In this document: positions 1-64,000 of the stretch, piece by piece
Position numbering within the stretch: the stretch's first letter is position 1
Layout of the letters: each line of letters opens with the position of its first letter
From: Streptomyces sp. 840.1
Lineage (GTDB): Bacteria; Actinomycetota; Actinomycetes; Streptomycetales; Streptomycetaceae
Length of the DNA: 64,000 nt
Direction: 5' to 3'
Assembly (NCBI RefSeq): GCF_003751445.1
Contig: NZ_RJUU01000001.1
Coordinates: 625,001 to 689,000, forward strand
Position numbers and translations under genes: made by a program
The notes under the pieces: generated by a model
Told to the model about the DNA's origin: nothing
Databases searched by the model: none
The model's input: the letters and a program-made list of their open reading frames with translations, nothing else

Positions 1-803
1 ACCGCGATCACCGGGGAGATGTTGTCGACCATGGCGAGCGGGCCGTGCAGCAGATCGGCGCCCGAGTAGGAGAGCGCGGGGATGTAGCTCGTCTCCATCA
101 GCTTCAGGGCGGCCTCCTTGGCCGTGGGATAGCCGTAGCCGCGCGAGGTGATGACCATGCGTTCGGCAAAGCGGTAGCGCGAGGCCAGAGCCTTGACCTC
201 GTCCTTGCGGGCCAGGACCGCCTCGGCCAGCTCCGGCAGGATCGCGGCAGCCGCGCCGTCACCGCCGCGCAGCCCCTCCACGAACAGGTACAGGGACAGC
301 AGCGAGGCGGTGTACGTCTTGGTGGCCGGCAGGGCCTTCTCCGGGCCCGCCAGGATGTCGATGTGGTACTCGGAGACCGCGGCCAGCGGGGAGTCCGGGT
401 TGTTGGTCACCGCGAGTGTCACCGCACCGGCCTCCCGGGCGGCCTTGGTGGACGCGACCAGGTCGGGCGAGCCGCCGGACTGGCTGACGGTGATGACCAG
501 GACGTCCCTCAGGTCCGGCTTCGCGCCGTACGCGGTGGTGGTGGACATCGAGGCCAGACCGCAGGGCAGCCCGAGGGTGATCTCGATCAGGTACTTCGCG
601 TAGAGCGCGGCGTTGTCCGACGTGCCCCGGGCGGTGAGCAGGACGAAGCGGGGGTTCCGCGCCGCGACCTCGGACGCGACCGCCCGGATGGCGGGGGCTC
701 CCTCGGCGAGGATGCGGCGGAGCATCCCGGGCTGCTCGGCCATCTCGCCGGACATGATCCGGCCGGGGAGTTCGCCCTCGTCTGCCGGGTACGTGACGGA
801 CAT
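1..803 (-). CDS. SIS-domain sugar-phosphate protein (3' end beyond window)
   Basis: A sugar isomerase (SIS) domain protein related to the GlmS C-terminal half and AgaS, expected to bind amino-sugar phosphates in the cytoplasm. Whether it isomerises or deaminates them cannot be told from sequence. SIS motifs are visible at TARGTSDN (about residue 57) and TVSQSGGSPD (about residue 105). A second SIS half begins and runs off base 1. No N-terminal glutaminase domain precedes it, so it is not a complete GlmS. The ATG at 803 has GGGAGG eight bases upstream. It is divergent from nagB, and the DasR-type operator at 987-1002 lies between them, suggesting a role in GlcNAc use. The reading frame was translated by hand. 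Confidence 0.85.
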   Translation of the reverse strand, partial: MSVTYPADEGELPGRIMSGEMAEQPGMLRRILAEGAPAIRAVASEVAARNPRFVLLTARGTSDNAALYAKYLIEITLGLPCGLASMSTTTAYGAKPDLRDVLVITVSQSGGSPDLVASTKAAREAGAVTLAVTNNPDSPLAAVSEYHIDILAGPEKALPATKTYTASLLSLYLFVEGLRGGDGAAAAILPELAEAVLARKDEVKALASRYRFAERMVITSRGYGYPTAKEAALKLMETSYIPALSYSGADLLHGPLAMVDNISPVIA

Positions 804-986
804 GTCTGGTGCCTCCCGGGGTTGTGCCGATGCGTCGGCCGGAGCCGGACCAAGTCCAACACGGGGCACCGAGGGGCCGCCAGCGGTGGGCACCCGGCGG
901 GATTGCGGACGGGGCGCAAGGGGTTCACCCGGCGGGCGCCCGGGGGCATCGTCCGCGTGCGCCGGGTCTGCTAGATTAGGACTTTG

Positions 987-1002
987 ATTGGTCTATACCA
1001 CA
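987..1002. promoter_or_regulatory. DasR operator (dre) before nagB
   Basis: ATTGGTCTATACCACA is close to the known dre consensus ACTGGTCTAGACCACT (12 of 16), with a complete TGGT/ACCA palindrome. It ends 28 bases before the nagB GTG and lies between nagB and the divergent SIS gene, so one bound DasR dimer could control both. The consensus is established knowledge; control of the SIS gene is inference. Confidence 0.85.
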
Positions 1003-1030
1003 TGATTCACTCCAGATCGGCAGGCCCCGC

Positions 1031-1816
1031 GTGGAAGTTGTCATCGTCCCGGACGCCAAGGCAGGCGGCGAACTGATCGCGGGGGCCATCGGCGCCCTGC
1101 TGAGCCGTAAGCCCGACGCCGTTCTCGGCGTTGCCACCGGCTCGACCCCGCTGCCCATCTACCAGGCACTCGCGGACAAGGTCCGCTCCGGTGCCGTGGA
1201 CGCCTCGCGCGCCCGCATCTGCCAGCTCGACGAGTACGTCGGGCTGCCGGCGGGCCACCCGGAGTCGTACCGCTCCGTGGTCCTGCGCGAGGTCGTCGAG
1301 CCGCTCGGGCTCTCCGAGGCCTCCTTCATGGGCCCGGACGGCTCCGCCGAGGACGTCCAGGCCGCCTGCGAGGCGTACGACAAGGCGCTCGCCGAGGCCG
1401 GCGGGGTGGACCTCCAGCTCCTCGGCATCGGCACCGACGGGCACATCGGCTTCAACGAGCCGTGCTCCTCGCTCGCCTCCCGTACCCGGATCAAGACGCT
1501 GACCGAGCAGACCCGGGTCGACAACGCGCGCTTCTTCGACAACGACATCACGCAGGTGCCGCACCACGTGATCACCCAGGGCATCGGCACGATCCTGGAG
1601 TCCCGCCACCCGATCCTGCTCGCGACGGGCGAGGGCAAGGCCGATGCCGTGGCGGCGACGGTCGAGGGTCCGGTCGCCTCGGTGGTGCCCGCGTCGGCGC
1701 TGCAGATGCATCCGCACGCGACGATAGTGGTCGACGAGGCGGCGGCGTCGAAGCTGAAGCTGGCGGACTACTTCCGCGCCACGTACGCGGCGAAGCCGCC
1801 GTGGCAGGGTATTTAG
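1031..1816 (+). CDS. nagB: Glucosamine-6-phosphate deaminase NagB
   Basis: Converts glucosamine-6-phosphate to fructose-6-phosphate plus ammonia in the cytoplasm, the last committed step of GlcNAc catabolism. The 261 residues match the family length (E. coli 266). Visible motifs are the phosphate-binding GVATGSTPLP near residue 33, QLDEYVGL with the catalytic Asp near residue 67, and GTDGHIGFNEP with the active-site Asp/His/Glu near residues 136-143. The GTG start fits homologues I remember, which begin MEVVIVPDAK; there is no strong Shine-Dalgarno. A dre site 28 bases upstream indicates DasR repression relieved by amino-sugar phosphates. It is a monocistronic unit closed by a strong hairpin at 1831-1870. 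Confidence 0.97.
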   Translation: MEVVIVPDAKAGGELIAGAIGALLSRKPDAVLGVATGSTPLPIYQALADKVRSGAVDASRARICQLDEYVGLPAGHPESYRSVVLREVVEPLGLSEASFMGPDGSAEDVQAACEAYDKALAEAGGVDLQLLGIGTDGHIGFNEPCSSLASRTRIKTLTEQTRVDNARFFDNDITQVPHHVITQGIGTILESRHPILLATGEGKADAVAATVEGPVASVVPASALQMHPHATIVVDEAAASKLKLADYFRATYAAKPPWQGI

Positions 1817-1830
1817 TACGTGGCGGTACG

Positions 1831-1870
1831 CGTGAGGGGCCGGGCACCTGGTGGTGTCCGGCCCCTCACG
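1831..1870. terminator. Hairpin terminator after nagB
   Basis: A 17-base stem (1831-1847 with 1854-1870, one G-T pair) and a 6-base loop begin 15 bases after the nagB stop. There is no T-run, as is usual in Streptomyces. Confidence 0.8.
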
Positions 1871-1897
1871 TCTGTACGGGTGCGTCGTGGTGGACGC

Positions 1898-1982
1898 CTT
1901 GTCCTCAATCGCCGGACGGACTGGATTTTCGGGCCTGCCCGTCCGGCGCGAGGGCTTGTCCCTCAATCACCGGACGGGCTTG
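1898..1982. repeat. Streptomyces-type intergenic repeat, two copies
   Basis: Two near-identical units, CTTGTCCTCAATCGCCGGAC at 1898 and CTTGTCCCTCAATCACCGGA at 1954, lie 56 bases apart with an inverted partial copy (CCCGTCCGGCGCGAGG) between them. The same unit occurs in reverse complement at 37284-37305. It sits between the nagB terminator and the convergent end of the GH3 gene. Function unknown. Confidence 0.7.
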
Positions 1983-2006
1983 AGGTGCCCGGCGTCCGGT
2001 GTTGTC

Positions 2007-3563
2007 TCAACCGGCCGACGGGGTGGCTTCCGTTGATGCGATCTTCTCTGCCGCTGCCAGGCCGCAGACCCGGGCGGCTCCGTGGGTGGCGATGTAGAAG
2101 GCTCCCCTCGGTTCGGCCTGGGGTACGCCCATCTCGACCACGATCGTGTCCGCACGCGCCGCCAGCAGCGCGTCGAGGGCCGCCGTCATCCACGGGTGGC
2201 GGTGCGCGTCGCGGACGACCGCGACGATGCGCCGCTCCCCCGCGGCCCGCAGCACCTCGTCCGCGAGGGCCTCGTGCTCGCTGCCGTACGTGTCCGTCCC
2301 GGTGCCCGGCACCAGCCGGGCCAGTTCGGCGGCGACGCCCCAGGGTGTCTCGTCCCCCACCGCGATGTTCGCGACCGGGGTGAGCGCGGCGACATAGGCC
2401 GGGCCGGTCAGCGGTTCGGCCGGGCCCGTCACCACGACGGCTCGGCGGGCCGCGACGAGGCCGATGTCGGAGCTGATGAGCTTGCTGCCCCCGGCGCCGG
2501 GCGCGGTCCCCTCCTGCACTGCCGCGCCCGGCTCCGGGACAGCCCCCCCGGCCCGTCGCGTCCAGGACGCGAGGGCCCGCACCCGGGCGGCGGCATCAGC
2601 CAGCCGCTCCTCGGGCAGGTCACCGGAACGGACCGCCTCGACCAGCGCGTCGCGCAGCCGGAGCACCGTGCTGTCGTCGTCGAGGCCGCCGCCGACACAG
2701 AGCGCGTCGGCGCCCGCCGCGATCGCGAGGACCGAGCCGCGCTCGATCCCGTACGTCGAGGCGATGGCCTGCATCTCCACGGCGTCGGTGACGATGAGTC
2801 CGTCGTAGCCCAGCTCCTCGCGCAGCAGGCCGGTGAGGATCTGCGGGCTCAGCGTCGCCGGGCGGTGCGGGTCGAGCGCGGGAAGCAGGATATGCGCGCT
2901 CATCACGGATTTGGAACCCGCCGCGATCGCCGCCCGGAAGGGCACCAGTTCACGGGCGTGCAGGGTTTCCAGGTCCACGTCGATGCGCGGCAGCGCGTGG
3001 TGCGAGTCGACCGCGGTGTCGCCGTGCCCCGGGAAGTGCTTGGTGCAGGCGGCGACGCCGGCGGCCTGGAGGCCCTCGATGTACGCGGCGGTGTGGCGGG
3101 CGACCAGCTGGGGTTCGGCGCCGAAGGACCGCACCCCGATGACCGGGTTGCCGGGGTTGGAGTTGACGTCCGCGGACGGCGCCCAGTTGAGGTTGACGCC
3201 GCACGCGGCGAGCCGGCGGCCCAGCTCCTGGGCGACGGCGCGGGTCAGCGCGGTGTCGTCGACGGAGCCGAGCGCCAGGTTGCCGGGGAAGGACGAGCCG
3301 TGGCGCACCTCCAGCCTGGTGACGTCCCCGCCCTCCTCGTCGATCGCGACGAGTACGTCATCGCGTTCGGCGCGGAGCTGGGCGGTGAGCGCGGTGAGCT
3401 GTCCGGGCGTCTCGATGTTGCGGCCGAACAGCCCGACGGAGGAGAGACCTTCGCCGATCCGGCGCAGCAGCCAGTCCGGTGCCGTGGTGCCGGTGAACCC
3501 CGGCTGCAGGACGGCGAGGGCGTCGCGGGTGACGGTGTCCGTGGTGGATACGAGGGTGGTCAT
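2007..3563 (-). CDS. Glycoside hydrolase family 3 beta-N-acetylhexosaminidase
   Basis: A 518-residue GH3 enzyme of the NagZ/beta-N-acetylglucosaminidase type, expected to release GlcNAc from imported chito-oligosaccharides. There is no signal peptide, so it is cytoplasmic. The GH3 N-acetylglucosaminidase signature is at KHFPGHGDTAVDSHH (about residues 176-190), and the nucleophile Asp lies in IVTDAVEMQAI (about residue 257). The C-terminal third is a less conserved alpha/beta domain. The ATG at 3563 is 8 bases beyond the dasC stop, and AAGGGA overlaps the dasC end, so it is the last gene of the das operon. It acts between the importer and NagK/NagA/NagB. Confidence 0.93.
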   Translation of the reverse strand: MTTLVSTTDTVTRDALAVLQPGFTGTTAPDWLLRRIGEGLSSVGLFGRNIETPGQLTALTAQLRAERDDVLVAIDEEGGDVTRLEVRHGSSFPGNLALGSVDDTALTRAVAQELGRRLAACGVNLNWAPSADVNSNPGNPVIGVRSFGAEPQLVARHTAAYIEGLQAAGVAACTKHFPGHGDTAVDSHHALPRIDVDLETLHARELVPFRAAIAAGSKSVMSAHILLPALDPHRPATLSPQILTGLLREELGYDGLIVTDAVEMQAIASTYGIERGSVLAIAAGADALCVGGGLDDDSTVLRLRDALVEAVRSGDLPEERLADAAARVRALASWTRRAGGAVPEPGAAVQEGTAPGAGGSKLISSDIGLVAARRAVVVTGPAEPLTGPAYVAALTPVANIAVGDETPWGVAAELARLVPGTGTDTYGSEHEALADEVLRAAGERRIVAVVRDAHRHPWMTAALDALLAARADTIVVEMGVPQAEPRGAFYIATHGAARVCGLAAAEKIASTEATPSAG

Positions 3564-3571
3564 GGGGTGCG

Positions 3572-4402
3572 TTATCCCTTCACGGCACCGTCGGTGAGAC
3601 CGCTGACGGCCTTACGCTGCAGGAAGACGAAGAGGATCAGGATCGGGACCGCGAAGATCGAGGCCGCCGCCATGGTGGCGCCCCAGTCGTCGCCGAACTG
3701 GCTCTGGAACTGGGAGAGCCAGAGCGGCAGCGTCTTGGACTCGGGGTCCTTGTTGAGGATGAGGACGAGCGGGAACTCGTTCCACGCCGTGATGAAGCCG
3801 AAGAGCGAGGTCGCCATCAGACCGGGGGCGAGCAGCGGCAGGATCACCTTGACGAAGGCCTGCGGGCGGCTGCACCCGTCGACCATGGCGGACTCCTCCA
3901 GTTCCTTGGGCACGGCGGCGACGTAGCCGCGCAGCGTCAGGATCGTGAAGGGCAGCACCATGACCATGTAGAAGAGGGTCAGCGGGACCAGGCTGTTGAG
4001 CATGTCCGCGTCGCGGACCAGCATGTAGATCGCGATGACCATGACTTCCCACGGGGCCATCTGCGCGATCATGAAGACCAGGATCATGCTCTTGCGGCCC
4101 TTGAACCGCATCCGCGCCAAGGCGAACGAGGCGAAGAGCGCGATGATCAGCGAGAAGACGACCGCGAGCAGCGTGACGGTCAGTGAGTTCCTGACCAGTG
4201 TGAAGAAGTCCGGTGCGTGGTACGCCGTCTTGAAGTGGTCGAACGTGATGTCGGTCGGGAACCAGACCGGCGTCTCCGTGATGATGTCGCCGGTCGGCTT
4301 GAACGCCGTGCTGAACATCCAGTAGACGGGGAAGACGAAGGCGGCGAAGAGGACGATCGCCGCTGCGTTGGGCCAGATGCGGCCGAGCAGTGAGCGCTTC
4401 AC
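3572..4402 (-). CDS. dasC: Chito-oligosaccharide ABC transporter permease DasC
   Basis: Inner-membrane permease (276 residues) of a CUT1-type sugar ABC importer. Several hydrophobic spans are visible, with the conserved MalG-type EAA loop near EESAMVDGCSRPQAFVKVILP. The start is the GTG at 4402, which overlaps the dasB stop as GTGA, so the longer upstream reading is not the start and translation is probably coupled. No ATPase gene lies in the operon; in Streptomyces such CUT1 systems share the MsiK ATPase encoded elsewhere (established knowledge). Confidence 0.93.
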   Translation of the reverse strand: MKRSLLGRIWPNAAAIVLFAAFVFPVYWMFSTAFKPTGDIITETPVWFPTDITFDHFKTAYHAPDFFTLVRNSLTVTLLAVVFSLIIALFASFALARMRFKGRKSMILVFMIAQMAPWEVMVIAIYMLVRDADMLNSLVPLTLFYMVMVLPFTILTLRGYVAAVPKELEESAMVDGCSRPQAFVKVILPLLAPGLMATSLFGFITAWNEFPLVLILNKDPESKTLPLWLSQFQSQFGDDWGATMAAASIFAVPILILFVFLQRKAVSGLTDGAVKG

Positions 4403-5400
4403 AGCTCGTCCTCCTCTTGCTTGAGAACGATGCGGAGGTAGTACGAGGTCAGCCCCAGCATGATCAGGATGGTGAGCAGCGAGATCGCGGCGCCCATGCC
4501 GTAGTGCTGGTTTCCGACCCCTTCGACGAAGGCGTAGATGGGCAGCGTCTCGGTGAGGCGGTTGGGGCCGCCCTCGTTGATGGTGAACAGCTGCGGGAAC
4601 GCCTTGAACACCCAGATGACCTCGAGGAAGGTCGTGGCGTAGAGGAAGGGCCGCATGAACGGGAACGTCACCTGTGTGAAGCTCTTCCAGTTGCCGGCCC
4701 CGTCGAGCGAGGCGGCTTCGTAGAGTTCCTTGGGGATCGTCGTGGTGGCGGCGTAGAGGTTGATCGCCACGAAGGGGATCGACTGCCAGACGATCAGCAG
4801 CCCGACCACGAAGAAGGTGGAGACCTGCGAGCCGGTCCAGTTGTACTCGGCCATGGAGTGGAAGCCGATTTTGTCGAGCACGTAGTTCACGACGCCGAAC
4901 CGCGAGGCGAAGAGCCACTGGTAGACCGTGGACGCCGCGACGACGGGCATGGCCCAGGCGAGCACGAGGCCCAGCATCAGGGTGAGGCGCATCCGCTTGC
5001 CGAGGCGGGCGAGCAGCAGTCCGACCAGCGTGCCGAACAGCATGATCAGCGCGACGTTGATGCTGGTGAAGATGATGGTGCGGAGGGTGACGCGCCAGAA
5101 GTCCTCACCACCGAGGATCTCCGTGTAGTTCTTGAACCCGTTCCATTCGGTGGCGTGCCGGATCAGCTGCCCCATATTGAGGTTCTGGAACGACAGCATG
5201 CCGTTCTTCACCAGGGGATAGCCGAGGAGGAGCGCCGTCACGGCGAGAGCGGGTACGAGCAGCAGATAGGCCGCGGCCCCCGCGCCCAGCTTCCGCCCGC
5301 GTTTCCCGTCCGGTCCGGCGGGTGGCTGCCCGCCGTGCCCCCGGCCTGCGGCTGTCTTAGCCACGTCCGACGGATTGGTGTCTACTGCCATGCTCGTCAT
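4399..5400 (-). CDS. dasB: Chito-oligosaccharide ABC transporter permease DasB
   Basis: MalF-type permease partner of DasC, about 333 residues. A proline/glycine-rich cytoplasmic N-terminus is followed by a first membrane span near YLLLVPALAVTALLLGY. The EAA loop is near YEAASLDGAGNWKSFTQVTFP. Start choice is uncertain: the ATG at 5400 and the ATG at 5391 are both possible, with GGAAG 2 or 11 bases upstream. It lies between dasA, 90 bases upstream, and dasC, overlapping by four bases. Together DasABC import N,N'-diacetylchitobiose-type sugars. Confidence 0.92.
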   Translation of the reverse strand: MTSMAVDTNPSDVAKTAAGRGHGGQPPAGPDGKRGRKLGAGAAAYLLLVPALAVTALLLGYPLVKNGMLSFQNLNMGQLIRHATEWNGFKNYTEILGGEDFWRVTLRTIIFTSINVALIMLFGTLVGLLLARLGKRMRLTLMLGLVLAWAMPVVAASTVYQWLFASRFGVVNYVLDKIGFHSMAEYNWTGSQVSTFFVVGLLIVWQSIPFVAINLYAATTTIPKELYEAASLDGAGNWKSFTQVTFPFMRPFLYATTFLEVIWVFKAFPQLFTINEGGPNRLTETLPIYAFVEGVGNQHYGMGAAISLLTILIMLGLTSYYLRIVLKQEEDEL

Positions 5401-5489
5401 CACTTCCAACAGAGCCCTACAGGAACGGTGCGTACAGCCGGGGCGGCGGGTGGATGCCCGCCGCCCCGGAGTGTGTCGCGCTGCTGCGA

Positions 5490-6773
5490 CTACTGCTGCT
5501 GGCTCAGGCGCTTGTTGAGCTCGCCCTCGACCTGCTTGGCCGCGTCGGCGGACGACTTACCCTGCAGGACCAGTGTCATGTAGGTCTTGATCGGGTTCGG
5601 CGGGTTCTCGACCGGCGCCCATTCCGGGATCAGCGGCGTCGTGCCACCGGACTTGGCGGCGGCGGGGCCGGCAGCCTCGGCCGCGGGCTGGCCCACGGCG
5701 AACTTCTGCATGGCCTCGGACTTCGGGGTCCAGCCGGCCTCCTTGACGAGAGCGCCGTCGTTCGCCTCGCTGAGGGCGATCTTCAGGAACTCCTTGGCGA
5801 GGTCCTGCTTCTTGCTGCCCGCGGCGACGGCGAAGTTGGAGCCACCGAGGAAGACACCCTCGGGCTTCTCGGCGGTCTCACCGGGGATGGTGAAGAAGCC
5901 GATGTCCTTCTCGAGCTTCGGGTTGGCCTTGATGGCCGTACCGGCCTCGTAGCCCATCGCGATGATGGCGCCGGTCTTGCCCTTGGCGAAGACCTCGGCC
6001 TGCTGCGGGGTGGCCTCGTCCTTGTCCTTGGGGGCCTTGGAGTAGGACTGGTACTTCTTGTACACGTCCATGGCCGCGGCGACCTTCGGGTCGGCCAGGT
6101 TGGAGACGTACTTGTCGCCTTCCTTCTTGACCGGCTCGACACCCTGACCGACGAGCAGACCGTCGAAGAAGTACCAGTTCTGGCCGGGCAGGTAGATCGG
6201 CTCGGCGTCACCCTTCTTCTTGATGGCGTCGAAGGCCTTGAAGAGGTCCGCGCGGGTCTTCGGCGTCTCGGTGATACCGGCGTCCTTGAAGACCTTCTTG
6301 TTGTACATGACGACGCGGTTACCGAAGTACCACGGCAGCGCGTACTGCTTGCCCTCGAAGACGGAGGGGGCGTTGACCGCGTCGGGCCAGGCGCCGCCGA
6401 TCTCCTTCTTCACGTCGGCGAGCTCGGCGAGACCGCCGGTCTTGGCGTACGCCGGGGTCTGGGTGTTACCGATCTCCAGCACGTCGGGCGGGTTGGACTC
6501 GGAGAGCGCCGTGGTGACCTTCTGCTGAATACCGTTCCATTCCTGGACTTCGATCTTCAGCTTGGCCTTGGTCTTCTTCTCGAACTCGTCGGTGACCGTC
6601 TTGGTCCAACCGGGCGGGTTCGAGCCGGACATCGTCCAGACAGTCAGGGTCTGGCCCGCGTATCCTTCGGCACCGGCCTTCTTGCCGTCGCCGCTGTCGT
6701 CGTCCGAACCACAGGCCGCCATGCCGAACACCATGCCCGCGACGCCGATCGCCGCGATGAGCTTGCGCTTCAC
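5490..6773 (-). CDS. dasA: Chito-oligosaccharide-binding lipoprotein DasA
   Basis: Extracellular solute-binding lipoprotein (427 residues) of the CUT1 family that delivers chitobiose-type sugars to DasBC. Signal peptide VKRKLIAAIGVAGMVFG ends in a lipobox MAAC with Cys near residue 20, followed by an acidic GSDDDSGDG linker. The mature part is a typical bacterial extracellular solute-binding family 1 fold. The GTG at 6773 is preceded by GAGGAGGG, which rules out the longer upstream reading. Two dre-like sites lie 85-125 bases upstream. It is the first gene of dasA-dasB-dasC-GH3 and is divergent from dasR. Confidence 0.95.
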   Translation of the reverse strand: MKRKLIAAIGVAGMVFGMAACGSDDDSGDGKKAGAEGYAGQTLTVWTMSGSNPPGWTKTVTDEFEKKTKAKLKIEVQEWNGIQQKVTTALSESNPPDVLEIGNTQTPAYAKTGGLAELADVKKEIGGAWPDAVNAPSVFEGKQYALPWYFGNRVVMYNKKVFKDAGITETPKTRADLFKAFDAIKKKGDAEPIYLPGQNWYFFDGLLVGQGVEPVKKEGDKYVSNLADPKVAAAMDVYKKYQSYSKAPKDKDEATPQQAEVFAKGKTGAIIAMGYEAGTAIKANPKLEKDIGFFTIPGETAEKPEGVFLGGSNFAVAAGSKKQDLAKEFLKIALSEANDGALVKEAGWTPKSEAMQKFAVGQPAAEAAGPAAAKSGGTTPLIPEWAPVENPPNPIKTYMTLVLQGKSSADAAKQVEGELNKRLSQQQ

Positions 6774-6857
6774 GCCACCCTCCTCAGGGATGCTGCAACC
6801 CCCGCCCACCGCGCAAATAACGTCGACGAGTACTACTGGGGCTGGAACCTGGTCTTT

Positions 6858-6873
6858 AATGGTTTAGACCAGT
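6858..6873. promoter_or_regulatory. DasR operator (dre) before dasA
   Basis: AATGGTTTAGACCAGT matches the reverse-strand dre consensus AGTGGTCTAGACCAGT at 14 of 16 positions. It lies 85 bases upstream of the dasA start, in the dasA-dasR intergenic region. A second CTGGTCT half-site at 6849-6855 makes a wider inverted repeat with AGACCAG at 6866-6872. Confidence 0.85.
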
Positions 6874-6881
6874 ACCGGGAG

Positions 6882-6897
6882 CTTGGCCTAGACCTTT
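6882..6897. promoter_or_regulatory. Second, weaker dre-like site in the dasA-dasR interval
   Basis: CTTGGCCTAGACCTTT keeps the GG-CTAGACC core and matches dre at about 11 of 16 positions. It lies 9 bases from the stronger dasA site. A pair could allow cooperative DasR binding, which is inference. Confidence 0.5.
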
Positions 6898-6955
6898 AGG
6901 GGTGTCAAGGGTGTATAAGAAGTGCACTCGCGTCCGTTATAGGACCGACATCTGA

Positions 6956-7825
<870 letters not shown>

Positions 7826-7855
7826 CCGGGCAACGCCCCGGCGCACCACCCCGAC

Positions 7856-7885
7856 AGCCCCCGTGGAACCGCTTCCACGGGGGCT
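7856..7885. terminator. Hairpin terminator after dasR
   Basis: A perfect 13-base stem (7856-7868 with 7873-7885) and a CCGC loop lie 30 bases after the dasR stop. Confidence 0.85.
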
Positions 7886-7918
7886 TTCCCGTCCCCCGGA
7901 CAGCCCCTTCGTCCCGCC

Positions 7919-7934
7919 ATTGGTCTGAACCACA
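7919..7934. promoter_or_regulatory. dre-like site upstream of the DUF3311/MctP operon
   Basis: ATTGGTCTGAACCACA differs from the nagB dre at only two central positions and keeps the TGGT/ACCA arms. It lies 165 bases before the DUF3311 gene and after the dasR terminator, so it belongs to the symporter promoter region. The match to the formal consensus is about 12 of 16. Confidence 0.5.
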
Positions 7935-8098
7935 TCCCCCACCCCTTCTCCCGCGCAGGGGATCGTCCCGGCGGCCCGCCACCGGCCTGCGGACCGTTGC
8001 CGGACCGCAATGCGGACAGGGGGTGACGCTGGCCGGAACCCTCGCCTAGATTTCCTGCGCATTGCAAAGGTGATCAGCGAGGGGACGGAGTCGCCGCC

Positions 8099-8374
8099 AT
8101 GTCAGCAGACCCAGAAGGAAAGCCAGCGGACCCAGGAGGAAAGCCGCCCACGGTCACACCCGTGCGGGTGGTCATCGCCCTCTGCCTCATCGCGCCGTTC
8201 GTGGCGATGCTCTGGGTGAGTTCGTACGCCAAGATCGACCCGACCTTCATCGGCATCCCGTTCTTCTACTGGTACCAGATGCTCTGGGTGCTCATCTCGA
8301 CCGCACTCACGATGATCGCGTACAAGCTGTGGCAGCGTGACCAGCGCGCCCGCAAGGGGGGTGCGTCCGCATGA
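8099..8374 (+). CDS. DUF3311 small membrane protein
   Basis: A 91-residue protein with a hydrophilic P/G-rich N-terminus and two membrane spans, near VIALCLIAPFVAMLWVSSY and FFYWYQMLWVLISTALTMIA. DUF3311 proteins are habitually encoded just before SSS-family symporters of the MctP type, and this one overlaps the next gene by ATGA (8371-8374), indicating coupled translation. It is probably an accessory or small subunit of the transporter, by analogy with YhdT-PanF pairs. No RBS is obvious beyond GGGGACGG. Confidence 0.88.
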   Translation: MSADPEGKPADPGGKPPTVTPVRVVIALCLIAPFVAMLWVSSYAKIDPTFIGIPFFYWYQMLWVLISTALTMIAYKLWQRDQRARKGGASA

Positions 8375-9999
8375 AGGACGGCGTGAACGGCATCGCGCTC
8401 GGCGTCTTCATCTTCTTCTTCCTGGCCGTCACGGTCGTCGGCTTCATGGCCGCCCGGTGGCGCAAGGCGGAGAACGAGGCCAGCCTCGACGAATGGGGCC
8501 TGGGCGGACGGTCCTTCGGCACCTGGGTCACCTGGTTCCTGCTCGGCGGCGACCTCTACACCGCGTACACCTTCGTGGCCGTACCGGCGGCGATCTACGC
8601 GGCCGGCGCGGCCGGCTTCTTCGCGGTGCCCTACACCATCCTTGTGTACCCGCTGATCTTCACCTTCCTGCCGCGCCTGTGGTCGGTCTCGCACAAGCAC
8701 GGCTACGTCACCACCTCGGACTTCGTCCGGGGCCGGTTCGGCTCCAAGGGACTCTCGCTGGCCGTCGCGGTCACCGGCATCCTCGCCACCATGCCGTACA
8801 TCGCGCTCCAGCTCGTCGGCATCCAGGCGGTGCTCGACGTGATGGGCGTCGGCGGCGGCGAGGACACCAACTGGTTCGTCAAGGACCTGCCGCTGCTGAT
8901 CGCGTTCGCGGTGCTCGCCGCGTACACCTACTCCTCGGGCCTGCGCGCGCCCGCGCTGATCGCCTTCGTCAAGGACGGGCTGATCTACCTGGTCATCGCC
9001 GTGGCGATCATCTACATCCCGATCAAGCTCGGCGGCTTCGACGACATCTTCGCTGCCGCGCAGGAGAAGTTCGCCGGACCGCCGGGCGGCAAGCCGACCG
9101 GTGCGCTCGCGCCCGGCGTGGACGGCCAGTGGGGTTACGCCACGCTCGCGTTGGGCTCGGCGCTGGCGCTGTTCATGTACCCGCACTCCATCACGGCGAC
9201 GCTCTCCAGCCGCAGCCGCAACGTGATCCGCCGCAACACCACGATCCTGCCGCTCTACTCGCTGATGCTGGGCCTGCTCGCGCTGCTCGGCTTCATGGCG
9301 ATCGCCGCCGGGGTCAAGGTGGACAACGGCCAGCTGGCGATCCCGCAGCTGTTCGAGGACATGTTCCCCGACTGGTTCGCGGGGGTGGCGTTCGCCGCCA
9401 TCGGCATCGGTGCCCTGGTCCCCGCGGCGATCATGTCGATCGCGGCGGCGAACCTGTTCACCCGGAACATCTACAAGGACTTCCTGAAGCCCGACGCGAC
9501 CCCCGCCCAGGAGACCAGGGTCTCCAAGCTGGTGTCGCTGCTGGTGAAGGTCGGCGCGCTCGCCTTCGTCCTCACCATGGACAAGACGGTCGCGATCAAC
9601 TTCCAGCTGCTCGGCGGGATCTGGATCCTCCAGACGATGCCGGCCCTGGTCGGCGGCCTGTTCACCCGGTGGTTCCACCGCTGGGCGCTGCTCGCGGGCT
9701 GGGCGGTCGGCATGGTCTACGGGACGGCTGCCGCCTACGGGGTCGCCAGCCCCACCCAGGCGCACTTCGGCGGCTCGTCCAAGGAGATCCCGGGCATCGG
9801 CGAGATCGGCTACATCGGCCTGACGGCGTTCGTGCTGAACGTCGTGGTGACCGTCGTCCTCACCTTCGTCCTGAACGCCGTGAAGGCGCCTGCGGGGATC
9901 GACGAGACCTCTCCCGCCGACTACACCGCCGACGCGGGCGACCCGGGCGTGAAGACGGAGCTCCCGCCGGCCACGGCCGGTGCGCCCGGCGGTCACTGA
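8371..9999 (+). CDS. mctP: MctP-type sodium:solute (monocarboxylate) symporter
   Basis: A 542-residue polytopic protein of the solute:sodium symporter family with about 13 hydrophobic spans. The early motif DEWGLGGRSFGTWVTWFLLG is typical of the MctP branch, which takes up lactate, pyruvate, propionate or alanine in characterised members. The substrate here is not known. The start ATG overlaps the DUF3311 stop. The hydrophilic C-terminus holds the final acidic tail. A dre-like element before the operon raises the possibility that uptake is linked to amino-sugar metabolism. Confidence 0.9.
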   Translation: MKDGVNGIALGVFIFFFLAVTVVGFMAARWRKAENEASLDEWGLGGRSFGTWVTWFLLGGDLYTAYTFVAVPAAIYAAGAAGFFAVPYTILVYPLIFTFLPRLWSVSHKHGYVTTSDFVRGRFGSKGLSLAVAVTGILATMPYIALQLVGIQAVLDVMGVGGGEDTNWFVKDLPLLIAFAVLAAYTYSSGLRAPALIAFVKDGLIYLVIAVAIIYIPIKLGGFDDIFAAAQEKFAGPPGGKPTGALAPGVDGQWGYATLALGSALALFMYPHSITATLSSRSRNVIRRNTTILPLYSLMLGLLALLGFMAIAAGVKVDNGQLAIPQLFEDMFPDWFAGVAFAAIGIGALVPAAIMSIAAANLFTRNIYKDFLKPDATPAQETRVSKLVSLLVKVGALAFVLTMDKTVAINFQLLGGIWILQTMPALVGGLFTRWFHRWALLAGWAVGMVYGTAAAYGVASPTQAHFGGSSKEIPGIGEIGYIGLTAFVLNVVVTVVLTFVLNAVKAPAGIDETSPADYTADAGDPGVKTELPPATAGAPGGH

Positions 10000-10010
10000 C
10001 CGGGGCCCCC

Positions 10011-10053
10011 ACGGGCCGCCGCACCCCAGCACGTATGGGGTACGGCGGCCCGT
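10011..10053. terminator. Terminator after the symporter gene
   Basis: ACGGGCCGCCG (10011-10021) pairs with CGGCGGCCCGT (10043-10053), and an inner CCCC/GGGG stem continues the hairpin. It begins 12 bases after the stop. Confidence 0.8.
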
Positions 10054-10114
10054 TCGCACGTCCGGGGGAAATCCCCGTGCCGGCGCCGCCCGCGGGTGCG
10101 GCAGACTTCCGTGC

Positions 10115-10627
10115 ATGGACATAACCATCAGGCCGGTCGAGCCCGCCGAGTACGCCGCCCTCGGCGAGATCACCGCCGAGGCCTATCTCGGGGACGGGCT
10201 GCTGGACTTCGGCGCCGACGATCCGTATCTGGTGCAACTGCGCGACGTCCCCAGGCGGGCCGCCGAGGCCGAGGTGCTTGTCGCGGCGGACGCGCGGGGC
10301 CACGTCCTCGGCGGGGTCACCTACGCGCCTCCGGGCAATCGCTGGGCCGATATCGCGGCGCCCGACGAGGCCGAGTTCCGGATGCTCGCGGTCTCCCGCG
10401 AGGCCCGCGGCGCCGGGGCGGGCGAGGCGCTCGTACGGGCCTGTATCGACCGCGCACGGGCCACCCCGGGGGTCACCGGCATCGTCCTGTCGACGCAGCC
10501 GGCGATGCGCGGCGCCCATAGGATCTACGGGCGCCTCGGCTTCGTCCGGACCCCCGAGAAGGACTGGTATCCCATCGAAGGGCTCTCGCTGCTGACGTAC
10601 CGCCTGGAGTTCCCGGCGGTCTCTTGA
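10115..10627 (+). CDS. GNAT-family N-acetyltransferase
   Basis: A 170-residue GNAT acetyltransferase predicted to transfer acetyl from acetyl-CoA to an unknown small molecule or protein. The CoA-binding segment is MLAVSREARGAGAGEALVRA (about residues 89-108), with the usual R-x-x-G-x-G/A pattern, and GRLGFVRTPEKDW near the C-terminus is typical of motif B. The ATG at 10115 lacks a clear Shine-Dalgarno; longer upstream readings overlap the terminator and are unlikely. It stands alone between the symporter and the nrd locus. Confidence 0.85.
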   Translation: MDITIRPVEPAEYAALGEITAEAYLGDGLLDFGADDPYLVQLRDVPRRAAEAEVLVAADARGHVLGGVTYAPPGNRWADIAAPDEAEFRMLAVSREARGAGAGEALVRACIDRARATPGVTGIVLSTQPAMRGAHRIYGRLGFVRTPEKDWYPIEGLSLLTYRLEFPAVS

Positions 10628-10642
10628 TCGGTCACGCGACAC

Positions 10643-10680
10643 AACATGTGGGGGCTGCCTCATCCGGCGGCCCCCACATG
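10643..10680. terminator. Hairpin between GNAT gene and nrd leader
   Basis: A perfect 12-base stem (10643-10654 with 10669-10680) lies 15 bases after the GNAT stop and 13 bases before the riboswitch. It is probably the GNAT terminator. Its arms contain CACAACATGTGG and CCCCACATGT, which resemble NrdR-box halves, so it may also be an operator. Confidence 0.6.
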
Positions 10681-10693
10681 TATGCTCATGCTC

Positions 10694-10794
10694 GCTGTCG
10701 CCGCAGGGAAATCCGGTGCGAATCCGGAACTGTCCCGCAACGGTGTATTCGGTGTGCTTTTGTGCACCCCCGAGTCCGAGGACCTGCCGACAGC
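10694..10794 (+). promoter_or_regulatory. Cobalamin riboswitch controlling nrdA
   Basis: An AdoCbl riboswitch aptamer. The closing P1 stem is GCTGTCG (10694-10700) with CGACAGC (10788-10794). Inside are GGGAAATCCGGTGCGAATCC and ACTGTCCCGCAACGGTG, followed by the B12-box-like GAGTCCGAGGACCTGCCGAC. A perfect GCATCCGG/CCGGATGC hairpin follows at 10795-10820. The coding start is about 150 bases further on, so the expression platform may hide the nrdA RBS. In Streptomyces a B12 riboswitch is known to repress class Ia RNR when vitamin B12 supports the class II enzyme. Confidence 0.95.
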
Positions 10795-10946
10795 GCATCC
10801 GGCTCGACCGAACCGGATGCCCAGACGTCCGGGCCTCGTGGATGGGCCGGTGGACGCCGTACGACGTGCTGCCCCGACCGGGGCCCCGCTCCGTCCGGCT
10901 GCCCCGTTCCTCCGCCGGCCCAGAGCCGAGCGAGGGAGAGCACCAC

Positions 10947-13343
10947 GTGACCATCGCGCCAGCCGATCCGGTTTCAGCGGCCGAATCAACGGGACCCACG
11001 AGCGACGGACCGGGCACCGCACTTCTGCGGACCCTCACCGCCCTCACCGCGGACCTGCCCGACACCGACCCCGGACGCGTCGCCGGCGCCGCGCTGCGCG
11101 GCCGCAACGCCCGGTCGGACGAGGCCGAGCTGCGCTCGCTGGCCACCGAGGCCGCCGCGGGCCTGATCTCCGAGGACCCCGCCTACTCCCGGCTCGCCGC
11201 CCGCCTCCTCACCCGCACCATCGCGGACGAGGCGGCCGGACAGGGCGCGACGTCCTTCTCCGCCTCCGTCGCGGCCGGCCACCGCGAGGGCCTGATCGCG
11301 GACCGCACCGCCGAGTTCGTGACGCTGCACGCGGCCGCTCTCGACGCGCTGGTCGACCAGGCCCTCACCGACGGCGCCGACGACCGGTTCGGCTACTTCG
11401 GGCTGCGCACCCTGCACAGCCGCTACCTGCTGCGCCACCCGATCACCCGCCAGGTCGTCGAGACCCCGCAGCACTTCATGCTGCGGGTGGCCGCCGGGCT
11501 CGCGGAGGACGACTCCGAGCGCGCCCTGGACGAGGTCGCGGCCCTGTACCGGCTGATGAGCCGGCTGGACTACCTGCCCTCCTCGCCCACGCTCTTCAAC
11601 TCCGGCACCCGGCACCCGCAGATGTCCTCCTGCTACCTGCTGGATTCGCCGCTGGACGAGCTGGACTCGATCTACGACCGCTACCACCAGGTGGCGCGGC
11701 TGTCGAAGCACGCGGGCGGCATCGGCCTCTCGTACTCCCGCATCCGGGCCCGCGGTTCACTGATCCGGGGCACCAACGGGCACTCCAACGGCATCGTGCC
11801 GTTCCTCAAGACGCTCGACGCCTCCGTCGCCGCGGTCAACCAGGGCGGCCGGCGCAAGGGCGCCGCCGCGGTCTACCTGGAGACCTGGCACGCGGACATC
11901 GAGGAGTTCCTGGAGCTGCGCGACAACACGGGCGAGGACCAGCGGCGCACGCACAACCTGAACCTGGCGCACTGGATCCCGGACGAGTTCATGCGCCGGG
12001 TCGACGCGGACTCCGCCTGGTCGCTGTTCTCCCCGGCCGACGTGCCCGAGCTGGTCGACCTGTGGGGCGACGCGTTCGACGCCGCCTACCGCGCGGCCGA
12101 GGCCAAGGGCCTGGCCCGCAAGACGATGCCGGCCCGTGAGCTGTACGGCCGGATGATGCGGACCCTCGCCCAGACCGGCCAGGGCTGGATGACGTTCAAG
12201 GACGCCTCCAACCGGACCGCGAACCAGACCGCCGAGCCGGGCCGCGTCGTGCACTCCTCGAACCTGTGCACCGAGATCCTCGAAGTCACCGACGACGGCG
12301 AGACGGCCGTCTGCAACCTGGGTTCGGTCAACCTCGGCGCGTTCGTCGAGGGCGGCGCGATCGACTGGGAGCGCCTCGACGCCACCGTGCGCACCGCCGT
12401 GACCTTCCTGGACCGGGTCGTCGACATCAACTTCTACCCGACCGAGCAGGCCGGCCGGTCCAACGCCCGCTGGCGGCCGGTGGGGCTGGGCGCGATGGGT
12501 CTCCAGGACGTCTTCTTCCAGCTGCGGCTGCCCTTCGACTCCCCCGAGGCCCGCGCGCTCTCCACGAAGATCTCCGAGCGGATCATGCTCGCCGCCTACG
12601 AGGCGTCCTGCGATCTCGCGGAGCGCTCCGGCCCGCTGCCCGCCTGGTCCGAGACGCGTGCCGCCCGCGGCGTGCTGCACCCGGACCACTACGCCACCGA
12701 GCTGAACTGGCCGGAGCGCTGGGACGCGCTGCGCGCCCGGGTCGCGAAGACCGGCATGCGCAACTCTCTGCTCCTGGCCATCGCGCCGACCGCGACCATC
12801 GCCTCGATCGCGGGTGTGTACGAGTGCATCGAGCCGCAGGTCTCCAACCTCTTCAAGCGCGAGACGCTCAGCGGTGAGTTCCTCCAGGTCAACGCCTACC
12901 TCGTGGACGAGCTGAAGAAGCTCGGCGTGTGGGACGCGCGCACCCGGGAGGCGCTGCGCGAGGCCAGCGGCTCGGTGCAGGGCTTCGCGTGGATCCCCGA
13001 GGACGTGCGGGCGCTGTACCGCACCGCGTGGGAGATCCCGCAGCGCGGCCTGATCGACATGGCGGCCGCCCGTACGCCGTTCCTGGACCAGAGCCAGTCG
13101 CTGAACCTGTTCCTGGAGACGCCGACGATCGGCAAGCTCTCCTCGATGTACGCGTACGCCTGGAAGCAGGGGCTGAAGACGACGTACTACCTGCGCTCGC
13201 GCCCGGCGACGCGGATCGCCCGTGCGGCGTCCGGCCAGGCCGCGGCCGCCGCCCCCATTCCCGTACAGCAGGCGGCCGCGCCCGACGCGGACGCGATCGC
13301 CTGCTCCCTCGAAAACCCCGAGTCCTGCGAGGCCTGCCAGTAA
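10947..13343 (+). CDS. nrdA: Class Ia ribonucleotide reductase large subunit NrdA
   Basis: The 798-residue R1 subunit reduces ribonucleotides to deoxyribonucleotides using a radical from NrdB. Visible features: SSPTLFNSGTRHPQMSSCYL near residue 211 with an active-site Cys, SSNLCTEI near residue 436 with the Asn-Cys-Glu catalytic set, and the C-terminal redox pair in ESCEACQ. The usual VxKRDG start of an ATP-cone is not recognisable at the N-terminus. GTG at 10947 follows GAGGGAGAG. It is first in an nrdA-nrdB unit under the cobalamin riboswitch, and the stop overlaps the nrdB start as TAATG. Confidence 0.95.
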   Translation: MTIAPADPVSAAESTGPTSDGPGTALLRTLTALTADLPDTDPGRVAGAALRGRNARSDEAELRSLATEAAAGLISEDPAYSRLAARLLTRTIADEAAGQGATSFSASVAAGHREGLIADRTAEFVTLHAAALDALVDQALTDGADDRFGYFGLRTLHSRYLLRHPITRQVVETPQHFMLRVAAGLAEDDSERALDEVAALYRLMSRLDYLPSSPTLFNSGTRHPQMSSCYLLDSPLDELDSIYDRYHQVARLSKHAGGIGLSYSRIRARGSLIRGTNGHSNGIVPFLKTLDASVAAVNQGGRRKGAAAVYLETWHADIEEFLELRDNTGEDQRRTHNLNLAHWIPDEFMRRVDADSAWSLFSPADVPELVDLWGDAFDAAYRAAEAKGLARKTMPARELYGRMMRTLAQTGQGWMTFKDASNRTANQTAEPGRVVHSSNLCTEILEVTDDGETAVCNLGSVNLGAFVEGGAIDWERLDATVRTAVTFLDRVVDINFYPTEQAGRSNARWRPVGLGAMGLQDVFFQLRLPFDSPEARALSTKISERIMLAAYEASCDLAERSGPLPAWSETRAARGVLHPDHYATELNWPERWDALRARVAKTGMRNSLLLAIAPTATIASIAGVYECIEPQVSNLFKRETLSGEFLQVNAYLVDELKKLGVWDARTREALREASGSVQGFAWIPEDVRALYRTAWEIPQRGLIDMAAARTPFLDQSQSLNLFLETPTIGKLSSMYAYAWKQGLKTTYYLRSRPATRIARAASGQAAAAAPIPVQQAAAPDADAIACSLENPESCEACQ

Positions 13344-14359
13344 TGAGCGCATCCGAGAACAAGAACCTGCTGGACCCGGGCTTCGAACTGACCCTGCGGC
13401 CCATGCGCTACCCGGACTTCTACGAGCGCTACCGGGACGCGATCAAGAACACCTGGACGGTGGAGGAGGTCGACCTGCACTCCGACGTCTCCGACCTCGC
13501 CAAGCTGTCGCCGGGCGAGCAGCACATGATCGGGCGGCTCGTCGCGTTCTTCGCGACCGGTGACTCGATCGTCTCCAACAACCTCGTGCTGACGCTGTAC
13601 AAGCACATCAACTCCCCCGAGGCGCGGCTCTACCTGTCGCGGCAGCTGTTCGAGGAGGCCGTGCACGTCCAGTTCTATCTGACGCTGCTCGACACCTATC
13701 TGCCCGACCCGGACGACCGGGCGGCGGCCTTCGACGCGGTCGAGGAGATTCCCTCGATCCGTGAGAAGGCGCAGTTCTGCTTCAAGTGGATGGACTCGGT
13801 CGAGAAGATCGACCGGCTGGAGACGAAGGCCGACCGCCGCCGCTTCCTGCTGAACCTGATCTGCTTCGCGGCGTGCATCGAGGGGCTGTTCTTCTACGGC
13901 GCGTTCGCCTACGTCTACTGGTTCCGCTCGCGCGGCCTGCTGCACGGCCTCGCCACGGGGACGAACTGGGTCTTCCGCGACGAGACCATGCACATGAGCT
14001 TCGCGTTCGAGGTCGTGGACACCGTCCGTAAGGAGGAGCCCGAACTCTTCGACGACGCCCTCCAGCAGCAGGTCACCGACATGCTGAAGGAGGCCGTCGA
14101 GGCGGAGCTGCAGTTCGGCCGCGACCTGTGCGGCGAGGGCCTGCCGGGCATGAACACCGAGTCCATGCGCGAGTACCTGGAGTGCGTCGCCGACCAGCGG
14201 CTCGCCCGGCTGGGCTTCCCCGCGGTGTACGGATCGCAGAACCCGTTCTCGTTCATGGAGCTCCAGGGCGTCCAGGAGCTCACGAACTTCTTCGAGCGCC
14301 GCCCGTCTGCCTACCAGGTGGCGGTCGAGGGCACGGTCGGCTTCGACGACGAGTTCTAG
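13343..14359 (+). CDS. nrdB: Class Ia ribonucleotide reductase small subunit NrdB
   Basis: The 338-residue R2 subunit carries the diiron-tyrosyl radical cofactor. The EEAVHVQFY motif near residue 104 supplies Glu and His metal ligands plus the expected radical Tyr near 111, and CIEGLFFYG and RDETMH supply the remaining Glu/His ligands. The start is the ATG at 13343, inside the TAATG overlap with nrdA; upstream in-frame codons lie within nrdA and are not used. It acts as an alpha2-beta2 complex with NrdA. Confidence 0.96.
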   Translation: MSASENKNLLDPGFELTLRPMRYPDFYERYRDAIKNTWTVEEVDLHSDVSDLAKLSPGEQHMIGRLVAFFATGDSIVSNNLVLTLYKHINSPEARLYLSRQLFEEAVHVQFYLTLLDTYLPDPDDRAAAFDAVEEIPSIREKAQFCFKWMDSVEKIDRLETKADRRRFLLNLICFAACIEGLFFYGAFAYVYWFRSRGLLHGLATGTNWVFRDETMHMSFAFEVVDTVRKEEPELFDDALQQQVTDMLKEAVEAELQFGRDLCGEGLPGMNTESMREYLECVADQRLARLGFPAVYGSQNPFSFMELQGVQELTNFFERRPSAYQVAVEGTVGFDDEF

Positions 14360-14382
14360 GACCTGCCCTTTCCCGGCGGGGC

Positions 14383-14595
14383 TCAGACCCTCGCCCAGCT
14401 CCTCAACGGCGGACGCCGTGCGGCCTTCACCGGCTGCGCGGCGTCCGCCGTTTCCGGTGGTGCCGTTCTCCGGCTCCGTTCCGCGTCCCGGAGCTCGCGG
14501 CCGATGCGGAGCTCGCGGGCGATCCCGATCAGCGCCGGGAGCAGGACGAGGACGATAAGAGCGGATATGCCCAGGACGTTCTGGAATGTGTTCAT
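14383..14595 (-). CDS. Small single-span membrane protein, unknown
   Basis: A 70-residue ORF opposite in direction to the nrd genes, lying in the 317-base gap between nrdB and the GlxA-type regulator. One hydrophobic span (VLGISALIVLVLLPALIGIA) is followed by a strongly charged stretch and an Arg-rich tail. The ATG at 14595 has only a weak TAGAGG close upstream. A perfect hairpin (14410-14451) lies inside its 3' end. The coding call is supported by the clean N-in membrane topology; it could still be a chance ORF. Confidence 0.5.
   Translation of the reverse strand: MNTFQNVLGISALIVLVLLPALIGIARELRIGRELRDAERSRRTAPPETADAAQPVKAARRPPLRSWARV
14410..14451. terminator. Hairpin after nrdB
   Basis: GGCGGACGCCG (14410-14420) pairs perfectly with CGGCGTCCGCC (14441-14451) around a 20-base loop, 50 bases after the nrdB stop. 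It may terminate or attenuate the nrd transcript. It overlaps the end of the opposing small ORF. Confidence 0.55.
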
Positions 14596-14676
14596 GCCTC
14601 TACTGTCGTCCGTCCGAGCAGAATCCGGCAGTGGCAGGACTGTCATGGAGCATCGAATTACTGCCACACTGGGGCC

Positions 14677-15651
14677 ATGCTGAAAAACGTCGCCGTCCTG
14701 CTGCTCGACGAGGTCCACCCCTTCGAACTCGGCGTGCTCTGCGAGGTGTTCGGGCTCGACCGCAGCGAGGAGGGCCTGCCGGTGCACGATTTCGCCGTGG
14801 TCTCCGCCGACGGCCCGGTGCTCCAGACCCACGCGGGGTTCACCATCAGCACCCCGCACGGCCTCGACCGCCTGGAGGAGGCCGACCTCATCGCCGTGCC
14901 GGCCGGCAGCCACTTCATGGACCGGGAGTACCCGCAGGAGGTGCTGGAGGCCCTGCGCCGGGCCGTGGACCGAGGCGCCCGGGTGCTGAGTGTCTGCTCG
15001 GGTGCGTTCGTGCTGGGCGCGGCCGGACTGCTGGACGGCCGTCGCTGCACCACGCACTGGCGCCACTCCGACGCGCTGGCCCGCCGCTTCCCGCGCGCCT
15101 GTGTCGAGCCCGACGTGCTGTACGTGGACGAGGGCTCCGTCATCACTTCGGCGGGCACGGCCGCGGGCATCGACGCCTGTCTGCACCTGGTCCGCCAGGC
15201 GTACGGGCCCGCCGCCGCCAACACCATCGCCCGCCGCATGGTGGTGCCGCCGCACCGCGACGGCGGGCAGGCGCAGTACATCCAGCGGCCGCTGCCCCGC
15301 GACCGCTGCGACACGGTCGGCGACACCCTCGTCTGGATGGAGCGGCATCTGAACCAGGAGATGACCGTCGAGCAGCTCGCCGCCCAGGCGCACATGTCGC
15401 CGCGCACCTTCGCCCGGCGCTTCCAGCAGGAGACGGGCACCACGCCGTACCGCTGGCTGCTGCGCCAGAGGGTGCTGCTGGCCCAGCACCTCCTGGAGAC
15501 ATCGGACGAAACGATGGACACGATCGCGGGACTGGCGGGCTTCGGCAACGCCGCAGCCCTGCGCCACCAGTTCGTACGTTCACTGGGCACCACGCCGAAC
15601 GCGTACCGGCGGACCTTCCGCGGACCCTCGGACCTGACCGAAGTCGCCTGA
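14677..15651 (+). CDS. GlxA-type AraC-family regulator (NrdS candidate)
   Basis: A 324-residue regulator with an N-terminal DJ-1/PfpI (class I glutamine amidotransferase-like) domain (VAVLLLDEVHPFELGVLCEV onward, with SVCSGAFVLGAAGLL carrying the nucleophile-elbow Cys) and a C-terminal AraC double helix-turn-helix (EQLAAQAHMSPRTFARRFQQ near residue 230). The ATG at 14677 has GGGGCC upstream. Streptomyces class Ia RNR operons are described as nrdABS, with nrdS encoding an AraC-like protein, so this is probably NrdS. The gap and intervening hairpin make co-transcription uncertain, and the ligand is unknown. Confidence 0.88.
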   Translation: MLKNVAVLLLDEVHPFELGVLCEVFGLDRSEEGLPVHDFAVVSADGPVLQTHAGFTISTPHGLDRLEEADLIAVPAGSHFMDREYPQEVLEALRRAVDRGARVLSVCSGAFVLGAAGLLDGRRCTTHWRHSDALARRFPRACVEPDVLYVDEGSVITSAGTAAGIDACLHLVRQAYGPAAANTIARRMVVPPHRDGGQAQYIQRPLPRDRCDTVGDTLVWMERHLNQEMTVEQLAAQAHMSPRTFARRFQQETGTTPYRWLLRQRVLLAQHLLETSDETMDTIAGLAGFGNAAALRHQFVRSLGTTPNAYRRTFRGPSDLTEVA

Positions 15652-15741
15652 CCCCGGCCGCGTTGACATCCGATCATTCGTCCAACCGTTTCCCTCACCT
15701 GTCCATGGACCGGGGCCCGGCGGCGGGCCCAGGGTCGGACG

Positions 15742-17658
15742 ATGGACATCCGGACGGCAGGACGAAGGACCATCGGGGCCGTGGTGGCCGCGCTCGCCGC
15801 CACTCTGCTGCCCTGGCAGAGCGCTGCGGCCGTGGACGGACCGGGCGCCGCCCCTCCGCCCGAGGTGCTGCCCTCGCTGCGGCAGTGGCAGCCCGCCGAG
15901 GGGGAGTTCACCCTCACCGACCGGGCCAGGATCGTGCTGGACGGGGTGCGGGAGCAGCGCACCGCCGATGACGCGAAGCGGTTCGCGGGCGAGCTGAAGG
16001 GCGGCGCTGCGGTGTCCCGGGGGCGGGCACGGGCCGGCGACGTGGTGCTGCGCCAGGACGCCTCCCTGAAGGGGTCGCTGGGCACGGAGGGCTACCGGCT
16101 CGACGTCGGGGACCGGGTCACGGTCACGGCGGCGACCTCCACGGGCGTGTTCTACGGCTCACGCACCGTTCTCCAGCTGCTGAACGACGACGGCCGCGCG
16201 GCCCGGGGCTCGGCGACCGACGTGCCGGCGTACCGGGAGCGCGGGGTCGGGGTCTGCGCCTGCTACATCAACGTGTCCCTCCCCTGGTTCGAGCGGCTGA
16301 TGAAGGACATGGCCTCGCAGAAGCTCAACCAGCTCTGGATCGAGGCGAAGGTCAGGAGCGACACCGACCCGGAGTCCGCTTTCTGGGGCTACTACACCAA
16401 GCCGCAGATCCGCTCGCTGGCCGCGACGGCGAAGAAGTACCACATCGAGCTGGTGCCGGAGATCAACTCCCCCGGTCACATGGACACCTATCTGGAGAAC
16501 CACCCCGAGCTCCAGCTCAAGGACAAGGACGGCGTCGCCTCGCCGCCCCGGCTGGACATCTCGCGGCCCGAGGCGCTGACGTACTACACGTCCCTGGTGG
16601 ACGAGGCCCTGAAGGTGTGGGACACCCGTACCTGGCACATGGGCGCCGACGAGTACATGATCGGCTCCTCGTATCCGGACTACCCGCAGCTCCAGGCGGC
16701 CGCGATCGCGAAGTTCGGCGCGTCGGCCACCCCCGACGACCTCTTCGTCGACTTCATCAACCAGGTCAACGCACATGTGAAGGCCGGCGGCCGGTCACTG
16801 CGGATCTGGAACGACGGGCTGACCGGCCACAACGCCGCCGTGCCGCTGGACCGCGACATCGCCGTCGAGCACTGGCTGGGCGGCGGCGCCATCCAGCAGC
16901 CGTCCGAACTGCTGGCCGAGGGCCGTCCGGTGATGAACTCCGCCTACTCCCTCTACCTGGTGCGCGGCGGCTTCACGATGGACACGCGCAAGCTGTACGA
17001 GAGCGACTGGACGCCACTGAGCTTCGAGGGCGAGACGCTGCCGGCCACGGCGGCGAACCTGACCGGCGCGAAGATCAGCCTCTGGCCGGACAGCGCGGCC
17101 GCCGAGACCGAGAACGAGGTCGAGGTGAAGGTCTTCATGCCGCTGCGCTTCATCGCCCAGGCCACCTGGGGCGGCCCGAAGCCGAGTGACACGTACGCCG
17201 GTTTCGAGGCCCTGGCCCGGCGGATCGGTCACGCGCCCGGCTGGGCGAACACCGACCGCGCCCCGCTCCCCGACGGCACGTACCGGCTGACGTCCGGCGC
17301 GAAGGCGCTCGCGCCCGGCGCGGACTCCGGGGTGGCGCTGACCCGGGGCGCGACGGCGGGCTGGACGCTCACCGCGACCGCCGACGGGTACTACACCGTC
17401 CGCTCGGCCGGGAACGGGACGTGTCTGGACGCGGTACGGGGGAAGAAGTACCTGGGCGCCCCGCTGGAGGTGGGTGCCGAGCTGTCGCTCGGGACCTGCT
17501 CGGCGGGGGCGCGCACCCAGCGCTGGCAGCTGGACACCGGGGCCGGTGCGCTGGTCCTGCGCAACGCCGTCTCGCAGCTCCGGCTGACGGAGCGGGCCGA
17601 GGACGGCGCGGCGGTACAGACGACGGGCGGGGCGCGCCTGACAGCGAAGTCCGCCTGA
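15742..17658 (+). CDS. Secreted GH20 beta-N-acetylhexosaminidase with ricin-like C-terminus
   Basis: A 638-residue exported enzyme that removes terminal GlcNAc/GalNAc from chito-oligosaccharides or glycans. The signal peptide spans roughly residues 1-32, with an Arg pair in RTAGRRTIG that could suit Tat, ending at AAAVDG. A GH20 support domain is followed by the catalytic barrel, with the Asp-Glu pair in WHMGADEYMIGS near residue 299. The last 130 residues show a beta-trefoil ricin-like pattern with GNGTCLDAVRG and the QRW motif. There is no convincing dre upstream. A terminator follows at 17667-17697. It could feed substrate to DasABC. Confidence 0.93.
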   Translation: MDIRTAGRRTIGAVVAALAATLLPWQSAAAVDGPGAAPPPEVLPSLRQWQPAEGEFTLTDRARIVLDGVREQRTADDAKRFAGELKGGAAVSRGRARAGDVVLRQDASLKGSLGTEGYRLDVGDRVTVTAATSTGVFYGSRTVLQLLNDDGRAARGSATDVPAYRERGVGVCACYINVSLPWFERLMKDMASQKLNQLWIEAKVRSDTDPESAFWGYYTKPQIRSLAATAKKYHIELVPEINSPGHMDTYLENHPELQLKDKDGVASPPRLDISRPEALTYYTSLVDEALKVWDTRTWHMGADEYMIGSSYPDYPQLQAAAIAKFGASATPDDLFVDFINQVNAHVKAGGRSLRIWNDGLTGHNAAVPLDRDIAVEHWLGGGAIQQPSELLAEGRPVMNSAYSLYLVRGGFTMDTRKLYESDWTPLSFEGETLPATAANLTGAKISLWPDSAAAETENEVEVKVFMPLRFIAQATWGGPKPSDTYAGFEALARRIGHAPGWANTDRAPLPDGTYRLTSGAKALAPGADSGVALTRGATAGWTLTATADGYYTVRSAGNGTCLDAVRGKKYLGAPLEVGAELSLGTCSAGARTQRWQLDTGAGALVLRNAVSQLRLTERAEDGAAVQTTGGARLTAKSA

Positions 17659-17666
17659 CGCGCGAC

Positions 17667-17697
17667 TGTGGGGCCCGCCGTGACGGCGGGCCCCACA
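17667..17697. terminator. Bidirectional terminator between convergent genes
   Basis: A perfect 14-base stem (17667-17680 with 17684-17697) and a TGA loop lie between the GH20 gene and the convergent M15-type peptidase gene. Confidence 0.9.
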
Positions 17698-17710
17698 CGT
17701 GCGCCGGAGC

Positions 17711-18442
17711 TCAGATACCGCAGTTCGGCGCCGACCAGAAGTGGCTCGGGCCCTGGTTCACGTGCACGTGGTCGTTGTGGTCCGGGTACCCCGGGCCGAG
17801 GATGCCGTTGAACCCGTGGTTACGGGCCTCCTTGGCCAGCGTGCAGAAGGCGATGCCGCCGAGGTCGGCCGCGTCGCCGTACAGGTGCCGGCTGTTCGAG
17901 GCGCCACCCACCGAACTGTTGCAGGAGGTGGAGCGGAAACCGCTGTTGACGGTGATGGGGTGGTCGCCGAGCGCGTGGCGCAGCGCCTCCAGTTTCCACA
18001 TGGTGCTGAGCGCGTTGGCCTTCGCCGTTCCCGCCGCGACCGCGCCTCCGGCCCAGGTGCTGTTGCACTTGTTGAGTTCGGCGTAGGTGAAGTGGACGGG
18101 CGTGCAGTCGTTGTCCTGGAGGGCGTAGAGCTTGGCCTGGGTGGCCGGGCCCGCGACGCCGTCGGCGGCCAGCCCGTAGGCGGCCTGGAAGCGCTTGACG
18201 GCGGCCGTGGTGGCCGGTCCGTAGGAGCCGTCGACGGCGAGTACGGAGTTGTACCCGGGGTATCCGGCGACCCTGATCTGGAGCTGGACGACATCGTTGC
18301 CGGTGGCGCCCGGCGAGAGGGTCCGGGTCCAGGTGTAGCAGCCGTCGGCCTGGGCGGTGCCGGCCGTGACCACGGCCCCGCCCAGCGCGAAAGCCATGGT
18401 CATGACAAGGCCGAGCAGAAGTCTCGCGGAACGTCTGAGCAT
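17711..18442 (-). CDS. Secreted peptidoglycan-binding M15-type carboxypeptidase
   Basis: A 243-residue exported protein. The signal peptide (residues 1-32) ends at AGTAQA. A peptidoglycan-binding domain type 1 follows (VLAVDGSYGPATTAAVKRFQ), then an M15-like zinc D-Ala-D-Ala carboxypeptidase domain with SGFRS, SRHLYGDAADLG (His and Asp ligands) and DHVHV (third His). It probably acts on cell-wall peptides outside the membrane. The Cys residues in the mature region could form disulfides. The ATG at 18442 is preceded by GGGAG. It is convergent with the GH20 gene. Confidence 0.9.
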   Translation of the reverse strand: MLRRSARLLLGLVMTMAFALGGAVVTAGTAQADGCYTWTRTLSPGATGNDVVQLQIRVAGYPGYNSVLAVDGSYGPATTAAVKRFQAAYGLAADGVAGPATQAKLYALQDNDCTPVHFTYAELNKCNSTWAGGAVAAGTAKANALSTMWKLEALRHALGDHPITVNSGFRSTSCNSSVGGASNSRHLYGDAADLGGIAFCTLAKEARNHGFNGILGPGYPDHNDHVHVNQGPSHFWSAPNCGI

Positions 18443-18546
18443 GGGGGCTCCCTACCACGACGAAGGTGTGAGCAGAGAGACTGTCGGACGAGTCGACGCG
18501 CGTCAACTACGCCCAGGAGAAGGCTGGTTGACGGGCGGGAGACAGT

Positions 18547-18584
18547 GCGGAGCCCTGCCCCGGCGTACCGGAACAGGGCTCCGC
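18547..18584. terminator. Hairpin terminator after def
   Basis: GCGGAGCCCTG (18547-18557) pairs perfectly with CAGGGCTCCGC (18574-18584), starting 20 bases beyond the def stop on the minus strand. Confidence 0.8.
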
Positions 18585-18603
18585 GAGGCTGCGCGCGCCG
18601 GTG

Positions 18604-19251
18604 TCAGTCGTTCGGCACGATCTCGTAGCGCGGGGTGTTCTCCTCCATCTGCCGGAGCGCGTCCTTGCGGTCGCGCTTGGAGAGCCGGTCGATGTACAGG
18701 TACCCGTACAGGTGGTCCGTCTCGTGCTGGAGGCAGCGGGCGAAGTAGCCGTTGCCCCGCACCTTGACCGGATTGCCCTTCGCGTCCTGTCCGCGCACCA
18801 CCGCGTAGTCCGGGCGGGCCAGCGAGGCGTACGCCGTCGGGACCGAGAGGCAGCCCTCGTTGGAGTCGTCCAGGACGCGCTCCTCGGGCGCCAGCTCTTC
18901 CAGCACCGGGTTGCAGATGACGCCGGTGTGCCGCACGCCGTCGTCGTCCGGGCAGTCGTAGACGAAGACCTTGAGGTCGACGCCGATCTGGTTGGCGGCC
19001 AGGCCCACGCCCTCCGCCGTCCGCTGGCTGGCGAACATGTCGTCGATCAGCGTGGCCAGCTTCTCGTCGAACGCGGTGACGTCCTTGCACTCCTTGTGCA
19101 GGACCGGGTTGCCCACCACCGTGATCGGGCGCGAGGTGCCGCGCTCGCGGTAGGCCGCCTCACGCGCCTCGCAGTCCTCGGTGTCGACGAGGAAGCCCTC
19201 GTCGTCGACGCCGTCGACGCTGATCTGCTCGTCCGTCTGGTGCTGCGCCAT
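18604..19251 (-). CDS. def: Peptide deformylase
   Basis: Removes the formyl group from nascent proteins at the ribosome. All three signature motifs are present: [18 protein letters not shown] (Cys metal ligand) and [10 protein letters not shown] (the HExxH with two His ligands and catalytic Glu). The 215 residues exceed the usual 170-190 because of an acidic N-terminal extension of about 45 residues ([20 protein letters not shown]). The ATG at 19251 has no strong Shine-Dalgarno. It is monocistronic, followed by a terminator, with the TPR-like gene upstream on the same strand. Confidence 0.96.
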
Positions 19252-19357
19252 GTCCGCCGTACGCCTTCCTCACAACGTGAAACCCGGGATCCGCGGCTCG
19301 CGAGGACCCGGGCACCCGAACACCGGAATCGGTGCGCACACAGCCTACGGGTAGCGG

Positions 19358-20350
19358 TCAGCAGACCTCTTCCAGATCCCGCCACTCGCGGCTGTCCGGA
19401 CTGTCCGCGACCCATCCGTCCAGCAGTCCGCGCACCAGCCCCGCGGGCGCCGCGAGCCCGCACTCACGCTCCGGCACCCACAGCTCACCCGCGGTGCGGT
19501 GGCCCAGCGGGCCGGGGTGGCCCGGCTCACTGTGGTCGTGCGGGTCCAGGTGCTCGCCGTCACCCTCGTCGCTCTCCATCCGGCTCTCCGAGCAGGCCCG
19601 GCAGAGCAGCCGGACGGACGAGGACCAGTCCTCGGCGGCGAAACCGGCGTCGGAGGCCAGCTGCTCCAGGGCGTCCCGGTCCGCCTCGGTGGCGGCTTCG
19701 AGGAGCACCACCCAGGTCGGCACAGGGGACGGCGCCCACAGCTCGATCTCGTCGAACACGGGATAGGAGGGCCCGGCCGCGGTGATCCGTTCACCGTTCG
19801 GCACCCCGTCGTGCAGCACGACCTCGCCCCAGCGCCGCCCGGAGGACGGCAGCGGGATCGACAGCACTTCCATCCGCGCCGGGTCCAGCCTGCGGCCCCA
19901 CACGACCTCGGCCTCGCCCTCCGGCGACAGCCTCACGGCTGCGCTGCCCAGGTCCAGGCCGACCGGCTCACTGTGGGAGGCGGGGGTCTGCTGCCCGCCT
20001 CCGGGCACCCTCAGCCCGTACGCCTGCCAGGCCCGGCGCGCCAGCGGCCAGTCCTGCAGCGCGGTGGCCGCGATCCCGACGTTCCACCAGTCGGGAGCGC
20101 CGGATTCCTTGTCGAGCAGCGCCACGGCGCGCAGCCCGGCGGCCCGCGCCTGCTCCCAGTCATGCCGGAACTTGTGCAGCAGCGCCAGGTTGAACCATGA
20201 CTCGGAGAGCCAGGGCTCCAGGTCCGCCGCACGCGTCAGCAGTGCGCCCGCGTCCTCGTACCGGCCGTCGCCGATCAGCGTGAACGCGCGGTCCGTGGCC
20301 TGCCGCCAAGAGGCGGAGGGCCGATGCCGTACCTTCCCGAAGATCCTCAC
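19358..20350 (-). CDS. TPR-like cytoplasmic protein, unknown function
   Basis: About 330 residues. The N-terminal 110 residues show tetratricopeptide-type helices (GDGRYEDAGALLTRAADLEP, SWFNLALLHKFRHDWEQARA), expected to mediate protein contacts. The rest is an unrecognised acidic domain with a Cys-containing stretch (SSSVRLLCRACSES) and a His/Asp-rich segment (GEHLDPHDHSEPGH) that could bind metal. The GTG at 20350 (VRIFGKVRHRPSASW) with GGCGGGAA upstream fits conserved homologues I recall; upstream in-frame starts lack support. Function cannot be assigned. Confidence 0.8.
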   Translation of the reverse strand: MRIFGKVRHRPSASWRQATDRAFTLIGDGRYEDAGALLTRAADLEPWLSESWFNLALLHKFRHDWEQARAAGLRAVALLDKESGAPDWWNVGIAATALQDWPLARRAWQAYGLRVPGGGQQTPASHSEPVGLDLGSAAVRLSPEGEAEVVWGRRLDPARMEVLSIPLPSSGRRWGEVVLHDGVPNGERITAAGPSYPVFDEIELWAPSPVPTWVVLLEAATEADRDALEQLASDAGFAAEDWSSSVRLLCRACSESRMESDEGDGEHLDPHDHSEPGHPGPLGHRTAGELWVPERECGLAAPAGLVRGLLDGWVADSPDSREWRDLEEVC

Positions 20351-20441
20351 GATTCCCGCCTGTCCCGACTGGACACCCTCGTTTTCCGCTCTCCTTCGCA
20401 TCCAACCATGCCTGGCCGGACGCCCGCTCATTACCCATGGG

Positions 20442-21749
20442 TTACCCAGGCGGGACGGGGGTCAGACCGCCCCTGGCCAGAACCCGGGCAAGCGATTCCA
20501 CGACCTGGGGCTGGTAGTCGTGGCCGGTCCCGAGCCTGAGCCGTTCCAGCGCGCCGAGCGGCCCGCCGGCGCTGTCCCCGCACAGGTCGTCGTACGCGTT
20601 GACCGCCCTGACGATCCTGGCGGACAGCGGCTGCTCGCGGAAGGGGTCAGCCTGCTGCTCCACGACGACGGCGACCCTCGCGTCCACCCCGGTCTGGCGG
20701 ACCACGGCCCCACCGAGCAGCGCGATCCGGCGCTGCTCGGCGGCCGGCAGGGTGGCGGTGGCCCCCTCCGGGACCGGGTCGACCAGCGAGAGCTGCCCGA
20801 TGTCGTGCATCAGGGCCGCGTACTCCAGGACCGTGAGATCGGGCCCGGAGAGTCCCAGCTCACGGCCGACGGCCGTGCAGAGCGCCGCCACCCTGCGGGC
20901 GTGGCCGTGCGGGGTGTACCCGGCGATCTCGGTGGAGCGGGCCAGCGAGGCGATGGTCTGCCGGTAGGTGGTGCGCACGGCGGCGTAGCGGCGGAACGAG
21001 AGCTGGGTGAGCAGCAGCGGTACGCACAGGACGGGCAGCGCCCACAGCCCGGCCGCGGCGACCCCGAGCGCCATCACCGCGCCGGTCGCGCAGACCGCAG
21101 ATCCGATGCCGATCAGGGCCCGCAGCTCGTCGCGGAGCAGCGGGCCGTACGGGACGGTGGTGCCGGCCCGCAGCACCAGGGCGCCCAGGACGGCGTCGCA
21201 CAGCGCGGTGAGGCCGAGCAGCAGGAGCAGGAAGGCCGCGTAGTACGGGCCGTCACCGAACCAGGTCTCGGACCGGCCGGAGTTGTAGAGCGGCTGGAAG
21301 CACACGGCCGCGAAGCCCACGGTCAGGATGCGGCGTGCCACCTGGTCCGGTCCGGGCCCGCTGCCGCGTGCGACATGGGGCACGGAGGCGACGAGCTGGG
21401 CCGCGACGAGCACGGCGATCACCTGGAGGGCGCCCTGGCCGGTGGGCTCCCCGCCGCTGCGCCCGAGCAGGGCGTACGCGAGGGCTCCGGCGGCGCCGAG
21501 CGGCGCGGGCTCCCGCTCCCCGGGCAGGGCGCCCCAGCGGGCCAGCTCACCGATGGCGATGAGCACCCCGAAGGCGAGGGCGTGGCCCGGGTCGTGGATC
21601 CCGTGCCAGAGGGTGTGCCCGAGCGCGGCGGCGGTGAGCGCGAGAGCGGCGCCGCGCACGACCGGGGTGACGGGTGCCGGCCGGACCCGCTGCGCCCTCA
21701 CCGCCGCCGGCCCGGCCGTCGGGAGGCCGGCGGGGGCGGCACGCCGCAT
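20442..21749 (-). CDS. Membrane protein with degenerate HD-GYP domain
   Basis: About 435 residues: six or more hydrophobic segments, then an HD-type domain with HARRVAALCTAVGRELGLSG and the HD pair in YAALMHDIGQLSLVDP. The GYP part of HD-GYP phosphodiesterases (HHERWDGxGYP) is missing; VVEQQADPFREQPLSARI stands in its place. It may therefore be a catalytically impaired sensor rather than a c-di-GMP phosphodiesterase. The start is uncertain: the ATG at 21749 gives a 52-base overlap with the upstream HD-GYP gene, and longer readings are less likely. It is paired with the intact paralogue upstream. Confidence 0.8.
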   Translation of the reverse strand: MRRAAPAGLPTAGPAAVRAQRVRPAPVTPVVRGAALALTAAALGHTLWHGIHDPGHALAFGVLIAIGELARWGALPGEREPAPLGAAGALAYALLGRSGGEPTGQGALQVIAVLVAAQLVASVPHVARGSGPGPDQVARRILTVGFAAVCFQPLYNSGRSETWFGDGPYYAAFLLLLLGLTALCDAVLGALVLRAGTTVPYGPLLRDELRALIGIGSAVCATGAVMALGVAAAGLWALPVLCVPLLLTQLSFRRYAAVRTTYRQTIASLARSTEIAGYTPHGHARRVAALCTAVGRELGLSGPDLTVLEYAALMHDIGQLSLVDPVPEGATATLPAAEQRRIALLGGAVVRQTGVDARVAVVVEQQADPFREQPLSARIVRAVNAYDDLCGDSAGGPLGALERLRLGTGHDYQPQVVESLARVLARGGLTPVPPG

Positions 21750-23173
21750 CCGGCCCCGCCGTCCGCCGGATCCGGCGAAGGGCCGGGACCGAGCCCGTCC
21801 GGCGGCTGCGGACGAGCCGGCTCCCGGGCGGCGCCCGAGCCCCCGCCCGGCTCCCCGGCACGTGCTCCCGGCACCTCCGCCCCCGTCACGGCGGACGACA
21901 CCCACCCGTGCCGTTCCAGGCCGCGCGCCAGCGCCCGCACCATCTGCGGATCGAACTGGGTGCCGGCGCACCGCCTGAGCTCCTCCACGGCGGCCGGCAC
22001 CGGGCGCCCCGGCCGGTAGGACCTGGTCGAGGTCATCGCGTCGAAGGCGTCGGCCACGGCGACCACCCGGGCGAACTCGGGGATCTCACGGCCGGTGAGC
22101 CCGTACGGGTAGCCGCTGCCGTCGAGCCGTTCGTGGTGGTGCAGGATCGCGGCCCGTGCCTCACCGAGGAATCCGATGCCGCGCACGATCTCGTGCCCGT
22201 ACTCCGGGTGCAGCTCGATCACCCGGCGCTCGTCCGGGGTCAGCGGCCCGTCCTTGCGCAGCACCCGGGTCGGCACGCCGAGCTTGCCGACGTCGTGCAG
22301 GATGCCGGCGAACCGGAGCACTTCGACGCGGTCCCGCGCCATGCCCAGCTCATCGGCGATCAGCACGGAGGCGCGCCCCACGCGCTCGCTGTGGCCCCGG
22401 GTGTAGGTGTCCTTGATGTCGACGGCCTGCACCAGGGCCCTGATGGTGGCGCGGTGCGCGGCGTGCTCGCGGTGGTACTGGGCGAAGACCCAGCAGGAGA
22501 TGTACATCGGCAGCAGGACGAAGAGCGCGGCCAGCGGCCCGTACGAGCTGTTCCACAGGACCGCCATCATCAGTCCGGCGAGGCCGTGCACGAGGTGCGG
22601 GCCGAGCGAGCGGGGCAGCAGCCCGCTCCAGGCGCGCCGCAGCGGCAGCTGTTCGGCCGCGGCCAGGATCGAGCCGTCGAGCGCGCTCAGCACCAGGCTG
22701 AAGGCGAGGGCGGCCGCGCAGGCGGGCAGCAGCGCGTACGGGAGGTCGGGCAGCCGTCCGGCGCCGGATCCGCCGAGTGCGGCGGGCCCGCCGAGCAGGG
22801 CGTGGACCTGGGAGGCCGCCCAGACGGTGAGGGCGAGCTGGGCCGCCCGCCAGATACGGCGGGCGGCGGCCGGGGGGCTGTCCACCCGCCCGGCGAACGA
22901 GCCGGGTATCGCGACCAGCGCCGCCGCTCCCGGCGGCAGCAGGAAGGCGGCGGCGAGGAGCAGCGGGAAGAACGATCCGGCGCTGACCGGCACGGAGCTG
23001 CCGAAGAAGCGGCAGCGGCCGGGAAGTTCACAGAGCAGGCAGAGCCCGGCGAGCAGTGCGAGGGTGGTCCACGGGGTGCCCGCGCCGGGGCGCAGCGCGG
23101 GCAGCACGCAGAGGGTGGCGCAGAGCGCGACGGCCAGGATGTACGCCCGCGCCGCGCCGCGTGTGGCTCTCAC
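21698..23173 (-). CDS. Membrane HD-GYP domain protein (probable c-di-GMP phosphodiesterase)
   Basis: A 491-residue protein with about eight N-terminal membrane spans, then a full HD-GYP domain: GHSERVGRASVLIADELGMA, the HD pair in ILHDVGKLGVPTRVL, and HHERLDGSGYPYGL. The family hydrolyses cyclic di-GMP or related dinucleotides. The C-terminal 70 residues are Pro/Gly/Ala-rich and disordered. The GTG at 23173 starts 104 bases after the rsrA stop. It overlaps the following degenerate paralogue, so the two are probably translated together. The physiological signal is unknown. Confidence 0.9.
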   Translation of the reverse strand: MRATRGAARAYILAVALCATLCVLPALRPGAGTPWTTLALLAGLCLLCELPGRCRFFGSSVPVSAGSFFPLLLAAAFLLPPGAAALVAIPGSFAGRVDSPPAAARRIWRAAQLALTVWAASQVHALLGGPAALGGSGAGRLPDLPYALLPACAAALAFSLVLSALDGSILAAAEQLPLRRAWSGLLPRSLGPHLVHGLAGLMMAVLWNSSYGPLAALFVLLPMYISCWVFAQYHREHAAHRATIRALVQAVDIKDTYTRGHSERVGRASVLIADELGMARDRVEVLRFAGILHDVGKLGVPTRVLRKDGPLTPDERRVIELHPEYGHEIVRGIGFLGEARAAILHHHERLDGSGYPYGLTGREIPEFARVVAVADAFDAMTSTRSYRPGRPVPAAVEELRRCAGTQFDPQMVRALARGLERHGWVSSAVTGAEVPGARAGEPGGGSGAAREPARPQPPDGLGPGPSPDPADGGAGCGVPPPPASRRPGRRR

Positions 23174-23277
23174 CCGTTCCGCCCGCCCCCAGCATCGCCA
23201 AATGGAGGCGCCAGGCTAGCGAGTTGGGTGGCCGGGCTCGGTGCCGACGGCCAGGATTAGCACGTTCGGGTGATGCG

Positions 23278-23598
23278 TCAGTCCTTGGCGGCGGCCGGCA
23301 GCTCGCTGTCGGAGACCGTCACGTCCTGCTCGGGCACGGCCTGGCCGGAGCGGATCAGGTCGATCCGCCCCATCACCTTGGAGCGCAGGTCGGTCGGCAC
23401 GTCGTCCTGACCGCAGCAGCGCTTCACCAGCTTCTTCACGGCCTGCTCGAGGCCGTACTTCTCCAGGCAGGGCGAGCACTCGCCGAAATGCGTCTCGAAC
23501 TTGGTGCAGTCGCTGTCGGGCATCTCCCGGTCGAGGAACTCGTAGAGGTGGTCAAGGACCTCCGAGCAATCCGTCTCGTGCGGCTCTCCGCAGCTCAT
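23278..23598 (-). CDS. rsrA: Zinc anti-sigma factor RsrA
   Basis: A 106-residue redox-sensing ZAS-family anti-sigma factor that holds SigR inactive until disulfide stress oxidises it and expels zinc (established for RsrA). The His-Cys-Cys motif is clear in THFGECSPC near residues 37-45, with further Cys residues at the N-terminus ([11 protein letters not shown]) and in KRCCGQDD. The ATG overlaps the sigR stop as ATGA, giving stoichiometric coupled synthesis. Confidence 0.97.
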
Positions 23599-24437
23599 GA
23601 GCCCGAGCCTTTCCGATCGTCCGACTCACCGGCGCCCGCCGGGACGAGCCCGCGGTCACGGGCGTAGTCCTCCAGCATGCCGCGCAGTTGACGGCGGCCC
23701 CGGTGCAGTCGGGACATCACCGTACCGATGGGAGTCCCCATGATGTCCGCGATCTCCTTGTAGGCAAAGCCCTCGACATCGGCAAGATAGACCGCGATGC
23801 GGAACTCTTCGGGGATCGCCTGCAGCGCAGACTTCACATCGGAGTCGGGCAGGTGGTCGAGTGCCTGGGACTCGGCGGAGCGCAGACCGGTCGACATGTG
23901 CGACTCGGCACGCGCCAGCTGCCAGTCCTCGATCTCCTCGGCCGCACTGCGCTGGGGTTCGCGCTGCTTCTTGCGGTACGAGTTGATGAACGTGTTGGTG
24001 AGGATGCGGTACATCCACGCCTTGAGGTTGGTGCCCTCACGGAACTGGTGGAAGGAGCCGTACGCCTTGGCATACGTCTCCTGGACCAGATCCTCGGCAT
24101 CCGCGGGGTTGCGCGTCATGCGCAGCGCGGCCGAGTACATCTGGTCGAGGAAACCGAGGGCATCGCGCTCGAAGCGCGCGTTGCGCTCGGCGGTCGTCTC
24201 CTGCGGGCGGCCGTCGTCGGTCCCTGTGTCGGTCCCAGTGACCGGACCCACCTCCTCCAACGCTGTGGCGGAACCGAAACCGGACCCGCTCGAATCGGAG
24301 AATAGTCGACCTTGGTCGAGCGCGGGCTGTCGATCCGATCCGCTCAGTGCCCGCTCGGGAGTGGTCCTGGCCGCATGCAGCACCGTCCACTCCAGGTCAG
24401 CGGCGTTCGAGCGACGCGGGCAGATGGTCGAACCCAT
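23595..24437 (-). CDS. sigR: ECF sigma factor SigR (long and short forms)
   Basis: Sigma factor for the thiol-oxidative stress regulon, antagonised by RsrA. Region 2 carries [20 protein letters not shown] and [14 protein letters not shown]; region 4 carries [20 protein letters not shown] and [13 protein letters not shown]. Two starts are supported: GTG at 24251 after GGAGGAG gives the normal 218-residue SigR (23595-24251), and the upstream in-frame ATG at 24437 gives a 280-residue form matching the unstable SigR' described in S. coelicolor. A SigR-type promoter (24488-24514) would produce a transcript containing the long start. The interval drawn covers the long form. Confidence 0.96.
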
Positions 24438-24487
24438 GCGACGGACTCCCTCTCCACATACGACGTTGGTGTACCGACACACGGCAC

Positions 24488-24514
24488 AACAGTGGCCCCC
24501 CGCCCAACATTCCC
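24488..24514 (-). promoter_or_regulatory. SigR-dependent promoter of sigR-rsrA
   Basis: On the minus strand GGGAAT (24514-24509), an 18-base spacer and GTT (24490-24488) match the known SigR consensus GGAAT-N18/19-GTT exactly. Transcription would begin about 40 bases before the long-form ATG at 24437. Confidence 0.93.
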
Positions 24515-24524
24515 GGCTGCCGCG

Positions 24525-25184
24525 TCAGGCGATTTCGGCCACCCATCCGGTCACGGCCGAGGTGAGGATCTCCATCGCCTGATCCTCGGTCACCCCCGAC
24601 CGCTTCGGTACGGCGAAGCCGTGGTCCCCGTGCGGCACCTCGGCGATCCGGTACTCCCCCGGCGGGAATTCGGCGGGCCTGCCGAACGGGTCGTTGCCGC
24701 CCTGGACGACGAGGGTGGGCACGCCGGAGCCCAGCAGTTCGTCCGCGCGGGACTTCTCCGGCCTGCCCGGAGGGTGCAGCGGGAAGCTGAGCGCGAGGAC
24801 GGCGCGGGCGCCGAGTCCGGCCGCGGTGCGGCAGGCCACCCGGGCGCCCGCGCTGCGCCCGCCGGCCACGACCGGGAGCCCGGCGGCCGCCAGAACCGGC
24901 CACAGGCCGCGCCAGCCGGTGTCCAGGGTCTTCGGGGCGGGCGCGAGCTTCTTCCCGGCGACCCGCCAGGGCTGCTCCACCAGAGCGACGCTCACTCCGT
25001 GGGCGGGCAGTGCGGCGGCCAGCGCCCGCAGGTCCCGGGCCTCGATGCCGCCGCCTGCGCCGTGGCCCAGGGCGAGCAGGAGGCGGGGGTCCTTCGCGGG
25101 CAGCCAGCTGATCCGGGCGGTCCCGGCCTCGGTGTCTACCGTCTCGGTGCGGGGGTCCTTCTCGGTGGCTTTCACACCACCCAT
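24525..25184 (-). CDS. Alpha/beta hydrolase (KANL3/Tex30-type dienelactone-like)
   Basis: A 219-residue alpha/beta hydrolase of unknown substrate, cytoplasmic. Oxyanion region is ALGHGAGGGI, nucleophile elbow GGRSAGAR with Ser near residue 114, the acid Asp in VVQGGNDPFGRP, and the catalytic His in EVPHGDHGFAV. The ATG at 25184 is chosen; a GTG nine bases downstream with GGATGGG is an alternative. The gene's 3' end lies close to the sigR promoter, and upstream is the SRAP gene on the same strand with a 40-base gap. Confidence 0.87.
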   Translation of the reverse strand: MGGVKATEKDPRTETVDTEAGTARISWLPAKDPRLLLALGHGAGGGIEARDLRALAAALPAHGVSVALVEQPWRVAGKKLAPAPKTLDTGWRGLWPVLAAAGLPVVAGGRSAGARVACRTAAGLGARAVLALSFPLHPPGRPEKSRADELLGSGVPTLVVQGGNDPFGRPAEFPPGEYRIAEVPHGDHGFAVPKRSGVTEDQAMEILTSAVTGWVAEIA

Positions 25185-25225
25185 CCAACCAACCCCCGGC
25201 GGGCCGGCCGGGGTCCGGCGCGTAC

Positions 25226-26041
25226 CTAGAACAGCGTGCCGACCTCGGGCGCGGCCAGCTCGTCCTTCAGCTCGGGTCCGTTGTTGCGGACGTTGCTGAC
25301 GGCGGTGGCCACCGGGTAGGCGCGCATCAGGCCGCCGGGCGGGGGCGTGAGCAGGCCGCGCAGCTCGTCCAGGTCGGTGTGCGAGGGGTCCAGCCAGTCG
25401 TCCCAGCGGTCCGGGGTGAGCATCAGCGGCATCCGGGGGTGGATGTCGGCGAGCGCGGCGGGCCCCTCGGCGGGGGCGACGGCGAGCGGGCTCGTCTCCG
25501 CCTCGGTGGTGATCACCGAGCAGGTCACCCACCAGGCCCGGGGGTGGTCATCGGGCAGGGTCCGGTCGCGCCAGAACTCGTAGAGCCCGGCCATCGCGAA
25601 GACCGAACCGTCGGCGGGGGTCACGAAGTAGGGCTGCTTGCGGGGCCGCTTCTTGCGCCCCTTCTCCTCCAGCTGCCGTTCCTCGCTGCCGGTCACCCAC
25701 TCGTAATAGCCGTCGGCCGGCAGGATGCAGCGGCGCGAGACGAAGGGGCGGCGGAAGGACGGCTTCTCGTGCACCGTCTCGGCGCGGGCGTTGATCATCC
25801 GGGCGCCGCCCTCCAGCGATTTGGCCCAGGAGGGGACGAGCCCCCATTTCAGTGCGCGCAACTGGCGAACCGGACGCTGGTCATCCGCGTCTTTCACCGG
25901 ACGCTCCAGTACGGCGTAGACCTCCTTGGTCGGCGCCACGTTGTAATCGGGCTCCAGCGTCTCGGCCGGTTCCCACTTCTCCACCTGGAAGAGTCCGGTC
26001 AGATCCTCGGGCCGCCGACTCGCTGCATACCGTCCGCACAT
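25226..26041 (-). CDS. SRAP/YedK-HMCES abasic-site processing protein
   Basis: A 271-residue SOS-response-associated peptidase family protein. Members crosslink through Cys2 to abasic sites in single-stranded DNA and protect them. The start ATG at 26041 puts Cys at position 2 (MCGRYAASRRPEDL), which the mechanism requires, so the longer upstream reading is rejected. Other conserved elements are the Asn in YNVAPT, INARAETV (Asn and Glu) and the active-site His in IHPRMPLML. It is divergent from the M50-type peptidase gene. Confidence 0.95.
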   Translation of the reverse strand: MCGRYAASRRPEDLTGLFQVEKWEPAETLEPDYNVAPTKEVYAVLERPVKDADDQRPVRQLRALKWGLVPSWAKSLEGGARMINARAETVHEKPSFRRPFVSRRCILPADGYYEWVTGSEERQLEEKGRKKRPRKQPYFVTPADGSVFAMAGLYEFWRDRTLPDDHPRAWWVTCSVITTEAETSPLAVAPAEGPAALADIHPRMPLMLTPDRWDDWLDPSHTDLDELRGLLTPPPGGLMRAYPVATAVSNVRNNGPELKDELAAPEVGTLF

Positions 26042-26106
26042 AAGTGCCAGACTGCCACGACCGTCACCCCGACCGGACGTCAATACCGCAAGGAGCCGCC
26101 CGCGCC

Positions 26107-26820
26107 ATGGACAGCACCGATCTCGGCAATCTCTGGGACCGCGTCTTCGGCACCCAGCCGGCCCCCGAGCAGTGGCTGGTCGTGGTGACCGCCACGGCCG
26201 CGCTCATCGCCGTCGTGCCGAACTTCATATGGCGGCTGACCCGCAACGCGATCACCATCGCCCACGAGGGCGGGCACGGACTCATCGCGCTGCTGAGCGG
26301 GCGGCAGCTGTCGGGCATCCGGCTGCACTCGGACACCAGCGGGCTGACGGTGAGCCGGGGCAAGCCGACCGGCATCGGCATGGTCCTCACCGCGGCGGCG
26401 GGCTACACCGCGCCACCGCTGCTCGGGCTGGGGGGCGCCTGGCTGCTGGCCAACGGCCGGATCACGCTGCTGCTCTGGCTGGCGACGGCGCTGCTCGCGG
26501 TGATGCTGGTGATGATCCGCAATGTGTACGGGGCGCTGACGGTGATCCTCACCGGTTCGCTCTTCCTGCTGATGTCGTGGCTGGCCTCACCCGCCTGGCA
26601 GTCGCTGTTCGCGTACAGCGCGGTCTGGTTCCTGCTGCTGGGGGGCGTGCGCCCGGCCTTCGAGCTGCAGTCCAAGCGGCGGCACGGCGGTGCGCCGGAC
26701 TCGGACGCCGACCAGCTGTCCCGGCTGACGGACGTACCGGCGGCGCTGTGGCTGTTCCTGTTCCACGCCGTTTCGCTCTGCTCGCTGATCGGCGGCGGGC
26801 GCTGGCTGCTGGGCCTGTGA
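26107..26820 (+). CDS. M50B-like membrane metallopeptidase
   Basis: A 237-residue membrane protein with six or more hydrophobic segments and a zinc-binding HEGGHGLIALLSGR motif (about residue 57) inside a membrane segment, the hallmark of M50 site-2-type proteases. The expected third metal ligand (NxxxD) is not clear to me, so proteolysis is unproven. The ATG at 26107 follows AAGGAG by 11 bases. Substrate unknown. Divergent from SRAP, and 93 bases before aroA. Confidence 0.82.
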   Translation: MDSTDLGNLWDRVFGTQPAPEQWLVVVTATAALIAVVPNFIWRLTRNAITIAHEGGHGLIALLSGRQLSGIRLHSDTSGLTVSRGKPTGIGMVLTAAAGYTAPPLLGLGGAWLLANGRITLLLWLATALLAVMLVMIRNVYGALTVILTGSLFLLMSWLASPAWQSLFAYSAVWFLLLGGVRPAFELQSKRRHGGAPDSDADQLSRLTDVPAALWLFLFHAVSLCSLIGGGRWLLGL

Positions 26821-26913
26821 CCCCGCCGCCCCCTCTACCACCCTCGCGTTACGTCCCGGTTTCCGCGCATTTGATCAAGATCCGGGTTTGCGTGGAGCCA
26901 TTAAAGTAAGCGC

Positions 26914-28254
26914 ATGACCGAAAGTTCCGTGCACCCCGCCCTCTGGCCCGCCCCTCACGCGAGCGGAGCCGTCGACGCGACCGTCACCGTGCCCGGATCG
27001 AAGTCGGTCACCAACCGCGCGCTGGTGCTGGCCGCGCTCTCCTCGGAGCCCGGCTGGCTGCGCCGGCCGCTGCGCTCCCGCGACACCCTGCTGATGGCGG
27101 ACGCGCTGCGCGCGATGGGCGTCGGCATCGAGGAGACGATCTCCTCCAGCTCGTCGGTCGCGGGCGGCCCGGACGGCTCCGGCGAGGCCTGGCGGGTCAT
27201 CCCGGCCGGTCTCCACGGCCCGGTCACCATCGACGTCGGCAACGCGGGCACGGTCATGCGCTTCCTGCCCCCGGTGGCGGCCCTCGCCGACGGCCCCGTC
27301 CACTTCGACGGCGACGCCCGGTCCTACGAGCGCCCGCTGAACGGGGTGATCGACGCCCTGCGGGTGCTCGGCGCCCGGATCGACGACGACGGGCGCGGCT
27401 CGCTGCCGATGACGGTGCACGGCGGCGGCGCGCTGGACGGCGGCCCGGTCGCGATCGACGCGTCCTCGTCCTCCCAGTTCGTCTCGGCGCTGCTGCTGTC
27501 GGCGCCGCGCTTCAACCAGGGCGTGGAGGTGCGTCACACCGGCACCCGGCTCCCGTCTATGCCGCACATCCGGATGACCGTCGACATGCTGCGGGCCGTC
27601 GGCGCCCAGGTCGACGAGCCGGAGACGGGCGGCGAGCCGAACGTCTGGCGGGTCTCCCCCTCCGCGCTGCTCGGCCGTGACCTGACCATCGAGCCGGACC
27701 TCTCCAACGCCCAGCCGTTCCTGGCCGCGGCGCTGGTCACCGGCGGCCGGGTCACCGTGCCGGACTGGCCGCTGCACACCACGCAGCCCGGTGACGCGCT
27801 GCGCGAGATCTTCACCGCGATGGGCGGCAGCTGCGAGCTGACCGAGCACGGCCTCACCTTCACCGGCTCCGGACGTATCCACGGCATCGACGTCGACCTC
27901 GGCGAGGTGGGCGAGCTGACCCCGGGCATCGCGGCGGTCGCGGCCCTGGCCGACTCCCCCTCCACCCTGAGCGGCGTGGCCCATCTGCGGCTGCACGAGA
28001 CGGACCGGCTCGCCGCGCTCACCAAGGAGATCAACGAGCTGGGCGGCGAGGTCACCGAGACCGCCGACGGCCTCCACATCCGGCCGAGGCCGCTGCACGG
28101 CGGTACCTTCCATACGTACGACGACCACCGGATGGCCACCGCCGGGGCGGTCATCGGCCTTGCCGTCCCCGGAGTGGAGATCGAGAACGTGGCGACGACC
28201 GCCAAGACCCTGCCCGACTTCCCGCAGATGTGGACCGGAATGCTCGGGGCCTGA
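26914..28254 (+). CDS. aroA: 3-phosphoshikimate 1-carboxyvinyltransferase (EPSP synthase)
   Basis: Sixth step of the shikimate pathway: joins shikimate-3-phosphate and PEP. At 446 residues it is a normal length. Signatures are [15 protein letters not shown] (substrate-binding Lys), [32 protein letters not shown] and [17 protein letters not shown] at 26914 with only a weak AAGTAAG upstream. The rsgA start lies three bases after its stop, forming a two-gene unit. Confidence 0.97.
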
Positions 28255-28257
28255 GAC

Positions 28258-29274
28258 ATGCGCCGCTACGGCAAGAACCCCGACGAGGACGACATCCGGG
28301 TCCGCCCCAACCGCAAGGGCAACCGGCCCCGTACGCATATCCGCCCCAAGCACGAGGACGCCGAGGAGGGCATGGTCCTCACCGTCGACCGGGGCCGCCT
28401 CACCTGTCTCGTCGAGGGCCGCACGGTCATCGCGATGAAGGCCCGTGAGCTGGGCCGCAAGGCAGCCGTGGTGGGCGACACCGTCTCCATCGTCGGCGAT
28501 CTGTCCGGCGACAAGGACACCCTCGCCCGGATCGTCCGGATCGGTGAACGCCGCTCGGTGCTGCGCCGGACGGCTGACGACGACGATCCCTTCGAACGGG
28601 TGGTGGTCGCCAACGCGGACCAGCTCGCGATCGTCACGGCGCTGGCCGATCCGGAACCCCGCCCGCGCATGATCGACCGCTGTCTGGTCGCCGCGTACGA
28701 CGGCGGGCTCTCGCCCCTCCTGGTGCTGACCAAGTCCGATCTGGCCTCCCCGGACAAGCTGCTGGAGGCGTACACCCCGCTGGGCGTGCCGTTCATCGTC
28801 ACCAACCGCGAGGAATTGGAGAACGGCGACGCGGCGGAGCGGGTCCGCGAGCAGCTCAACGACCGGGTGACGGCGTTCGTCGGGCACTCCGGCGTCGGCA
28901 AGACCACGCTGGTCAACGCCCTGGTACCGAAGGACAGACGGCGTACCACCGGGGTCGTCAACGCGGTCACCGGGCGCGGCCGCCACACCACCACCTCGGC
29001 GCTGGCCCTGCCGTTGCCTGACTACCGGGGCTGGGTCATCGACACCCCGGGCGTCCGCTCCTTCGGCCTGCACCACATCGACCCGTCCCGGGTCATCAAC
29101 GCCTTCCCCGACCTGCAGCCCGGCACCGAGAACTGCCCGCGCGGCTGCACCCACGACAGCCAGCAACCGGAATGCGCGCTGGACGCCTGGGTGGCCGACG
29201 GGCACGCCGATCCGGCCCGGCTGGACTCACTGCGCCGGCTGCTCTCCACCCGGGAGCGACGCGAAGGCGACTGA
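28258..29274 (+). CDS. rsgA: Ribosome small-subunit-dependent GTPase RsgA
   Basis: A 338-residue circularly permuted GTPase that assists late 30S subunit maturation. Order is an N-terminal OB-fold, then G4 (LTKSDL), G1 (GHSGVGKTTLVN), G3 (DTPGVRSFGL) and a C-terminal zinc knuckle (CPRGCTHDSQQPEC). A basic N-terminus (RVRPNRKGNRPRTHIRPKH) precedes the OB-fold. It follows aroA after three bases, so is co-transcribed. Confidence 0.96.
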   Translation: MRRYGKNPDEDDIRVRPNRKGNRPRTHIRPKHEDAEEGMVLTVDRGRLTCLVEGRTVIAMKARELGRKAAVVGDTVSIVGDLSGDKDTLARIVRIGERRSVLRRTADDDDPFERVVVANADQLAIVTALADPEPRPRMIDRCLVAAYDGGLSPLLVLTKSDLASPDKLLEAYTPLGVPFIVTNREELENGDAAERVREQLNDRVTAFVGHSGVGKTTLVNALVPKDRRRTTGVVNAVTGRGRHTTTSALALPLPDYRGWVIDTPGVRSFGLHHIDPSRVINAFPDLQPGTENCPRGCTHDSQQPECALDAWVADGHADPARLDSLRRLLSTRERREGD

Positions 29275-29371
29275 TCCGGGCACGTTTGCGATCACTCGCC
29301 ACCGGTAAGTGCATAATCACGAATCACGCCCAGCGGTACGAGGCGGTCACCGATGCGGGAGGGCACTGACG

Positions 29372-29695
29372 ATGGCGTGGCTGCTGGTGGTGGTCGCCGG
29401 ACTTCTGGAGACGGGCTTCGCCGTCTGTCTGAAGCTCTCGCACGGCTTCACCCGGCTCTGGCCGACCATCGCGTTCTGCGTCTTCGCGCTCGGCAGCTTC
29501 GGTCTGCTGACCATGTCGCTGAAGAAGCTCGACGTCGGACCCGCCTACGCGGTGTGGACCGGCATCGGGGCCGCGGGCACCGCCATCTACGGCATGATCT
29601 TCCTCGACGACGTGGTCTCCACGCTCAAGCTGATCTCGATCTCGCTGGTGATCCTCGGCGTGATCGGGCTCCAGCTCTCGGGGTCCTCGCACTGA
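29372..29695 (+). CDS. SMR-family exporter (SugE/Gdx-like)
   Basis: A 107-residue four-span small multidrug resistance protein. The essential membrane Glu is in VAGLLETGFAVCLK near residue 13, and AYAVWTGIGAAGTAIYGMI is strongly conserved. The pattern (HGFTR, GLQLS near the end) is closer to SugE/Gdx guanidinium exporters than to EmrE, by recollection. The ATG at 29372 has GGAGG ten bases upstream. I see no guanidine riboswitch in the leader. The 3' end is part of a 23-base tandem duplication. It is convergent with a TetR-family regulator. Confidence 0.9.
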   Translation: MAWLLVVVAGLLETGFAVCLKLSHGFTRLWPTIAFCVFALGSFGLLTMSLKKLDVGPAYAVWTGIGAAGTAIYGMIFLDDVVSTLKLISISLVILGVIGLQLSGSSH

Positions 29696-29720
29696 GCCTC
29701 TCGGGGTCCTCGCACTGAGC
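29675..29720. repeat. Perfect 23-base tandem duplication at the SMR gene end
   Basis: Bases 29675-29697 are repeated exactly at 29698-29720. The unit contains the last codons and stop of the SMR gene (SGSSH-stop). The second copy is outside the reading frame. Confidence 0.95.
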
Positions 29721-29728
29721 ACCGGGCC

Positions 29729-30358
29729 TCAGCATCCCGGGGCCGCGGAATCCGCAGCCCGCTCGACCACCTCACGCACCAGTGGCGCCCCGTCCCCCGC
29801 CGCCCCTGGCTGCGGGGGCACCAGTGCGTAGGACAGGGCGAGCCGCAGGGCGAGTTCGCAGGTCACGGCCAGGGCCGCCGGGTCGTGCGGCGGGCGCCCG
29901 TCGTCCAGGACGGCCACCGCTCGGTCTCTGACGTGCCCGAGCAGTTCGGCGGGGGTCGGCGGTCCCGCGTCGGCCGGGCGCTGCGACGGCACGGGCGAGC
30001 CGGCCGGGCGGGCCCGGTGGGCGGGGTGCGGTAATCGGTCCTCCCAGCAGCCCGTGAGCAGCCCTCGGAGCAGGCCGTCCGTACGGGTGGCCCGGACCGT
30101 CCAGGCCGCGGTGGCGGCCAGCCTGTCGCCGGTGCCGCCGGCTGTTCCCAGCGCCCGCTCGACACCGGCCAGGTAGGCGTCGGCGGCCCGCCGGACCAGG
30201 GCGCGGGCCAGTCCGTCCTTGCTGCCGAACTCGTTGTAGAGGGTCTGCCGGGAGACTCCGGCGACGGCTGCCACGTCGACCATCCGCACGGCCGGCCAGG
30301 GCCGGGTGCTCAGGGCCGCGTGGGCGGCGTCCAGCAGTGCGTCTCGCGCTGTCGGCAT
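29729..30358 (-). CDS. TetR-family transcriptional regulator
   Basis: A 209-residue regulator. The N-terminal helix-turn-helix is typical of TetR (VRMVDVAAVAGVSRQTLYNE and FGSKDGLARALVRRA), followed by an all-helical ligand domain with a low-complexity Pro-rich loop (RPADAGPPTPAELLGHVRD). The start is one of two adjacent ATGs (30361 and 30358); GGGAGG five bases before the second favours it. It is convergent with the SMR exporter, which it may regulate (inference), and divergent from hisN. Confidence 0.9.
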   Translation of the reverse strand: MPTARDALLDAAHAALSTRPWPAVRMVDVAAVAGVSRQTLYNEFGSKDGLARALVRRAADAYLAGVERALGTAGGTGDRLAATAAWTVRATRTDGLLRGLLTGCWEDRLPHPAHRARPAGSPVPSQRPADAGPPTPAELLGHVRDRAVAVLDDGRPPHDPAALAVTCELALRLALSYALVPPQPGAAGDGAPLVREVVERAADSAAPGC

Positions 30359-30479
30359 CATCGCCTCCCACGCCGGGGCCTGCGTTTCAGAGTTGACGCG
30401 CTCCCCCGGACTGTCAAGAGGCTGGGCAGCGTCCGGGGCCCTGTGGCTCCGCTCACCCATGGTCGATACTGTGACGGTC

Positions 30480-31280
30480 ATGCCCGATTACCACGATGAT
30501 CTGCGCCTCGCCCACGTGCTGGCCGACGCCGCCGACGCGACGACGATGGACCGGTTCAAGGCTCTGGACCTCAAGGTCGAGACGAAGCCGGACATGACGC
30601 CGGTGACCGAGGCCGACAAGTCCACCGAGGAGCTGATCCGCGGCCACCTCCACCGGGCCCGCCCGCGCGACGCGATCCTGGGCGAGGAGTACGGGATCGA
30701 GGGGACCGGTCCCCGGCGCTGGGTGATCGACCCGATCGACGGAACGAAGAACTACGTACGCGGCGTGCCGGTCTGGGCGACGCTGATCTCGCTGATGGAG
30801 GCGGGTGAGGACGGTTTCCAGCCGGTCGTCGGCCTGGTGTCCGCGCCCGCGCTGAACCGGCGCTGGTGGGCGGCGAAGGGCGCGGGGGCGTTCACCGGCC
30901 GCAGCCTGACCTCGGCGTCCCGGCTGCAGGTGTCGAAGGTGGAGCGGATCGCGGACGCGTCGTTCGCGTACTCCTCGCTGACCGGCTGGGAGGAGCAGGG
31001 CCGGCTCGACGGCTTCATGGATCTGACCCGGGCCTGCTGGCGCACCCGCGGGTACGGGGATTTCTGGCCGTACATGATGGTCGCCGAGGGATCGGTCGAC
31101 ATCTGCGCCGAGCCCGAGCTGTCACTCTGGGACATGGCGGCCAACGCGATCATCGTGGACGAGGCGGGCGGCCGGTTCACCAGCCTGGACGGAGTCTCGG
31201 GGCCGGGCGGCGGCAACGCTGCGGCCTCGAACGGAACGCTCCACCACGAACTGCTGGGCTATCTGAACCAGCGCTACTGA
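30480..31280 (+). CDS. hisN: Histidinol-phosphatase (inositol-monophosphatase family)
   Basis: A 266-residue IMPase-family metal phosphatase, the usual actinobacterial histidinol-phosphate phosphatase of histidine biosynthesis. Metal and substrate motifs are GEEYG, WVIDPIDGTKNYVRGVPVWA (near residue 80) and LWDMAANAIIVDEAGGRFTS. The ATG at 30480 is chosen; longer readings run into the divergent TetR gene. Other IMPase family activities cannot be excluded, but synteny with the SigR-aroA region favours HisN. Confidence 0.9.
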   Translation: MPDYHDDLRLAHVLADAADATTMDRFKALDLKVETKPDMTPVTEADKSTEELIRGHLHRARPRDAILGEEYGIEGTGPRRWVIDPIDGTKNYVRGVPVWATLISLMEAGEDGFQPVVGLVSAPALNRRWWAAKGAGAFTGRSLTSASRLQVSKVERIADASFAYSSLTGWEEQGRLDGFMDLTRACWRTRGYGDFWPYMMVAEGSVDICAEPELSLWDMAANAIIVDEAGGRFTSLDGVSGPGGGNAAASNGTLHHELLGYLNQRY

Positions 31281-31399
31281 CCGTTGCGGACCGGACCGTA
31301 CGGCGCTGAGCAGGCGCACCGGTCACACGAGGGGCGTGCCGCACCACCGCGCGCCCCTCGGACGATCTTCACCACCCCTTGTTGCCACCCCTGAACAGT

Positions 31400-31453
31400 G
31401 CGACTCTGAGAGTCCCCCCGCTTGTGAACTTGTGAACCGACTCACAGAGTCGC
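31400..31453. promoter_or_regulatory. Inverted and direct repeats in the CBS-gene leader
   Basis: GCGACTCTG (31400-31408) and CAGAGTCGC (31445-31453) form a perfect 9-base inverted repeat. Between them CTTGTGAA occurs twice with a 9-base period (31421-31438). It may be an operator or a leader RNA fold. Confidence 0.5.
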
Positions 31454-31458
31454 TCACG

Positions 31459-31474
31459 AAGGAGGTGGCTCCTT
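31459..31474 (+). promoter_or_regulatory. Shine-Dalgarno hairpin before the CBS gene
   Basis: AAGGAG (31459-31464) pairs perfectly with CTCCTT (31469-31474) around a GTGG loop. The element is the strong AAGGAGGTGG ribosome-binding sequence itself, so it can fold on itself just before the ATG at 31477. Confidence 0.6.
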
Positions 31475-31476
31475 TC

Positions 31477-31878
31477 ATGCTCGTCCGTGACGCCATGAGC
31501 ACGGTGGTCCTCACCATCGGCCCCGCCCACACCCTCCGCCAGGCAGCCCGGCTGATGTCGGCGCGCCGGATCGGAGCAGCAGTCGTCCACGACCCGGACA
31601 CCTGCGGTCTCGGCATCATCACCGAGCGCGACATCCTGAACGCGGTCGGATCCGGCCAGAACCCCGACGTCGAGACCGCCGCCAAGCACACCACCACCGA
31701 TGTGGTCTTCGCCGCGCCGGCCTGGACCCTGGAGGAGGCGGCCGAGGCCATGACGCACGGCGGCTTCCGGCATCTGATCGTGCTGGACGACAACGGCCCG
31801 GTCGGCGTCGTGTCGGTGCGCGACATCATCCGCTGCTGGGCACCGGCGGGCCGTCATCCGGTGGAGCTGGTCGGCTGA
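31477..31878 (+). CDS. Two-CBS-domain protein
   Basis: A 133-residue stand-alone pair of CBS domains (MLVRDAMSTVVLTIGPAHTL to GIITERDILNAV, and TTDVVFAAPAWTLEEAAEAM to VSVRDIIRCW). Such proteins bind adenosyl nucleotides and modulate partners. No catalytic domain is attached, so the partner is unknown. ATG at 31477 lies 11 bases after a perfect AAGGAGG; an in-frame GTG inside that sequence (31465) is an unlikely alternative start. The leader has a 9-base inverted repeat and the RBS hairpin. Convergent with catalase. Confidence 0.9.
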   Translation: MLVRDAMSTVVLTIGPAHTLRQAARLMSARRIGAAVVHDPDTCGLGIITERDILNAVGSGQNPDVETAAKHTTTDVVFAAPAWTLEEAAEAMTHGGFRHLIVLDDNGPVGVVSVRDIIRCWAPAGRHPVELVG

Positions 31879-31894
31879 GCACGCCTGCGGAAAC

Positions 31895-31930
31895 GGCCGG
31901 CCGGCCCCCGTACAGGGGGACCGGCCGGCC
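31895..31930. terminator. Bidirectional terminator between CBS and catalase genes
   Basis: GGCCGGCCGG and CCGGCCGGCC arms plus an inner CCCCC/GGGGG stem form a long hairpin between the two convergent stops. Confidence 0.88.
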
Positions 31931-31944
31931 GGGGCAGGCGGCTG

Positions 31945-33396
31945 TCAGCCGCGGAGGGCCTGGACCGCCGCTTCCAGCCGCTTGCCGAAATCTCCGTCGG
32001 CCTGACGGAAGTTGTTGATCGCCCGCTCGGCGATGTCGTCGCGCGAGACCTTCGAGATGAACCCGGCGAGGTTGTCGATCAGCCGGGCCTTCTCGTCCTC
32101 GGAGTAGAGCCGGTAGAGGTTGCCCGCCTGGACGAAGTCGTCGTCCTCGGCGTGCACGGCGGCCTCGTGGGTGCCGGTGCCGCCGGTGACCTGGGTGGGC
32201 TCCCACAGCGGACGACCGGTCTGGACCGGGCCGCCGAAGCTGTTCGGCTCGTAGTTCTTGGCGCCCTTGTGGCGGCCGTCGTACAGGGAGCCGTCACGGC
32301 CGTGCGTCCGCGCCTCGGCGGCGTGCGGGCGGTTCACCGGCAGGTGGTCGGCGTTGATGCCGACGCGGTAGCGGTGCGCGTCGCCGTACGCGAAGAGGCG
32401 GCCCTGGAGCATCTTGTCCGGGGACGGGCCGATACCGGGCACGAAGTGCGCGGGGCTGAAGATCGACTGCTCGGTCTCCGCGAAGACGTTGTCCGGGTTC
32501 CGGTTGAGCTCCAGCTTCCCGATCTCGACCGGCGGGTAGTCCTCGTGCGGCCACACCTTGGTGAGATCGAAGGGGTTGAAGCGGTAGGTGGCAGCCTCTG
32601 CCGCGGGCATGATCTGGACCTGCACGGTCCAGGACGGGAAGTCGCCGCGCTCGATCGACTCGCGCAGATCGCGCTGGTGGCTGTCCGGGTCCTCGCCGGC
32701 CAGCTTGTTGGCCTCGTCCTGGGTCAGGTTCCTGATGCCCTGGTCGGTCTTGAAGTGGTACTTGACCCAGAAGACCTCGCCGGCCTCGTTGTTCCACTGG
32801 TAGGTGTGCGAGCCGAACCCGTTCATGTGGCGCAGCGTGGCCGGGATGCCTCGGTCGCCGAAGAGCCAGGTCACCTGGTGGGTGGACTCGGGCGACAGCC
32901 CCCAGAAGTCCCAGACGTTGTCCGCCTCCTGCGAGCCGGTGTACGGGTCGCGCTTCTGGGTGTGGATGAAGTCGGGGAACTTGATGGCGTCCTTGATGAA
33001 GAACACCGGGGTGTTGTTGCCGACGAGGTCGTAGTTTCCGTCCTCGGTGTAGAACTTCAGCGCGAAGCCGCGAGGGTCACGCACCGCGTCGGCGGAGCCG
33101 AGGTTGCCGGCGACGGTGGAGAAGCGCAGGAAGGTCTCGGTCTGCTTGCCGACCTCGGAGAGGAACTTCGCCCGCGTCCACTGCGAGACGTCTCGGGTCA
33201 GCGTGAACGTGCCGTACGCACCGGCGCCCCGGGCATGCACGACGCGCTCCGGAATGCGCTCCCGGTTGAAGTGCGCGAGCTTCTCCATCAGCGACTGGTC
33301 CTGCACCAGTACCGGACCACCGATGCCGGCGGTCTCGCTGTTCTGGTTGTCGGCGACCGGTGCTCCGGTCTCTGTGGTGAGCGGTCCCTGCGTCAC
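31945..33396 (-). CDS. catA: Monofunctional haem catalase
   Basis: A 483-residue clade-3-size catalase that decomposes hydrogen peroxide. The active-site signature [20 protein letters not shown] (about residues 44-63) holds the catalytic His; the haem-ligand signature is [14 protein letters not shown] with the proximal Tyr. The start is the GTG at 33396: it follows AGGAGG by five bases and aligns with S. coelicolor CatA, whereas the ATG at 33414 has GCAGGA touching it. It is divergent from a Fur-family regulator, with a palindrome between them that is a likely shared operator. Confidence 0.95.
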
Positions 33397-33484
33397 GTGC
33401 GCCTCCTGCGTCATTCCTGCACATTCGTCATGTCGTCATGGCGTGCACAGCCTGTCCCCTGGCCTGCGTCGAACTCGATCCTAC

Positions 33485-33499
33485 ATTGGACTTAATCCA
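33485..33499. promoter_or_regulatory. Probable CatR/Fur-type operator
   Basis: TTGGACTTAATCCAA is a perfect TTGGA/TCCAA inverted repeat, overlapping GACTT/AAGTC. It lies 89 bases before catalase and 67 before the divergent Fur-family gene. The palindrome is read directly; the role is inference. Confidence 0.7.
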
Positions 33500-33565
33500 A
33501 GTCAAGCAGACATCCAGAGTCACACGAGTTCGGAACAGGACCCCTCCACTGCTAGGATTGCCCTT

Positions 33566-33985
33566 ATGAGTGACCTGCTGGAACGACTTCGTGGACGCGG
33601 CTGGCGCATGACCGCACAGCGGCGCGTCGTGGCCGAGGTGCTCGACGGGGAGCATGTGCACCTGACAGCCGACGAGGTCCACGCACGGGCCGTCGACCGG
33701 CTGCCCGAGATCTCCCGGGCCACCGTCTACAACACGCTGGGCGAGATGGTGACGCTCGGTGAGGTCATCGAGGTCTCCACCGACCGCCGGGCCAAGCGTT
33801 ACGACCCGAACGCCCACCGCCCCCACCACCACCTGGTCTGCGCGAACTGCGGGGCCATCCGCGACGTGCACCCGGCGGGCGACCCGCTGGCGGACCTGCC
33901 GGCCGGCGAACGCTTCGGCTTCATGGTCTCCGGCGTCGAGATGACCTACCGGGGCATCTGCCCGAACTGCGCAGCGGCCGCCTGA
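33566..33985 (+). CDS. Fur-family peroxide regulator (CatR-like)
   Basis: A 139-residue Fur/PerR-type repressor. The winged helix carries TADEVHARAVDRLPEISRAT and TVYNTLGEMVTLGEV; the metal site carries HRPHHHLVCANCGAIRDV, and the second zinc-binding pair is CPNC at the C-terminus. Divergence from catalase matches S. coelicolor catR-catA, where the regulator senses peroxide and represses both genes. ATG at 33566 follows AGGATTG. A terminator follows at 34001-34031. Confidence 0.92.
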   Translation: MSDLLERLRGRGWRMTAQRRVVAEVLDGEHVHLTADEVHARAVDRLPEISRATVYNTLGEMVTLGEVIEVSTDRRAKRYDPNAHRPHHHLVCANCGAIRDVHPAGDPLADLPAGERFGFMVSGVEMTYRGICPNCAAAA

Positions 33986-34000
33986 CTTCACCCCTCCCCC

Positions 34001-34031
34001 AGCCCCGCACCGGACACTCCGGCGCGGGGCT
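34001..34031. terminator. Terminator after the Fur-family gene
   Basis: AGCCCCGC (34001-34008) pairs with GCGGGGCT (34024-34031), with an inner CCGGA/TCCGG extension, followed by TCTTC. Confidence 0.8.
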
Positions 34032-34161
34032 TCTTCGCATGCGCCCGCGCACTGACCCCCGCGCACCCCCTTCCCGAATCTGACGGGTCGTCATATCGTC
34101 ATCGGCGATCACCGCCGCCCCGCGGCGGCTCCGCACCTCGATTGCGTACGAGGAGAGACCC

Positions 34162-34980
34162 GTGGGAGACCCGCACCCGAACCCACCCCCCGCGCCACCG
34201 CCGTCCACCGACGCCCCCAAACTCCGCGCCCGCTCCCTCGCCCGCTCCTTCGGACGGGGAGCCAAGGCCCTGGCCGCCCTCGGGCCGGTCGATCTCGACA
34301 TCGTGCCGGGCGAGTTCGCCTGCATCGTCGGCCCGTCCGGCTGCGGCAAGTCCACCCTGCTCAGGATCGCGGCCGGACTGCTGCGGCCCAGCGCCGGCGA
34401 GCTGTCCATCCGTACGGCATCGCCCCGGCCCGCCGCGATGATCTTCCAGGACTACGGGATCTACGACTGGAAGACCGTCCTGGCCAACGTCCGCTTCGGC
34501 CTCGACATCCAGCGCGTCCCCCGCAAGGAGGCCGACGCCAGGGCGCACGACTGGCTGTCCCGGATCGGTCTCGCCGAATTCGCCGGCGCCTACCCGGCCG
34601 CGCTCTCGGGCGGGATGCGCCAGCGGGTCGCGATCGCCCGCGCACTCGCCGTCGAACCCGAGGTCCTGCTGATGGACGAGCCGTTCGCGGCGCTCGACGC
34701 CCAGCTGCGCACGATCCTCCAGGACGAGTTGCTGGAGCTCACCCAGACCACCCGCACCACCACCCTCTTCATCACCCACAGCCTGGAGGAGGCGATCGTG
34801 CTCGGGGACCGGGTGCTCGTGATGTCCGCCCGCCCCGGCCGGATCATCGCCGAGCACCGCCCGCCGTTCGAGCGGCCCCGCACCGGCGACATCCGCTCGA
34901 CACCGGAGTTCACCGCGCTGAAGAGCGAGTTGTGGGACCTGCTGCGCGGCGAGGTCCGCGGAGAGGCGGCCCTGGTATGA
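34162..34980 (+). CDS. ABC transporter ATPase (nitrate/sulfonate/taurine class)
   Basis: A 272-residue ATPase of the SsuB/TauB/ThiZ class. Walker A is GPSGCGKSTLL, the signature is LSGGMRQRVAIARALA, Walker B is VLLMDEPFAALDAQLR and the H-loop is FITHSLEEA. The N-terminus is Pro-rich. The GTG at 34162 follows AGGAGAG. It overlaps the permease gene by ATGA, and the three genes 34162-37027 form one operon. Substrate is not deducible from sequence. Confidence 0.92.
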   Translation: MGDPHPNPPPAPPPSTDAPKLRARSLARSFGRGAKALAALGPVDLDIVPGEFACIVGPSGCGKSTLLRIAAGLLRPSAGELSIRTASPRPAAMIFQDYGIYDWKTVLANVRFGLDIQRVPRKEADARAHDWLSRIGLAEFAGAYPAALSGGMRQRVAIARALAVEPEVLLMDEPFAALDAQLRTILQDELLELTQTTRTTTLFITHSLEEAIVLGDRVLVMSARPGRIIAEHRPPFERPRTGDIRSTPEFTALKSELWDLLRGEVRGEAALV

Positions 34981-35846
34981 GCACCGCCGTGAAGTCCGCG
35001 ACCACCGACGAGCAGGTGCTGGTCCGCAGGCCCGGCCCGCAGGAACTGCATCCGGTACGCACCCACCGCAGGCGCCGCACGCTCGAAATCGCGCTCGCCG
35101 TCGCCGTACCGCTGCTCCTGGTGCTGCTGTGGCAGCTGGCCGCCGCCAGGTCCTGGATCGACGACCGGGTCTATCCCGCGCCCTCCACCATCTTCGCGGA
35201 CGGCTGGGACCGGGCCGCCGACGGCGATCTGTGGCCCGACGTGTGGGCCACGCTCAAACGGGTCCTCGGCGGCTACGCGATCGGCACGGTCGCGGGCTAC
35301 GCGCTCGGCCTGCTGATGGGCTCGCTCGCCCTGGTGCGGGCGGCGCTGGAACCCTTGCTCGACGCCCTGTACGTCGTACCGAAACTGGCGCTGCTGCCGG
35401 TCTTCCTCAACATGTTCGGACTCGGTGAGGGGCCGCAGATCGCCCTGGTCGCCGCCACCGTCTTCTTCTTCGTCTGGATCTCGACCATGGCGGCCGTGCT
35501 CGCCGTCCCGGTCGGCCACCGGGACGCGGGGCAGGTCTTCGGCGCCTCGCCCTGGCAGATGTTCCGGCACGTGCTCCTGCCGGCCTCGCTGCCCGCGGTG
35601 CTGGTCGGCGCCCGGATCGCGGCCGGCGTTGCGGTGCTGGTCATCGTCGCCTCGGAGCAGATCGCGGCGGCCGACGGACTGGGCCATCTCATCTTCGACT
35701 CCCGGGCCCTGTTCCAGAACGACGTGATGTTCGTCGGCATCGTCTGTGTGGCGGTGCTCGGCGTCGTCTTCTCCGAAGTGGTCCGGATAGCGGGCCGGCT
35801 GCTCACCCCCTGGGCCCCGCGCGACCGGGGCCGCAGCCAGTCGTGA
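34977..35846 (+). CDS. ABC transporter permease (SsuC/TauC class)
   Basis: A 289-residue inner-membrane permease with about six spans. The EAA loop region is DAGQVFGASPWQMFRHVLLP, typical of the BPD_transp_1 SsuC/TauC branch. The ATG at 34977 overlaps the ATPase stop, so readings from upstream are not used. Its end overlaps the old reading of the binding-protein ORF by GTGA, but the binding protein probably starts 36 bases later. Confidence 0.92.
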   Translation: MSTAVKSATTDEQVLVRRPGPQELHPVRTHRRRRTLEIALAVAVPLLLVLLWQLAAARSWIDDRVYPAPSTIFADGWDRAADGDLWPDVWATLKRVLGGYAIGTVAGYALGLLMGSLALVRAALEPLLDALYVVPKLALLPVFLNMFGLGEGPQIALVAATVFFFVWISTMAAVLAVPVGHRDAGQVFGASPWQMFRHVLLPASLPAVLVGARIAAGVAVLVIVASEQIAAADGLGHLIFDSRALFQNDVMFVGIVCVAVLGVVFSEVVRIAGRLLTPWAPRDRGRSQS

Positions 35847-35878
35847 CCAGCAACCCTCGTTCCCCGTACGGAGGCACT

Positions 35879-37027
35879 GTGCGCACACGTACCCCCTTCA
35901 CCTGCACCGTCGTGCTCGTGGCGGCTTCGCTGCTCGGCGCCGCGGGCTGCGCCGGGAAGGACTCCCCGGGCGACGGCTCCGCCGGCTCCGCCGCACCCCG
36001 GACCGTCAAGCCCGTGGCGGGCTGCGGCGCCGGGAGCTGGACGGACCCCTCGGACCTCTCCCCCGACCGCAAACCCGCCCGCTGCGAGAAGGGGGCACCC
36101 GCGCCCCGGCCGCCGGCGAAGAAGCGGAAGATCGTCCTGGCCACCGGCACCCTGAGCGCGGAGTACGTGGCTCCGCTCCAGGTCGCGGTGGCCAAGGGCG
36201 AGTTCGCGAAGGAGGGCCTGGACGTCCAGCTGAAGGTGCTCCCCACCCCGGACGCCCTGCCCCTGCTCGCCAAGGGGGACGTCGACGCCCAGTGGGCGGC
36301 GCCGGAGGTCGCGGTGATGAACGGCATCAACGGCGGCTTCGACATCAAGTGGGTCGCGGGCAACTTCTCCCCCGACCCGGCCTCCAAGAGCGGCCTGTGG
36401 GTACGGCTCAAGGACGGCGAGAGCGCCGGTCACGTCGATATGGCGGGCCGGAAACTCGGCACGATGATCGGCAAGGGCTCGGTGATCGCCTACCCGATGG
36501 ACACCTCGCTGAAGAAGCACGGCGGCGGCCTAGACAAGATCAGCTTCCAGCAGCTCGGCTCCGCAGACGTGCTGACCGCCCTGCAGAACGGGGGCGTGGA
36601 CTCCGCCTGGCTGCTCGACCCGATCTGGCGCAAGGTGGACGGCGACAAGAAGTACGCCTTCCTCGGCGGCCAACCGGCCGGCGAACCGCTCGGCGGACTC
36701 CTGTTCGGCCCGAACCTGCTGAACGAGGACCCGGACGCGGGCGTCGCCTTCCTGCGGGCCTACATCCGGACGGTGAACACCTACTTCGCCGGCGACTACA
36801 AGTCCGACCCCGCCTTCGTCAGCGAGCTGGCGAAGCTGATGAAGACCGACGAGGCCACCCTGCGCTCGACCCCGTCGATGCGGATGGACTGGGAGATCCG
36901 CGCGGGCACCACGGACCGGGTGCAGAAGGCGTACGCCGACTCGGGCGTCGAGACGGGCACGCCGGTACCGGAGGACAAGGCCGTGGACCGGGCAATGTAC
37001 GGCGAGGCCGTGGGCCACAAGCCCTGA
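35879..37027 (+). CDS. ABC transporter substrate-binding lipoprotein
   Basis: A 382-residue exported lipoprotein. The signal peptide VRTRTPFTCTVVLVAASLLG leads to lipobox GAAGC with Cys near residue 25. The mature domain is NMT1/SsuA-like (LATGTLSAEYVAPLQVAVAK, then GEFAKEGLDVQLKVL). The GTG at 35879 follows GGAGG by four bases, better than the GTG at 35843 that overlaps the permease stop. Four Cys residues in the mature N-terminal region are unusual. The ligand could be a sulfonate, nitrate-type anion or thiamine precursor; it cannot be decided. Confidence 0.9.
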   Translation: MRTRTPFTCTVVLVAASLLGAAGCAGKDSPGDGSAGSAAPRTVKPVAGCGAGSWTDPSDLSPDRKPARCEKGAPAPRPPAKKRKIVLATGTLSAEYVAPLQVAVAKGEFAKEGLDVQLKVLPTPDALPLLAKGDVDAQWAAPEVAVMNGINGGFDIKWVAGNFSPDPASKSGLWVRLKDGESAGHVDMAGRKLGTMIGKGSVIAYPMDTSLKKHGGGLDKISFQQLGSADVLTALQNGGVDSAWLLDPIWRKVDGDKKYAFLGGQPAGEPLGGLLFGPNLLNEDPDAGVAFLRAYIRTVNTYFAGDYKSDPAFVSELAKLMKTDEATLRSTPSMRMDWEIRAGTTDRVQKAYADSGVETGTPVPEDKAVDRAMYGEAVGHKP

Positions 37028-37060
37028 GCGGGGCCCGTGCCGCACGGGACGGGAACATGC

Positions 37061-37098
37061 ACAGAGGGCCGGATCCCCGAAAGGATCCGGCCCTCTGT
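37061..37098. terminator. Terminator of the first initiator tRNA gene
   Basis: A perfect 16-base stem (37061-37076 with 37083-37098) lies just downstream of the minus-strand tRNA and also after the plus-strand binding-protein gene, so it can serve both. Confidence 0.9.
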
Positions 37099-37104
37099 CT
37101 TTAG

Positions 37105-37178
37105 TAGCGGGGACAGGATTTGAACCTGCGACCTCTGGGTTATGAGCCCAGCGAGCTACCGAGCTGCTCCACCCCGCG
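37105..37178 (-). tRNA. tRNA-fMet (initiator, CAU), copy 1
   Basis: A 74-base tRNA on the minus strand with anticodon CAT. Initiator features are a C1-T72 mismatch at the top of the acceptor stem and three consecutive G-C pairs in the anticodon stem (GGGCTCATAACCC). The 3' CCA is not encoded (CTA follows position 73). Sequence is identical to the copy at 39621-39694. The rest of the interval 37179-37352 contains only the intergenic repeat at 37284. Confidence 0.97.
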
Positions 37179-37283
37179 CCGTTGTGATCCCCACATTACG
37201 TCACCCCTCCGGACCAGCGCAAATCACTTCCCTGCCACGCCCCGCCCCACCGGGAACGCCCTGGAACCTCAGCCAGATCAAGG

Positions 37284-37305
37284 CCGTCCGGCGATCGAGG
37301 ACAAG
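37284..37305. repeat. Third copy of the intergenic repeat
   Basis: This 22-base segment is the reverse complement of the unit at 1898 with one difference. It lies between the first tRNA and the end of the Sel1-repeat gene. Confidence 0.7.
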
Positions 37306-37352
37306 GCGGGGCCGAAGGCGCCGCGCCCCCGAACCCCGCCACCGGCTCCCGC

Positions 37353-39407
37353 CTACGCGGTCAGCTCCTGGTGCAGCGCCTCACGCAACCGCGCGGCCCG
37401 CTCCGAGACCTCCGCCGGCCCCAGCTCCACCGCCCGCGCACACCACCGCTGCCCCTCGGTGAGCTCACCGCGGCGCGCGGCCAGCAGGGCCAGGCGCAGG
37501 GCCGCCCGCCCGTGCCCGTCGTTCGCGGCACGGCTCCACCACAGCGCCGCCTCGCGCTCACTGCCCTCGCGGGCGAGCAGCAGACCGAGGTTGAAGGCCC
37601 CGTTACGGCTGCCCGACTCGGCCGCCTCCCGGTACCAGCGGCCGGCGCTCTCCACATCGCCCCGGGACGCGGCGAGCATCCCGACGCGCACCTGGGCCCG
37701 GCGATGGCCCTGCTCGGCGGCGCGCTCGTACCACTCCTCGCACTCGGACTTCTCCGGCATCGGCTCACCCAGGGCGGGCGGGCCCGGCGGCGGCAGCCGC
37801 GAGTCCAGCACCCCGGCGAGCCGGAAGGCGGCCTCCGCGCTGCCACCACCGGCGGCGCAGCGCAGGTGGCGCTCCGCCTCCCGCTCCTCACCGTGGTGCA
37901 GCAGCGCCATGCCGACCTGCAGTGCGGCCTCGGTATGGCCGGCCGCCGCGGCCCGCTCGTACCAGAGCAGGGCGGCCCGGTCCTCGTCGCGCCCGGCGTG
38001 CAGGATGCCCAGGTTGAACGCGGCGTCGACACTGCCCGCCTCGGCGGCCTTGGAGAACCACGGCTCCGCACCGGTCGCGTCGCCCGCCTGGAGCAGCAGC
38101 ACGGCCAGCGCGTTGGCGGCCTCCCGGTGACCTGCGTACGCGGCGCGGCGGTACCACTGCTCGGCCTGCGCCGTACGGTCCTGGGCGGCGCAGAGCAGCC
38201 CCAGGTTGTACGCGCCGTTGACGTCACCGGCGTCCATGGCCGCGCGGTACCAGCGCTCGGCGGTTTGCTGCTCCCCGCGGGCGGCGTGCAGCGCACCGAG
38301 CGCGTTGGCGGCGTTGCCGTCACCCTCCTGTGCGGCGCGCAGCCACCACACGGCGGCGCTCTCCCGGTCGCCGGCGTCACGGAGCAGGAAGCCGAGCGCG
38401 CACGCGGCACGCGCCTCGCCCGCCTTGGCCGCGATGAGGTACCAGCGTCCGGCCTCCTTCAGCTCGCCGCGCTGCTCCAGGATGGCGCCGAGGTGCAGGG
38501 CGGCACGCCGGTGACCGCGCGCGGCGGCCTGGCGGTACCACTGCTCGGCCTCACCGACCCGGCCGGCTTCGGGGCCGGCGACCGGGCTGTCGTCCTTGCG
38601 CCCGGCCGGCCGGCCGGGGGCGGTGCCCGACTTGTCGTCCGCTGCGGTGCGGGGGCCGAGTCCGGGGCGGCCGAACGCGTCGTGTGCGTCGTCGGCCGCG
38701 TTGCGCTCCACCATGCGCGCCAGCCGGTAAGCGGCTTCGCGGTGCCCCTGCTCGGCGGCGGCACGCAGCCAGCGCTCGGCGCCGACGTCGCTGCGGTGCT
38801 CAAGGAGGTCGGCGAGGGCGTAGGCGCCCAGCGCGTGGCCCTGCTCGGCGGACTGGCGCAGCCAGTACTCGGCGCCGGGCTCGTCACCGCGCTCGCGGTA
38901 GTGGCGTCCCAGGGCGTGCGCGGCCGCGGCGGAGCCGGCGACGGCAGCGGTCCGCCACCAGTCGGCCGCCTCGTCCGGGTAGCCGCGCTGGTGCAACAGG
39001 ACGCCGAGGTTGTTCGCCGCCGCCCGGTCGCCGTCGGCGGTGGCAGCGCGCAGGTAGGCCTCGGCTCCGCTCAGGTCGCCCCGGCGCAGCAGCAGGGCAC
39101 CGAGGACGCTCATCGACGCGGTGTCCCCGGCGTCGGCGGCACGACGGTGACGCGCCTCGCTCTCGGCGTTGTCCGCACTCTCTGCGGTCTCCGCGCCCTC
39201 GGCGTGCTCCACGCCGTCCGCGGACTCTGCGGTCTCTGCACTTTCGACGGTCGCGGCACACTCCGCAGTCTCGGCGGTCTCGATGTAGTCGTTGTACCGT
39301 GCGGCGGCGGCAAATGCCACATCCAGCACGTTTTCTGCCGGATGGGCATGACGCTGACCAAACCGCCCTGTCTCCAACAGAGTTGCCCTGTCCCCCATAA
39401 ATACCAT
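37353..39407 (-). CDS. Sel1/TPR-repeat protein
   Basis: A 684-residue cytoplasmic protein built almost wholly of about 15 Sel1-like repeats of 35-36 residues (pattern A-x-x-LG-LL...AxxWYRxAAxxGHxxAA, for example AEQWYRQAAARGHRRAALHL), expected to be a protein-interaction solenoid. Residues about 42-85 form a low-complexity acidic stretch of AETAES-type repeats. The ATG at 39407 follows AGGTGG by seven bases; a second ATG lies three codons in. It sits between two identical initiator tRNA genes. No catalytic domain is visible and function is unknown. Confidence 0.88.
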   Translation of the reverse strand: MVFMGDRATLLETGRFGQRHAHPAENVLDVAFAAAARYNDYIETAETAECAATVESAETAESADGVEHAEGAETAESADNAESEARHRRAADAGDTASMSVLGALLLRRGDLSGAEAYLRAATADGDRAAANNLGVLLHQRGYPDEAADWWRTAAVAGSAAAAHALGRHYRERGDEPGAEYWLRQSAEQGHALGAYALADLLEHRSDVGAERWLRAAAEQGHREAAYRLARMVERNAADDAHDAFGRPGLGPRTAADDKSGTAPGRPAGRKDDSPVAGPEAGRVGEAEQWYRQAAARGHRRAALHLGAILEQRGELKEAGRWYLIAAKAGEARAACALGFLLRDAGDRESAAVWWLRAAQEGDGNAANALGALHAARGEQQTAERWYRAAMDAGDVNGAYNLGLLCAAQDRTAQAEQWYRRAAYAGHREAANALAVLLLQAGDATGAEPWFSKAAEAGSVDAAFNLGILHAGRDEDRAALLWYERAAAAGHTEAALQVGMALLHHGEEREAERHLRCAAGGGSAEAAFRLAGVLDSRLPPPGPPALGEPMPEKSECEEWYERAAEQGHRRAQVRVGMLAASRGDVESAGRWYREAAESGSRNGAFNLGLLLAREGSEREAALWWSRAANDGHGRAALRLALLAARRGELTEGQRWCARAVELGPAEVSERAARLREALHQELTA

Positions 39408-39576
39408 CGTCGCACCACCTGTAACCCGCGTACACCTGGTATATCGCGGCCAGCGAGGTCAATTCAGCGTTTTGTCGACTTGCCCACAGAGAGACAAGTC
39501 AAGCACGTCCCTGTCCAACTGCTGCCCCATGAACCGCACTTCACGCCGACTGTGCGAAAAAGTCACGACGACACGG

Positions 39577-39612
39577 CGAAGGCCCGGATCCTCGAAAGGA
39601 TCCGGGCCTTCG
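39577..39612. terminator. Terminator of the second initiator tRNA gene
   Basis: A perfect 15-base stem (39577-39591 with 39598-39612) lies 9 bases beyond the tRNA 3' end. The loop and arm sequence resemble the terminator of copy 1. The remainder of 39408-39576 shows only a weak GACTTG/CAAGTC inverted repeat (39477-39500). Confidence 0.9.
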
Positions 39613-39620
39613 TCTTTCAG

Positions 39621-39694
39621 TAGCGGGGACAGGATTTGAACCTGCGACCTCTGGGTTATGAGCCCAGCGAGCTACCGAGCTGCTCCACCCCGCG
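39621..39694 (-). tRNA. tRNA-fMet (initiator, CAU), copy 2
   Basis: Identical in all 74 positions to the copy at 37105-37178, with the same C1-T72 mismatch and GGG/CCC anticodon stem; CCA is not encoded. It is separated from copy 1 by the Sel1-repeat gene. Confidence 0.97.
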
Positions 39695-39746
39695 CCGTCG
39701 TGCTGAAACCGTACCACGGCGCGGAGGTGAAGCTTTACCGAGTCAC

Positions 39747-42743
39747 TCAGCCACCGCTGCCGGTGCTCGCCGGCTTGTCCGACGCGCCGGCCTTGTCACC
39801 GTCACCGGCCTTGTCACCCTTGTCGGTGCCGTCGGCCTTGTCACCCTGGCCCGCCTTGTCACCGTCGCCGGTACTGCCGGACTTGGGCTGGGCGGCCGCC
39901 GCACGCTCCAGGGCGTCCTGGAGATCCGTCTGGGCCTTGCCGTAGGCGGTCCAGTCCTGCTTCTTCAGGGCTGCCTCGCCTTCCGTGTAGGCCTTCTGGG
40001 CGTCCGCGATCGCCTTCTTCAGCGCGGCGTCGCCGGTGGCCGGCGGCTCCGTGGTGTCACCCGGTGGTCGCGTGTTCTCGGCCGGTGGCCGGCTCGTATC
40101 GGACTCGTCCACCCCGAAGACCGCGTTGAGCGCATCCCCGAGACTGTTCTCGAAGACGGTCTTCGACCCGTACGAGGCGGCGACCTTGCGCAGCAGCGGA
40201 TAGTTCTGGGTGCCACCGCGCGTGTACACCGGCTCGATGTAGAGGAAGCCCCCCTCGAGTGGCACCGTCAGCAGGTTGCCGTACTCGATGTCGGAGTCGG
40301 TGCCCTTCAGGTTTCTCACGAACTCGGCGACGTCGTCGTTGCCGTTGAGCTCACTCTGTACCTGGCCGGGGCCCTTCACCGTGGTGGTGACTCTGAGCAG
40401 TCTTATCGTGCCGTAGTCCTTGCTGGACGCGTCGGCGTCCACCGCCATGAACGCCCCCAGGTTGGGCCGCCCCTTGGGGGTGAGCGTCGTCGTCAGCGAG
40501 AACTTCTGGGCCTTCTGGTCCGGCATCTTGATGCTCAGGTAGTAGGGCGGGACGGCGCCGGACTCCTTGTTCGTCGGGTCGTCCGGGACCTGCCACGCGT
40601 CACTGCCGCTGTAGAACTGGGCGGGGTTCTCGACGTGGTAGCGGGTCAGCAGCTCGCGCTGCACCTTGAACAGGTCCTGCGGGTACCGCAGGTGATCCAT
40701 CAGGTCCTGCGGGATGTCCGCCCGGGGCTTCACGGTCCCGGGGAACGCCTTGCGCCAGGTCTTGAGGATCGGGTCCTCGGTGTCCCACTCGTAGAGCTTG
40801 ACCGTGCCGTCGTAGGCGTCGACGGTGGCCTTCACCGAGTTGCGGATGTAGTTGACCTGGTTCTGCTGGGCGACGACGGCGCGCTGGTTGGTGGTCAGCG
40901 AGTCGGCTGTGGTGTCACCCAGCGTCGTACGCGAGGCGTACGGGTAGCCGTTGGTCGTGGTGTACGCGTCGACGACCCACTGGATGCGGCCGTTGACCAC
41001 GGCCGGGTAGGCGTCGCCGTCGATGGTCAGCCAGGGAGCGACCGCCTCGACCCGCTCCTTGGGGGTGCGGTTGTACAGGATTCGCGAGCCGTCACCGATG
41101 GCTCCCGAGTACAGGATCTGCGGCTCGCTGAACGCTACCGCGTAGGCGGCGCGGTTGAACGCGCTGGAGAGACTGACCCCGCTCTTGCCCTTGTAGCTGG
41201 TGGTCTTCTCGCCGTCCTCCTCGTAGTCGAGCTCCTTCTGGGGCCCGCCGACGATGGAGTACTGCTCGGTCTTCTCGCCGTAGTAGATCTCCTGCTGGTA
41301 CTTGCCCAGCTCGCCGGTGGTCGGCAGGCCCGACTCGGTGAAGTCGGGAGATCCCTTCGGGTTCGTGCCGGTGGTGGTACCCCGCGCGGCGATCGCGCCG
41401 TAGCCGTGGGTGTAGGTGAAGTGGTCGTTGATCCAGTTGCGCTTGGGGATGCCCTGGAGGTTGAGCTCGCGCAGACCGATGACCGTGTCCTGCTCCTTGC
41501 CGGACTCGTCCTTGTAGCGGTCGACATCCAGCGTCTTGGGGAACTGGTAGTAGTTCCTCTTCTGCTGGAGCTGCTGGAAGGCCGGGGAGACGACGTTGGG
41601 GTCCATCACCCGGTAGCTGGCCGCCGCGTCCGCGCCGGCGCGGAGCTTCGTCTCGTCGTCCGTGGTGCTCTTGCCCGCGTAGTCGTCGACCTGTGCGTCG
41701 TCGATGTCGTAGGCGTCACGCGTGGCGTCGATGTTCTTCCGGATGAACGGGGCTTCCTTGGCCTGCTCGTTCGGCTGGACCTGGAACTTCTGCACGATCG
41801 CCGGGTAGAGCCCGCCGATCAGGATCGCGGAGAGGACCATGAGCCCGAAGCCGATCACCGGCAGCTGCCAGGTGCGGCGCCAGAGCGTCGCGAAGAACAG
41901 CACGGCGCAGATCGCGGCGATGCAGAACAGGATCGTCTTCGCCGGGAGGTAGGCGTTGGCGTCGACGTACCGCAGACCCGTCCAGTTGTCCGTGGCCTTG
42001 AAGTCGCTGGACTTCACGGCGAGCCCGTAGCGGTCCAGCCAGTACGCCACGGCCTTCAGCGCGACGAAGATGCCGAGCAGAACCGAGAGGTGACCGGTGG
42101 CCGCCCCCGTCGCCCGCGCGCCGGGGCTGGTGATGCGCAGCCCGCCGTACAGGTAGTGCGTCAGCGCGGCGGCGACCAGGGAGAGCACCGTGGCCGCGAA
42201 GCCGAAGCCCAGCAGGAAGCGGTACCAGGGCAGGTCGAAGGCGAAGAAGGACACGTCCAGATGGAACTGGGGGTCCTTCTGCCCGAACGACACGCCGTTC
42301 ACATACATCAGCCAGGTACGCCACTGGCCGGAGGACGACGCTCCGGCGATCAGCCCCACGAGCGCGGTGATCGCGAGCAGCACCCACTTCTTGTACGGGG
42401 CGAGGCCCATCCGGTAGCGGTCCAGGCTCTGCTGTTCCAGCGACATCGCGCTCAGCGGCGGCCGGAGCCGGTGCGCGAGCCAGATGTTCACGCCGACGGC
42501 GACGGCCATCAGCAGCCCGAAGACGAGGAACAGCCCGATCTTGGTCCACAGGGTGGTGGTGAAGACGGATGAATACGCGACCGATCTGTACCAGAGCCAG
42601 TCCGTCCAGAAGCCCGCGAACATGACGAACGCCATGGCGAGAATCGCCAGGACGCCCAGTGTCATGAGCAGGGTTCGGGCGCGCCGGGACGGGCGGCCGA
42701 CTCTGATCCGTGGCCCTGTCGGGCCTCCGCCGCGGTCCGGCAT
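39747..42743 (-). CDS. UPF0182 family large membrane protein
   Basis: A 998-residue protein conserved in actinobacteria, of unknown function. The first ~300 residues contain seven hydrophobic spans ([38 protein letters not shown] and others). A large extracytoplasmic domain of about 560 residues follows, with motifs such as [20 protein letters not shown] and [19 protein letters not shown] coiled Ala/Gln/Lys stretch and a Gly/Asp/Lys repeat tail ([20 protein letters not shown]) end the protein. The ATG at 42743 ([15 protein letters not shown]) matches homologues I recall, so the upstream extension is rejected. Divergent from the PPA1309-like gene. Confidence 0.93.
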
Positions 42744-42870
42744 CTGGAAAGCCAACGTGCGCACCTCAAAGTTCGCGGTCGTGTTGAAGGGGCCCCGCGA
42801 TCGTAGAGCCCACCTATGCAACTTACTGAGGCTTTACCTAGTTCCCGTTCCCGGGGCAGAAGGAGGCAGG

Positions 42871-43440
42871 ATGTTGTCCATGTCCAACGTTTCCCCCTCA
42901 GGCCCTCCGATGGCCGCGAGCCCGCTCACCGTGGCGGTGCTCGAAATCGACGAATACATCTCCGGCCTCGGCTGGGACCAGCCCGCCCGGCTCTTCGCCC
43001 TCGTCGACACCGCCCGGCTGCGGGTCCAGGAGCCGGGCCTCGCCGCCCAGCTCGGCCTCGACGGCGACGGCTCGAAGGCCGCCGCACTCACCCCTATTGA
43101 GCAGGAGGAGCTTCCCGCAGGTACCGCGCTGGACGAGTTCCTAGCCACGATCGCCTGGCCGGACGCGGTGGTCGGGTGCGCGATGACGGTGGAGCGGCTG
43201 ATGCTGCCGCCGTCCGCCGAGGCCTCCGTCCCCGAAGGTCTCGACGACACCCAGCTGACCAAGTGGGTGGCCGGTCATCCGGACCGTCAGGAGGTGCGGA
43301 TGACCGTGGCCGTGCTGCGGGACGGCGCCCGGGAGTCGGCCGTACGGCTCCGGGAGAAGGACTCCCCGAACGAGGTGCTGACCGGTGCCGGTCTGGTGCC
43401 GGGGCTGGCCGAGGCACTGGCCGCGACCTTCGAGTCCTGA
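42871..43440 (+). CDS. PPA1309-like conserved actinobacterial protein
   Basis: A 189-residue soluble protein of the PPA1309 family, unknown function. Conserved stretches are DQPARLFALVDTARLR, LDEFLATIAWPDAVVGCAMT and REKDSPNEVLTGAGLVPGLA. ATG at 42871 follows AAGGAGG by four bases; a second ATG lies three codons in. It is divergent from UPF0182 and convergent with the PDZ protease, an arrangement that seems conserved among streptomycetes, suggesting a shared envelope or quality-control theme (inference). Confidence 0.88.
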   Translation: MLSMSNVSPSGPPMAASPLTVAVLEIDEYISGLGWDQPARLFALVDTARLRVQEPGLAAQLGLDGDGSKAAALTPIEQEELPAGTALDEFLATIAWPDAVVGCAMTVERLMLPPSAEASVPEGLDDTQLTKWVAGHPDRQEVRMTVAVLRDGARESAVRLREKDSPNEVLTGAGLVPGLAEALAATFES

Positions 43441-43469
43441 CCCGTCCGGTCCGCCGGAGCGGGGACCGG

Positions 43470-44558
43470 TCAGCCTGTCGAGCAGCTCGCCAGGCCGGCC
43501 GTGTCCCCCGAGCGGATCCTGTCCAGCGACTTCTTGGCGTCGTCGATCGTCTTCACCCGCACCAGGGTGAGTCCGTCGGGGGTGTCGGACGCGGCCGACT
43601 TGCAGTTGTCGGCCGGGGTCAGGAAGTAGCGCGCGCCGGCGTTGCGCGCGCCGACCAGCTTCATGTTGATGCCGCCGATCGGTCCGACCTTGCCCTTGTC
43701 GTCGATCGTCCCGGTGCCCGCGACGAACTTGCCGCCGGTCAGCTGTCCCGGAGTGAGCTTGTCGACGATGCCGAGCGAGAACATCAGACCGGCACTCGGG
43801 CCGCCCACGTCGGCGAGCTTGATGTCGATGTCGAACGGGAAGGTGTGGTCCGTACCCGCCTGGATGCCGACGATCGCCCGGTTCTCCTTGGGCGCCTTCG
43901 CGGTGGTGAGGGTGATCTTCTCGGTCCCCTCGGGCTCCTTGCCGGCCTTCTCGGCCGCCGCCGCGGCCTTGGCCGGGATGACCGTGAAGGTGACGTCCTG
44001 GCCGGGCTTGTGCCGGGTGACGAGCTTCGCGACGTCCTCGGGCTGCTTGACCGCCGTACCGTCGACGGCCTTGATCACGTCGCCGGCGTGCAGCTTGCCC
44101 TGGGCGGGACTGTCCTTGATGACCGTGGAGACGACGACCCGTGACGACACCGGGATGCCCAGTTCGGTGAGGGCCGCGACCTTGGCGCTCTCCTGGGACT
44201 GGCTGAACTCCTCGGCGTTCTCCTGCGTCGACTGCTGCTCGGTCTTGCCGTCCGGGTAGAGCGTGTCGTGCGGTACGACCAGGCTGTCGTGGCCCAGCCA
44301 GCCGTACACGGCCTCGACGAGGTTCATCCTGTAGTCGGCGCCGGTCACCCTGACCGTCGTCATGTTGAGGTGGCCGGACGTCTTGTACGTCTTGTGCCCC
44401 GTGATCTGCAGGACGGGGTCCCCGTCGACCTCACCGAGCGTGTTCACGGTCGGCCCGGGGGACATCTCCGCGTACGGCACTTTGATCAGCACACCCGCGC
44501 AGAGCAGCGCGATCAGAACCAGGGTGGAGGCGAGCATCGTCGCGGTTCGGCGTGGCAT
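43470..44558 (-). CDS. PDZ-domain Lon-type (S16) membrane-anchored protease
   Basis: A 362-residue YlbL-like protease. One N-terminal signal anchor (MLASTLVLIALLCAGVLIKV), a PDZ domain (about residues 130-200, DSPAQGKLHAGDVIKAVDG) and a C-terminal Lon proteolytic domain. The Ser-Lys dyad is visible as Ser in GGPSAGLMF near residue 257 and Lys in GGINMKLVGARNAG near residue 300. It lacks the AAA ATPase of Lon and acts outside the cytoplasm. ATG at 44558. Convergent with the PPA1309-like gene. Confidence 0.93.
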   Translation of the reverse strand: MPRRTATMLASTLVLIALLCAGVLIKVPYAEMSPGPTVNTLGEVDGDPVLQITGHKTYKTSGHLNMTTVRVTGADYRMNLVEAVYGWLGHDSLVVPHDTLYPDGKTEQQSTQENAEEFSQSQESAKVAALTELGIPVSSRVVVSTVIKDSPAQGKLHAGDVIKAVDGTAVKQPEDVAKLVTRHKPGQDVTFTVIPAKAAAAAEKAGKEPEGTEKITLTTAKAPKENRAIVGIQAGTDHTFPFDIDIKLADVGGPSAGLMFSLGIVDKLTPGQLTGGKFVAGTGTIDDKGKVGPIGGINMKLVGARNAGARYFLTPADNCKSAASDTPDGLTLVRVKTIDDAKKSLDRIRSGDTAGLASCSTG

Positions 44559-44750
44559 GGAACGACAGTACGGGAAGGGTCCGTCTGTCCACCGCCGGGG
44601 CCGGTCCGTACGAGGGGCTGAGCCCGCGTCCGTGCGACGCCCGGCGCAGCGCCGGTACGAGGTCCGGGACGGGTATACGCAGAGACGTCGGCGGCTCTCG
44701 GCGGACGACGCGGCGGCTCGGATTGGCGACCGCGTACGTTCGGCGTGGCG

Positions 44751-44939
44751 TCAGACGTTCGATATCTGCTCGACCGGTTCCGAACCGGAGTGCGACTTCT
44801 CCATCGCCTCGCGGAACCGGGCGTAGCCGGCGAGCTCGGTCACATCGCCGGTCGTGCGATTACGGGCGGCCCAGCTTCCCCATATCGCGGCACCGAACGC
44901 AGCAAAAAGCGGAATCAACAACCAGGCGAGTGCTGCCAT
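44751..44939 (-). CDS. Small membrane protein, unknown
   Basis: A 62-residue protein with one N-terminal membrane span (ALAWLLIPLFAAFGAAIWGS) and a charged C-terminal tail (ELAGYARFREAMEKSHSGSE). ATG at 44939 follows GGGAGG by five bases. A GCAGAT/ATCTGC hairpin (44982-44998) lies upstream. Probably real on RBS and topology grounds; function unknown. Same strand as moaE upstream. Confidence 0.75.
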   Translation of the reverse strand: MAALAWLLIPLFAAFGAAIWGSWAARNRTTGDVTELAGYARFREAMEKSHSGSEPVEQISNV

Positions 44940-45067
44940 GACGACCTCCCTGCCCCATGAGCAACCGCAACTGACCGATCAGCAGATTAACCATCTGCAG
45001 AGCCAACGCTCACGGCAGGGGTGCGGTTACGCAAATCGGGGGGAAGCCCACCCGGCCGGGTTTGCGC

Positions 45068-45538
45068 TCAGCAGGCGCCGACCCACTCCTCCGTCCCGTC
45101 CGAAAAGCGCTGGTGCTTCCAGATCGGAACCTCGTGCTTGAGGTCGTCGATGAGCCTGCGGCAGGCCTCGAAGGCCTCCGCGCGGTGCGGACAGGAGACC
45201 GCCACGACCACGGCGAGATCGCCCACCTCCAGTTCACCCACTCGGTGGACGGCGGCGAGCGCCCGGACCGGGAAGGCACCCACGACCTTCTCCGCCACCC
45301 GGCGCATCGCGTCCAGGGCCGAGGGGTGGCACGAGTAGCCGAGCGCACCCACGTCCTGGCCGCCGTCGTGGTTGCGCACGGTGCCGACGAAGAGCGCGGT
45401 GCCGCCCGCGGCGTCGTCGCCCACGGCACGGAAGACCTCGTCCAGCGACAGCGGCGTGTCGCGGATGTCCAGCAGCCGGATGGGGTCCGGTGCCGCCTGC
45501 TCGCCGGGGTGGTCATGCGTAGGTGCCATACGGACCAT
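45068..45538 (-). CDS. moaE: Molybdopterin synthase catalytic subunit MoaE
   Basis: A 153-156-residue MoaE that, with thiocarboxylated MoaD, inserts sulfur into precursor Z to make molybdopterin. Conserved features are ALFVGTVRNHDGGQDV, YSCHPSALDAMRRVAEKV, VHRVGELEVGDLAVVVAV, and the catalytic Lys pair region DDLKHEVPIWKHQRF. ATG at 45538 or three codons later at 45529; neither has a clear Shine-Dalgarno. No moaD lies next to it, so its partner is elsewhere. Confidence 0.94.
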   Translation of the reverse strand: MVRMAPTHDHPGEQAAPDPIRLLDIRDTPLSLDEVFRAVGDDAAGGTALFVGTVRNHDGGQDVGALGYSCHPSALDAMRRVAEKVVGAFPVRALAAVHRVGELEVGDLAVVVAVSCPHRAEAFEACRRLIDDLKHEVPIWKHQRFSDGTEEWVGAC

Positions 45539-45691
45539 CGTGCCGTACCGCGCCGGCATCACGGAATAGCGCAATCCGCTGGTGGGACGCCGTCGCCCTT
45601 GGAGCCTCCTACAGACGCCGGAACCGTGCCCGGACACCCGGAACAGGCCCCGGGGCCCGTATCGGGTTGCCGGGGCGCCTCGGGACAGCCC

Positions 45692-46942
45692 TCAGATACG
45701 GCGGCGCGCCTTGCGGGCGCGTCGTACCAGCGCGGCGGTGCCCAGCAGGGCCACGGTCGCACCGGCGGCACCGGCCGCGGTGGCGTCCTTGCGGCCGAGC
45801 CGACGGCCGGCGAGGGTGTGCCGTCCCTCCACCTCCTCGAGGAGCGCGGCGAGCACCTCCTCGTTGGTCCAGCTCGGGCGCCAGCCCGCGTCGTGCAGCC
45901 GGCTCACGCTCACCACCCAGGGGTGCATCGTGTACGCCAGATCGCCTGCGGGGGACGGGGTGAGGCCGATCCGGTGCAGCCTGGCGGCGGCTCCGAGCGC
46001 GACGGCGGAGGGCAGCTCCATCCGGCGGACGCCGCTGATCTCCTCGACCTCCTCCTGTTCGAGCCAGCCGTCGCAGCCGACCGCGAACTCTCCGTCGATC
46101 TTCTCGAGCGCGGCGTACTCCAGTGCCGTGACCAGGTCGTCCACGTGGCAGAACTGCCAGGTGGGATGCGATCCGGCGACGACCAGGAGGCGCGGTGACT
46201 CGAAGTACCGGGTCAGCGCCGTGTCGGTGCCGCCGACGAGCACCGTGGGGCGGACCACCGTGACGTGGAGCCCGGGGTGGGCGCGGGGCGCGCGGCGGCC
46301 GAGCCGTTCGATCTCGAGGAGGTCACCGACGCCTGTCGCCTCCGCGGTGGCCCGCAGCTCGGCGTCCTCGGCCAGCGGGATGTCGTTGTCGGGCAGCGCG
46401 CCGTAGACCATCGCGGAGGTGCACAGCACGACCCGGTGGACGCCGACGGCCGCCGCGGCGGTCAGCACGGTCTGGGTGCCGCGCACGTTGTAGGCGGTGC
46501 GGGCGGCGGCATCGGTCTCCAGGTCGAGGTCGAGCGCCAGGTGCACCACGACGTCCGCGCCCCGCAGCTTCTCCGCGATCGCCGGGTCGCGGACGTCGAG
46601 GATGTGCCAGGTGGCCTCGGAGACCTCCCCGCGACGCTCGTCGATGGCGATGACCTGCTTGATCTCCTCTGAGGCCGCGAGCCGGGCCGCGAGCAGTTCT
46701 CCGACGCCCGTGGCGGCTCCGGTGATGGCCACGACGGGTCCACGGCTCCTGGAACGGCTCCGGTCGGCTTTGCTGCCGGTCCTGGGCTCGGCCGGGCCGG
46801 CGGTCGTGGTCTCGGTCGGGTCCTGCGACCCGTTCTCGGGCTTCTTCTCGTTCTTCTTCCCGGGCTTCTTCTCGGGCTTCTTCTCGGGCGGCGGGTCGGC
46901 CAGGTTTCGCGCTGCGCGAACCTGTGGATCTGGGGAACTCAC
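45692..46942 (-). CDS. NAD-dependent epimerase/dehydratase (extended SDR)
   Basis: A 416-residue extended short-chain dehydrogenase-like protein. A Lys/Pro-rich N-terminal tail (PPPEKKPEKKPGKKNEKKPE) of about 60 residues precedes a Rossmann fold with VVAITGAATGVGELLAARLA. The YxxxK catalytic Lys is not obvious around LCTSAMVYGALPDND, so enzymatic activity is uncertain. The last 40 residues include a hydrophobic stretch (ATAAGAAGATVALLGTAALV) and a basic RRARKARRRI end, suggesting membrane attachment. GTG at 46942 follows GGAGA. Divergent from the zincin-like gene. Confidence 0.85.
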   Translation of the reverse strand: MSSPDPQVRAARNLADPPPEKKPEKKPGKKNEKKPENGSQDPTETTTAGPAEPRTGSKADRSRSRSRGPVVAITGAATGVGELLAARLAASEEIKQVIAIDERRGEVSEATWHILDVRDPAIAEKLRGADVVVHLALDLDLETDAAARTAYNVRGTQTVLTAAAAVGVHRVVLCTSAMVYGALPDNDIPLAEDAELRATAEATGVGDLLEIERLGRRAPRAHPGLHVTVVRPTVLVGGTDTALTRYFESPRLLVVAGSHPTWQFCHVDDLVTALEYAALEKIDGEFAVGCDGWLEQEEVEEISGVRRMELPSAVALGAAARLHRIGLTPSPAGDLAYTMHPWVVSVSRLHDAGWRPSWTNEEVLAALLEEVEGRHTLAGRRLGRKDATAAGAAGATVALLGTAALVRRARKARRRI

Positions 46943-47132
46943 CGGGCGTCTCCAGCGGTTGTCTTCAGTACGTACCCGAATGACGCGTACGTACCAGGTG
47001 GCGTCCATCCTGCCGCAGGCCGGGAGCCGGCGGAGCACTGAGGCCCTGAGCGGACTTGGTGTCTACGCTGGATGGTGATGTCGGGCAGTCGCCGTCGGTT
47101 CGATCCGGCGGCCCTACGAGCCGAGGAAACCC

Positions 47133-48638
47133 GTGAGTGACACCCCATTCGGATTCGGCCTTCCGCCGGAGGAGCCGGACGACGGCGACCATGGCAAGAA
47201 GAAGGACCCCACCGGAGGTGGGCAGGGTTCGGGCGGTCCGGCGAACCCGCTCGGCTTCGGCCCCGGCGCGGGCGGTGACAACCCCTTCGCCGCCATGTTC
47301 GGTTCGATGAACCCGAACGACCTGGGCGCCGCCTTCCAGCAGCTCGGCCAGATGCTGAGCTACGAGGGCGGTCCCGTGAACTGGGACATGGCCAAGCAGA
47401 TCGCCCGCCAGACCGTCTCCCAGGGCAATGCCGACGGCACCAAGGACGCGAGTGTCGGCCCGTCCGAGCGCGCCTCGGTCGACGAGGCCCTGCGACTGGC
47501 GGACCTCTGGCTGGACGGCGTGACGTCACTGCCGTCCGGTTCGGTCTCCACCGTGGCCTGGAGCCGCGCGGAGTGGGTCGAGGCCTCCCTCCCCGCCTGG
47601 CAGAAGCTGGTCGACCCGGTGGCCGAGCGTGTCGGTCTCGCCATGGGCGACGTGCTGCCCGAGGAGATGCAGGCGATGGCGGGCCCGCTGATCGGCATGA
47701 TGCGGTCGATGGGCGGCGCGATGTTCGGCCAGCAGATCGGGCAGGCCGTCGGGGTGCTGGCCGGTGAGGTCGTCGGCTCGACCGACATCGGGCTGCCGCT
47801 GGGCCCCGCCGGCAAGGCCGCGCTGCTGCCGCTGAACGTCGAGCGCTTCGGCAAGGACCTGAGCGTGCCGCAGGACGAGGTGCGGCTGTACCTGGCGCTG
47901 CGCGAGGCCGCTCACCAGCGTCTCTTCGCCCACGTGCCGTGGCTGCGCTCGCACCTGTTCGGTGCCGTGGAGGGCTACGCGCGCGGCATCAAGGTCGACA
48001 CCAGCAAGCTGGAGGACGTGGTCGGCCAGTTCGACCCGTCGCAGCCCGAGCAGCTGCAGGAAGCGCTTCAGCAGGGCATGTTCCAGCCGGAGGACACCCC
48101 GGAGCAGAAGGCCGCGCTGGCCCGCCTGGAGACGGCGCTCGCGCTGGTCGAGGGCTGGGTGGACGCCGTGGTGCACGAGGCCGCGAAGTCGCGGCTGACC
48201 TCGGCGGACGCGCTCCGCGAGACGATGCGCAGGCGGCGCGCCTCCGGCGGTCCCGCCGAGCAGACCTTCGCCACGCTGATCGGTCTCCAGCTGCGTCCGA
48301 GGCGGCTGCGTGACGCCTCGCGGCTGTGGGCCTCGCTCACGGACGCGCGGGGCCTCGACGGGCGCGACGCGCTGTGGGAGCACCCCGACATGCTGCCGAC
48401 CGCTCACGACCTGGACGATCCGGACGGCTTCGTCCACCACGAGCAGCTGGACTTCTCCGAGCTGGACAAGATGCTCGGCGAGGCCGCGAACGGGCCGCAG
48501 AAGCCCGCTGCGGGCGGCGACAGCAAGGACGGGCCCGGCCAGGACGGCGCCGAGGGCAAGGGCGACAGCGGTACAGCCGGCGAAGGCACGGACGGCGACA
48601 GCAAGGACGACGACAGCAAGGACGACACCGACAAGTGA
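47133..48638 (+). CDS. Zincin-like metallopeptidase family protein (DUF2342-type)
   Basis: A 501-residue protein of the actinobacterial putative hydrolase/F420-associated zincin-like family. A Gly-rich N-terminus (NPLGFGPGAGGDNPFAAMFG) is followed by a helical domain containing YLALREAAHQRLFAHVPWLR (near residue 250-270), where the metal site would be, and FGQQIGQAVGVLAGEVVGST. The last 50 residues are Asp/Lys/Gly repeats. Protease activity is not demonstrated from sequence. GTG at 47133. The stop overlaps the Nudix GTG. Confidence 0.85.
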   Translation: MSDTPFGFGLPPEEPDDGDHGKKKDPTGGGQGSGGPANPLGFGPGAGGDNPFAAMFGSMNPNDLGAAFQQLGQMLSYEGGPVNWDMAKQIARQTVSQGNADGTKDASVGPSERASVDEALRLADLWLDGVTSLPSGSVSTVAWSRAEWVEASLPAWQKLVDPVAERVGLAMGDVLPEEMQAMAGPLIGMMRSMGGAMFGQQIGQAVGVLAGEVVGSTDIGLPLGPAGKAALLPLNVERFGKDLSVPQDEVRLYLALREAAHQRLFAHVPWLRSHLFGAVEGYARGIKVDTSKLEDVVGQFDPSQPEQLQEALQQGMFQPEDTPEQKAALARLETALALVEGWVDAVVHEAAKSRLTSADALRETMRRRRASGGPAEQTFATLIGLQLRPRRLRDASRLWASLTDARGLDGRDALWEHPDMLPTAHDLDDPDGFVHHEQLDFSELDKMLGEAANGPQKPAAGGDSKDGPGQDGAEGKGDSGTAGEGTDGDSKDDDSKDDTDK

Positions 48639-49183
48639 ACCTGCACGACGACGCCGTTCTCGTACTGAAGAACTACGGGGGCGGTGGGGACGGAGCCCAG
48701 GAGGAGCTGCGCCGGGCCTATCTGGAGCACCTGGCAGTGCATCCCGACGGCATGTGGAAGGCGTGCGGGGCCGGGCACCTCACGGCGAGCGCGCTGGTCG
48801 TGGACCCCGAGCGCGGCAAGGTGCTGCTCACGCTGCACCGGAAGCTGCGGATGTGGCTGCAGATGGGCGGTCACTGCGAGCCCGGGGACGCCACGCTGGC
48901 CGGGGCGGCGCTGCGCGAGGCCGCCGAGGAGTCCGGTATCGCCGGTCTGACGCTGCTGGCGGGCAGCCCGGTCACCCTGGACCGCCACGCGATCCCGGCG
49001 CCCTGCAACTGGCACCTCGATGTCCAGTACGCGGCGCTGGCCCCCTCGGGCTCGACCGAGCGGATCAGTGACGAATCGCTGGACCTGCGCTGGTTCGCCT
49101 ACGACGAGGTCCCCGAGGTCGCCGACTCCTCGGTGGTGCGCCTGGTGGAACGTACGCGGGCGGCGTTGGACGGCGTCCGCTAG
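48635..49183 (+). CDS. Nudix hydrolase
   Basis: A 182-residue Nudix-family pyrophosphohydrolase of unknown substrate. The Nudix box is recognisable in GGHCEPGDATLAGAALREAA followed by EESGI, with the first acidic position and spacing somewhat unusual. RDISDESLDLRW-type C-terminal context (RISDESLDLRWFAYDEVPE) is typical of the family. Start is the GTG overlapping the zincin-like stop as GTGA, so the longer reading is rejected. A 44-base palindromic terminator follows. Confidence 0.93.
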   Translation: MNLHDDAVLVLKNYGGGGDGAQEELRRAYLEHLAVHPDGMWKACGAGHLTASALVVDPERGKVLLTLHRKLRMWLQMGGHCEPGDATLAGAALREAAEESGIAGLTLLAGSPVTLDRHAIPAPCNWHLDVQYAALAPSGSTERISDESLDLRWFAYDEVPEVADSSVVRLVERTRAALDGVR

Positions 49184-49219
49184 CGGAAACGGAACGGCGA
49201 CAGCACGGCGGGACCGGAG

Positions 49220-49263
49220 CACCGGTAAGGGGCGTCCTCCATGGAGGACGCCCCTTACCGGTG
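49220..49263. terminator. Bidirectional terminator, 21-base stem
   Basis: Bases 49220-49240 pair perfectly with 49243-49263 with only two bases between. It separates the Nudix gene from the convergent AIM24 operon. Confidence 0.95.
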
Positions 49264-49277
49264 CCATCGGGTGCGGC

Positions 49278-50033
49278 TCAGTTCCAGGCGTTGTTCTGGT
49301 TCTGGGCGTGGACCCCCTGCTGCCCCATGCCGAACTGGGCGGCCAGCCCCTGGCCGATCTGGGCGCTCTGCGGCGGCAGCACCTCACTCGGCTGGACCAG
49401 TGCGAAGCCCTGCCCGAGGAAGCTGAGCTCCCAGCCCTCTCCGGTGTTGCCGCGTCGGCGCATGACGCCCGAGGAGTGCGTCTGGGCCTGCATCTGCACG
49501 CGCAGCGAGCTGGACCAGGCGACCACGGCGTCCGCGTCGGCGTTGACGTACTTGTCGGGCGTGACCTGCATCATCAGGGGCTGGCCGGAGGTCATCAGGG
49601 CGACCTTGCCGCTGCCCGAGATGTTGAGCTGGTACTTGCCGGTGCCCGAGATGCCGTACTGGCTGTCCACCGCGATGACCTCGGTGTGCAGTGACGAGTC
49701 GAGCGCCAGGACGTAGGCGCTGTCCACCGTCATGCCGTCGCGGTCGACATCCACCACGTGGACGTACTGCGCCAGGTTGGCGAGATAGACGGTGCCCTGG
49801 CCCGAGCACCGCATCAGCTCGAGGCCCTCACCGGTGCTGGCGCGGGCCCGGCGCTGTCCGTGCGACTGGTACTCGCCGTCGAACTCCATGAGCCCCTGGT
49901 AGGCGACCATGGCGCCCTTGCGGGCCAGGACGTCGTCGCGGCCGGTCAGCGAGACCCGCAGGAGCTGCGGATTCTGGACCGTGTACCGGTCCTGGGACTG
50001 CTGTTCCGTGTAGCTGAAGAGCGGACTCTGCAT
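49278..50033 (-). CDS. AIM24-family protein (third gene of AIM24 operon)
   Basis: A 251-residue AIM24-family beta-rich protein. Family features are VLARKGAMVAYQGLMEFDGE, GEGLELMRCSGQGTVYLANL, DADAVVAWSSSLRVQMQAQT and GEGWELSFLGQGFALVQPSE. The Gln/Asn-rich C-terminus is low complexity. AIM24 was named for a yeast mitochondrial protein; bacterial function is unknown. It starts 19 bases after the middle paralogue and is closed by the palindromic terminator. Confidence 0.9.
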   Translation of the reverse strand: MQSPLFSYTEQQSQDRYTVQNPQLLRVSLTGRDDVLARKGAMVAYQGLMEFDGEYQSHGQRRARASTGEGLELMRCSGQGTVYLANLAQYVHVVDVDRDGMTVDSAYVLALDSSLHTEVIAVDSQYGISGTGKYQLNISGSGKVALMTSGQPLMMQVTPDKYVNADADAVVAWSSSLRVQMQAQTHSSGVMRRRGNTGEGWELSFLGQGFALVQPSEVLPPQSAQIGQGLAAQFGMGQQGVHAQNQNNAWN

Positions 50034-50052
50034 GGTGTGTTCTCCCTCCCCG

Positions 50053-50733
50053 TCAGTTCCGGACCCGCAGGCGGTCGGTACTGTCCTCGCTCGGCTGGAC
50101 GACGACGATCCCCTGGCCGGAGAAGGCCATCTGGAACGCCTCTCCGCTGCCCCGCCCGATGAGCGAGGAGGCCTTGAAGCTGCGCTTGCCCTTCACCTTG
50201 AGGTTCGGGGACCACGCCACCAGCGCGTCCGGGTCGACGTACGTCTCGTCCTCGCCGCGCCCGCAGTCCACGACGATCGGCGTGCCGCGGGAGGTGATGG
50301 CGACCCATCCGGTGCCCGAGATGCAGACGTTCCAGAGGCCCTGGCCGGCGAACTTGGCGAGCCCCTTGACCCGTTCGACACCCCAGGTGAGATGGGCGTC
50401 GAAGGCGAGGACGTTGGTGCCGTTGACCGAAAGGGAGTCGTTGTTGAGATTGATGACGACCACGTCCGCGCCGTAGTCGGCGAGGTAGAGCAGCCCGTCA
50501 CCGGCGCACTTCATCAGGGGCGTGCCCTCGCCGGTGATCCACTGCGAGGCCATCTGACGGACGGCGGGCGGATTGGGTTCGTACTGGACGAAGCCCTCGT
50601 ACGCCACCATCGAGCCGGTGCGCGCGTAGAGGTCCTGGCCGGTGGCCATGGCCACCTTCAGCATCGAATGGCCGTGGTTCGCCATCCGGGCCGTTACGGG
50701 TGTCGGGGCGTAGCCCGCGAGTTGCTGATTCAT
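50053..50733 (-). CDS. AIM24-family protein (second gene)
   Basis: A 226-residue paralogue of its neighbours, sharing the AIM24 core: DLYARTGSMVAYEGFVQYEP, GEGTPLMKCAGDGLLYLADY, DPDALVAWSPNLKVKGKRSF and GEAFQMAFSGQGIVVVQPSE. The ATG at 50733 (MNQQLAGYAPTPV) lies 11 bases after the TerD-AIM24 stop with GGGAG upstream, so a longer reading is rejected. Function unknown. Confidence 0.9.
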   Translation of the reverse strand: MNQQLAGYAPTPVTARMANHGHSMLKVAMATGQDLYARTGSMVAYEGFVQYEPNPPAVRQMASQWITGEGTPLMKCAGDGLLYLADYGADVVVINLNNDSLSVNGTNVLAFDAHLTWGVERVKGLAKFAGQGLWNVCISGTGWVAITSRGTPIVVDCGRGEDETYVDPDALVAWSPNLKVKGKRSFKASSLIGRGSGEAFQMAFSGQGIVVVQPSEDSTDRLRVRN

Positions 50734-50744
50734 GACGGGCTCCC

Positions 50745-52361
50745 TCAGACCTCGTAGGGCTGGACGACGATGAAGTTGCCGGGTGCGCCCCGGAACTGGA
50801 GGTTCACGGTCTCCCCGCTGTGCCCGGGGTAGGCGTTGCGGCGCAGCCGGACCTGGCTGGAGACGATCACCTGGGACGCCGAAGACCACGCCACGACGGC
50901 GTTGCAGTCGGCGAAGGTGGTCGGGGTGACCGGCAGGACGACCGGCACACCGTGGGTCTTGACGACGACGGTGCCGGTGCCCTGGAACTGCATGGTGAAC
51001 AGGGCGCCGCCGGGGATGCCGTGGCCCTCGATCCTGCGGACCTCGTGCTGCAGCGACTCGTCGAAGGCGAGGACGTTCTCTGCGGAGACGCAGATGCCGT
51101 CGCCCTGGAGTTCGACGGAGTGCAGGTGGGAGCCGTCCTCGGCGAGGAAGACCTGCCCCCGGCCGGTGCAGCGCATCAGCTGCATTTCCTGACCGGTCGC
51201 GTTGCCGACGATCCGGCCGGCGAAACCGGCGCCCTTGTAGCCGAAGTCGACCTTGCCCTGGTACATCACCATGCTGCCCTGCCTGGCCAGCACTCCCCCA
51301 CCGCCGTTGGTGAGGTCGACCCGCATGAGCTGCTGGTTCTGCGAGGTCCAGCGCTGGCCGGTGGCCGTCTCCTTGTACGGCTGGAGCGCGGCCAGGAGCC
51401 CCGCCCCGGCAGGCGGCACCCCTTGCGGCACGCCCTGGGGCATGCCTGGCGGCTGCTGTCCGTACGGAGCCGCAGCAGGCTGGCCGTACGGGGCGGGGGC
51501 CTGCTGCCCGTAGGGCGCGGGAGCCTGTCCCGGGACCTGCCCGAACTGCGACTGCTGGGGCGGCTGCCCCGGCTGTCCGTACGGAGCGGGCGGAGGCGGA
51601 GGCGGCGGGGGCACGCTGCCGCCCTGCGGTGCCAGCGGCGCGACGATGGTGGGCGCGGCGTGCATCTGCTGCTGCGGGGTGGGCGCGGGTGCGGCCGGTC
51701 CGCCGAAGGACGGTGCGGGCTGCGGGACCTGCGGTGCGGCCGGGGCGCCGAACGCCGGAGGGGCCGCCGCGGCCTGTGCGGGCGGGGCGAAGGACGGGGC
51801 TGCGGACTGCGGCTGCGGAGCCGCCGGCTCCTCCTCGGCGACCTCGCCGCCGAAGTTCTTCAGCAGCGCGTCGAGTCCGCCGTCGAAGCCCTGGCCGACA
51901 GCGGCGAACCGCCAGACGTCCTTCAGGTAGAAGTCACCCAGCATCACCGCACGCTCGGTGGTGAACTCCGAGCCGGTGAAGGCGTACCTGACGACTTCCT
52001 CGCCGCCCGCGACGATCCGGATGTAACCGGGGCCGACCTGCGCCATCTGTCCGGCACCGTCCAGCGTGGCGGTGAACGACAGTTTGTGGATGCTCGCCGG
52101 AATGCGGTCCAGAGTCACACGGAACGACTCGGTGTCACCGGCCTGGGCGCCCAGGAGCTGAATGGACTCCTCGGGCGATTTCGGCTGATTGAAGAAGATG
52201 AAATACCGGTCGTCGGAGAGCTGCTCATTGGCATCGAGGCCGAAACAGCTGATGTCAAAGGTCAGTCCCGGGCCGGCGATCTGCACACCTACGTACAGGT
52301 CCGTCCCCGGTGTGAGATCGCTGATCTTGGCCTTGTGGCCGCGTTGGAATTCCCTGGCCAT
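50745..52361 (-). CDS. TerD domain-AIM24 domain fusion protein
   Basis: 538 residues in three parts: a TerD-type domain (about 1-180; LTFDISCFGLDANEQLSDDR, GDTESFRVTLDRIPASIHKL, AVMLGDFYLKDVWRF), a Pro/Ala/Gln linker (about 180-330) with repeated APYGQ units, and a C-terminal AIM24 domain (about 335-538; VLARQGSMVMYQGKVDFGYK and GETVNLQFRGAPGNFIVVQP). TerD domains bind calcium and belong to tellurite/stress systems, and the Asp-rich motifs (GLDANEQLSDD) are present. First gene of the three-gene AIM24 operon; a YgjP-like gene lies 108 bases upstream. Confidence 0.9.
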   Translation of the reverse strand: MAREFQRGHKAKISDLTPGTDLYVGVQIAGPGLTFDISCFGLDANEQLSDDRYFIFFNQPKSPEESIQLLGAQAGDTESFRVTLDRIPASIHKLSFTATLDGAGQMAQVGPGYIRIVAGGEEVVRYAFTGSEFTTERAVMLGDFYLKDVWRFAAVGQGFDGGLDALLKNFGGEVAEEEPAAPQPQSAAPSFAPPAQAAAAPPAFGAPAAPQVPQPAPSFGGPAAPAPTPQQQMHAAPTIVAPLAPQGGSVPPPPPPPPAPYGQPGQPPQQSQFGQVPGQAPAPYGQQAPAPYGQPAAAPYGQQPPGMPQGVPQGVPPAGAGLLAALQPYKETATGQRWTSQNQQLMRVDLTNGGGGVLARQGSMVMYQGKVDFGYKGAGFAGRIVGNATGQEMQLMRCTGRGQVFLAEDGSHLHSVELQGDGICVSAENVLAFDESLQHEVRRIEGHGIPGGALFTMQFQGTGTVVVKTHGVPVVLPVTPTTFADCNAVVAWSSASQVIVSSQVRLRRNAYPGHSGETVNLQFRGAPGNFIVVQPYEV

Positions 52362-52469
52362 GCGTAACGACCGTCCCCCATCCGGAAAGCTGAATGCGTC
52401 GCGTCAGGCTAACCGCAAAGTCCTGCCCCGGACCAAGCCGGTACAGACCCGGTACACAACCGCCGGACG

Positions 52470-53093
52470 TCACTCGCCCCGCGCGGCGGGCAGATGCGGC
52501 AGCCGGTCCGCGGCCACCACCCCTTCGAGATAGCCGCGCGCCCGCTCGGTACGGGGATAGGCGTCCAGGAGCCGCCAGAACCGCGGACCGTGTCCGGGCA
52601 CCAGGAGATGGGCCAGTTCGTGGACCAGCACGTAGTCGACGACGTACTCCGGCATGCCCTGCAGCCGGTGCGACAGACGGATGCTGCCCTCGGCCGGGGT
52701 GCAGGACCCCCACCGGGTGTTCTGGTTGGTCACCCACCGGACGGAGACGGGTCTGGCCCGGCCGTCGAAGTACTGCGCGGACAGCCGCTCCGCCCGTTCG
52801 GCGAGTTCGCTGTCACCGAGGATCCGTCTGCTCTCCTGGGCGGCCAGTTTGTCGAGCATGACGCTCACCCAGCGCTGTTCCTCGGCCTCGGACATCCGGG
52901 CGGGGATCAGCACGATCGTGCGGTCGCCCTCCCGGTACGCGGAGACCGTTCTGCTGCGGCGGGAACTCCTGCGGACCTCGACCGCGCTCGTCGTCGAGCC
53001 GCGGGGCGGATGGTCTGCCGCGCTGCGCTGCTGGATTCCGGCGCTGCGCGCGGGGGTCTCCCCGGCGAAGCCGGGCGACGGGTCGGCGGGCAC
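52470..53093 (-). CDS. YgjP-like M48-type metallopeptidase domain protein
   Basis: About 207 residues. The zinc site is VHELAHLLVPGHGPRFWRLL with the HExxH and a downstream His, and the family-specific NTRWGSCTPAEGSIRLSHRL precedes it; this is the YgjP/DUF45 (SprT-related) pattern. An Arg/Ser-rich N-terminal tail of about 55 residues may not all be translated: the GTG at 53093 has no Shine-Dalgarno and later starts are possible. Substrate unknown. Divergent from the ThiF-like gene. Confidence 0.85.
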   Translation of the reverse strand: MPADPSPGFAGETPARSAGIQQRSAADHPPRGSTTSAVEVRRSSRRSRTVSAYREGDRTIVLIPARMSEAEEQRWVSVMLDKLAAQESRRILGDSELAERAERLSAQYFDGRARPVSVRWVTNQNTRWGSCTPAEGSIRLSHRLQGMPEYVVDYVLVHELAHLLVPGHGPRFWRLLDAYPRTERARGYLEGVVAADRLPHLPAARGE

Positions 53094-53308
53094 GGCACGA
53101 CGTTACCCGTTGCCGGTGGGGGAAGTCCCGTCTCCCGAACGGTTCACACATGATCCGCCCCGCGGCGTGCACCGTTTGAACGACTAATACCCCCCGCCTG
53201 TGGATAACTTTCCACCCGCATCTGCGGCCCTGTGCATTCTGGCAATGGATCTCGCGCAGACGCACGGACCGCACACAGATCACGCACAGACACCGACCGG
53301 GGGAAACC

Positions 53309-54487
53309 ATGCATCCGATGTTGAAGCCCGCGTTGCGCCGCGCATGGCGCGGCAGCGGCACCGTCCAATTCGGCGTGACGCCCGCCCATGCGGTGAAGGT
53401 CGGCCCGATGGACCTCGCGACCGGCAGTTTCCTGGAGCTCCTCGACGGAACACGCGGGATGCCGCTGCTGCACGAAGAGGCCAGGGCGCTGGATCTCACC
53501 GAACACCACGTGGACACCCTCGTCATGCGCCTGCTGGACGCGGGACTCATCGACGACGTGAGGGCCGGCGGCCCGGAAGCCGATGCGTTACGGAACCGGG
53601 CGGAGGCCATGGAGCGTCACCGGCCCGATCTGGCGTCCCTCTCCGTCGTGCATCCCGAGCCCGGCGGCGGGATGCGCCGGATGGCCGCCCGCCGCTCCAT
53701 GCGCGTCCAGGTCCGGGGGGCCGGCCGGGTGGGTGCGGCCGTCGCCGCGGTGCTTTCCGGCTCCGGGGTGGGGCACGTCGAGGTCCTGGACGGCGGCACC
53801 GCCGAGCCGGGTGACGTCTCGCCCGGGGGTCTGCCACCGTCGGCGGCGGGAGAGCGCCGGGACACCTCGGCCCGGCAGTTGGTCCGGCGCTCGGCTCCCG
53901 GCCCGGCGCGGCGGACGGCCCAGCCGCCGGGCCTGCCGGCGAGCGGCGAGCCCGGACTGTCGCTGATCGTGGTGGCCCCTCGTGAGAGCCTCTCCGCCTA
54001 CATCCCCGATCCGCGCACCGCCGAGCCGTGGATCGCCTCGGGCACACCCCACCTCTACGCCGGAGTCATCGAGGCCACCGGCTTCGTCGGACCGCTGGTA
54101 CTGCCGGGCGGCACGGCGTGCGCGGGATGCCTCGATCTGCACCGGCGCGACCGGGACCCGCAGTGGCCCCGGATGCTGGCCCAGTGGCAGTCCGGGCGGC
54201 GCACCGCCGTACAGGCCTGCGACCTGGGCCTGGCTACCGCGGTGGCGGGTCTGGCCGCCGCCCACGCGCTGTCCTTCCTCGACGGGGAACTGCCCGCCTG
54301 CACCGGGTCCCGGTGGGAAGCCGCGCTGCCGCTGTTGGACTGGCGGTCGGAGCCGATCCGGGCACACCTCGACTGTTCCTGCAGAGCGGGTGGGCACACT
54401 GAGGGGTGCGCACCTCCGGGGCCGGCACGGCGCACGACACAATGGCCGGGTAGCCGCCGCACGGCAGTCTGGGATTTGGAGGGGTTT
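53309..54487 (+). CDS. ThiF/cyclodehydratase-like protein, in frame with downstream ABC1 gene
   Basis: About 393 codons that resemble the E1-like C component of azoline-forming RiPP cyclodehydratases. The N-terminal ~90 residues look like a winged-helix RiPP-recognition-type domain (KVGPMDLATGSFLELLDGTR, then a helical EHHVDTLVMRLLDAGLIDD). A Rossmann core follows with VRGAGRVGAAVAAVLSGSGV, then a tetracysteine zinc site (CAGCLDLH and DCSCRAGG). No YcaO partner or precursor peptide was found nearby. It has no stop of its own: the frame continues through the ATG at 54488 to 55930. GTG/ATG at 53309 follows the GGGGG of the leader. Confidence 0.75.
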
Positions 54488-55930
54488 ATGTCTGATCTTC
54501 CCCGGAAGGCGGTCACCCGAACCGCCAAGCTGGCAGCGCTGCCTTTGGGGTTCGCGGGCCGCGCCACGTGGGGGCTGGGCAAGCGCATCGGCGGGAAGTC
54601 CGCGGAGCTGGTCGCCCGCGAGGTACAGCAGCGCACCGCCGACCAGCTCTTCAAGGTCCTGGGCGAGCTGAAGGGCGGGGCGATGAAGCTCGGACAGGCG
54701 CTGTCCGTCTTCGAGTCCGCCCTCCCCGAAGAGGTCGCCGGTCCCTACCGCGCGGCCCTCACCAAGCTGCAGGAGGCCGCCCCTCCGATGCCGAGCAGCA
54801 CGGTCCACGCGGTGCTGGCCGAGCGTCTCGGCCAGGACTGGCGGGACCTTTTCCTGACCTTCGAGGACAAACCGTCGGCCGCCGCCTCGATCGGGCAGGT
54901 GCACCGGGCGGTGTGGCACGACGGGCGCAACGTCGCGGTGAAGGTGCAGTACCCGGGAGCCGGGGAGGCGCTGCTCTCTGACCTGACCCAGCTCAGCCGG
55001 TTCGCCCGGCTGCTGGGCCCGCTGATTCCGGGCATGGACATCAAGCCGCTGATCACGGAGCTCCGTGACCGGGTGTCGGAGGAGCTGGACTACGAGCAGG
55101 AGGCGCAGTCGCAGCGCGAGCACGCCGAAGAGTTCGCGGACGATCCCGATGTCGTGGTGCCGGGCGTGGTCCACCAGTCCGATCAGGTGCTGGTCACGGA
55201 GTGGATCGACGGGGTGCCGCTGGCCGATGTGATCGCCGACGGAACCGCTGAGCAGCGCGACCGGGCCGGACAGCTGCTGGCCCGGTTCCTCTTCTCCGGC
55301 CCCGCGCGCACCGGGCTGCTGCACGCGGACCCGCACCCCGGCAACTTCCGGCTGCTGCCGCCGGACGCGGCCTGCACGGCTGACAACGACGGTGCGACGG
55401 CCCCCGGGGCTGATCATTGGCGGCTCGGTGTCCTCGACTTCGGAACGGTGGACCGGCTGCCGGGCGGGCTTCCGCAGACCATCGGGGACTCGTTGCGTCT
55501 CACGCTCCAGGGCGACGCGGACGCGGTGTACGCGCTGTTGCGCGAGGAGGGGTTCGTCAAGGACTCGATCGACCTCGCTCCGGACGCGGTGCTCGACTAC
55601 CTCCAGCCGATCATTGAACCCGCCCTGGTGGAGGAGTTCGCGTTCAGCCGGGGCTGGATGCGCAGTCAGGCCGCCCGGATAGCGGATCCGCGTTCGCCCG
55701 CCCACCAGTTGGGCAAGCAGTTGAATCTGCCGCCTGCCTATCTGCTCATACACCGTGTGACGTTGAGCACGATCGGGGTGCTGTGCCAGCTCGGCGCGAC
55801 GGTCCGGCTGCGCGACGAACTCGAGTCCTGGCTCCCGGGGTTCCTGCCGCAGGAAGAGGAGGGGTGGGCTGCGCAGGAGTGGGCCGAGGAGGAGCTGCCC
55901 GGGGAAGCGGCGTCCGAGCTCGCCACATAG
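54488..55930 (+). CDS. ABC1/AarF/UbiB-family atypical kinase
   Basis: About 480 residues of the ABC1/ADCK family. The KxGQ motif is KGGAMKLGQALSVFESALPE; the Ala-rich loop is DKPSAAASIGQVHRAVWHDG; the catalytic region is LLHADPHPGNFRLLPPD, and DFG is in LGVLDFGTVDRLPGG. The family acts as ATPase/kinase-like factors in isoprenoid lipid metabolism. ATG at 54488 has TTGGAGGGG three bases upstream, strong evidence for separate initiation. It lies in the same open frame as the ThiF-like region, so an 873-residue fusion is also possible. Confidence 0.9.
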   Translation: MSDLPRKAVTRTAKLAALPLGFAGRATWGLGKRIGGKSAELVAREVQQRTADQLFKVLGELKGGAMKLGQALSVFESALPEEVAGPYRAALTKLQEAAPPMPSSTVHAVLAERLGQDWRDLFLTFEDKPSAAASIGQVHRAVWHDGRNVAVKVQYPGAGEALLSDLTQLSRFARLLGPLIPGMDIKPLITELRDRVSEELDYEQEAQSQREHAEEFADDPDVVVPGVVHQSDQVLVTEWIDGVPLADVIADGTAEQRDRAGQLLARFLFSGPARTGLLHADPHPGNFRLLPPDAACTADNDGATAPGADHWRLGVLDFGTVDRLPGGLPQTIGDSLRLTLQGDADAVYALLREEGFVKDSIDLAPDAVLDYLQPIIEPALVEEFAFSRGWMRSQAARIADPRSPAHQLGKQLNLPPAYLLIHRVTLSTIGVLCQLGATVRLRDELESWLPGFLPQEEEGWAAQEWAEEELPGEAASELAT

Positions 55931-55937
55931 CGGCCGC

Positions 55938-56150
55938 TCACCACCAGTCGGAGCCGAGCCGGCCCTCGATGGCTCGGATGTGGGTGCGGGCGCAGTTGTC
56001 GCAGAAGTAGCGCCGGCTGCCGTGCTCCACGGAACAGAGCCAGGTCGGCGGTGCGCTGTCGCTCCCCGATCCGGTACCGCACAGGGCGCATACGACGCCC
56101 GCGCCGCTCTGCGCGCCCGCTGCTTCGGGGCGCTGGGTCTCCTCGTCCAC
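55938..56150 (-). CDS. Small zinc-ribbon-like protein
   Basis: About 70 residues with two CxxC pairs (VVCALCGTG and YFCDNCARTHIRA) plus a further Cys in TWLCSVEHGSRR, likely one zinc site. The C-terminal RAIEGRLGSDWW is conserved in recalled homologues. The GTG at 56150 has GGGAG immediately before it; a longer reading from 56195 is less likely. Convergent with the ABC1 kinase gene, eight bases apart. Function unknown. Confidence 0.78.
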   Translation of the reverse strand: MDEETQRPEAAGAQSGAGVVCALCGTGSGSDSAPPTWLCSVEHGSRRYFCDNCARTHIRAIEGRLGSDWW

Positions 56151-56201
56151 CTCCCGACGATATCTCCACCGGCCTGGTCCGGCACGGCACCACACAGCAC
56201 G

Positions 56202-56237
56202 GCCTCGGGGCCGGTCCGCGTGGACCGGCCCCGAGGC
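56202..56237. terminator. Hairpin terminator between the two small genes
   Basis: A perfect 16-base stem (56202-56217 with 56222-56237) and a GCGT loop, downstream of the small basic protein gene on the minus strand. Confidence 0.85.
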
Positions 56238-56321
56238 AGGGGTGGTGATGTGGGTGCTGGGTACTGCGCGCTGCGGGTCGGAGAGCGGCTGCCCCGCAGC
56301 GGTAGTGCTGACCTTCTGTCA

Positions 56322-56351
56322 TGCGGTGTTCTGTCCTGCGGTGTTCTGTCC
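56322..56351. repeat. 15-base tandem repeat
   Basis: TGCGGTGTTCTGTCC occurs twice in a row (56322-56336 and 56337-56351), just beyond the stop of the small basic protein gene. Confidence 0.9.
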
Positions 56352-56357
56352 TGCTCC

Positions 56358-56621
56358 TCAGTGCATGACCGCCATGGCCAGCGCACGCCGGGCACGCATC
56401 GAGGCGCGCTCGGCCCGGCGCTGCATCCGCCGCGCGTTGATCAGGCGCACGGCCTGACGATCCGCGTCGGCTTCCCGCAGGCGGTCGTGCATATGAGCAC
56501 GAGCCAGGGCTTCTGGGATGAGTTGCATCTCACGGGTCCTGTTCTGACGCGAGTCGTTCGCGCCGATGATGGTGACGTCCGGTGTCGCGGAGCCGACGGG
56601 CTCCCTCGTGGGGATGGTCAT
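56358..56621 (-). CDS. Small basic protein, unknown
   Basis: About 87 residues. The C-terminal 50 residues are helical and Arg-rich (RRMQRRAERASMRARRALAM), suggesting nucleic-acid or membrane association. ATG at 56621 has AGGA four bases upstream; an ATG at 56681 (MKRIGTIDRPQTHDP) would give 107 residues but has no Shine-Dalgarno. It lies 92 bases after the wblC stop on the same strand and may be co-transcribed with wblC. No family recognised. Confidence 0.65.
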   Translation of the reverse strand: MTIPTREPVGSATPDVTIIGANDSRQNRTREMQLIPEALARAHMHDRLREADADRQAVRLINARRMQRRAERASMRARRALAMAVMH

Positions 56622-56713
56622 TGGTTCCTGGTTTCGCGGGTCGTGGGTCTGGGGACGGTCGATGGTTCCGATGCGCTTCATGGGTTTGGGGGCCGCAGCT
56701 CCCAGGCCGGCGA

Positions 56714-57082
56714 TCACGCCGCGACCGGGTTCTTGCGCGGACGGCCACGCGGCCGCTTGCGAGCAACGACGACGCCCTGGATGAAGAGCTCGCCACCCCA
56801 GACACCCCACGGCTCGCGGCGCTCCTTGGCGCCGGCGAGGCAGGCCTCGACGAGCGGGCAGGTGCGGCAGAGGGACTTGGCGTACTCGACGTCGGCCGGG
56901 GACTCGGCGAAGAAGACCTCGGGGTCGTAGGAGCGGCAGGGGACGGGTACGCCAAGGTTCTCGATGGCGTCGTCGAGCGCGGTGAGCGCAGTGAGCGGGA
57001 TCAAGGTGGAGTCCTCCGTGAGGCCGGGCGGGGGGATCGTTTCGGAAGGCGGGACGGACGGGGCGTGCGCTTCGAGTTGCAC
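56714..57082 (-). CDS. wblC: WhiB-family regulator WblC (WhiB7-type)
   Basis: A 122-residue iron-sulfur WhiB protein of the WhiB7 branch, which activates intrinsic antibiotic-resistance genes with the principal sigma factor. Four Cys are in place (VPCRSYDPEVFF and LCRTCPLVEACLAGA), followed by GVWGGELFI and the WhiB7-specific AT-hook KRPRGRPRKNP at the C-terminus. GTG at 57082 follows GAGG at a long distance. The gene has a leader of about 600 bases with an upstream ORF and an intrinsic terminator, and is convergent with nothing; the small basic gene follows. Confidence 0.95.
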   Translation of the reverse strand: MQLEAHAPSVPPSETIPPPGLTEDSTLIPLTALTALDDAIENLGVPVPCRSYDPEVFFAESPADVEYAKSLCRTCPLVEACLAGAKERREPWGVWGGELFIQGVVVARKRPRGRPRKNPVAA

Positions 57083-57185
57083 GGTGGTGGTGTCCTCGTC
57101 TGGTCGTTTCCGGCCTGTTGGCCGGGGGCGGCTGGTACCAGGTGTTACTTGTCCCGAGGCTCCTTCGCGCTGTCCCGTCCGTTCG

Positions 57186-57231
57186 GACAAAACAAAAGGG
57201 CCGCGGATCCCGAGTGGGGTTCCGCGGCCCT
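57186..57231 (-). terminator. Intrinsic attenuator in the wblC leader
   Basis: On the minus strand AGGGCCGCGGA (57231-57221) pairs with TCCGCGGCCCT (57207-57197), followed by TTTTGTTTTGT (to 57186): a classic stem plus U-tract, rare in this genome. It lies about 100 bases before wblC and 24 bases after the upstream ORF stop. Confidence 0.93.
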
Positions 57232-57254
57232 GAAGGCGCCGGCCTGACTGTCGA

Positions 57255-57590
57255 TCAGGCTGGATCTCTCCAGGGTTCAGGCCCACGGAAGGCCCACATC
57301 GTGTGGTGGTGCGTCGTCTGCTTCTTGGCTCCGGCTTCCGCTCCCGCACCGACGGCCGCAAAGGCATAGGCCTGGGCCTGTCCCTTCGCTACTGCTGCTG
57401 CCGGTGCCTGGGTCGGTCGCTCATTACGCTCCCGCTCGGGAAGGCTCACCAGGGACAGCGGGCTGACGGCGGAAATGCCGGACATACCGGTGCCACGCAG
57501 GGAAGACGTCGAAGAGTGGGCGAGGCCGAGCGAGCAGGCGGAGACGACCGAGAGATCGGTCATTTTGTTGGTCTCGATGATGTTGATCAC
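57255..57590 (-). CDS. Upstream ORF in the wblC leader (candidate regulatory peptide)
   Basis: A GTG at 57590 with GGAGG eight bases upstream opens a 111-codon ORF (VINIIETNKMTDLS...); an ATG at 57563 (MTDLSVVSACSLGLAHSS) is an alternative. It is Ser/Ala-rich, with KKQTTHHHTMWAF near the end, and stops 24 bases before the attenuator hairpin. The position fits ribosome-mediated attenuation described for whiB7/wblC leaders, in which slow translation prevents terminator formation. A GCCTGA/TCAGGC hairpin overlaps its stop. Whether the peptide itself matters is unknown. Confidence 0.55.
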   Translation of the reverse strand: MINIIETNKMTDLSVVSACSLGLAHSSTSSLRGTGMSGISAVSPLSLVSLPERERNERPTQAPAAAVAKGQAQAYAFAAVGAGAEAGAKKQTTHHHTMWAFRGPEPWRDPA

Positions 57591-57705
57591 TTCAATCGCC
57601 TCCTCTCGGCGTCTAGAGCGGACCGACCGAGCCGGTCCTACGTATTCGGATAAGTACAGCACAGGATCAGGGCTTCAGAGAAGTCGCTGTTCCCGTGGTT
57701 AAGAA

Positions 57706-57745
57706 CCTATGGTGATTACTGGGGCAGGCGCAAACTATTTTTTCG
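57706..57745 (-). promoter_or_regulatory. Probable wblC promoter with WhiB7-type AT-rich element
   Basis: On the minus strand an AT-rich GAAAAAATAG (57745-57735) directly precedes a -35-like TTTGCG (57734-57729), a 17-base spacer and a -10-like CATAGG (57711-57706). WhiB7-family activators bind AT-rich DNA just upstream of the -35 of their own promoter. Confidence 0.65.
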
Positions 57746-57756
57746 ACGAGTTTTTC

Positions 57757-59946
57757 TCACACCTGCTCGTCGGCCTCCGCAGGCTCCTCCGCCCCGTCCC
57801 CACCTGCGCAGATGTCCAGCACCGCGGCTCCGAACCGGCCCAGCTTCCGCGCGCCGACCCCGGGGATCCCGGCCAGCTCGCCCTCGCTGCCGGGCACGGC
57901 CTCCGCGATGGCCATCAGCGTCTTGTCGGTGAACACGCAGTAGGCGGGCTGGCTGATCTCCTGCGCCCGGACCGCACGCCAGTCGCGCAGCCTCTCGTAC
58001 AGCGCCTCGTCCATGTCGGACGGGCAGTCGTCACAGCGCATCAGCTTCATCTCGCCCGCGTCGGTGAGGGTCTTGCCGCACACCCTGCACAGCGCGGGCC
58101 CGCGCCGCTTGCGCCGGGCCGCCACCGGCCGCTCGATGCCGCCGCTGCCGCCCGCGGTGCCCCTGGCGCCCAGCGCCGCCGAGCCGGGACGCAGTCCGTT
58201 CAGGAAGCGGCTCGGGCGGCGGCCGGCCCGGCCGCCGGGCGAGCGGGCCAGCGACCACGAGAGCGAGAGGTGGAAGCGTGCCCGGGTGACACCGACGTAC
58301 AGCAGCCGGCGCTCCTCCTCGATCTGCTCGTCCGTCTTGGCGTAGGTGATCGGCATCATGCCCTCGGTCAGTCCGACCAGGAACACGGCATCCCACTCCA
58401 GGCCCTTCGCGGAGTGCAGCGAGGCCAGGGTGACGCCCTGGACCGTGGGGGCGTGCTGGGCGGCGGCCCGCTCGTCCAGTTCGGCGACCAGGTCGGAGAG
58501 GGTCGCGCCCGGCCTGGCCCGCTCGAAGTCCTCGGCGAGCCTGACCAGTGCGGCCAGGGACTCCCAGCGGTCGCGCACCGCCCCGGAGCCGGCCGGCGGC
58601 TCGCTCCGCCAGCCCTTGGTGGACAGCACAGCGCGGACCTCGGCGGGCAGCCCCTGCGCATCGTCGAGCAGGGAGTCGTTGCCGCCGGCGCGGGCCGCGC
58701 CGCGCAGGGCGACGCCCGCTTCCCGTACCTCCGCGCGTTCGAAGAACCGCTCGGCGCCCCTCAGCTGGTACGGCACCCCCGCGTCGGCCAGGGCCTGCTC
58801 GTAGACCTCGGACTGGGAGTTGACCCGGTAGAGCACCGCGATCTCGCCCGCCGGGACGCCTGCCGCGATCAGGTCGCGGATGCGGCGGGCGGTGCCCTCG
58901 GCCTCGGCGGGCTCGTCCGCGTACTCCGTGTAGGCGGGCTCGGGACCGCGCTCGCGCTGCGAGACCAGTTCGAGCCGGTGCTCGGCGGCCCTGCCCCGGG
59001 CCTGGCCGAGCAGCCCGTTGGCCAGGTGGACCACCTGGGGCGTCGAGCGGTAGTCCCGGACGAGCTTGACGACGGTGGCCCGGGGGTGGCGGGTGCGGAA
59101 GTTCAGCAGGTGGTCGGGGGTGGCTCCGGTGAAGGAGTAGATCGTCTGGCTGGCGTCACCGACGACGCAGAGGTTGTCCCGGTCGCCCAGCCAGAGGTCG
59201 AGCAGCCGCTGCTGGAGCGGGCTGACGTCCTGGTACTCGTCGACGACGAAGTGCTGGTACTGCCGGCGCACGTGGTCGGCGATGTCGTGCCGGTCCTGGA
59301 GGATGCCCACGGTCAGGAGCAGCACGTCCTCGAAGTCGATCACCGTCCGGTCCCGCTTCAGCTGCTCGTACGTCGCGTAGACCTGTGAGATCTCGGCGGG
59401 ATCGCGCGGGGCGTCCCGCTGGGACTTGGCGACCACGGCCGGGTAGTCGGCCGGCACGGTCTGGGTGACCTTGGCCCACTCGATCTCGCTCGTGACATCG
59501 CGCAGCTCGTTGCGGTCGAGGCGGATGTTGCAGCGGGCCGCGGCCTCGGCCACCAGCTGGACCTTGCGCTCCAGCAGCCTGGGCAGATCGCCACCGACTG
59601 CTTTCGGCCAGAAGTACTGGAGCTGGCGCAGGGCCGCGGAGTGGAACGTGCGCGCCTGCACCCCGCCCGCTCCGAGCTGGCGCAGCCGTCCCCGCATCTC
59701 GCCGGCGGCACGGTTGGTGAACGTGACGGCGAGCACACTCGTCGGCTGGATGATCCCGGCGCGCACCCCGTAGGCGATGCGGTGCGTGATGGCCCGCGTC
59801 TTGCCCGTACCGGCCCCGGCCAGCACGCATACCGGGCCCTGCAGGGCCATGGCGACCTCGCGCTGCTCGGGGTCGAGCCCGTCGAGGACGGCGTCGGCGG
59901 AGTCGGGGACCTGAGGGAAGAGGGTGGAATGCGTTGCTGATGTCAC
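57757..59946 (-). CDS. uvrD2: ATP-dependent DNA helicase UvrD2
   Basis: A 729-residue superfamily 1A helicase. Walker A is LAGAGTGKTRAITHRIAYG; motif II is FVVDEYQDVSPLQQRLLD; motif IV-VI elements include LASLHSAKGLEWDAVFLVGL and RRLLYVGVTRARFHL. The C-terminus has a tetracysteine zinc element (CRVCGKTL and CDDCP) and an HRDC domain (FTDKTLMAIAEAVPGSEGEL), the combination diagnostic of actinobacterial UvrD2. GTG at 59946 follows GGCGGG; the longer reading overlaps the mycoredoxin promoter side and is rejected. Confidence 0.95.
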   Translation of the reverse strand: MTSATHSTLFPQVPDSADAVLDGLDPEQREVAMALQGPVCVLAGAGTGKTRAITHRIAYGVRAGIIQPTSVLAVTFTNRAAGEMRGRLRQLGAGGVQARTFHSAALRQLQYFWPKAVGGDLPRLLERKVQLVAEAAARCNIRLDRNELRDVTSEIEWAKVTQTVPADYPAVVAKSQRDAPRDPAEISQVYATYEQLKRDRTVIDFEDVLLLTVGILQDRHDIADHVRRQYQHFVVDEYQDVSPLQQRLLDLWLGDRDNLCVVGDASQTIYSFTGATPDHLLNFRTRHPRATVVKLVRDYRSTPQVVHLANGLLGQARGRAAEHRLELVSQRERGPEPAYTEYADEPAEAEGTARRIRDLIAAGVPAGEIAVLYRVNSQSEVYEQALADAGVPYQLRGAERFFERAEVREAGVALRGAARAGGNDSLLDDAQGLPAEVRAVLSTKGWRSEPPAGSGAVRDRWESLAALVRLAEDFERARPGATLSDLVAELDERAAAQHAPTVQGVTLASLHSAKGLEWDAVFLVGLTEGMMPITYAKTDEQIEEERRLLYVGVTRARFHLSLSWSLARSPGGRAGRRPSRFLNGLRPGSAALGARGTAGGSGGIERPVAARRKRRGPALCRVCGKTLTDAGEMKLMRCDDCPSDMDEALYERLRDWRAVRAQEISQPAYCVFTDKTLMAIAEAVPGSEGELAGIPGVGARKLGRFGAAVLDICAGGDGAEEPAEADEQV

Positions 59947-60086
59947 CCCGCCATGCTGCCAGGTCGAAAGGGGCGGACGCGGAAGTTGTCCACAGGGGTG
60001 CCGCATCTGTCGTACTGGTCGTACTGGTCGCACTGATCGCGACCGGCGCCTGGAGCGCTGCCGGGATCGGCGCCGGGCGCGCTGCC

Positions 60087-60113
60087 GGGAATGGTGGACA
60101 GGTCACGTACGTT
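60087..60113 (+). promoter_or_regulatory. SigR-dependent promoter of mycoredoxin gene
   Basis: GGGAAT (60087-60092), an 18-base spacer and GTT (60111-60113) match the SigR consensus exactly. It lies about 180 bases upstream of the mycoredoxin ATG. Confidence 0.9.
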
Positions 60114-60291
60114 CCCCTGTCGTGCGGCAACGCACGTCCCGGATCTCGGGGCCTTTGCGCGTGCCACCCGATGCCTGACGCCCGCCGTGAACCACGCGGC
60201 GGGTGGTGTGCGGAGTGTGGAGTGTGACGGAGGAGACGGGACGGGATGTGGCGGGATTGCCGGGACCGATGAGACAGAGGAGCGCGTAGAC

Positions 60292-60534
60292 ATGCCGGGC
60301 ACTGTGACGATGTACAGCACCACGTGGTGCGGATACTGCCGTCGGCTCAAGGGCCAGATGGACCGCGAGGGCATCGCGTACACCGAGATCAACATCGAGC
60401 ACGACCCGGACTCCGCGGCCTTCGTCGAGAAGGCGAACGGCGGGAACCAGACGGTCCCGACCGTTCTCTTCCCGGACGGTTCGACGCTGACGAATCCCTC
60501 GCTGGCCCAGGTGAAGCAGAAGGTCGGCGCCTGA
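60292..60534 (+). CDS. Mycoredoxin (glutaredoxin-like, Mrx1-type)
   Basis: An 80-residue glutaredoxin-fold protein that reduces mycothiol mixed disulfides. The active site is TTWCGYCRRLKGQMDREGI (CxxC near residues 13-16), and the conserved TVPTVLFPDGSTLTNPS supplies the cis-Pro. ATG at 60292 after AGAGGAG; longer upstream readings run into the SigR promoter. SigR control fits the thiol-stress role. Divergent from uvrD2 and followed by a terminator. Confidence 0.94.
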   Translation: MPGTVTMYSTTWCGYCRRLKGQMDREGIAYTEINIEHDPDSAAFVEKANGGNQTVPTVLFPDGSTLTNPSLAQVKQKVGA

Positions 60535-60561
60535 CCCCGCCGAGCCCCACCCCGAGCGCGC

Positions 60562-60605
60562 CCGCCCGCCGCTTCCGGTCGACACGGACCGGAAGCGGCG
60601 GGCGG
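60562..60605. terminator. Terminator after mycoredoxin
   Basis: A perfect 19-base stem (60562-60580 with 60587-60605) and a 6-base loop. Confidence 0.9.
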
Positions 60606-60620
60606 CTGTGTGCCTGCATC

Positions 60621-60698
60621 AGTTCAGGAAAGTCAGTTCAGTAAGGCCGGTTCAGGAAAGCCGGCTCAGGAAAGCCGGCTGAGGAAGATCAGCTCAGG
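60621..60698. repeat. Degenerate 14-15-base tandem repeat, about 5.5 copies
   Basis: Successive units (AGTTCAGGAAAGTC, AGTTCAGTAAGGCCG, GTTCAGGAAAGCCG, GCTCAGGAAAGCCG, GCTGAGGAAGATCA, GCTCAGG) fill the gap between the mycoredoxin terminator and the folD 3' end. The last unit reaches the folD stop. Confidence 0.85.
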
Positions 60699-61549
60699 CC
60701 TAGTTGGCGGGACGCCGCCGCAACCGTCTGTTCGAGGAGGACGGCGATGGTCATCGGGCCGACACCTCCGGGGACCGGGGTGATCAGGCTCGCGTGCTCG
60801 GCGGCTGTCTCGAAATCGACGTCACCGACGTTGCCCTCGTTGTAGCCCGCGTCGATCACCACCGCGCCCGGCTTGATGTCGGCACCGGTGATGAAGCGCG
60901 GCCGGCCGACCGCGACGACCAGGGCGTCCGCCTGCCGCACGATCGCGGAGAGGTCGGCGGTGTGCGAGTGGCAGTACGTCACTGTGGCGTTGCGCCCCAG
61001 CAGGAGCATCCCGGCGGGCTTGCCCAGGATGGCGCTGCGTCCCACGACCACCGCGTGCTTGCCCGCGAGGTCGACCTCGTACGCGTCGAGCAGCCGCATG
61101 ATGCCGCCCGGGGTGCAGGAGACGAATCCGGGGAGGCCGAAACCCATCGCCGCGAAGGCGTGCATGGTGACGCCGTCGACGTCCTTCTCCGGGGCGATCG
61201 CCTCGAAGGCGGCCCGTTCGTCGATGTGCGGGCCCATCGGGTGCTGCAGCAGGATGCCGTGTACGCCCGGGTCCTTCGACAGGGTGGTCACCGCGGCGAC
61301 CACGTCCTCGGTGGTGGAGTCGGCCGGAAGTGCCACGTGCCGGGACTCGATGCCCGCCCGCGCACACCGGTTGCGCTTCATCTTGACGTACGTCACCGAG
61401 GACGGGTCCTCACCGACGAGGACGGTGGCCAGGCAGGGCGGGGTTCCGGTGCGCAGCCGGATCTCCGCGGCCGCGGCCGTGGTCTCCTCGACGCTTCGGC
61501 GGGCGAGGCCCGTGCCGTCCATCAGCTGAGCCGTCTGGGTCGCGTTCAC
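60689..61549 (-). CDS. folD: Methylenetetrahydrofolate dehydrogenase/cyclohydrolase FolD
   Basis: A 286-residue bifunctional enzyme interconverting 5,10-methylene- and 10-formyl-tetrahydrofolate. The catalytic Tyr-Lys pattern is in SVTYVKMKRNRCA; HGILLQHPMGP, KDVDGVTMHAF, VVVGRSAILGKPAGMLL (cofactor) and PVPGGVGPMTIAVLLEQT are all canonical. GTG at 61549 follows AGGAG by six bases, so the long N-terminal reading is rejected. The next gene upstream on the strand is nudC. Confidence 0.95.
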   Translation of the reverse strand: MNATQTAQLMDGTGLARRSVEETTAAAAEIRLRTGTPPCLATVLVGEDPSSVTYVKMKRNRCARAGIESRHVALPADSTTEDVVAAVTTLSKDPGVHGILLQHPMGPHIDERAAFEAIAPEKDVDGVTMHAFAAMGFGLPGFVSCTPGGIMRLLDAYEVDLAGKHAVVVGRSAILGKPAGMLLLGRNATVTYCHSHTADLSAIVRQADALVVAVGRPRFITGADIKPGAVVIDAGYNEGNVGDVDFETAAEHASLITPVPGGVGPMTIAVLLEQTVAAASRQLGLS

Positions 61550-61808
61550 TGGTACTCCTGGGCGCTCGGGCGATCGCGTCGGCCACCGGGGCCGCGAGGG
61601 ATCGCGGATCGTGGTCGGTCGCCCAGGCGCACGGCTTCGGCAGCCCCATGGACTGCCGGTGTTCTCTGCGGCCGCTCCCCGGTGGTGCTCCACCTCAGCG
61701 CCAGTCACGGCCCGCGTCCACTGTAGAGCCACGCGAACGGGCCCGGGGAGCGCGGGCCGCGCTCCCCGGCTCGCGTTCCCGCTCCGGTGCCGGCTGCTCG
61801 CTCCGGTG

Positions 61809-62753
61809 TCAGCCGGCGCTGCGCGGCCTCGGGAGGGGCTTGCCGTACCAGATCTCGATCAGCCGGGCGGCGATCGAGATGCCGAACGGGGGCAGGATCT
61901 CGCCGGACTCGAAGGCGGCGGTCAGCTCCTCGCGGGAGAACCAGCGCGCCTCCTCGATCTCCTCGCCGTCGACGTTGATGTCGAACGTCGTGGCCCGTGC
62001 CATGAAGCCGAGCATCAGGCTGGACGGGAAGGGCCAGGGCTGGCTGGCGACGTACTCCACCTCGCCCACCGTGATGCCGGCTTCCTCGAACACCTCGCGC
62101 GCCACGGACTGCTCGATCGATTCGCCCGGCTCGACGAATCCGGCCAGGGTCGAGAAGCGGCCCTCGGGCCAGTGGACCTGGCGGCCCAGCAGGGCGCGGT
62201 CCTGGTCGTCGGTGACGAGCATGATGACCGCGGGGTCGGTGCGGGGGTAGTGCTCCGCACCGCAGGCCTGGCAGCGGCGGATGTGTCCGGCCGCCGCGAT
62301 GACCGTGCGTTCGCCGCAGCGGGAGCAGAAGCGGTGCAGCCGCTGCCAGTTCTCCAGCGCCACCGCGTGCACCATCAGACCGGCGTCGCGGGCGCCGAGG
62401 AGCAGGCCCGCCTCGCGGAGCCCGGCGGGACGGGCCGACTGGTCCATGCGGCCGGGCAGCGAGTCCTTCTGGAGGGCGAAGTAGCTGACGCCGTCCTCGT
62501 CGGTGCCGAGGAAGTAGCGGTGGGTCTCGGTGACGGGCGCCTCGAAAGCGGGGGTCATCACGAGTTCGGTGCCGTCGGCGGTGTCGTCGATCAGCACCTG
62601 CCCGCCGGAGACGACGAAGACCCGGGTCGTCGGGTGACTCCATGCGGCGGCCAGCCAGGCCTCGTCGAGGCGGTGGTGCGCGGCGCGGTCGATGCCGCTG
62701 GGCGCGGTCAGGCCGATGGGCCGGTCGGTGGTGGCGTTGTCGAAGGTGCTCAC
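61809..62753 (-). CDS. nudC: NAD(+) diphosphatase NudC
   Basis: A 314-residue NADH pyrophosphatase/RNA deNADding enzyme. An N-terminal domain is followed by a zinc site (CSRCGERT and CQACGAEHYPRTDP), the Nudix box GFVEPGESIEQSVAREVFEE with EAGI, and the NudC-specific SQPWPFPSSLMLGF. GTG at 62753. It lies between folD and the M20 dipeptidase on the same strand, 44 bases after the dipeptidase stop. Confidence 0.95.
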   Translation of the reverse strand: MSTFDNATTDRPIGLTAPSGIDRAAHHRLDEAWLAAAWSHPTTRVFVVSGGQVLIDDTADGTELVMTPAFEAPVTETHRYFLGTDEDGVSYFALQKDSLPGRMDQSARPAGLREAGLLLGARDAGLMVHAVALENWQRLHRFCSRCGERTVIAAAGHIRRCQACGAEHYPRTDPAVIMLVTDDQDRALLGRQVHWPEGRFSTLAGFVEPGESIEQSVAREVFEEAGITVGEVEYVASQPWPFPSSLMLGFMARATTFDINVDGEEIEEARWFSREELTAAFESGEILPPFGISIAARLIEIWYGKPLPRPRSAG

Positions 62754-62797
62754 AGGTGCTTCCTACTCCCCCGGGATGGATCGGGTGTTCAGAGGAT

Positions 62798-64000
62798 TCA
62801 GCGGAGTGCGGCCGCCAGTTCGCTCCAGAGGTGGGCGGTGGTCTCCACGCCCTTGAGCAGCAGGTCGAGTTCGACCTTCTCGTTGGGGGCGTGCCAGCCG
62901 TCGGACGGTACGGAGATGCCGAGGAAGAGGACGGGGGCGCCGAGCACGTCCTGCAGGTCGGCGGCGGGTCCCGAGCCTCCTTCGCGGGTGAAGAGGATCT
63001 TCTTGCCGAAGGCCCGTCCCATGGCGCGGGCGACGGCCTGGAGGGCGGGGTGGTCCAGCGGGGTGAGGCAGGGGCGGGTGGCGGGGAGGAAGGTGATCCG
63101 GTGGCCGATCCCGGCCGGGATGCGGGCCTCGGCCCAGGCCCGTACGGCGTCCTGGACGCGGTCCGGGTCCTGCCCCGCGACCAGGCGGAAGCTGATCTTG
63201 GCCAGGGCGGAGGACGGGATGATCGTCTTGCTTCCGGCGCCCTGGTAGCCGCCGCCGATGCCGTTGACCTCGGCGGTGGGGCGGGCCCAGATGCGCTCCA
63301 GGGTGGAGTAGCCGGCTTCTCCGGAGGCGGCCTGCGACCTGGCGGTGCGCAGCCAGGTGGCCTCGTCGAAGGGCAGTGCGGCGAAGAGCTCGCGTTCGGT
63401 CGTGGTCAGTTCGGCCACGCCGTCGTAGAAGCCGGGGACCGCGACCCGGCCGTCCTGGTCGTGGAGCGCCGCGACGAGCCGGGCGATCTCGGTCGCCGGG
63501 TTGGGGACCGCGCCGCCGAACGAGCCGGAGTGGATGTCCTGCCCGGGGCCGCGCAGCTCGATCTCGCACTCGGCCAGGCCGCGCATGCCCGTGCAGACGG
63601 TCGGGGTGGTCTCGTCCCACATGCCGGTGTCGGAGACGATCACGGCGTCCGCGGTGAGCCGGTCCGACCGCTGCTCGACCAGGGCGCGGAAGTGCGGGGA
63701 GCCCGACTCCTCCTCGCCCTCGACGAGGAGCTTGAGGTGCACGGCGGGGCTGGTGCGGCCGGTGGTGGCGAGGTGGGCCCGGACGCCGAGGGTATGGAAG
63801 AACACCTGTCCCTTGTCGTCGGCCGCGCCGCGCCCGTACATCCTGCCGTCCCGGATGACCGGCTCGAACGGCTCGGTGTCCCAGCCGTCCTCGCGGGCGG
63901 CGGGCTGCACGTCGTGGTGTCCGTACACCAGGACGGTCGGGGCGTCCGGATCCTCGGACGGCCACTCGGCGAAGACGGCGGGCGCACCGTCCGTCTCCCA
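62798..64000 (-). CDS. M20-family dipeptidase (5' end beyond window)
   Basis: At least 401 residues of a zinc-dependent M20/M28-type dipeptidase (CNDP/ArgE branch). First metal site is LVYGHHDVQP; the following WDTEPFEP and GRGAADDKGQVFFH carry the metal Asp; the catalytic Glu pair is LVEGEEESGSPHF; DTGMWDETTPT and HSGSFGGAVPNPATEI follow. The frame is open to base 64000 with no start in it that I would trust. Acts on small peptides; substrate not determinable. Confidence 0.93.
   Translation of the reverse strand, partial: WETDGAPAVFAEWPSEDPDAPTVLVYGHHDVQPAAREDGWDTEPFEPVIRDGRMYGRGAADDKGQVFFHTLGVRAHLATTGRTSPAVHLKLLVEGEEESGSPHFRALVEQRSDRLTADAVIVSDTGMWDETTPTVCTGMRGLAECEIELRGPGQDIHSGSFGGAVPNPATEIARLVAALHDQDGRVAVPGFYDGVAELTTTERELFAALPFDEATWLRTARSQAASGEAGYSTLERIWARPTAEVNGIGGGYQGAGSKTIIPSSALAKISFRLVAGQDPDRVQDAVRAWAEARIPAGIGHRITFLPATRPCLTPLDHPALQAVARAMGRAFGKKILFTREGGSGPAADLQDVLGAPVLFLGISVPSDGWHAPNEKVELDLLLKGVETTAHLWSELAAALR

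Follow-up and report, generated by a model that had tools for sequence, protein, structure and literature searches.

Locus of wblC and its leader

The window, the whole 64,000-nucleotide stretch of DNA analysed here, carries wblC on its minus strand, preceded by a leader with its own promoter and an upstream open reading frame (uORF). The features of this region are, in the direction of transcription:

57704..57742, minus strand: WblC-type promoter, with box AAAAAT (57742-57737), -35 element TTGCGC (57733-57728) and -10 element TAGGTT (57709-57704)
57599..57604, minus strand: Shine-Dalgarno sequence AGGAGG of the uORF, eight bases before the GTG
57255..57590, minus strand: uORF with GTG start at 57590 and stop codon ending at 57255; 111 residues, all 20 amino acids present
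57303..57311, minus strand: His triplet CACCACCAC within the uORF
56714..57082, minus strand: wblC, a WhiB-family transcription factor of 122 residues (Pfam WhiB, E 1.8e-14)

The promoter follows immediately on the stop codon of a gene for a UvrD-type helicase (ORF 60033-57757, minus strand). Its -35 and -10 elements are separated by 18 nt, and the AAAAAT box, 3 nt upstream of the -35 element, agrees in five of six letters with the WblC box GAAAWY, a published motif (PMC7157823). An AT-rich WhiB7-type promoter, an ORF at 57590-57255 with a good ribosome binding site and a downstream wblC gene had all been proposed in a first-pass annotation of this DNA and were confirmed. The wblC gene is the single strong match in the genome, nine others being weaker Wbl-like matches. 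Searches of Pfam and NCBIfam revealed no match for the uORF peptide, and an Rfam search of positions 50000-64000 gave no family for the wblC leader. Elsewhere in the window, a ZTP riboswitch (Rfam RF01750, 45.6 bits, 61614-61718, minus strand) lies 5' of a tetrahydrofolate dehydrogenase/cyclohydrolase (FolD-type) gene and downstream of a NUDIX gene, which is an ordinary arrangement.

Ribosome-mediated attenuation of wblC/whiB7 was described by Lee, Lee & Roe (2022), as reported in papers citing that work (PMC11550727, PMC9618640, PMC10727445, PMC13393426, PMC12421871, PMC7157823, PMC12121999). According to these papers, translation of the uORF to its end allows the terminator to form and wblC is off; when antibiotics or amino-acid starvation block translation of the uORF, formation of an antiterminator permits transcription of wblC. 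Such induction, by translation inhibitors as well as by starvation, is reported there for S. coelicolor. The translation-coupled attenuation suggested in the first-pass annotation is right in the light of these citing papers and had already been published.

A search of 199 genomes of the genus detected wblC at E <= 1e-30 in 197 and the uORF protein at E <= 1e-3 likewise in 197. The same two genomes (G116 and G135) lacked both matches, so wblC and its leader seem to have been lost together. In total, 216 distinct leaders were gathered at the levels of genus, family and class. Within the Streptomycetaceae the uORF was identified by similarity in 162 of 170 leaders (length 88 to 171 residues, median 108), and the remaining eight have diverged uORFs picked by rule. 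Outside the homologous set, a rule combining Shine-Dalgarno sequence and position picked a uORF in 51 of 54 leaders; some of these are likely errors that were kept in the counts (L275 resembles helicase sequence and L261 looks like a reading in the wrong frame). Of 15 relatives at order level that lie outside the genus, seven (G534, G535, G538, G539, G544, G546 and G547) have a WblC match that reads through one in-frame TGA; the gene may simply be shorter there, with the match extending beyond its stop.

Terminator, antiterminator and the uORF end

The RNA features at the 3' end of the leader are:

57268..57275, minus strand: predicted 5' strand of the antiterminator, CCCTGGAG, formed by uORF codons P106 and W107 and the first two bases of codon 108
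57260..57273, minus strand: small hairpin CTGGA-GAGA-TCCAG with a GNRA-type loop, a candidate competitor of the antiterminator
57242..57260, minus strand: hairpin that spans the uORF stop codon and forms the inner part of the predicted antiterminator, pairing GCCTGA (57260-57255) with TCAGGC (57247-57242)
57228..57235, minus strand: predicted 3' strand of the antiterminator, CTTCAGGG, whose GGG (57230-57228) forms the base of the terminator stem
57188..57230, minus strand: intrinsic terminator with stem 57230-57198 and U-tract TTTTGTTTTG (57197-57188)

For positions 57234-57186 the predicted folding energy is -30.2 kcal/mol (z -5.67), and none of 200 shuffled sequences folded as well, in agreement with the intrinsic terminator and true U-tract noticed on first reading. 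A simple scan with a consensus for terminators did not list the structure at 57230-57188.

At the level of predicted pairing, the conserved antiterminator is one long hairpin with the outer helix CCCTGGAG:CTTCAGGG and an inner helix spanning the uORF stop codon. All eight outer pairs are present in 147 of 162 leaders, and 98.8% of cells are paired; shifting the helix by one base in either direction lowers this to 65.0% and 69.8%. In the window the outer helix has a predicted energy of -11.6 kcal/mol as a duplex and -26.7 kcal/mol together with the hairpin it encloses. The predicted energies are thereby -26.7 kcal/mol for the antiterminator (57275-57228) and -28.0 kcal/mol for the terminator stem; the GGG at 57230-57228 is the sole part common to both. 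The first-pass annotation had proposed a different pairing, GGCCTGAA (57283-57276) with TTCAGGGCC (57234-57226). This duplex can form in the window (-9.4 kcal/mol) but is weaker there than CCCTGGAG:CTTCAGGG, and as a conserved antiterminator it did not hold: only 29 of 162 leaders have all of its pairs, and 82.5% of cells are paired.

As the 3' ends were not lined up in the MAFFT alignment (A1), the stop-codon hairpin alone was counted on it, and a script scored the outer helix in each sequence separately. Among 36 distinct thinned sequences the stop-codon hairpin has 97.2% of cells paired, and four of its seven pairs have changed on both sides, compared with 0.5 in shuffles (0/500 as high); the count of further pair types is less striking and was matched by 37 of 500 shuffles. 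In a thinned set the outer helix displayed no significant covariation (28 complete versus 27.7 in shuffles), since the 5' strand is at the same time constrained as codons. These last codons of the uORF are under synonymous constraint and scarcely vary in nucleotide sequence. At codon 106, 160 of 162 uORFs have CCC, which accounts for 209 of 698 Pro codons elsewhere in the same uORFs; where codon 108 encodes Arg it is always AGA (43/43), a codon used for none of the 897 Arg residues elsewhere; and where codon 110 encodes Pro it is always CCA (147/147), found at 4 of 698 Pro positions elsewhere. The first-pass annotation had held that a lack of synonymous-rate depression in the ORF would speak against it; since the last codons are synonymously constrained, such a depression is present.

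The small hairpin, in the form CTGGA-GNGA-TCCAG, retains a GNRA loop and at least four of its five pairs in 131 of 162 leaders. Its overlap with the antiterminator strand could make the two structures competitors, and this competition might decide the fate of a leader that is not translated.

A plain search of the 114 leaders outside the homologous set detected a full 7-base counterpart of the outer helix in only 25, and the same search did not find it in leaders of mycobacteria, Rhodococcus or Amycolatopsis. Some leaders of other families have other complementary strands at the same place, for example CCTCGAG:CTCGAGG (L214), CCTTTGA:TCAAAGG (L229) and CCTCGAA:TTCGAGG (L293). Among the 51 rule-picked uORFs, 21 end in PPV, often as WSPPV or GPPV (class-level leaders such as L104, L106, L193, L199 and L200), and in those inspected the stop codon again lies within a hairpin.

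Amino-acid content of the uORF

Upstream of its last codons the uORF peptide drifts. Rough dN/dS values, from 600 of 870 pairs picked by protein identity, are 1.36 for residues 2-32, 0.53 for 33-57, 0.62 for 58-82, 1.32 for 83-101 and, over the final ten codons, 0.14. Near-invariant residues are R58, A82, R102, P106 and W107, and Ala makes up 24% of the middle third. The His triplet near the end of the ORF, singled out on first reading as worth testing, was rejected as a conserved feature: only 10 of 162 Streptomycetaceae uORFs have HHH, as do 9 of 69 held-out homologues. The last 35 residues are free of His in 12 of 162 uORFs, yet at least one His is found somewhere in all 162.

All 20 amino acids are present in 151 of 162 Streptomycetaceae uORFs, and the other 11 have 19; with the last ten codons ignored, 146 are still complete. 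Cys is absent from nine. In the uORF of the window, Cys19, Asp12, Tyr75 and Trp99 are each the single upstream residue of their kind. Segments of equal length from 37 ORFs of the window, chosen by codon composition, gave an expectation of 16.4 complete out of 162, and random peptides of the uORFs' own composition gave 38.5 (maximum 52). WblC itself is complete in 36 of 162 cases and the tail of the upstream gene in 12 of 147. A column-shuffle null that keeps local conservation gave 102.4 complete (maximum 113), a value that is too low because of misalignment. We also swapped three anchored segments between species, a procedure that is free of alignment and leaves out seven uORFs that could not be segmented. 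Here 144 of 155 uORFs were complete compared with a null of 107.1 (maximum 119 in 2000 shuffles); in thinned sets the numbers were 29 of 35 compared with a maximum of 27, and below 55% identity 12 of 15 compared with a maximum of 11. Taken as a statistical claim, these comparisons argue strongly for an excess of complete uORFs.

Several residues, when lost from their usual position, tend to be found elsewhere in the same peptide. Trp107, encoded within the antiterminator strand, is present in 162 of 162 uORFs, and 160 of them retain a second Trp before the last ten codons. A Trp further upstream is found in 28 of 30 uORFs that have lost W99, compared with 1 of 132 that have kept it. The corresponding counts, home site lost versus kept, with 'home' positions set after the alignment had been seen, are 16/17 versus 13/145 for Tyr, 17/17 versus 52/145 for His, 30/35 versus 58/127 for Asp, 4/13 versus 6/149 for Cys and 28/28 versus 116/134 for Met. 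Asn, Phe, Lys and Ile gave no relocation signal among the 162 uORFs, because these residues are usually present elsewhere anyway. On the WblC tree, which offers few independent pairs, the mean numbers of pairs going in opposite and same direction were 6.3 and 0.0 for Tyr (median p 0.031), 3.8 and 0.0 for His, 2.7 and 0.0 for Met, 1.6 and 0.0 for Trp, 1.2 and 0.1 for Cys, 1.5 and 1.5 for Asp, and 1.8 and 1.0 for the Glu control. Tyr alone reaches p < 0.05 in this test; Trp, His, Met and Cys show the same trend short of this threshold, and Asp shows no trend on the tree. Counted without the tree, the data argue strongly for replacement of lost Trp, Tyr and His.

The excess recurs beyond the set in which it was noticed. 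Held-out homologues from further genomes are complete in 67 of 69 cases and carry an upstream Trp in all 69. At order level, twelve loci gave no similarity match and had their uORFs picked by rule: three have no uORF, seven of the other nine are complete and two have 19 amino acids. Of the 51 rule-picked, diverged uORFs, 27 are complete compared with 4.0 expected and with 0/47 same-locus controls; these comprise 8/8 diverged Streptomycetaceae and 19/43 others. At least 19 amino acids are present in 43 of the 51, compared with 18.1 expected. Among 80 named loci, 69 have a uORF and 17 of these are complete (1.8 expected; controls 0/68). When these uORFs are divided by record title, all 17 belong to the 32 non-mycobacterial ones, for which a null of their own composition gave 2.8 (maximum 8). 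None of the 37 mycobacterial uORFs is complete (own-composition null 0.3); these whiB7 uORFs, from the set L230-L309, contain 28% Ala, and Cys is missing from 31 and Glu from 25 of 37, which sets them apart from those of other actinobacteria. At least one residue is missing from 24 of 43 class-level and 15 of 32 named non-mycobacterial uORFs outside the Streptomycetaceae. The shortest complete uORFs have 55 (a Pseudonocardia MAG), 63, 67 and 68 residues. Across the homologous set, the body of the uORF varies freely in sequence and length, but a full complement of 20 amino acids is retained before the predicted helix.

Interpretation and comparison with known attenuators

A ribosome at the stop codon would cover the antiterminator strands, and the terminator could therefore form. 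With the ribosome not yet arrived, the strands would be free and the antiterminator would take the GGG, which would otherwise make the bottom three pairs of the terminator, beside the U-tract. Shortage of any single charged tRNA, or a general block of elongation, would stop the ribosome before the end. Because the full residue set lies upstream of the helix, shortage of any charged tRNA would be expected to stop the ribosome early and to switch wblC on; we infer that the leader senses each charged tRNA. The last Cys lies a median of 86 codons before the stop and the full set is collected over a median of 85% of the uORF, so stalls far upstream must count if the set matters. Such a stall might also expose the RNA to Rho.

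We consider it probable that the leader is the ribosome-mediated transcription attenuator of wblC, built as a universal sensor of elongation. With slightly less confidence we favour a sensor coded by composition, in which the residue set and not the sequence would be selected, each amino acid would be translated before the antiterminator strand and any charged-tRNA shortage would induce the regulon; mycobacteria would have specialised on alanine and given up this generality. The title of Poulton 2024 reportedly concerns whiB7 and alanine starvation in mycobacteria, and the Ala-rich, incomplete mycobacterial uORFs fit with it.

The same title and the 28% Ala of the mycobacterial uORFs would also suit a specific sensor, which responds to stalls at His codons or within the Ala-rich stretch close to the 3' end and in which the remaining residues have no role of their own, as would the HHH of the window (57311-57303) and the Ala content of the middle third. 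We regard this as unlikely, since HHH is rare and scarce residues that are neither His nor Ala are retained and change place. Stalling of ribosomes by antibiotics in specific peptide contexts is established, and the leader is reported, in the citing papers, to respond to many translation inhibitors; the uORF might accordingly be varied because antibiotics stall in different contexts, with the complete set as a by-product. Preferred contexts would, however, favour repeated motifs and not single Cys, Trp or Tyr residues placed anywhere, and the invariant Trp107 does not substitute for the upstream Trp, which makes this explanation a little less likely still.

Composition, alignment or shared ancestry might also produce complete sets as an artefact, which we consider improbable. 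In favour of an artefact, the sequences are related, misalignment lowers the column-shuffle null and the tree-based tests are weak; against it, the alignment-free segment swap holds in sets thinned below 55% identity, the diverged uORFs of other families repeat the excess and composition-matched random peptides fall short of it. Least of all do we expect the uORF to encode a functional small protein from whose function its make-up follows. The match of the peptide in 197 of 199 genus genomes and its five near-invariant residues would agree with such a protein, but its end is invariant because of the RNA pairing, rough dN/dS reaches 1.36 (2-32) and 1.32 (83-101) compared with 0.14 in the last ten codons, its length varies from 88 to 171 residues and neither Pfam nor NCBIfam matches it.

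What looks new for the universal sensor favoured here is a peptide that usually holds all 20 amino acids, in streptomycetes and several other actinobacteria. A leader with the full set would account for the response of a single element to widely differing translation stresses, and this reading gives a sharp prediction for each residue. If true, evolution would here, unusually, have preserved an alphabet instead of a sequence, and a general reporter of translation stress could be designed along the same lines. In the open-access listings and passages searched, we met no statement of this amino-acid inventory. A 2025 paper on another antibiotic-sensing uORF describes stalling within the whiB7 uORF as untested and calls the starvation response intriguing (PMC12121999).

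Several known systems resemble the wblC leader. E. coli toiL is likewise a single uORF that answers several classes of ribosome-targeting antibiotics; it differs in gene and host, its stall sites vary with the antibiotic, and the passages seen of its report do not describe a complete amino-acid set (PMC12121999).

In classical leader-peptide attenuators (trp, his, ilv) the position of the ribosome selects antiterminator or terminator, a choice shared by the wblC leader. The classical leaders are short with clustered sensed codons, whereas that of wblC is long with at least one codon per amino acid. The ilvB1 leader has been given as a case of classical attenuation (PMC13236596).

Mycobacterial whiB7 leaders also place a uORF and a terminator before whiB7 (PMC4128351, PMC13236596), but their uORFs are shorter (median 64), contain 28% Ala and are never complete among the 37, and the plain search did not detect the Streptomycetaceae helix there. 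Closest is the whiB7/wblC attenuator of Actinobacteria itself, with the same gene, uORF, intrinsic terminator, antiterminator sharing uORF sequence, and induction by inhibitors and starvation (PMC11550727, PMC9618640, PMC10727445, PMC13393426). Its hallmarks are found at the present locus as judged from sequence: a WhiB7-type gene, a conserved uORF with its ribosome binding site, an intrinsic terminator and a predicted antiterminator formed from uORF and terminator sequence. To this attenuator, as described in the citing papers, our analysis adds the identity of the conserved pairing strands, a hairpin around the stop codon and the full amino-acid complement of the peptide.
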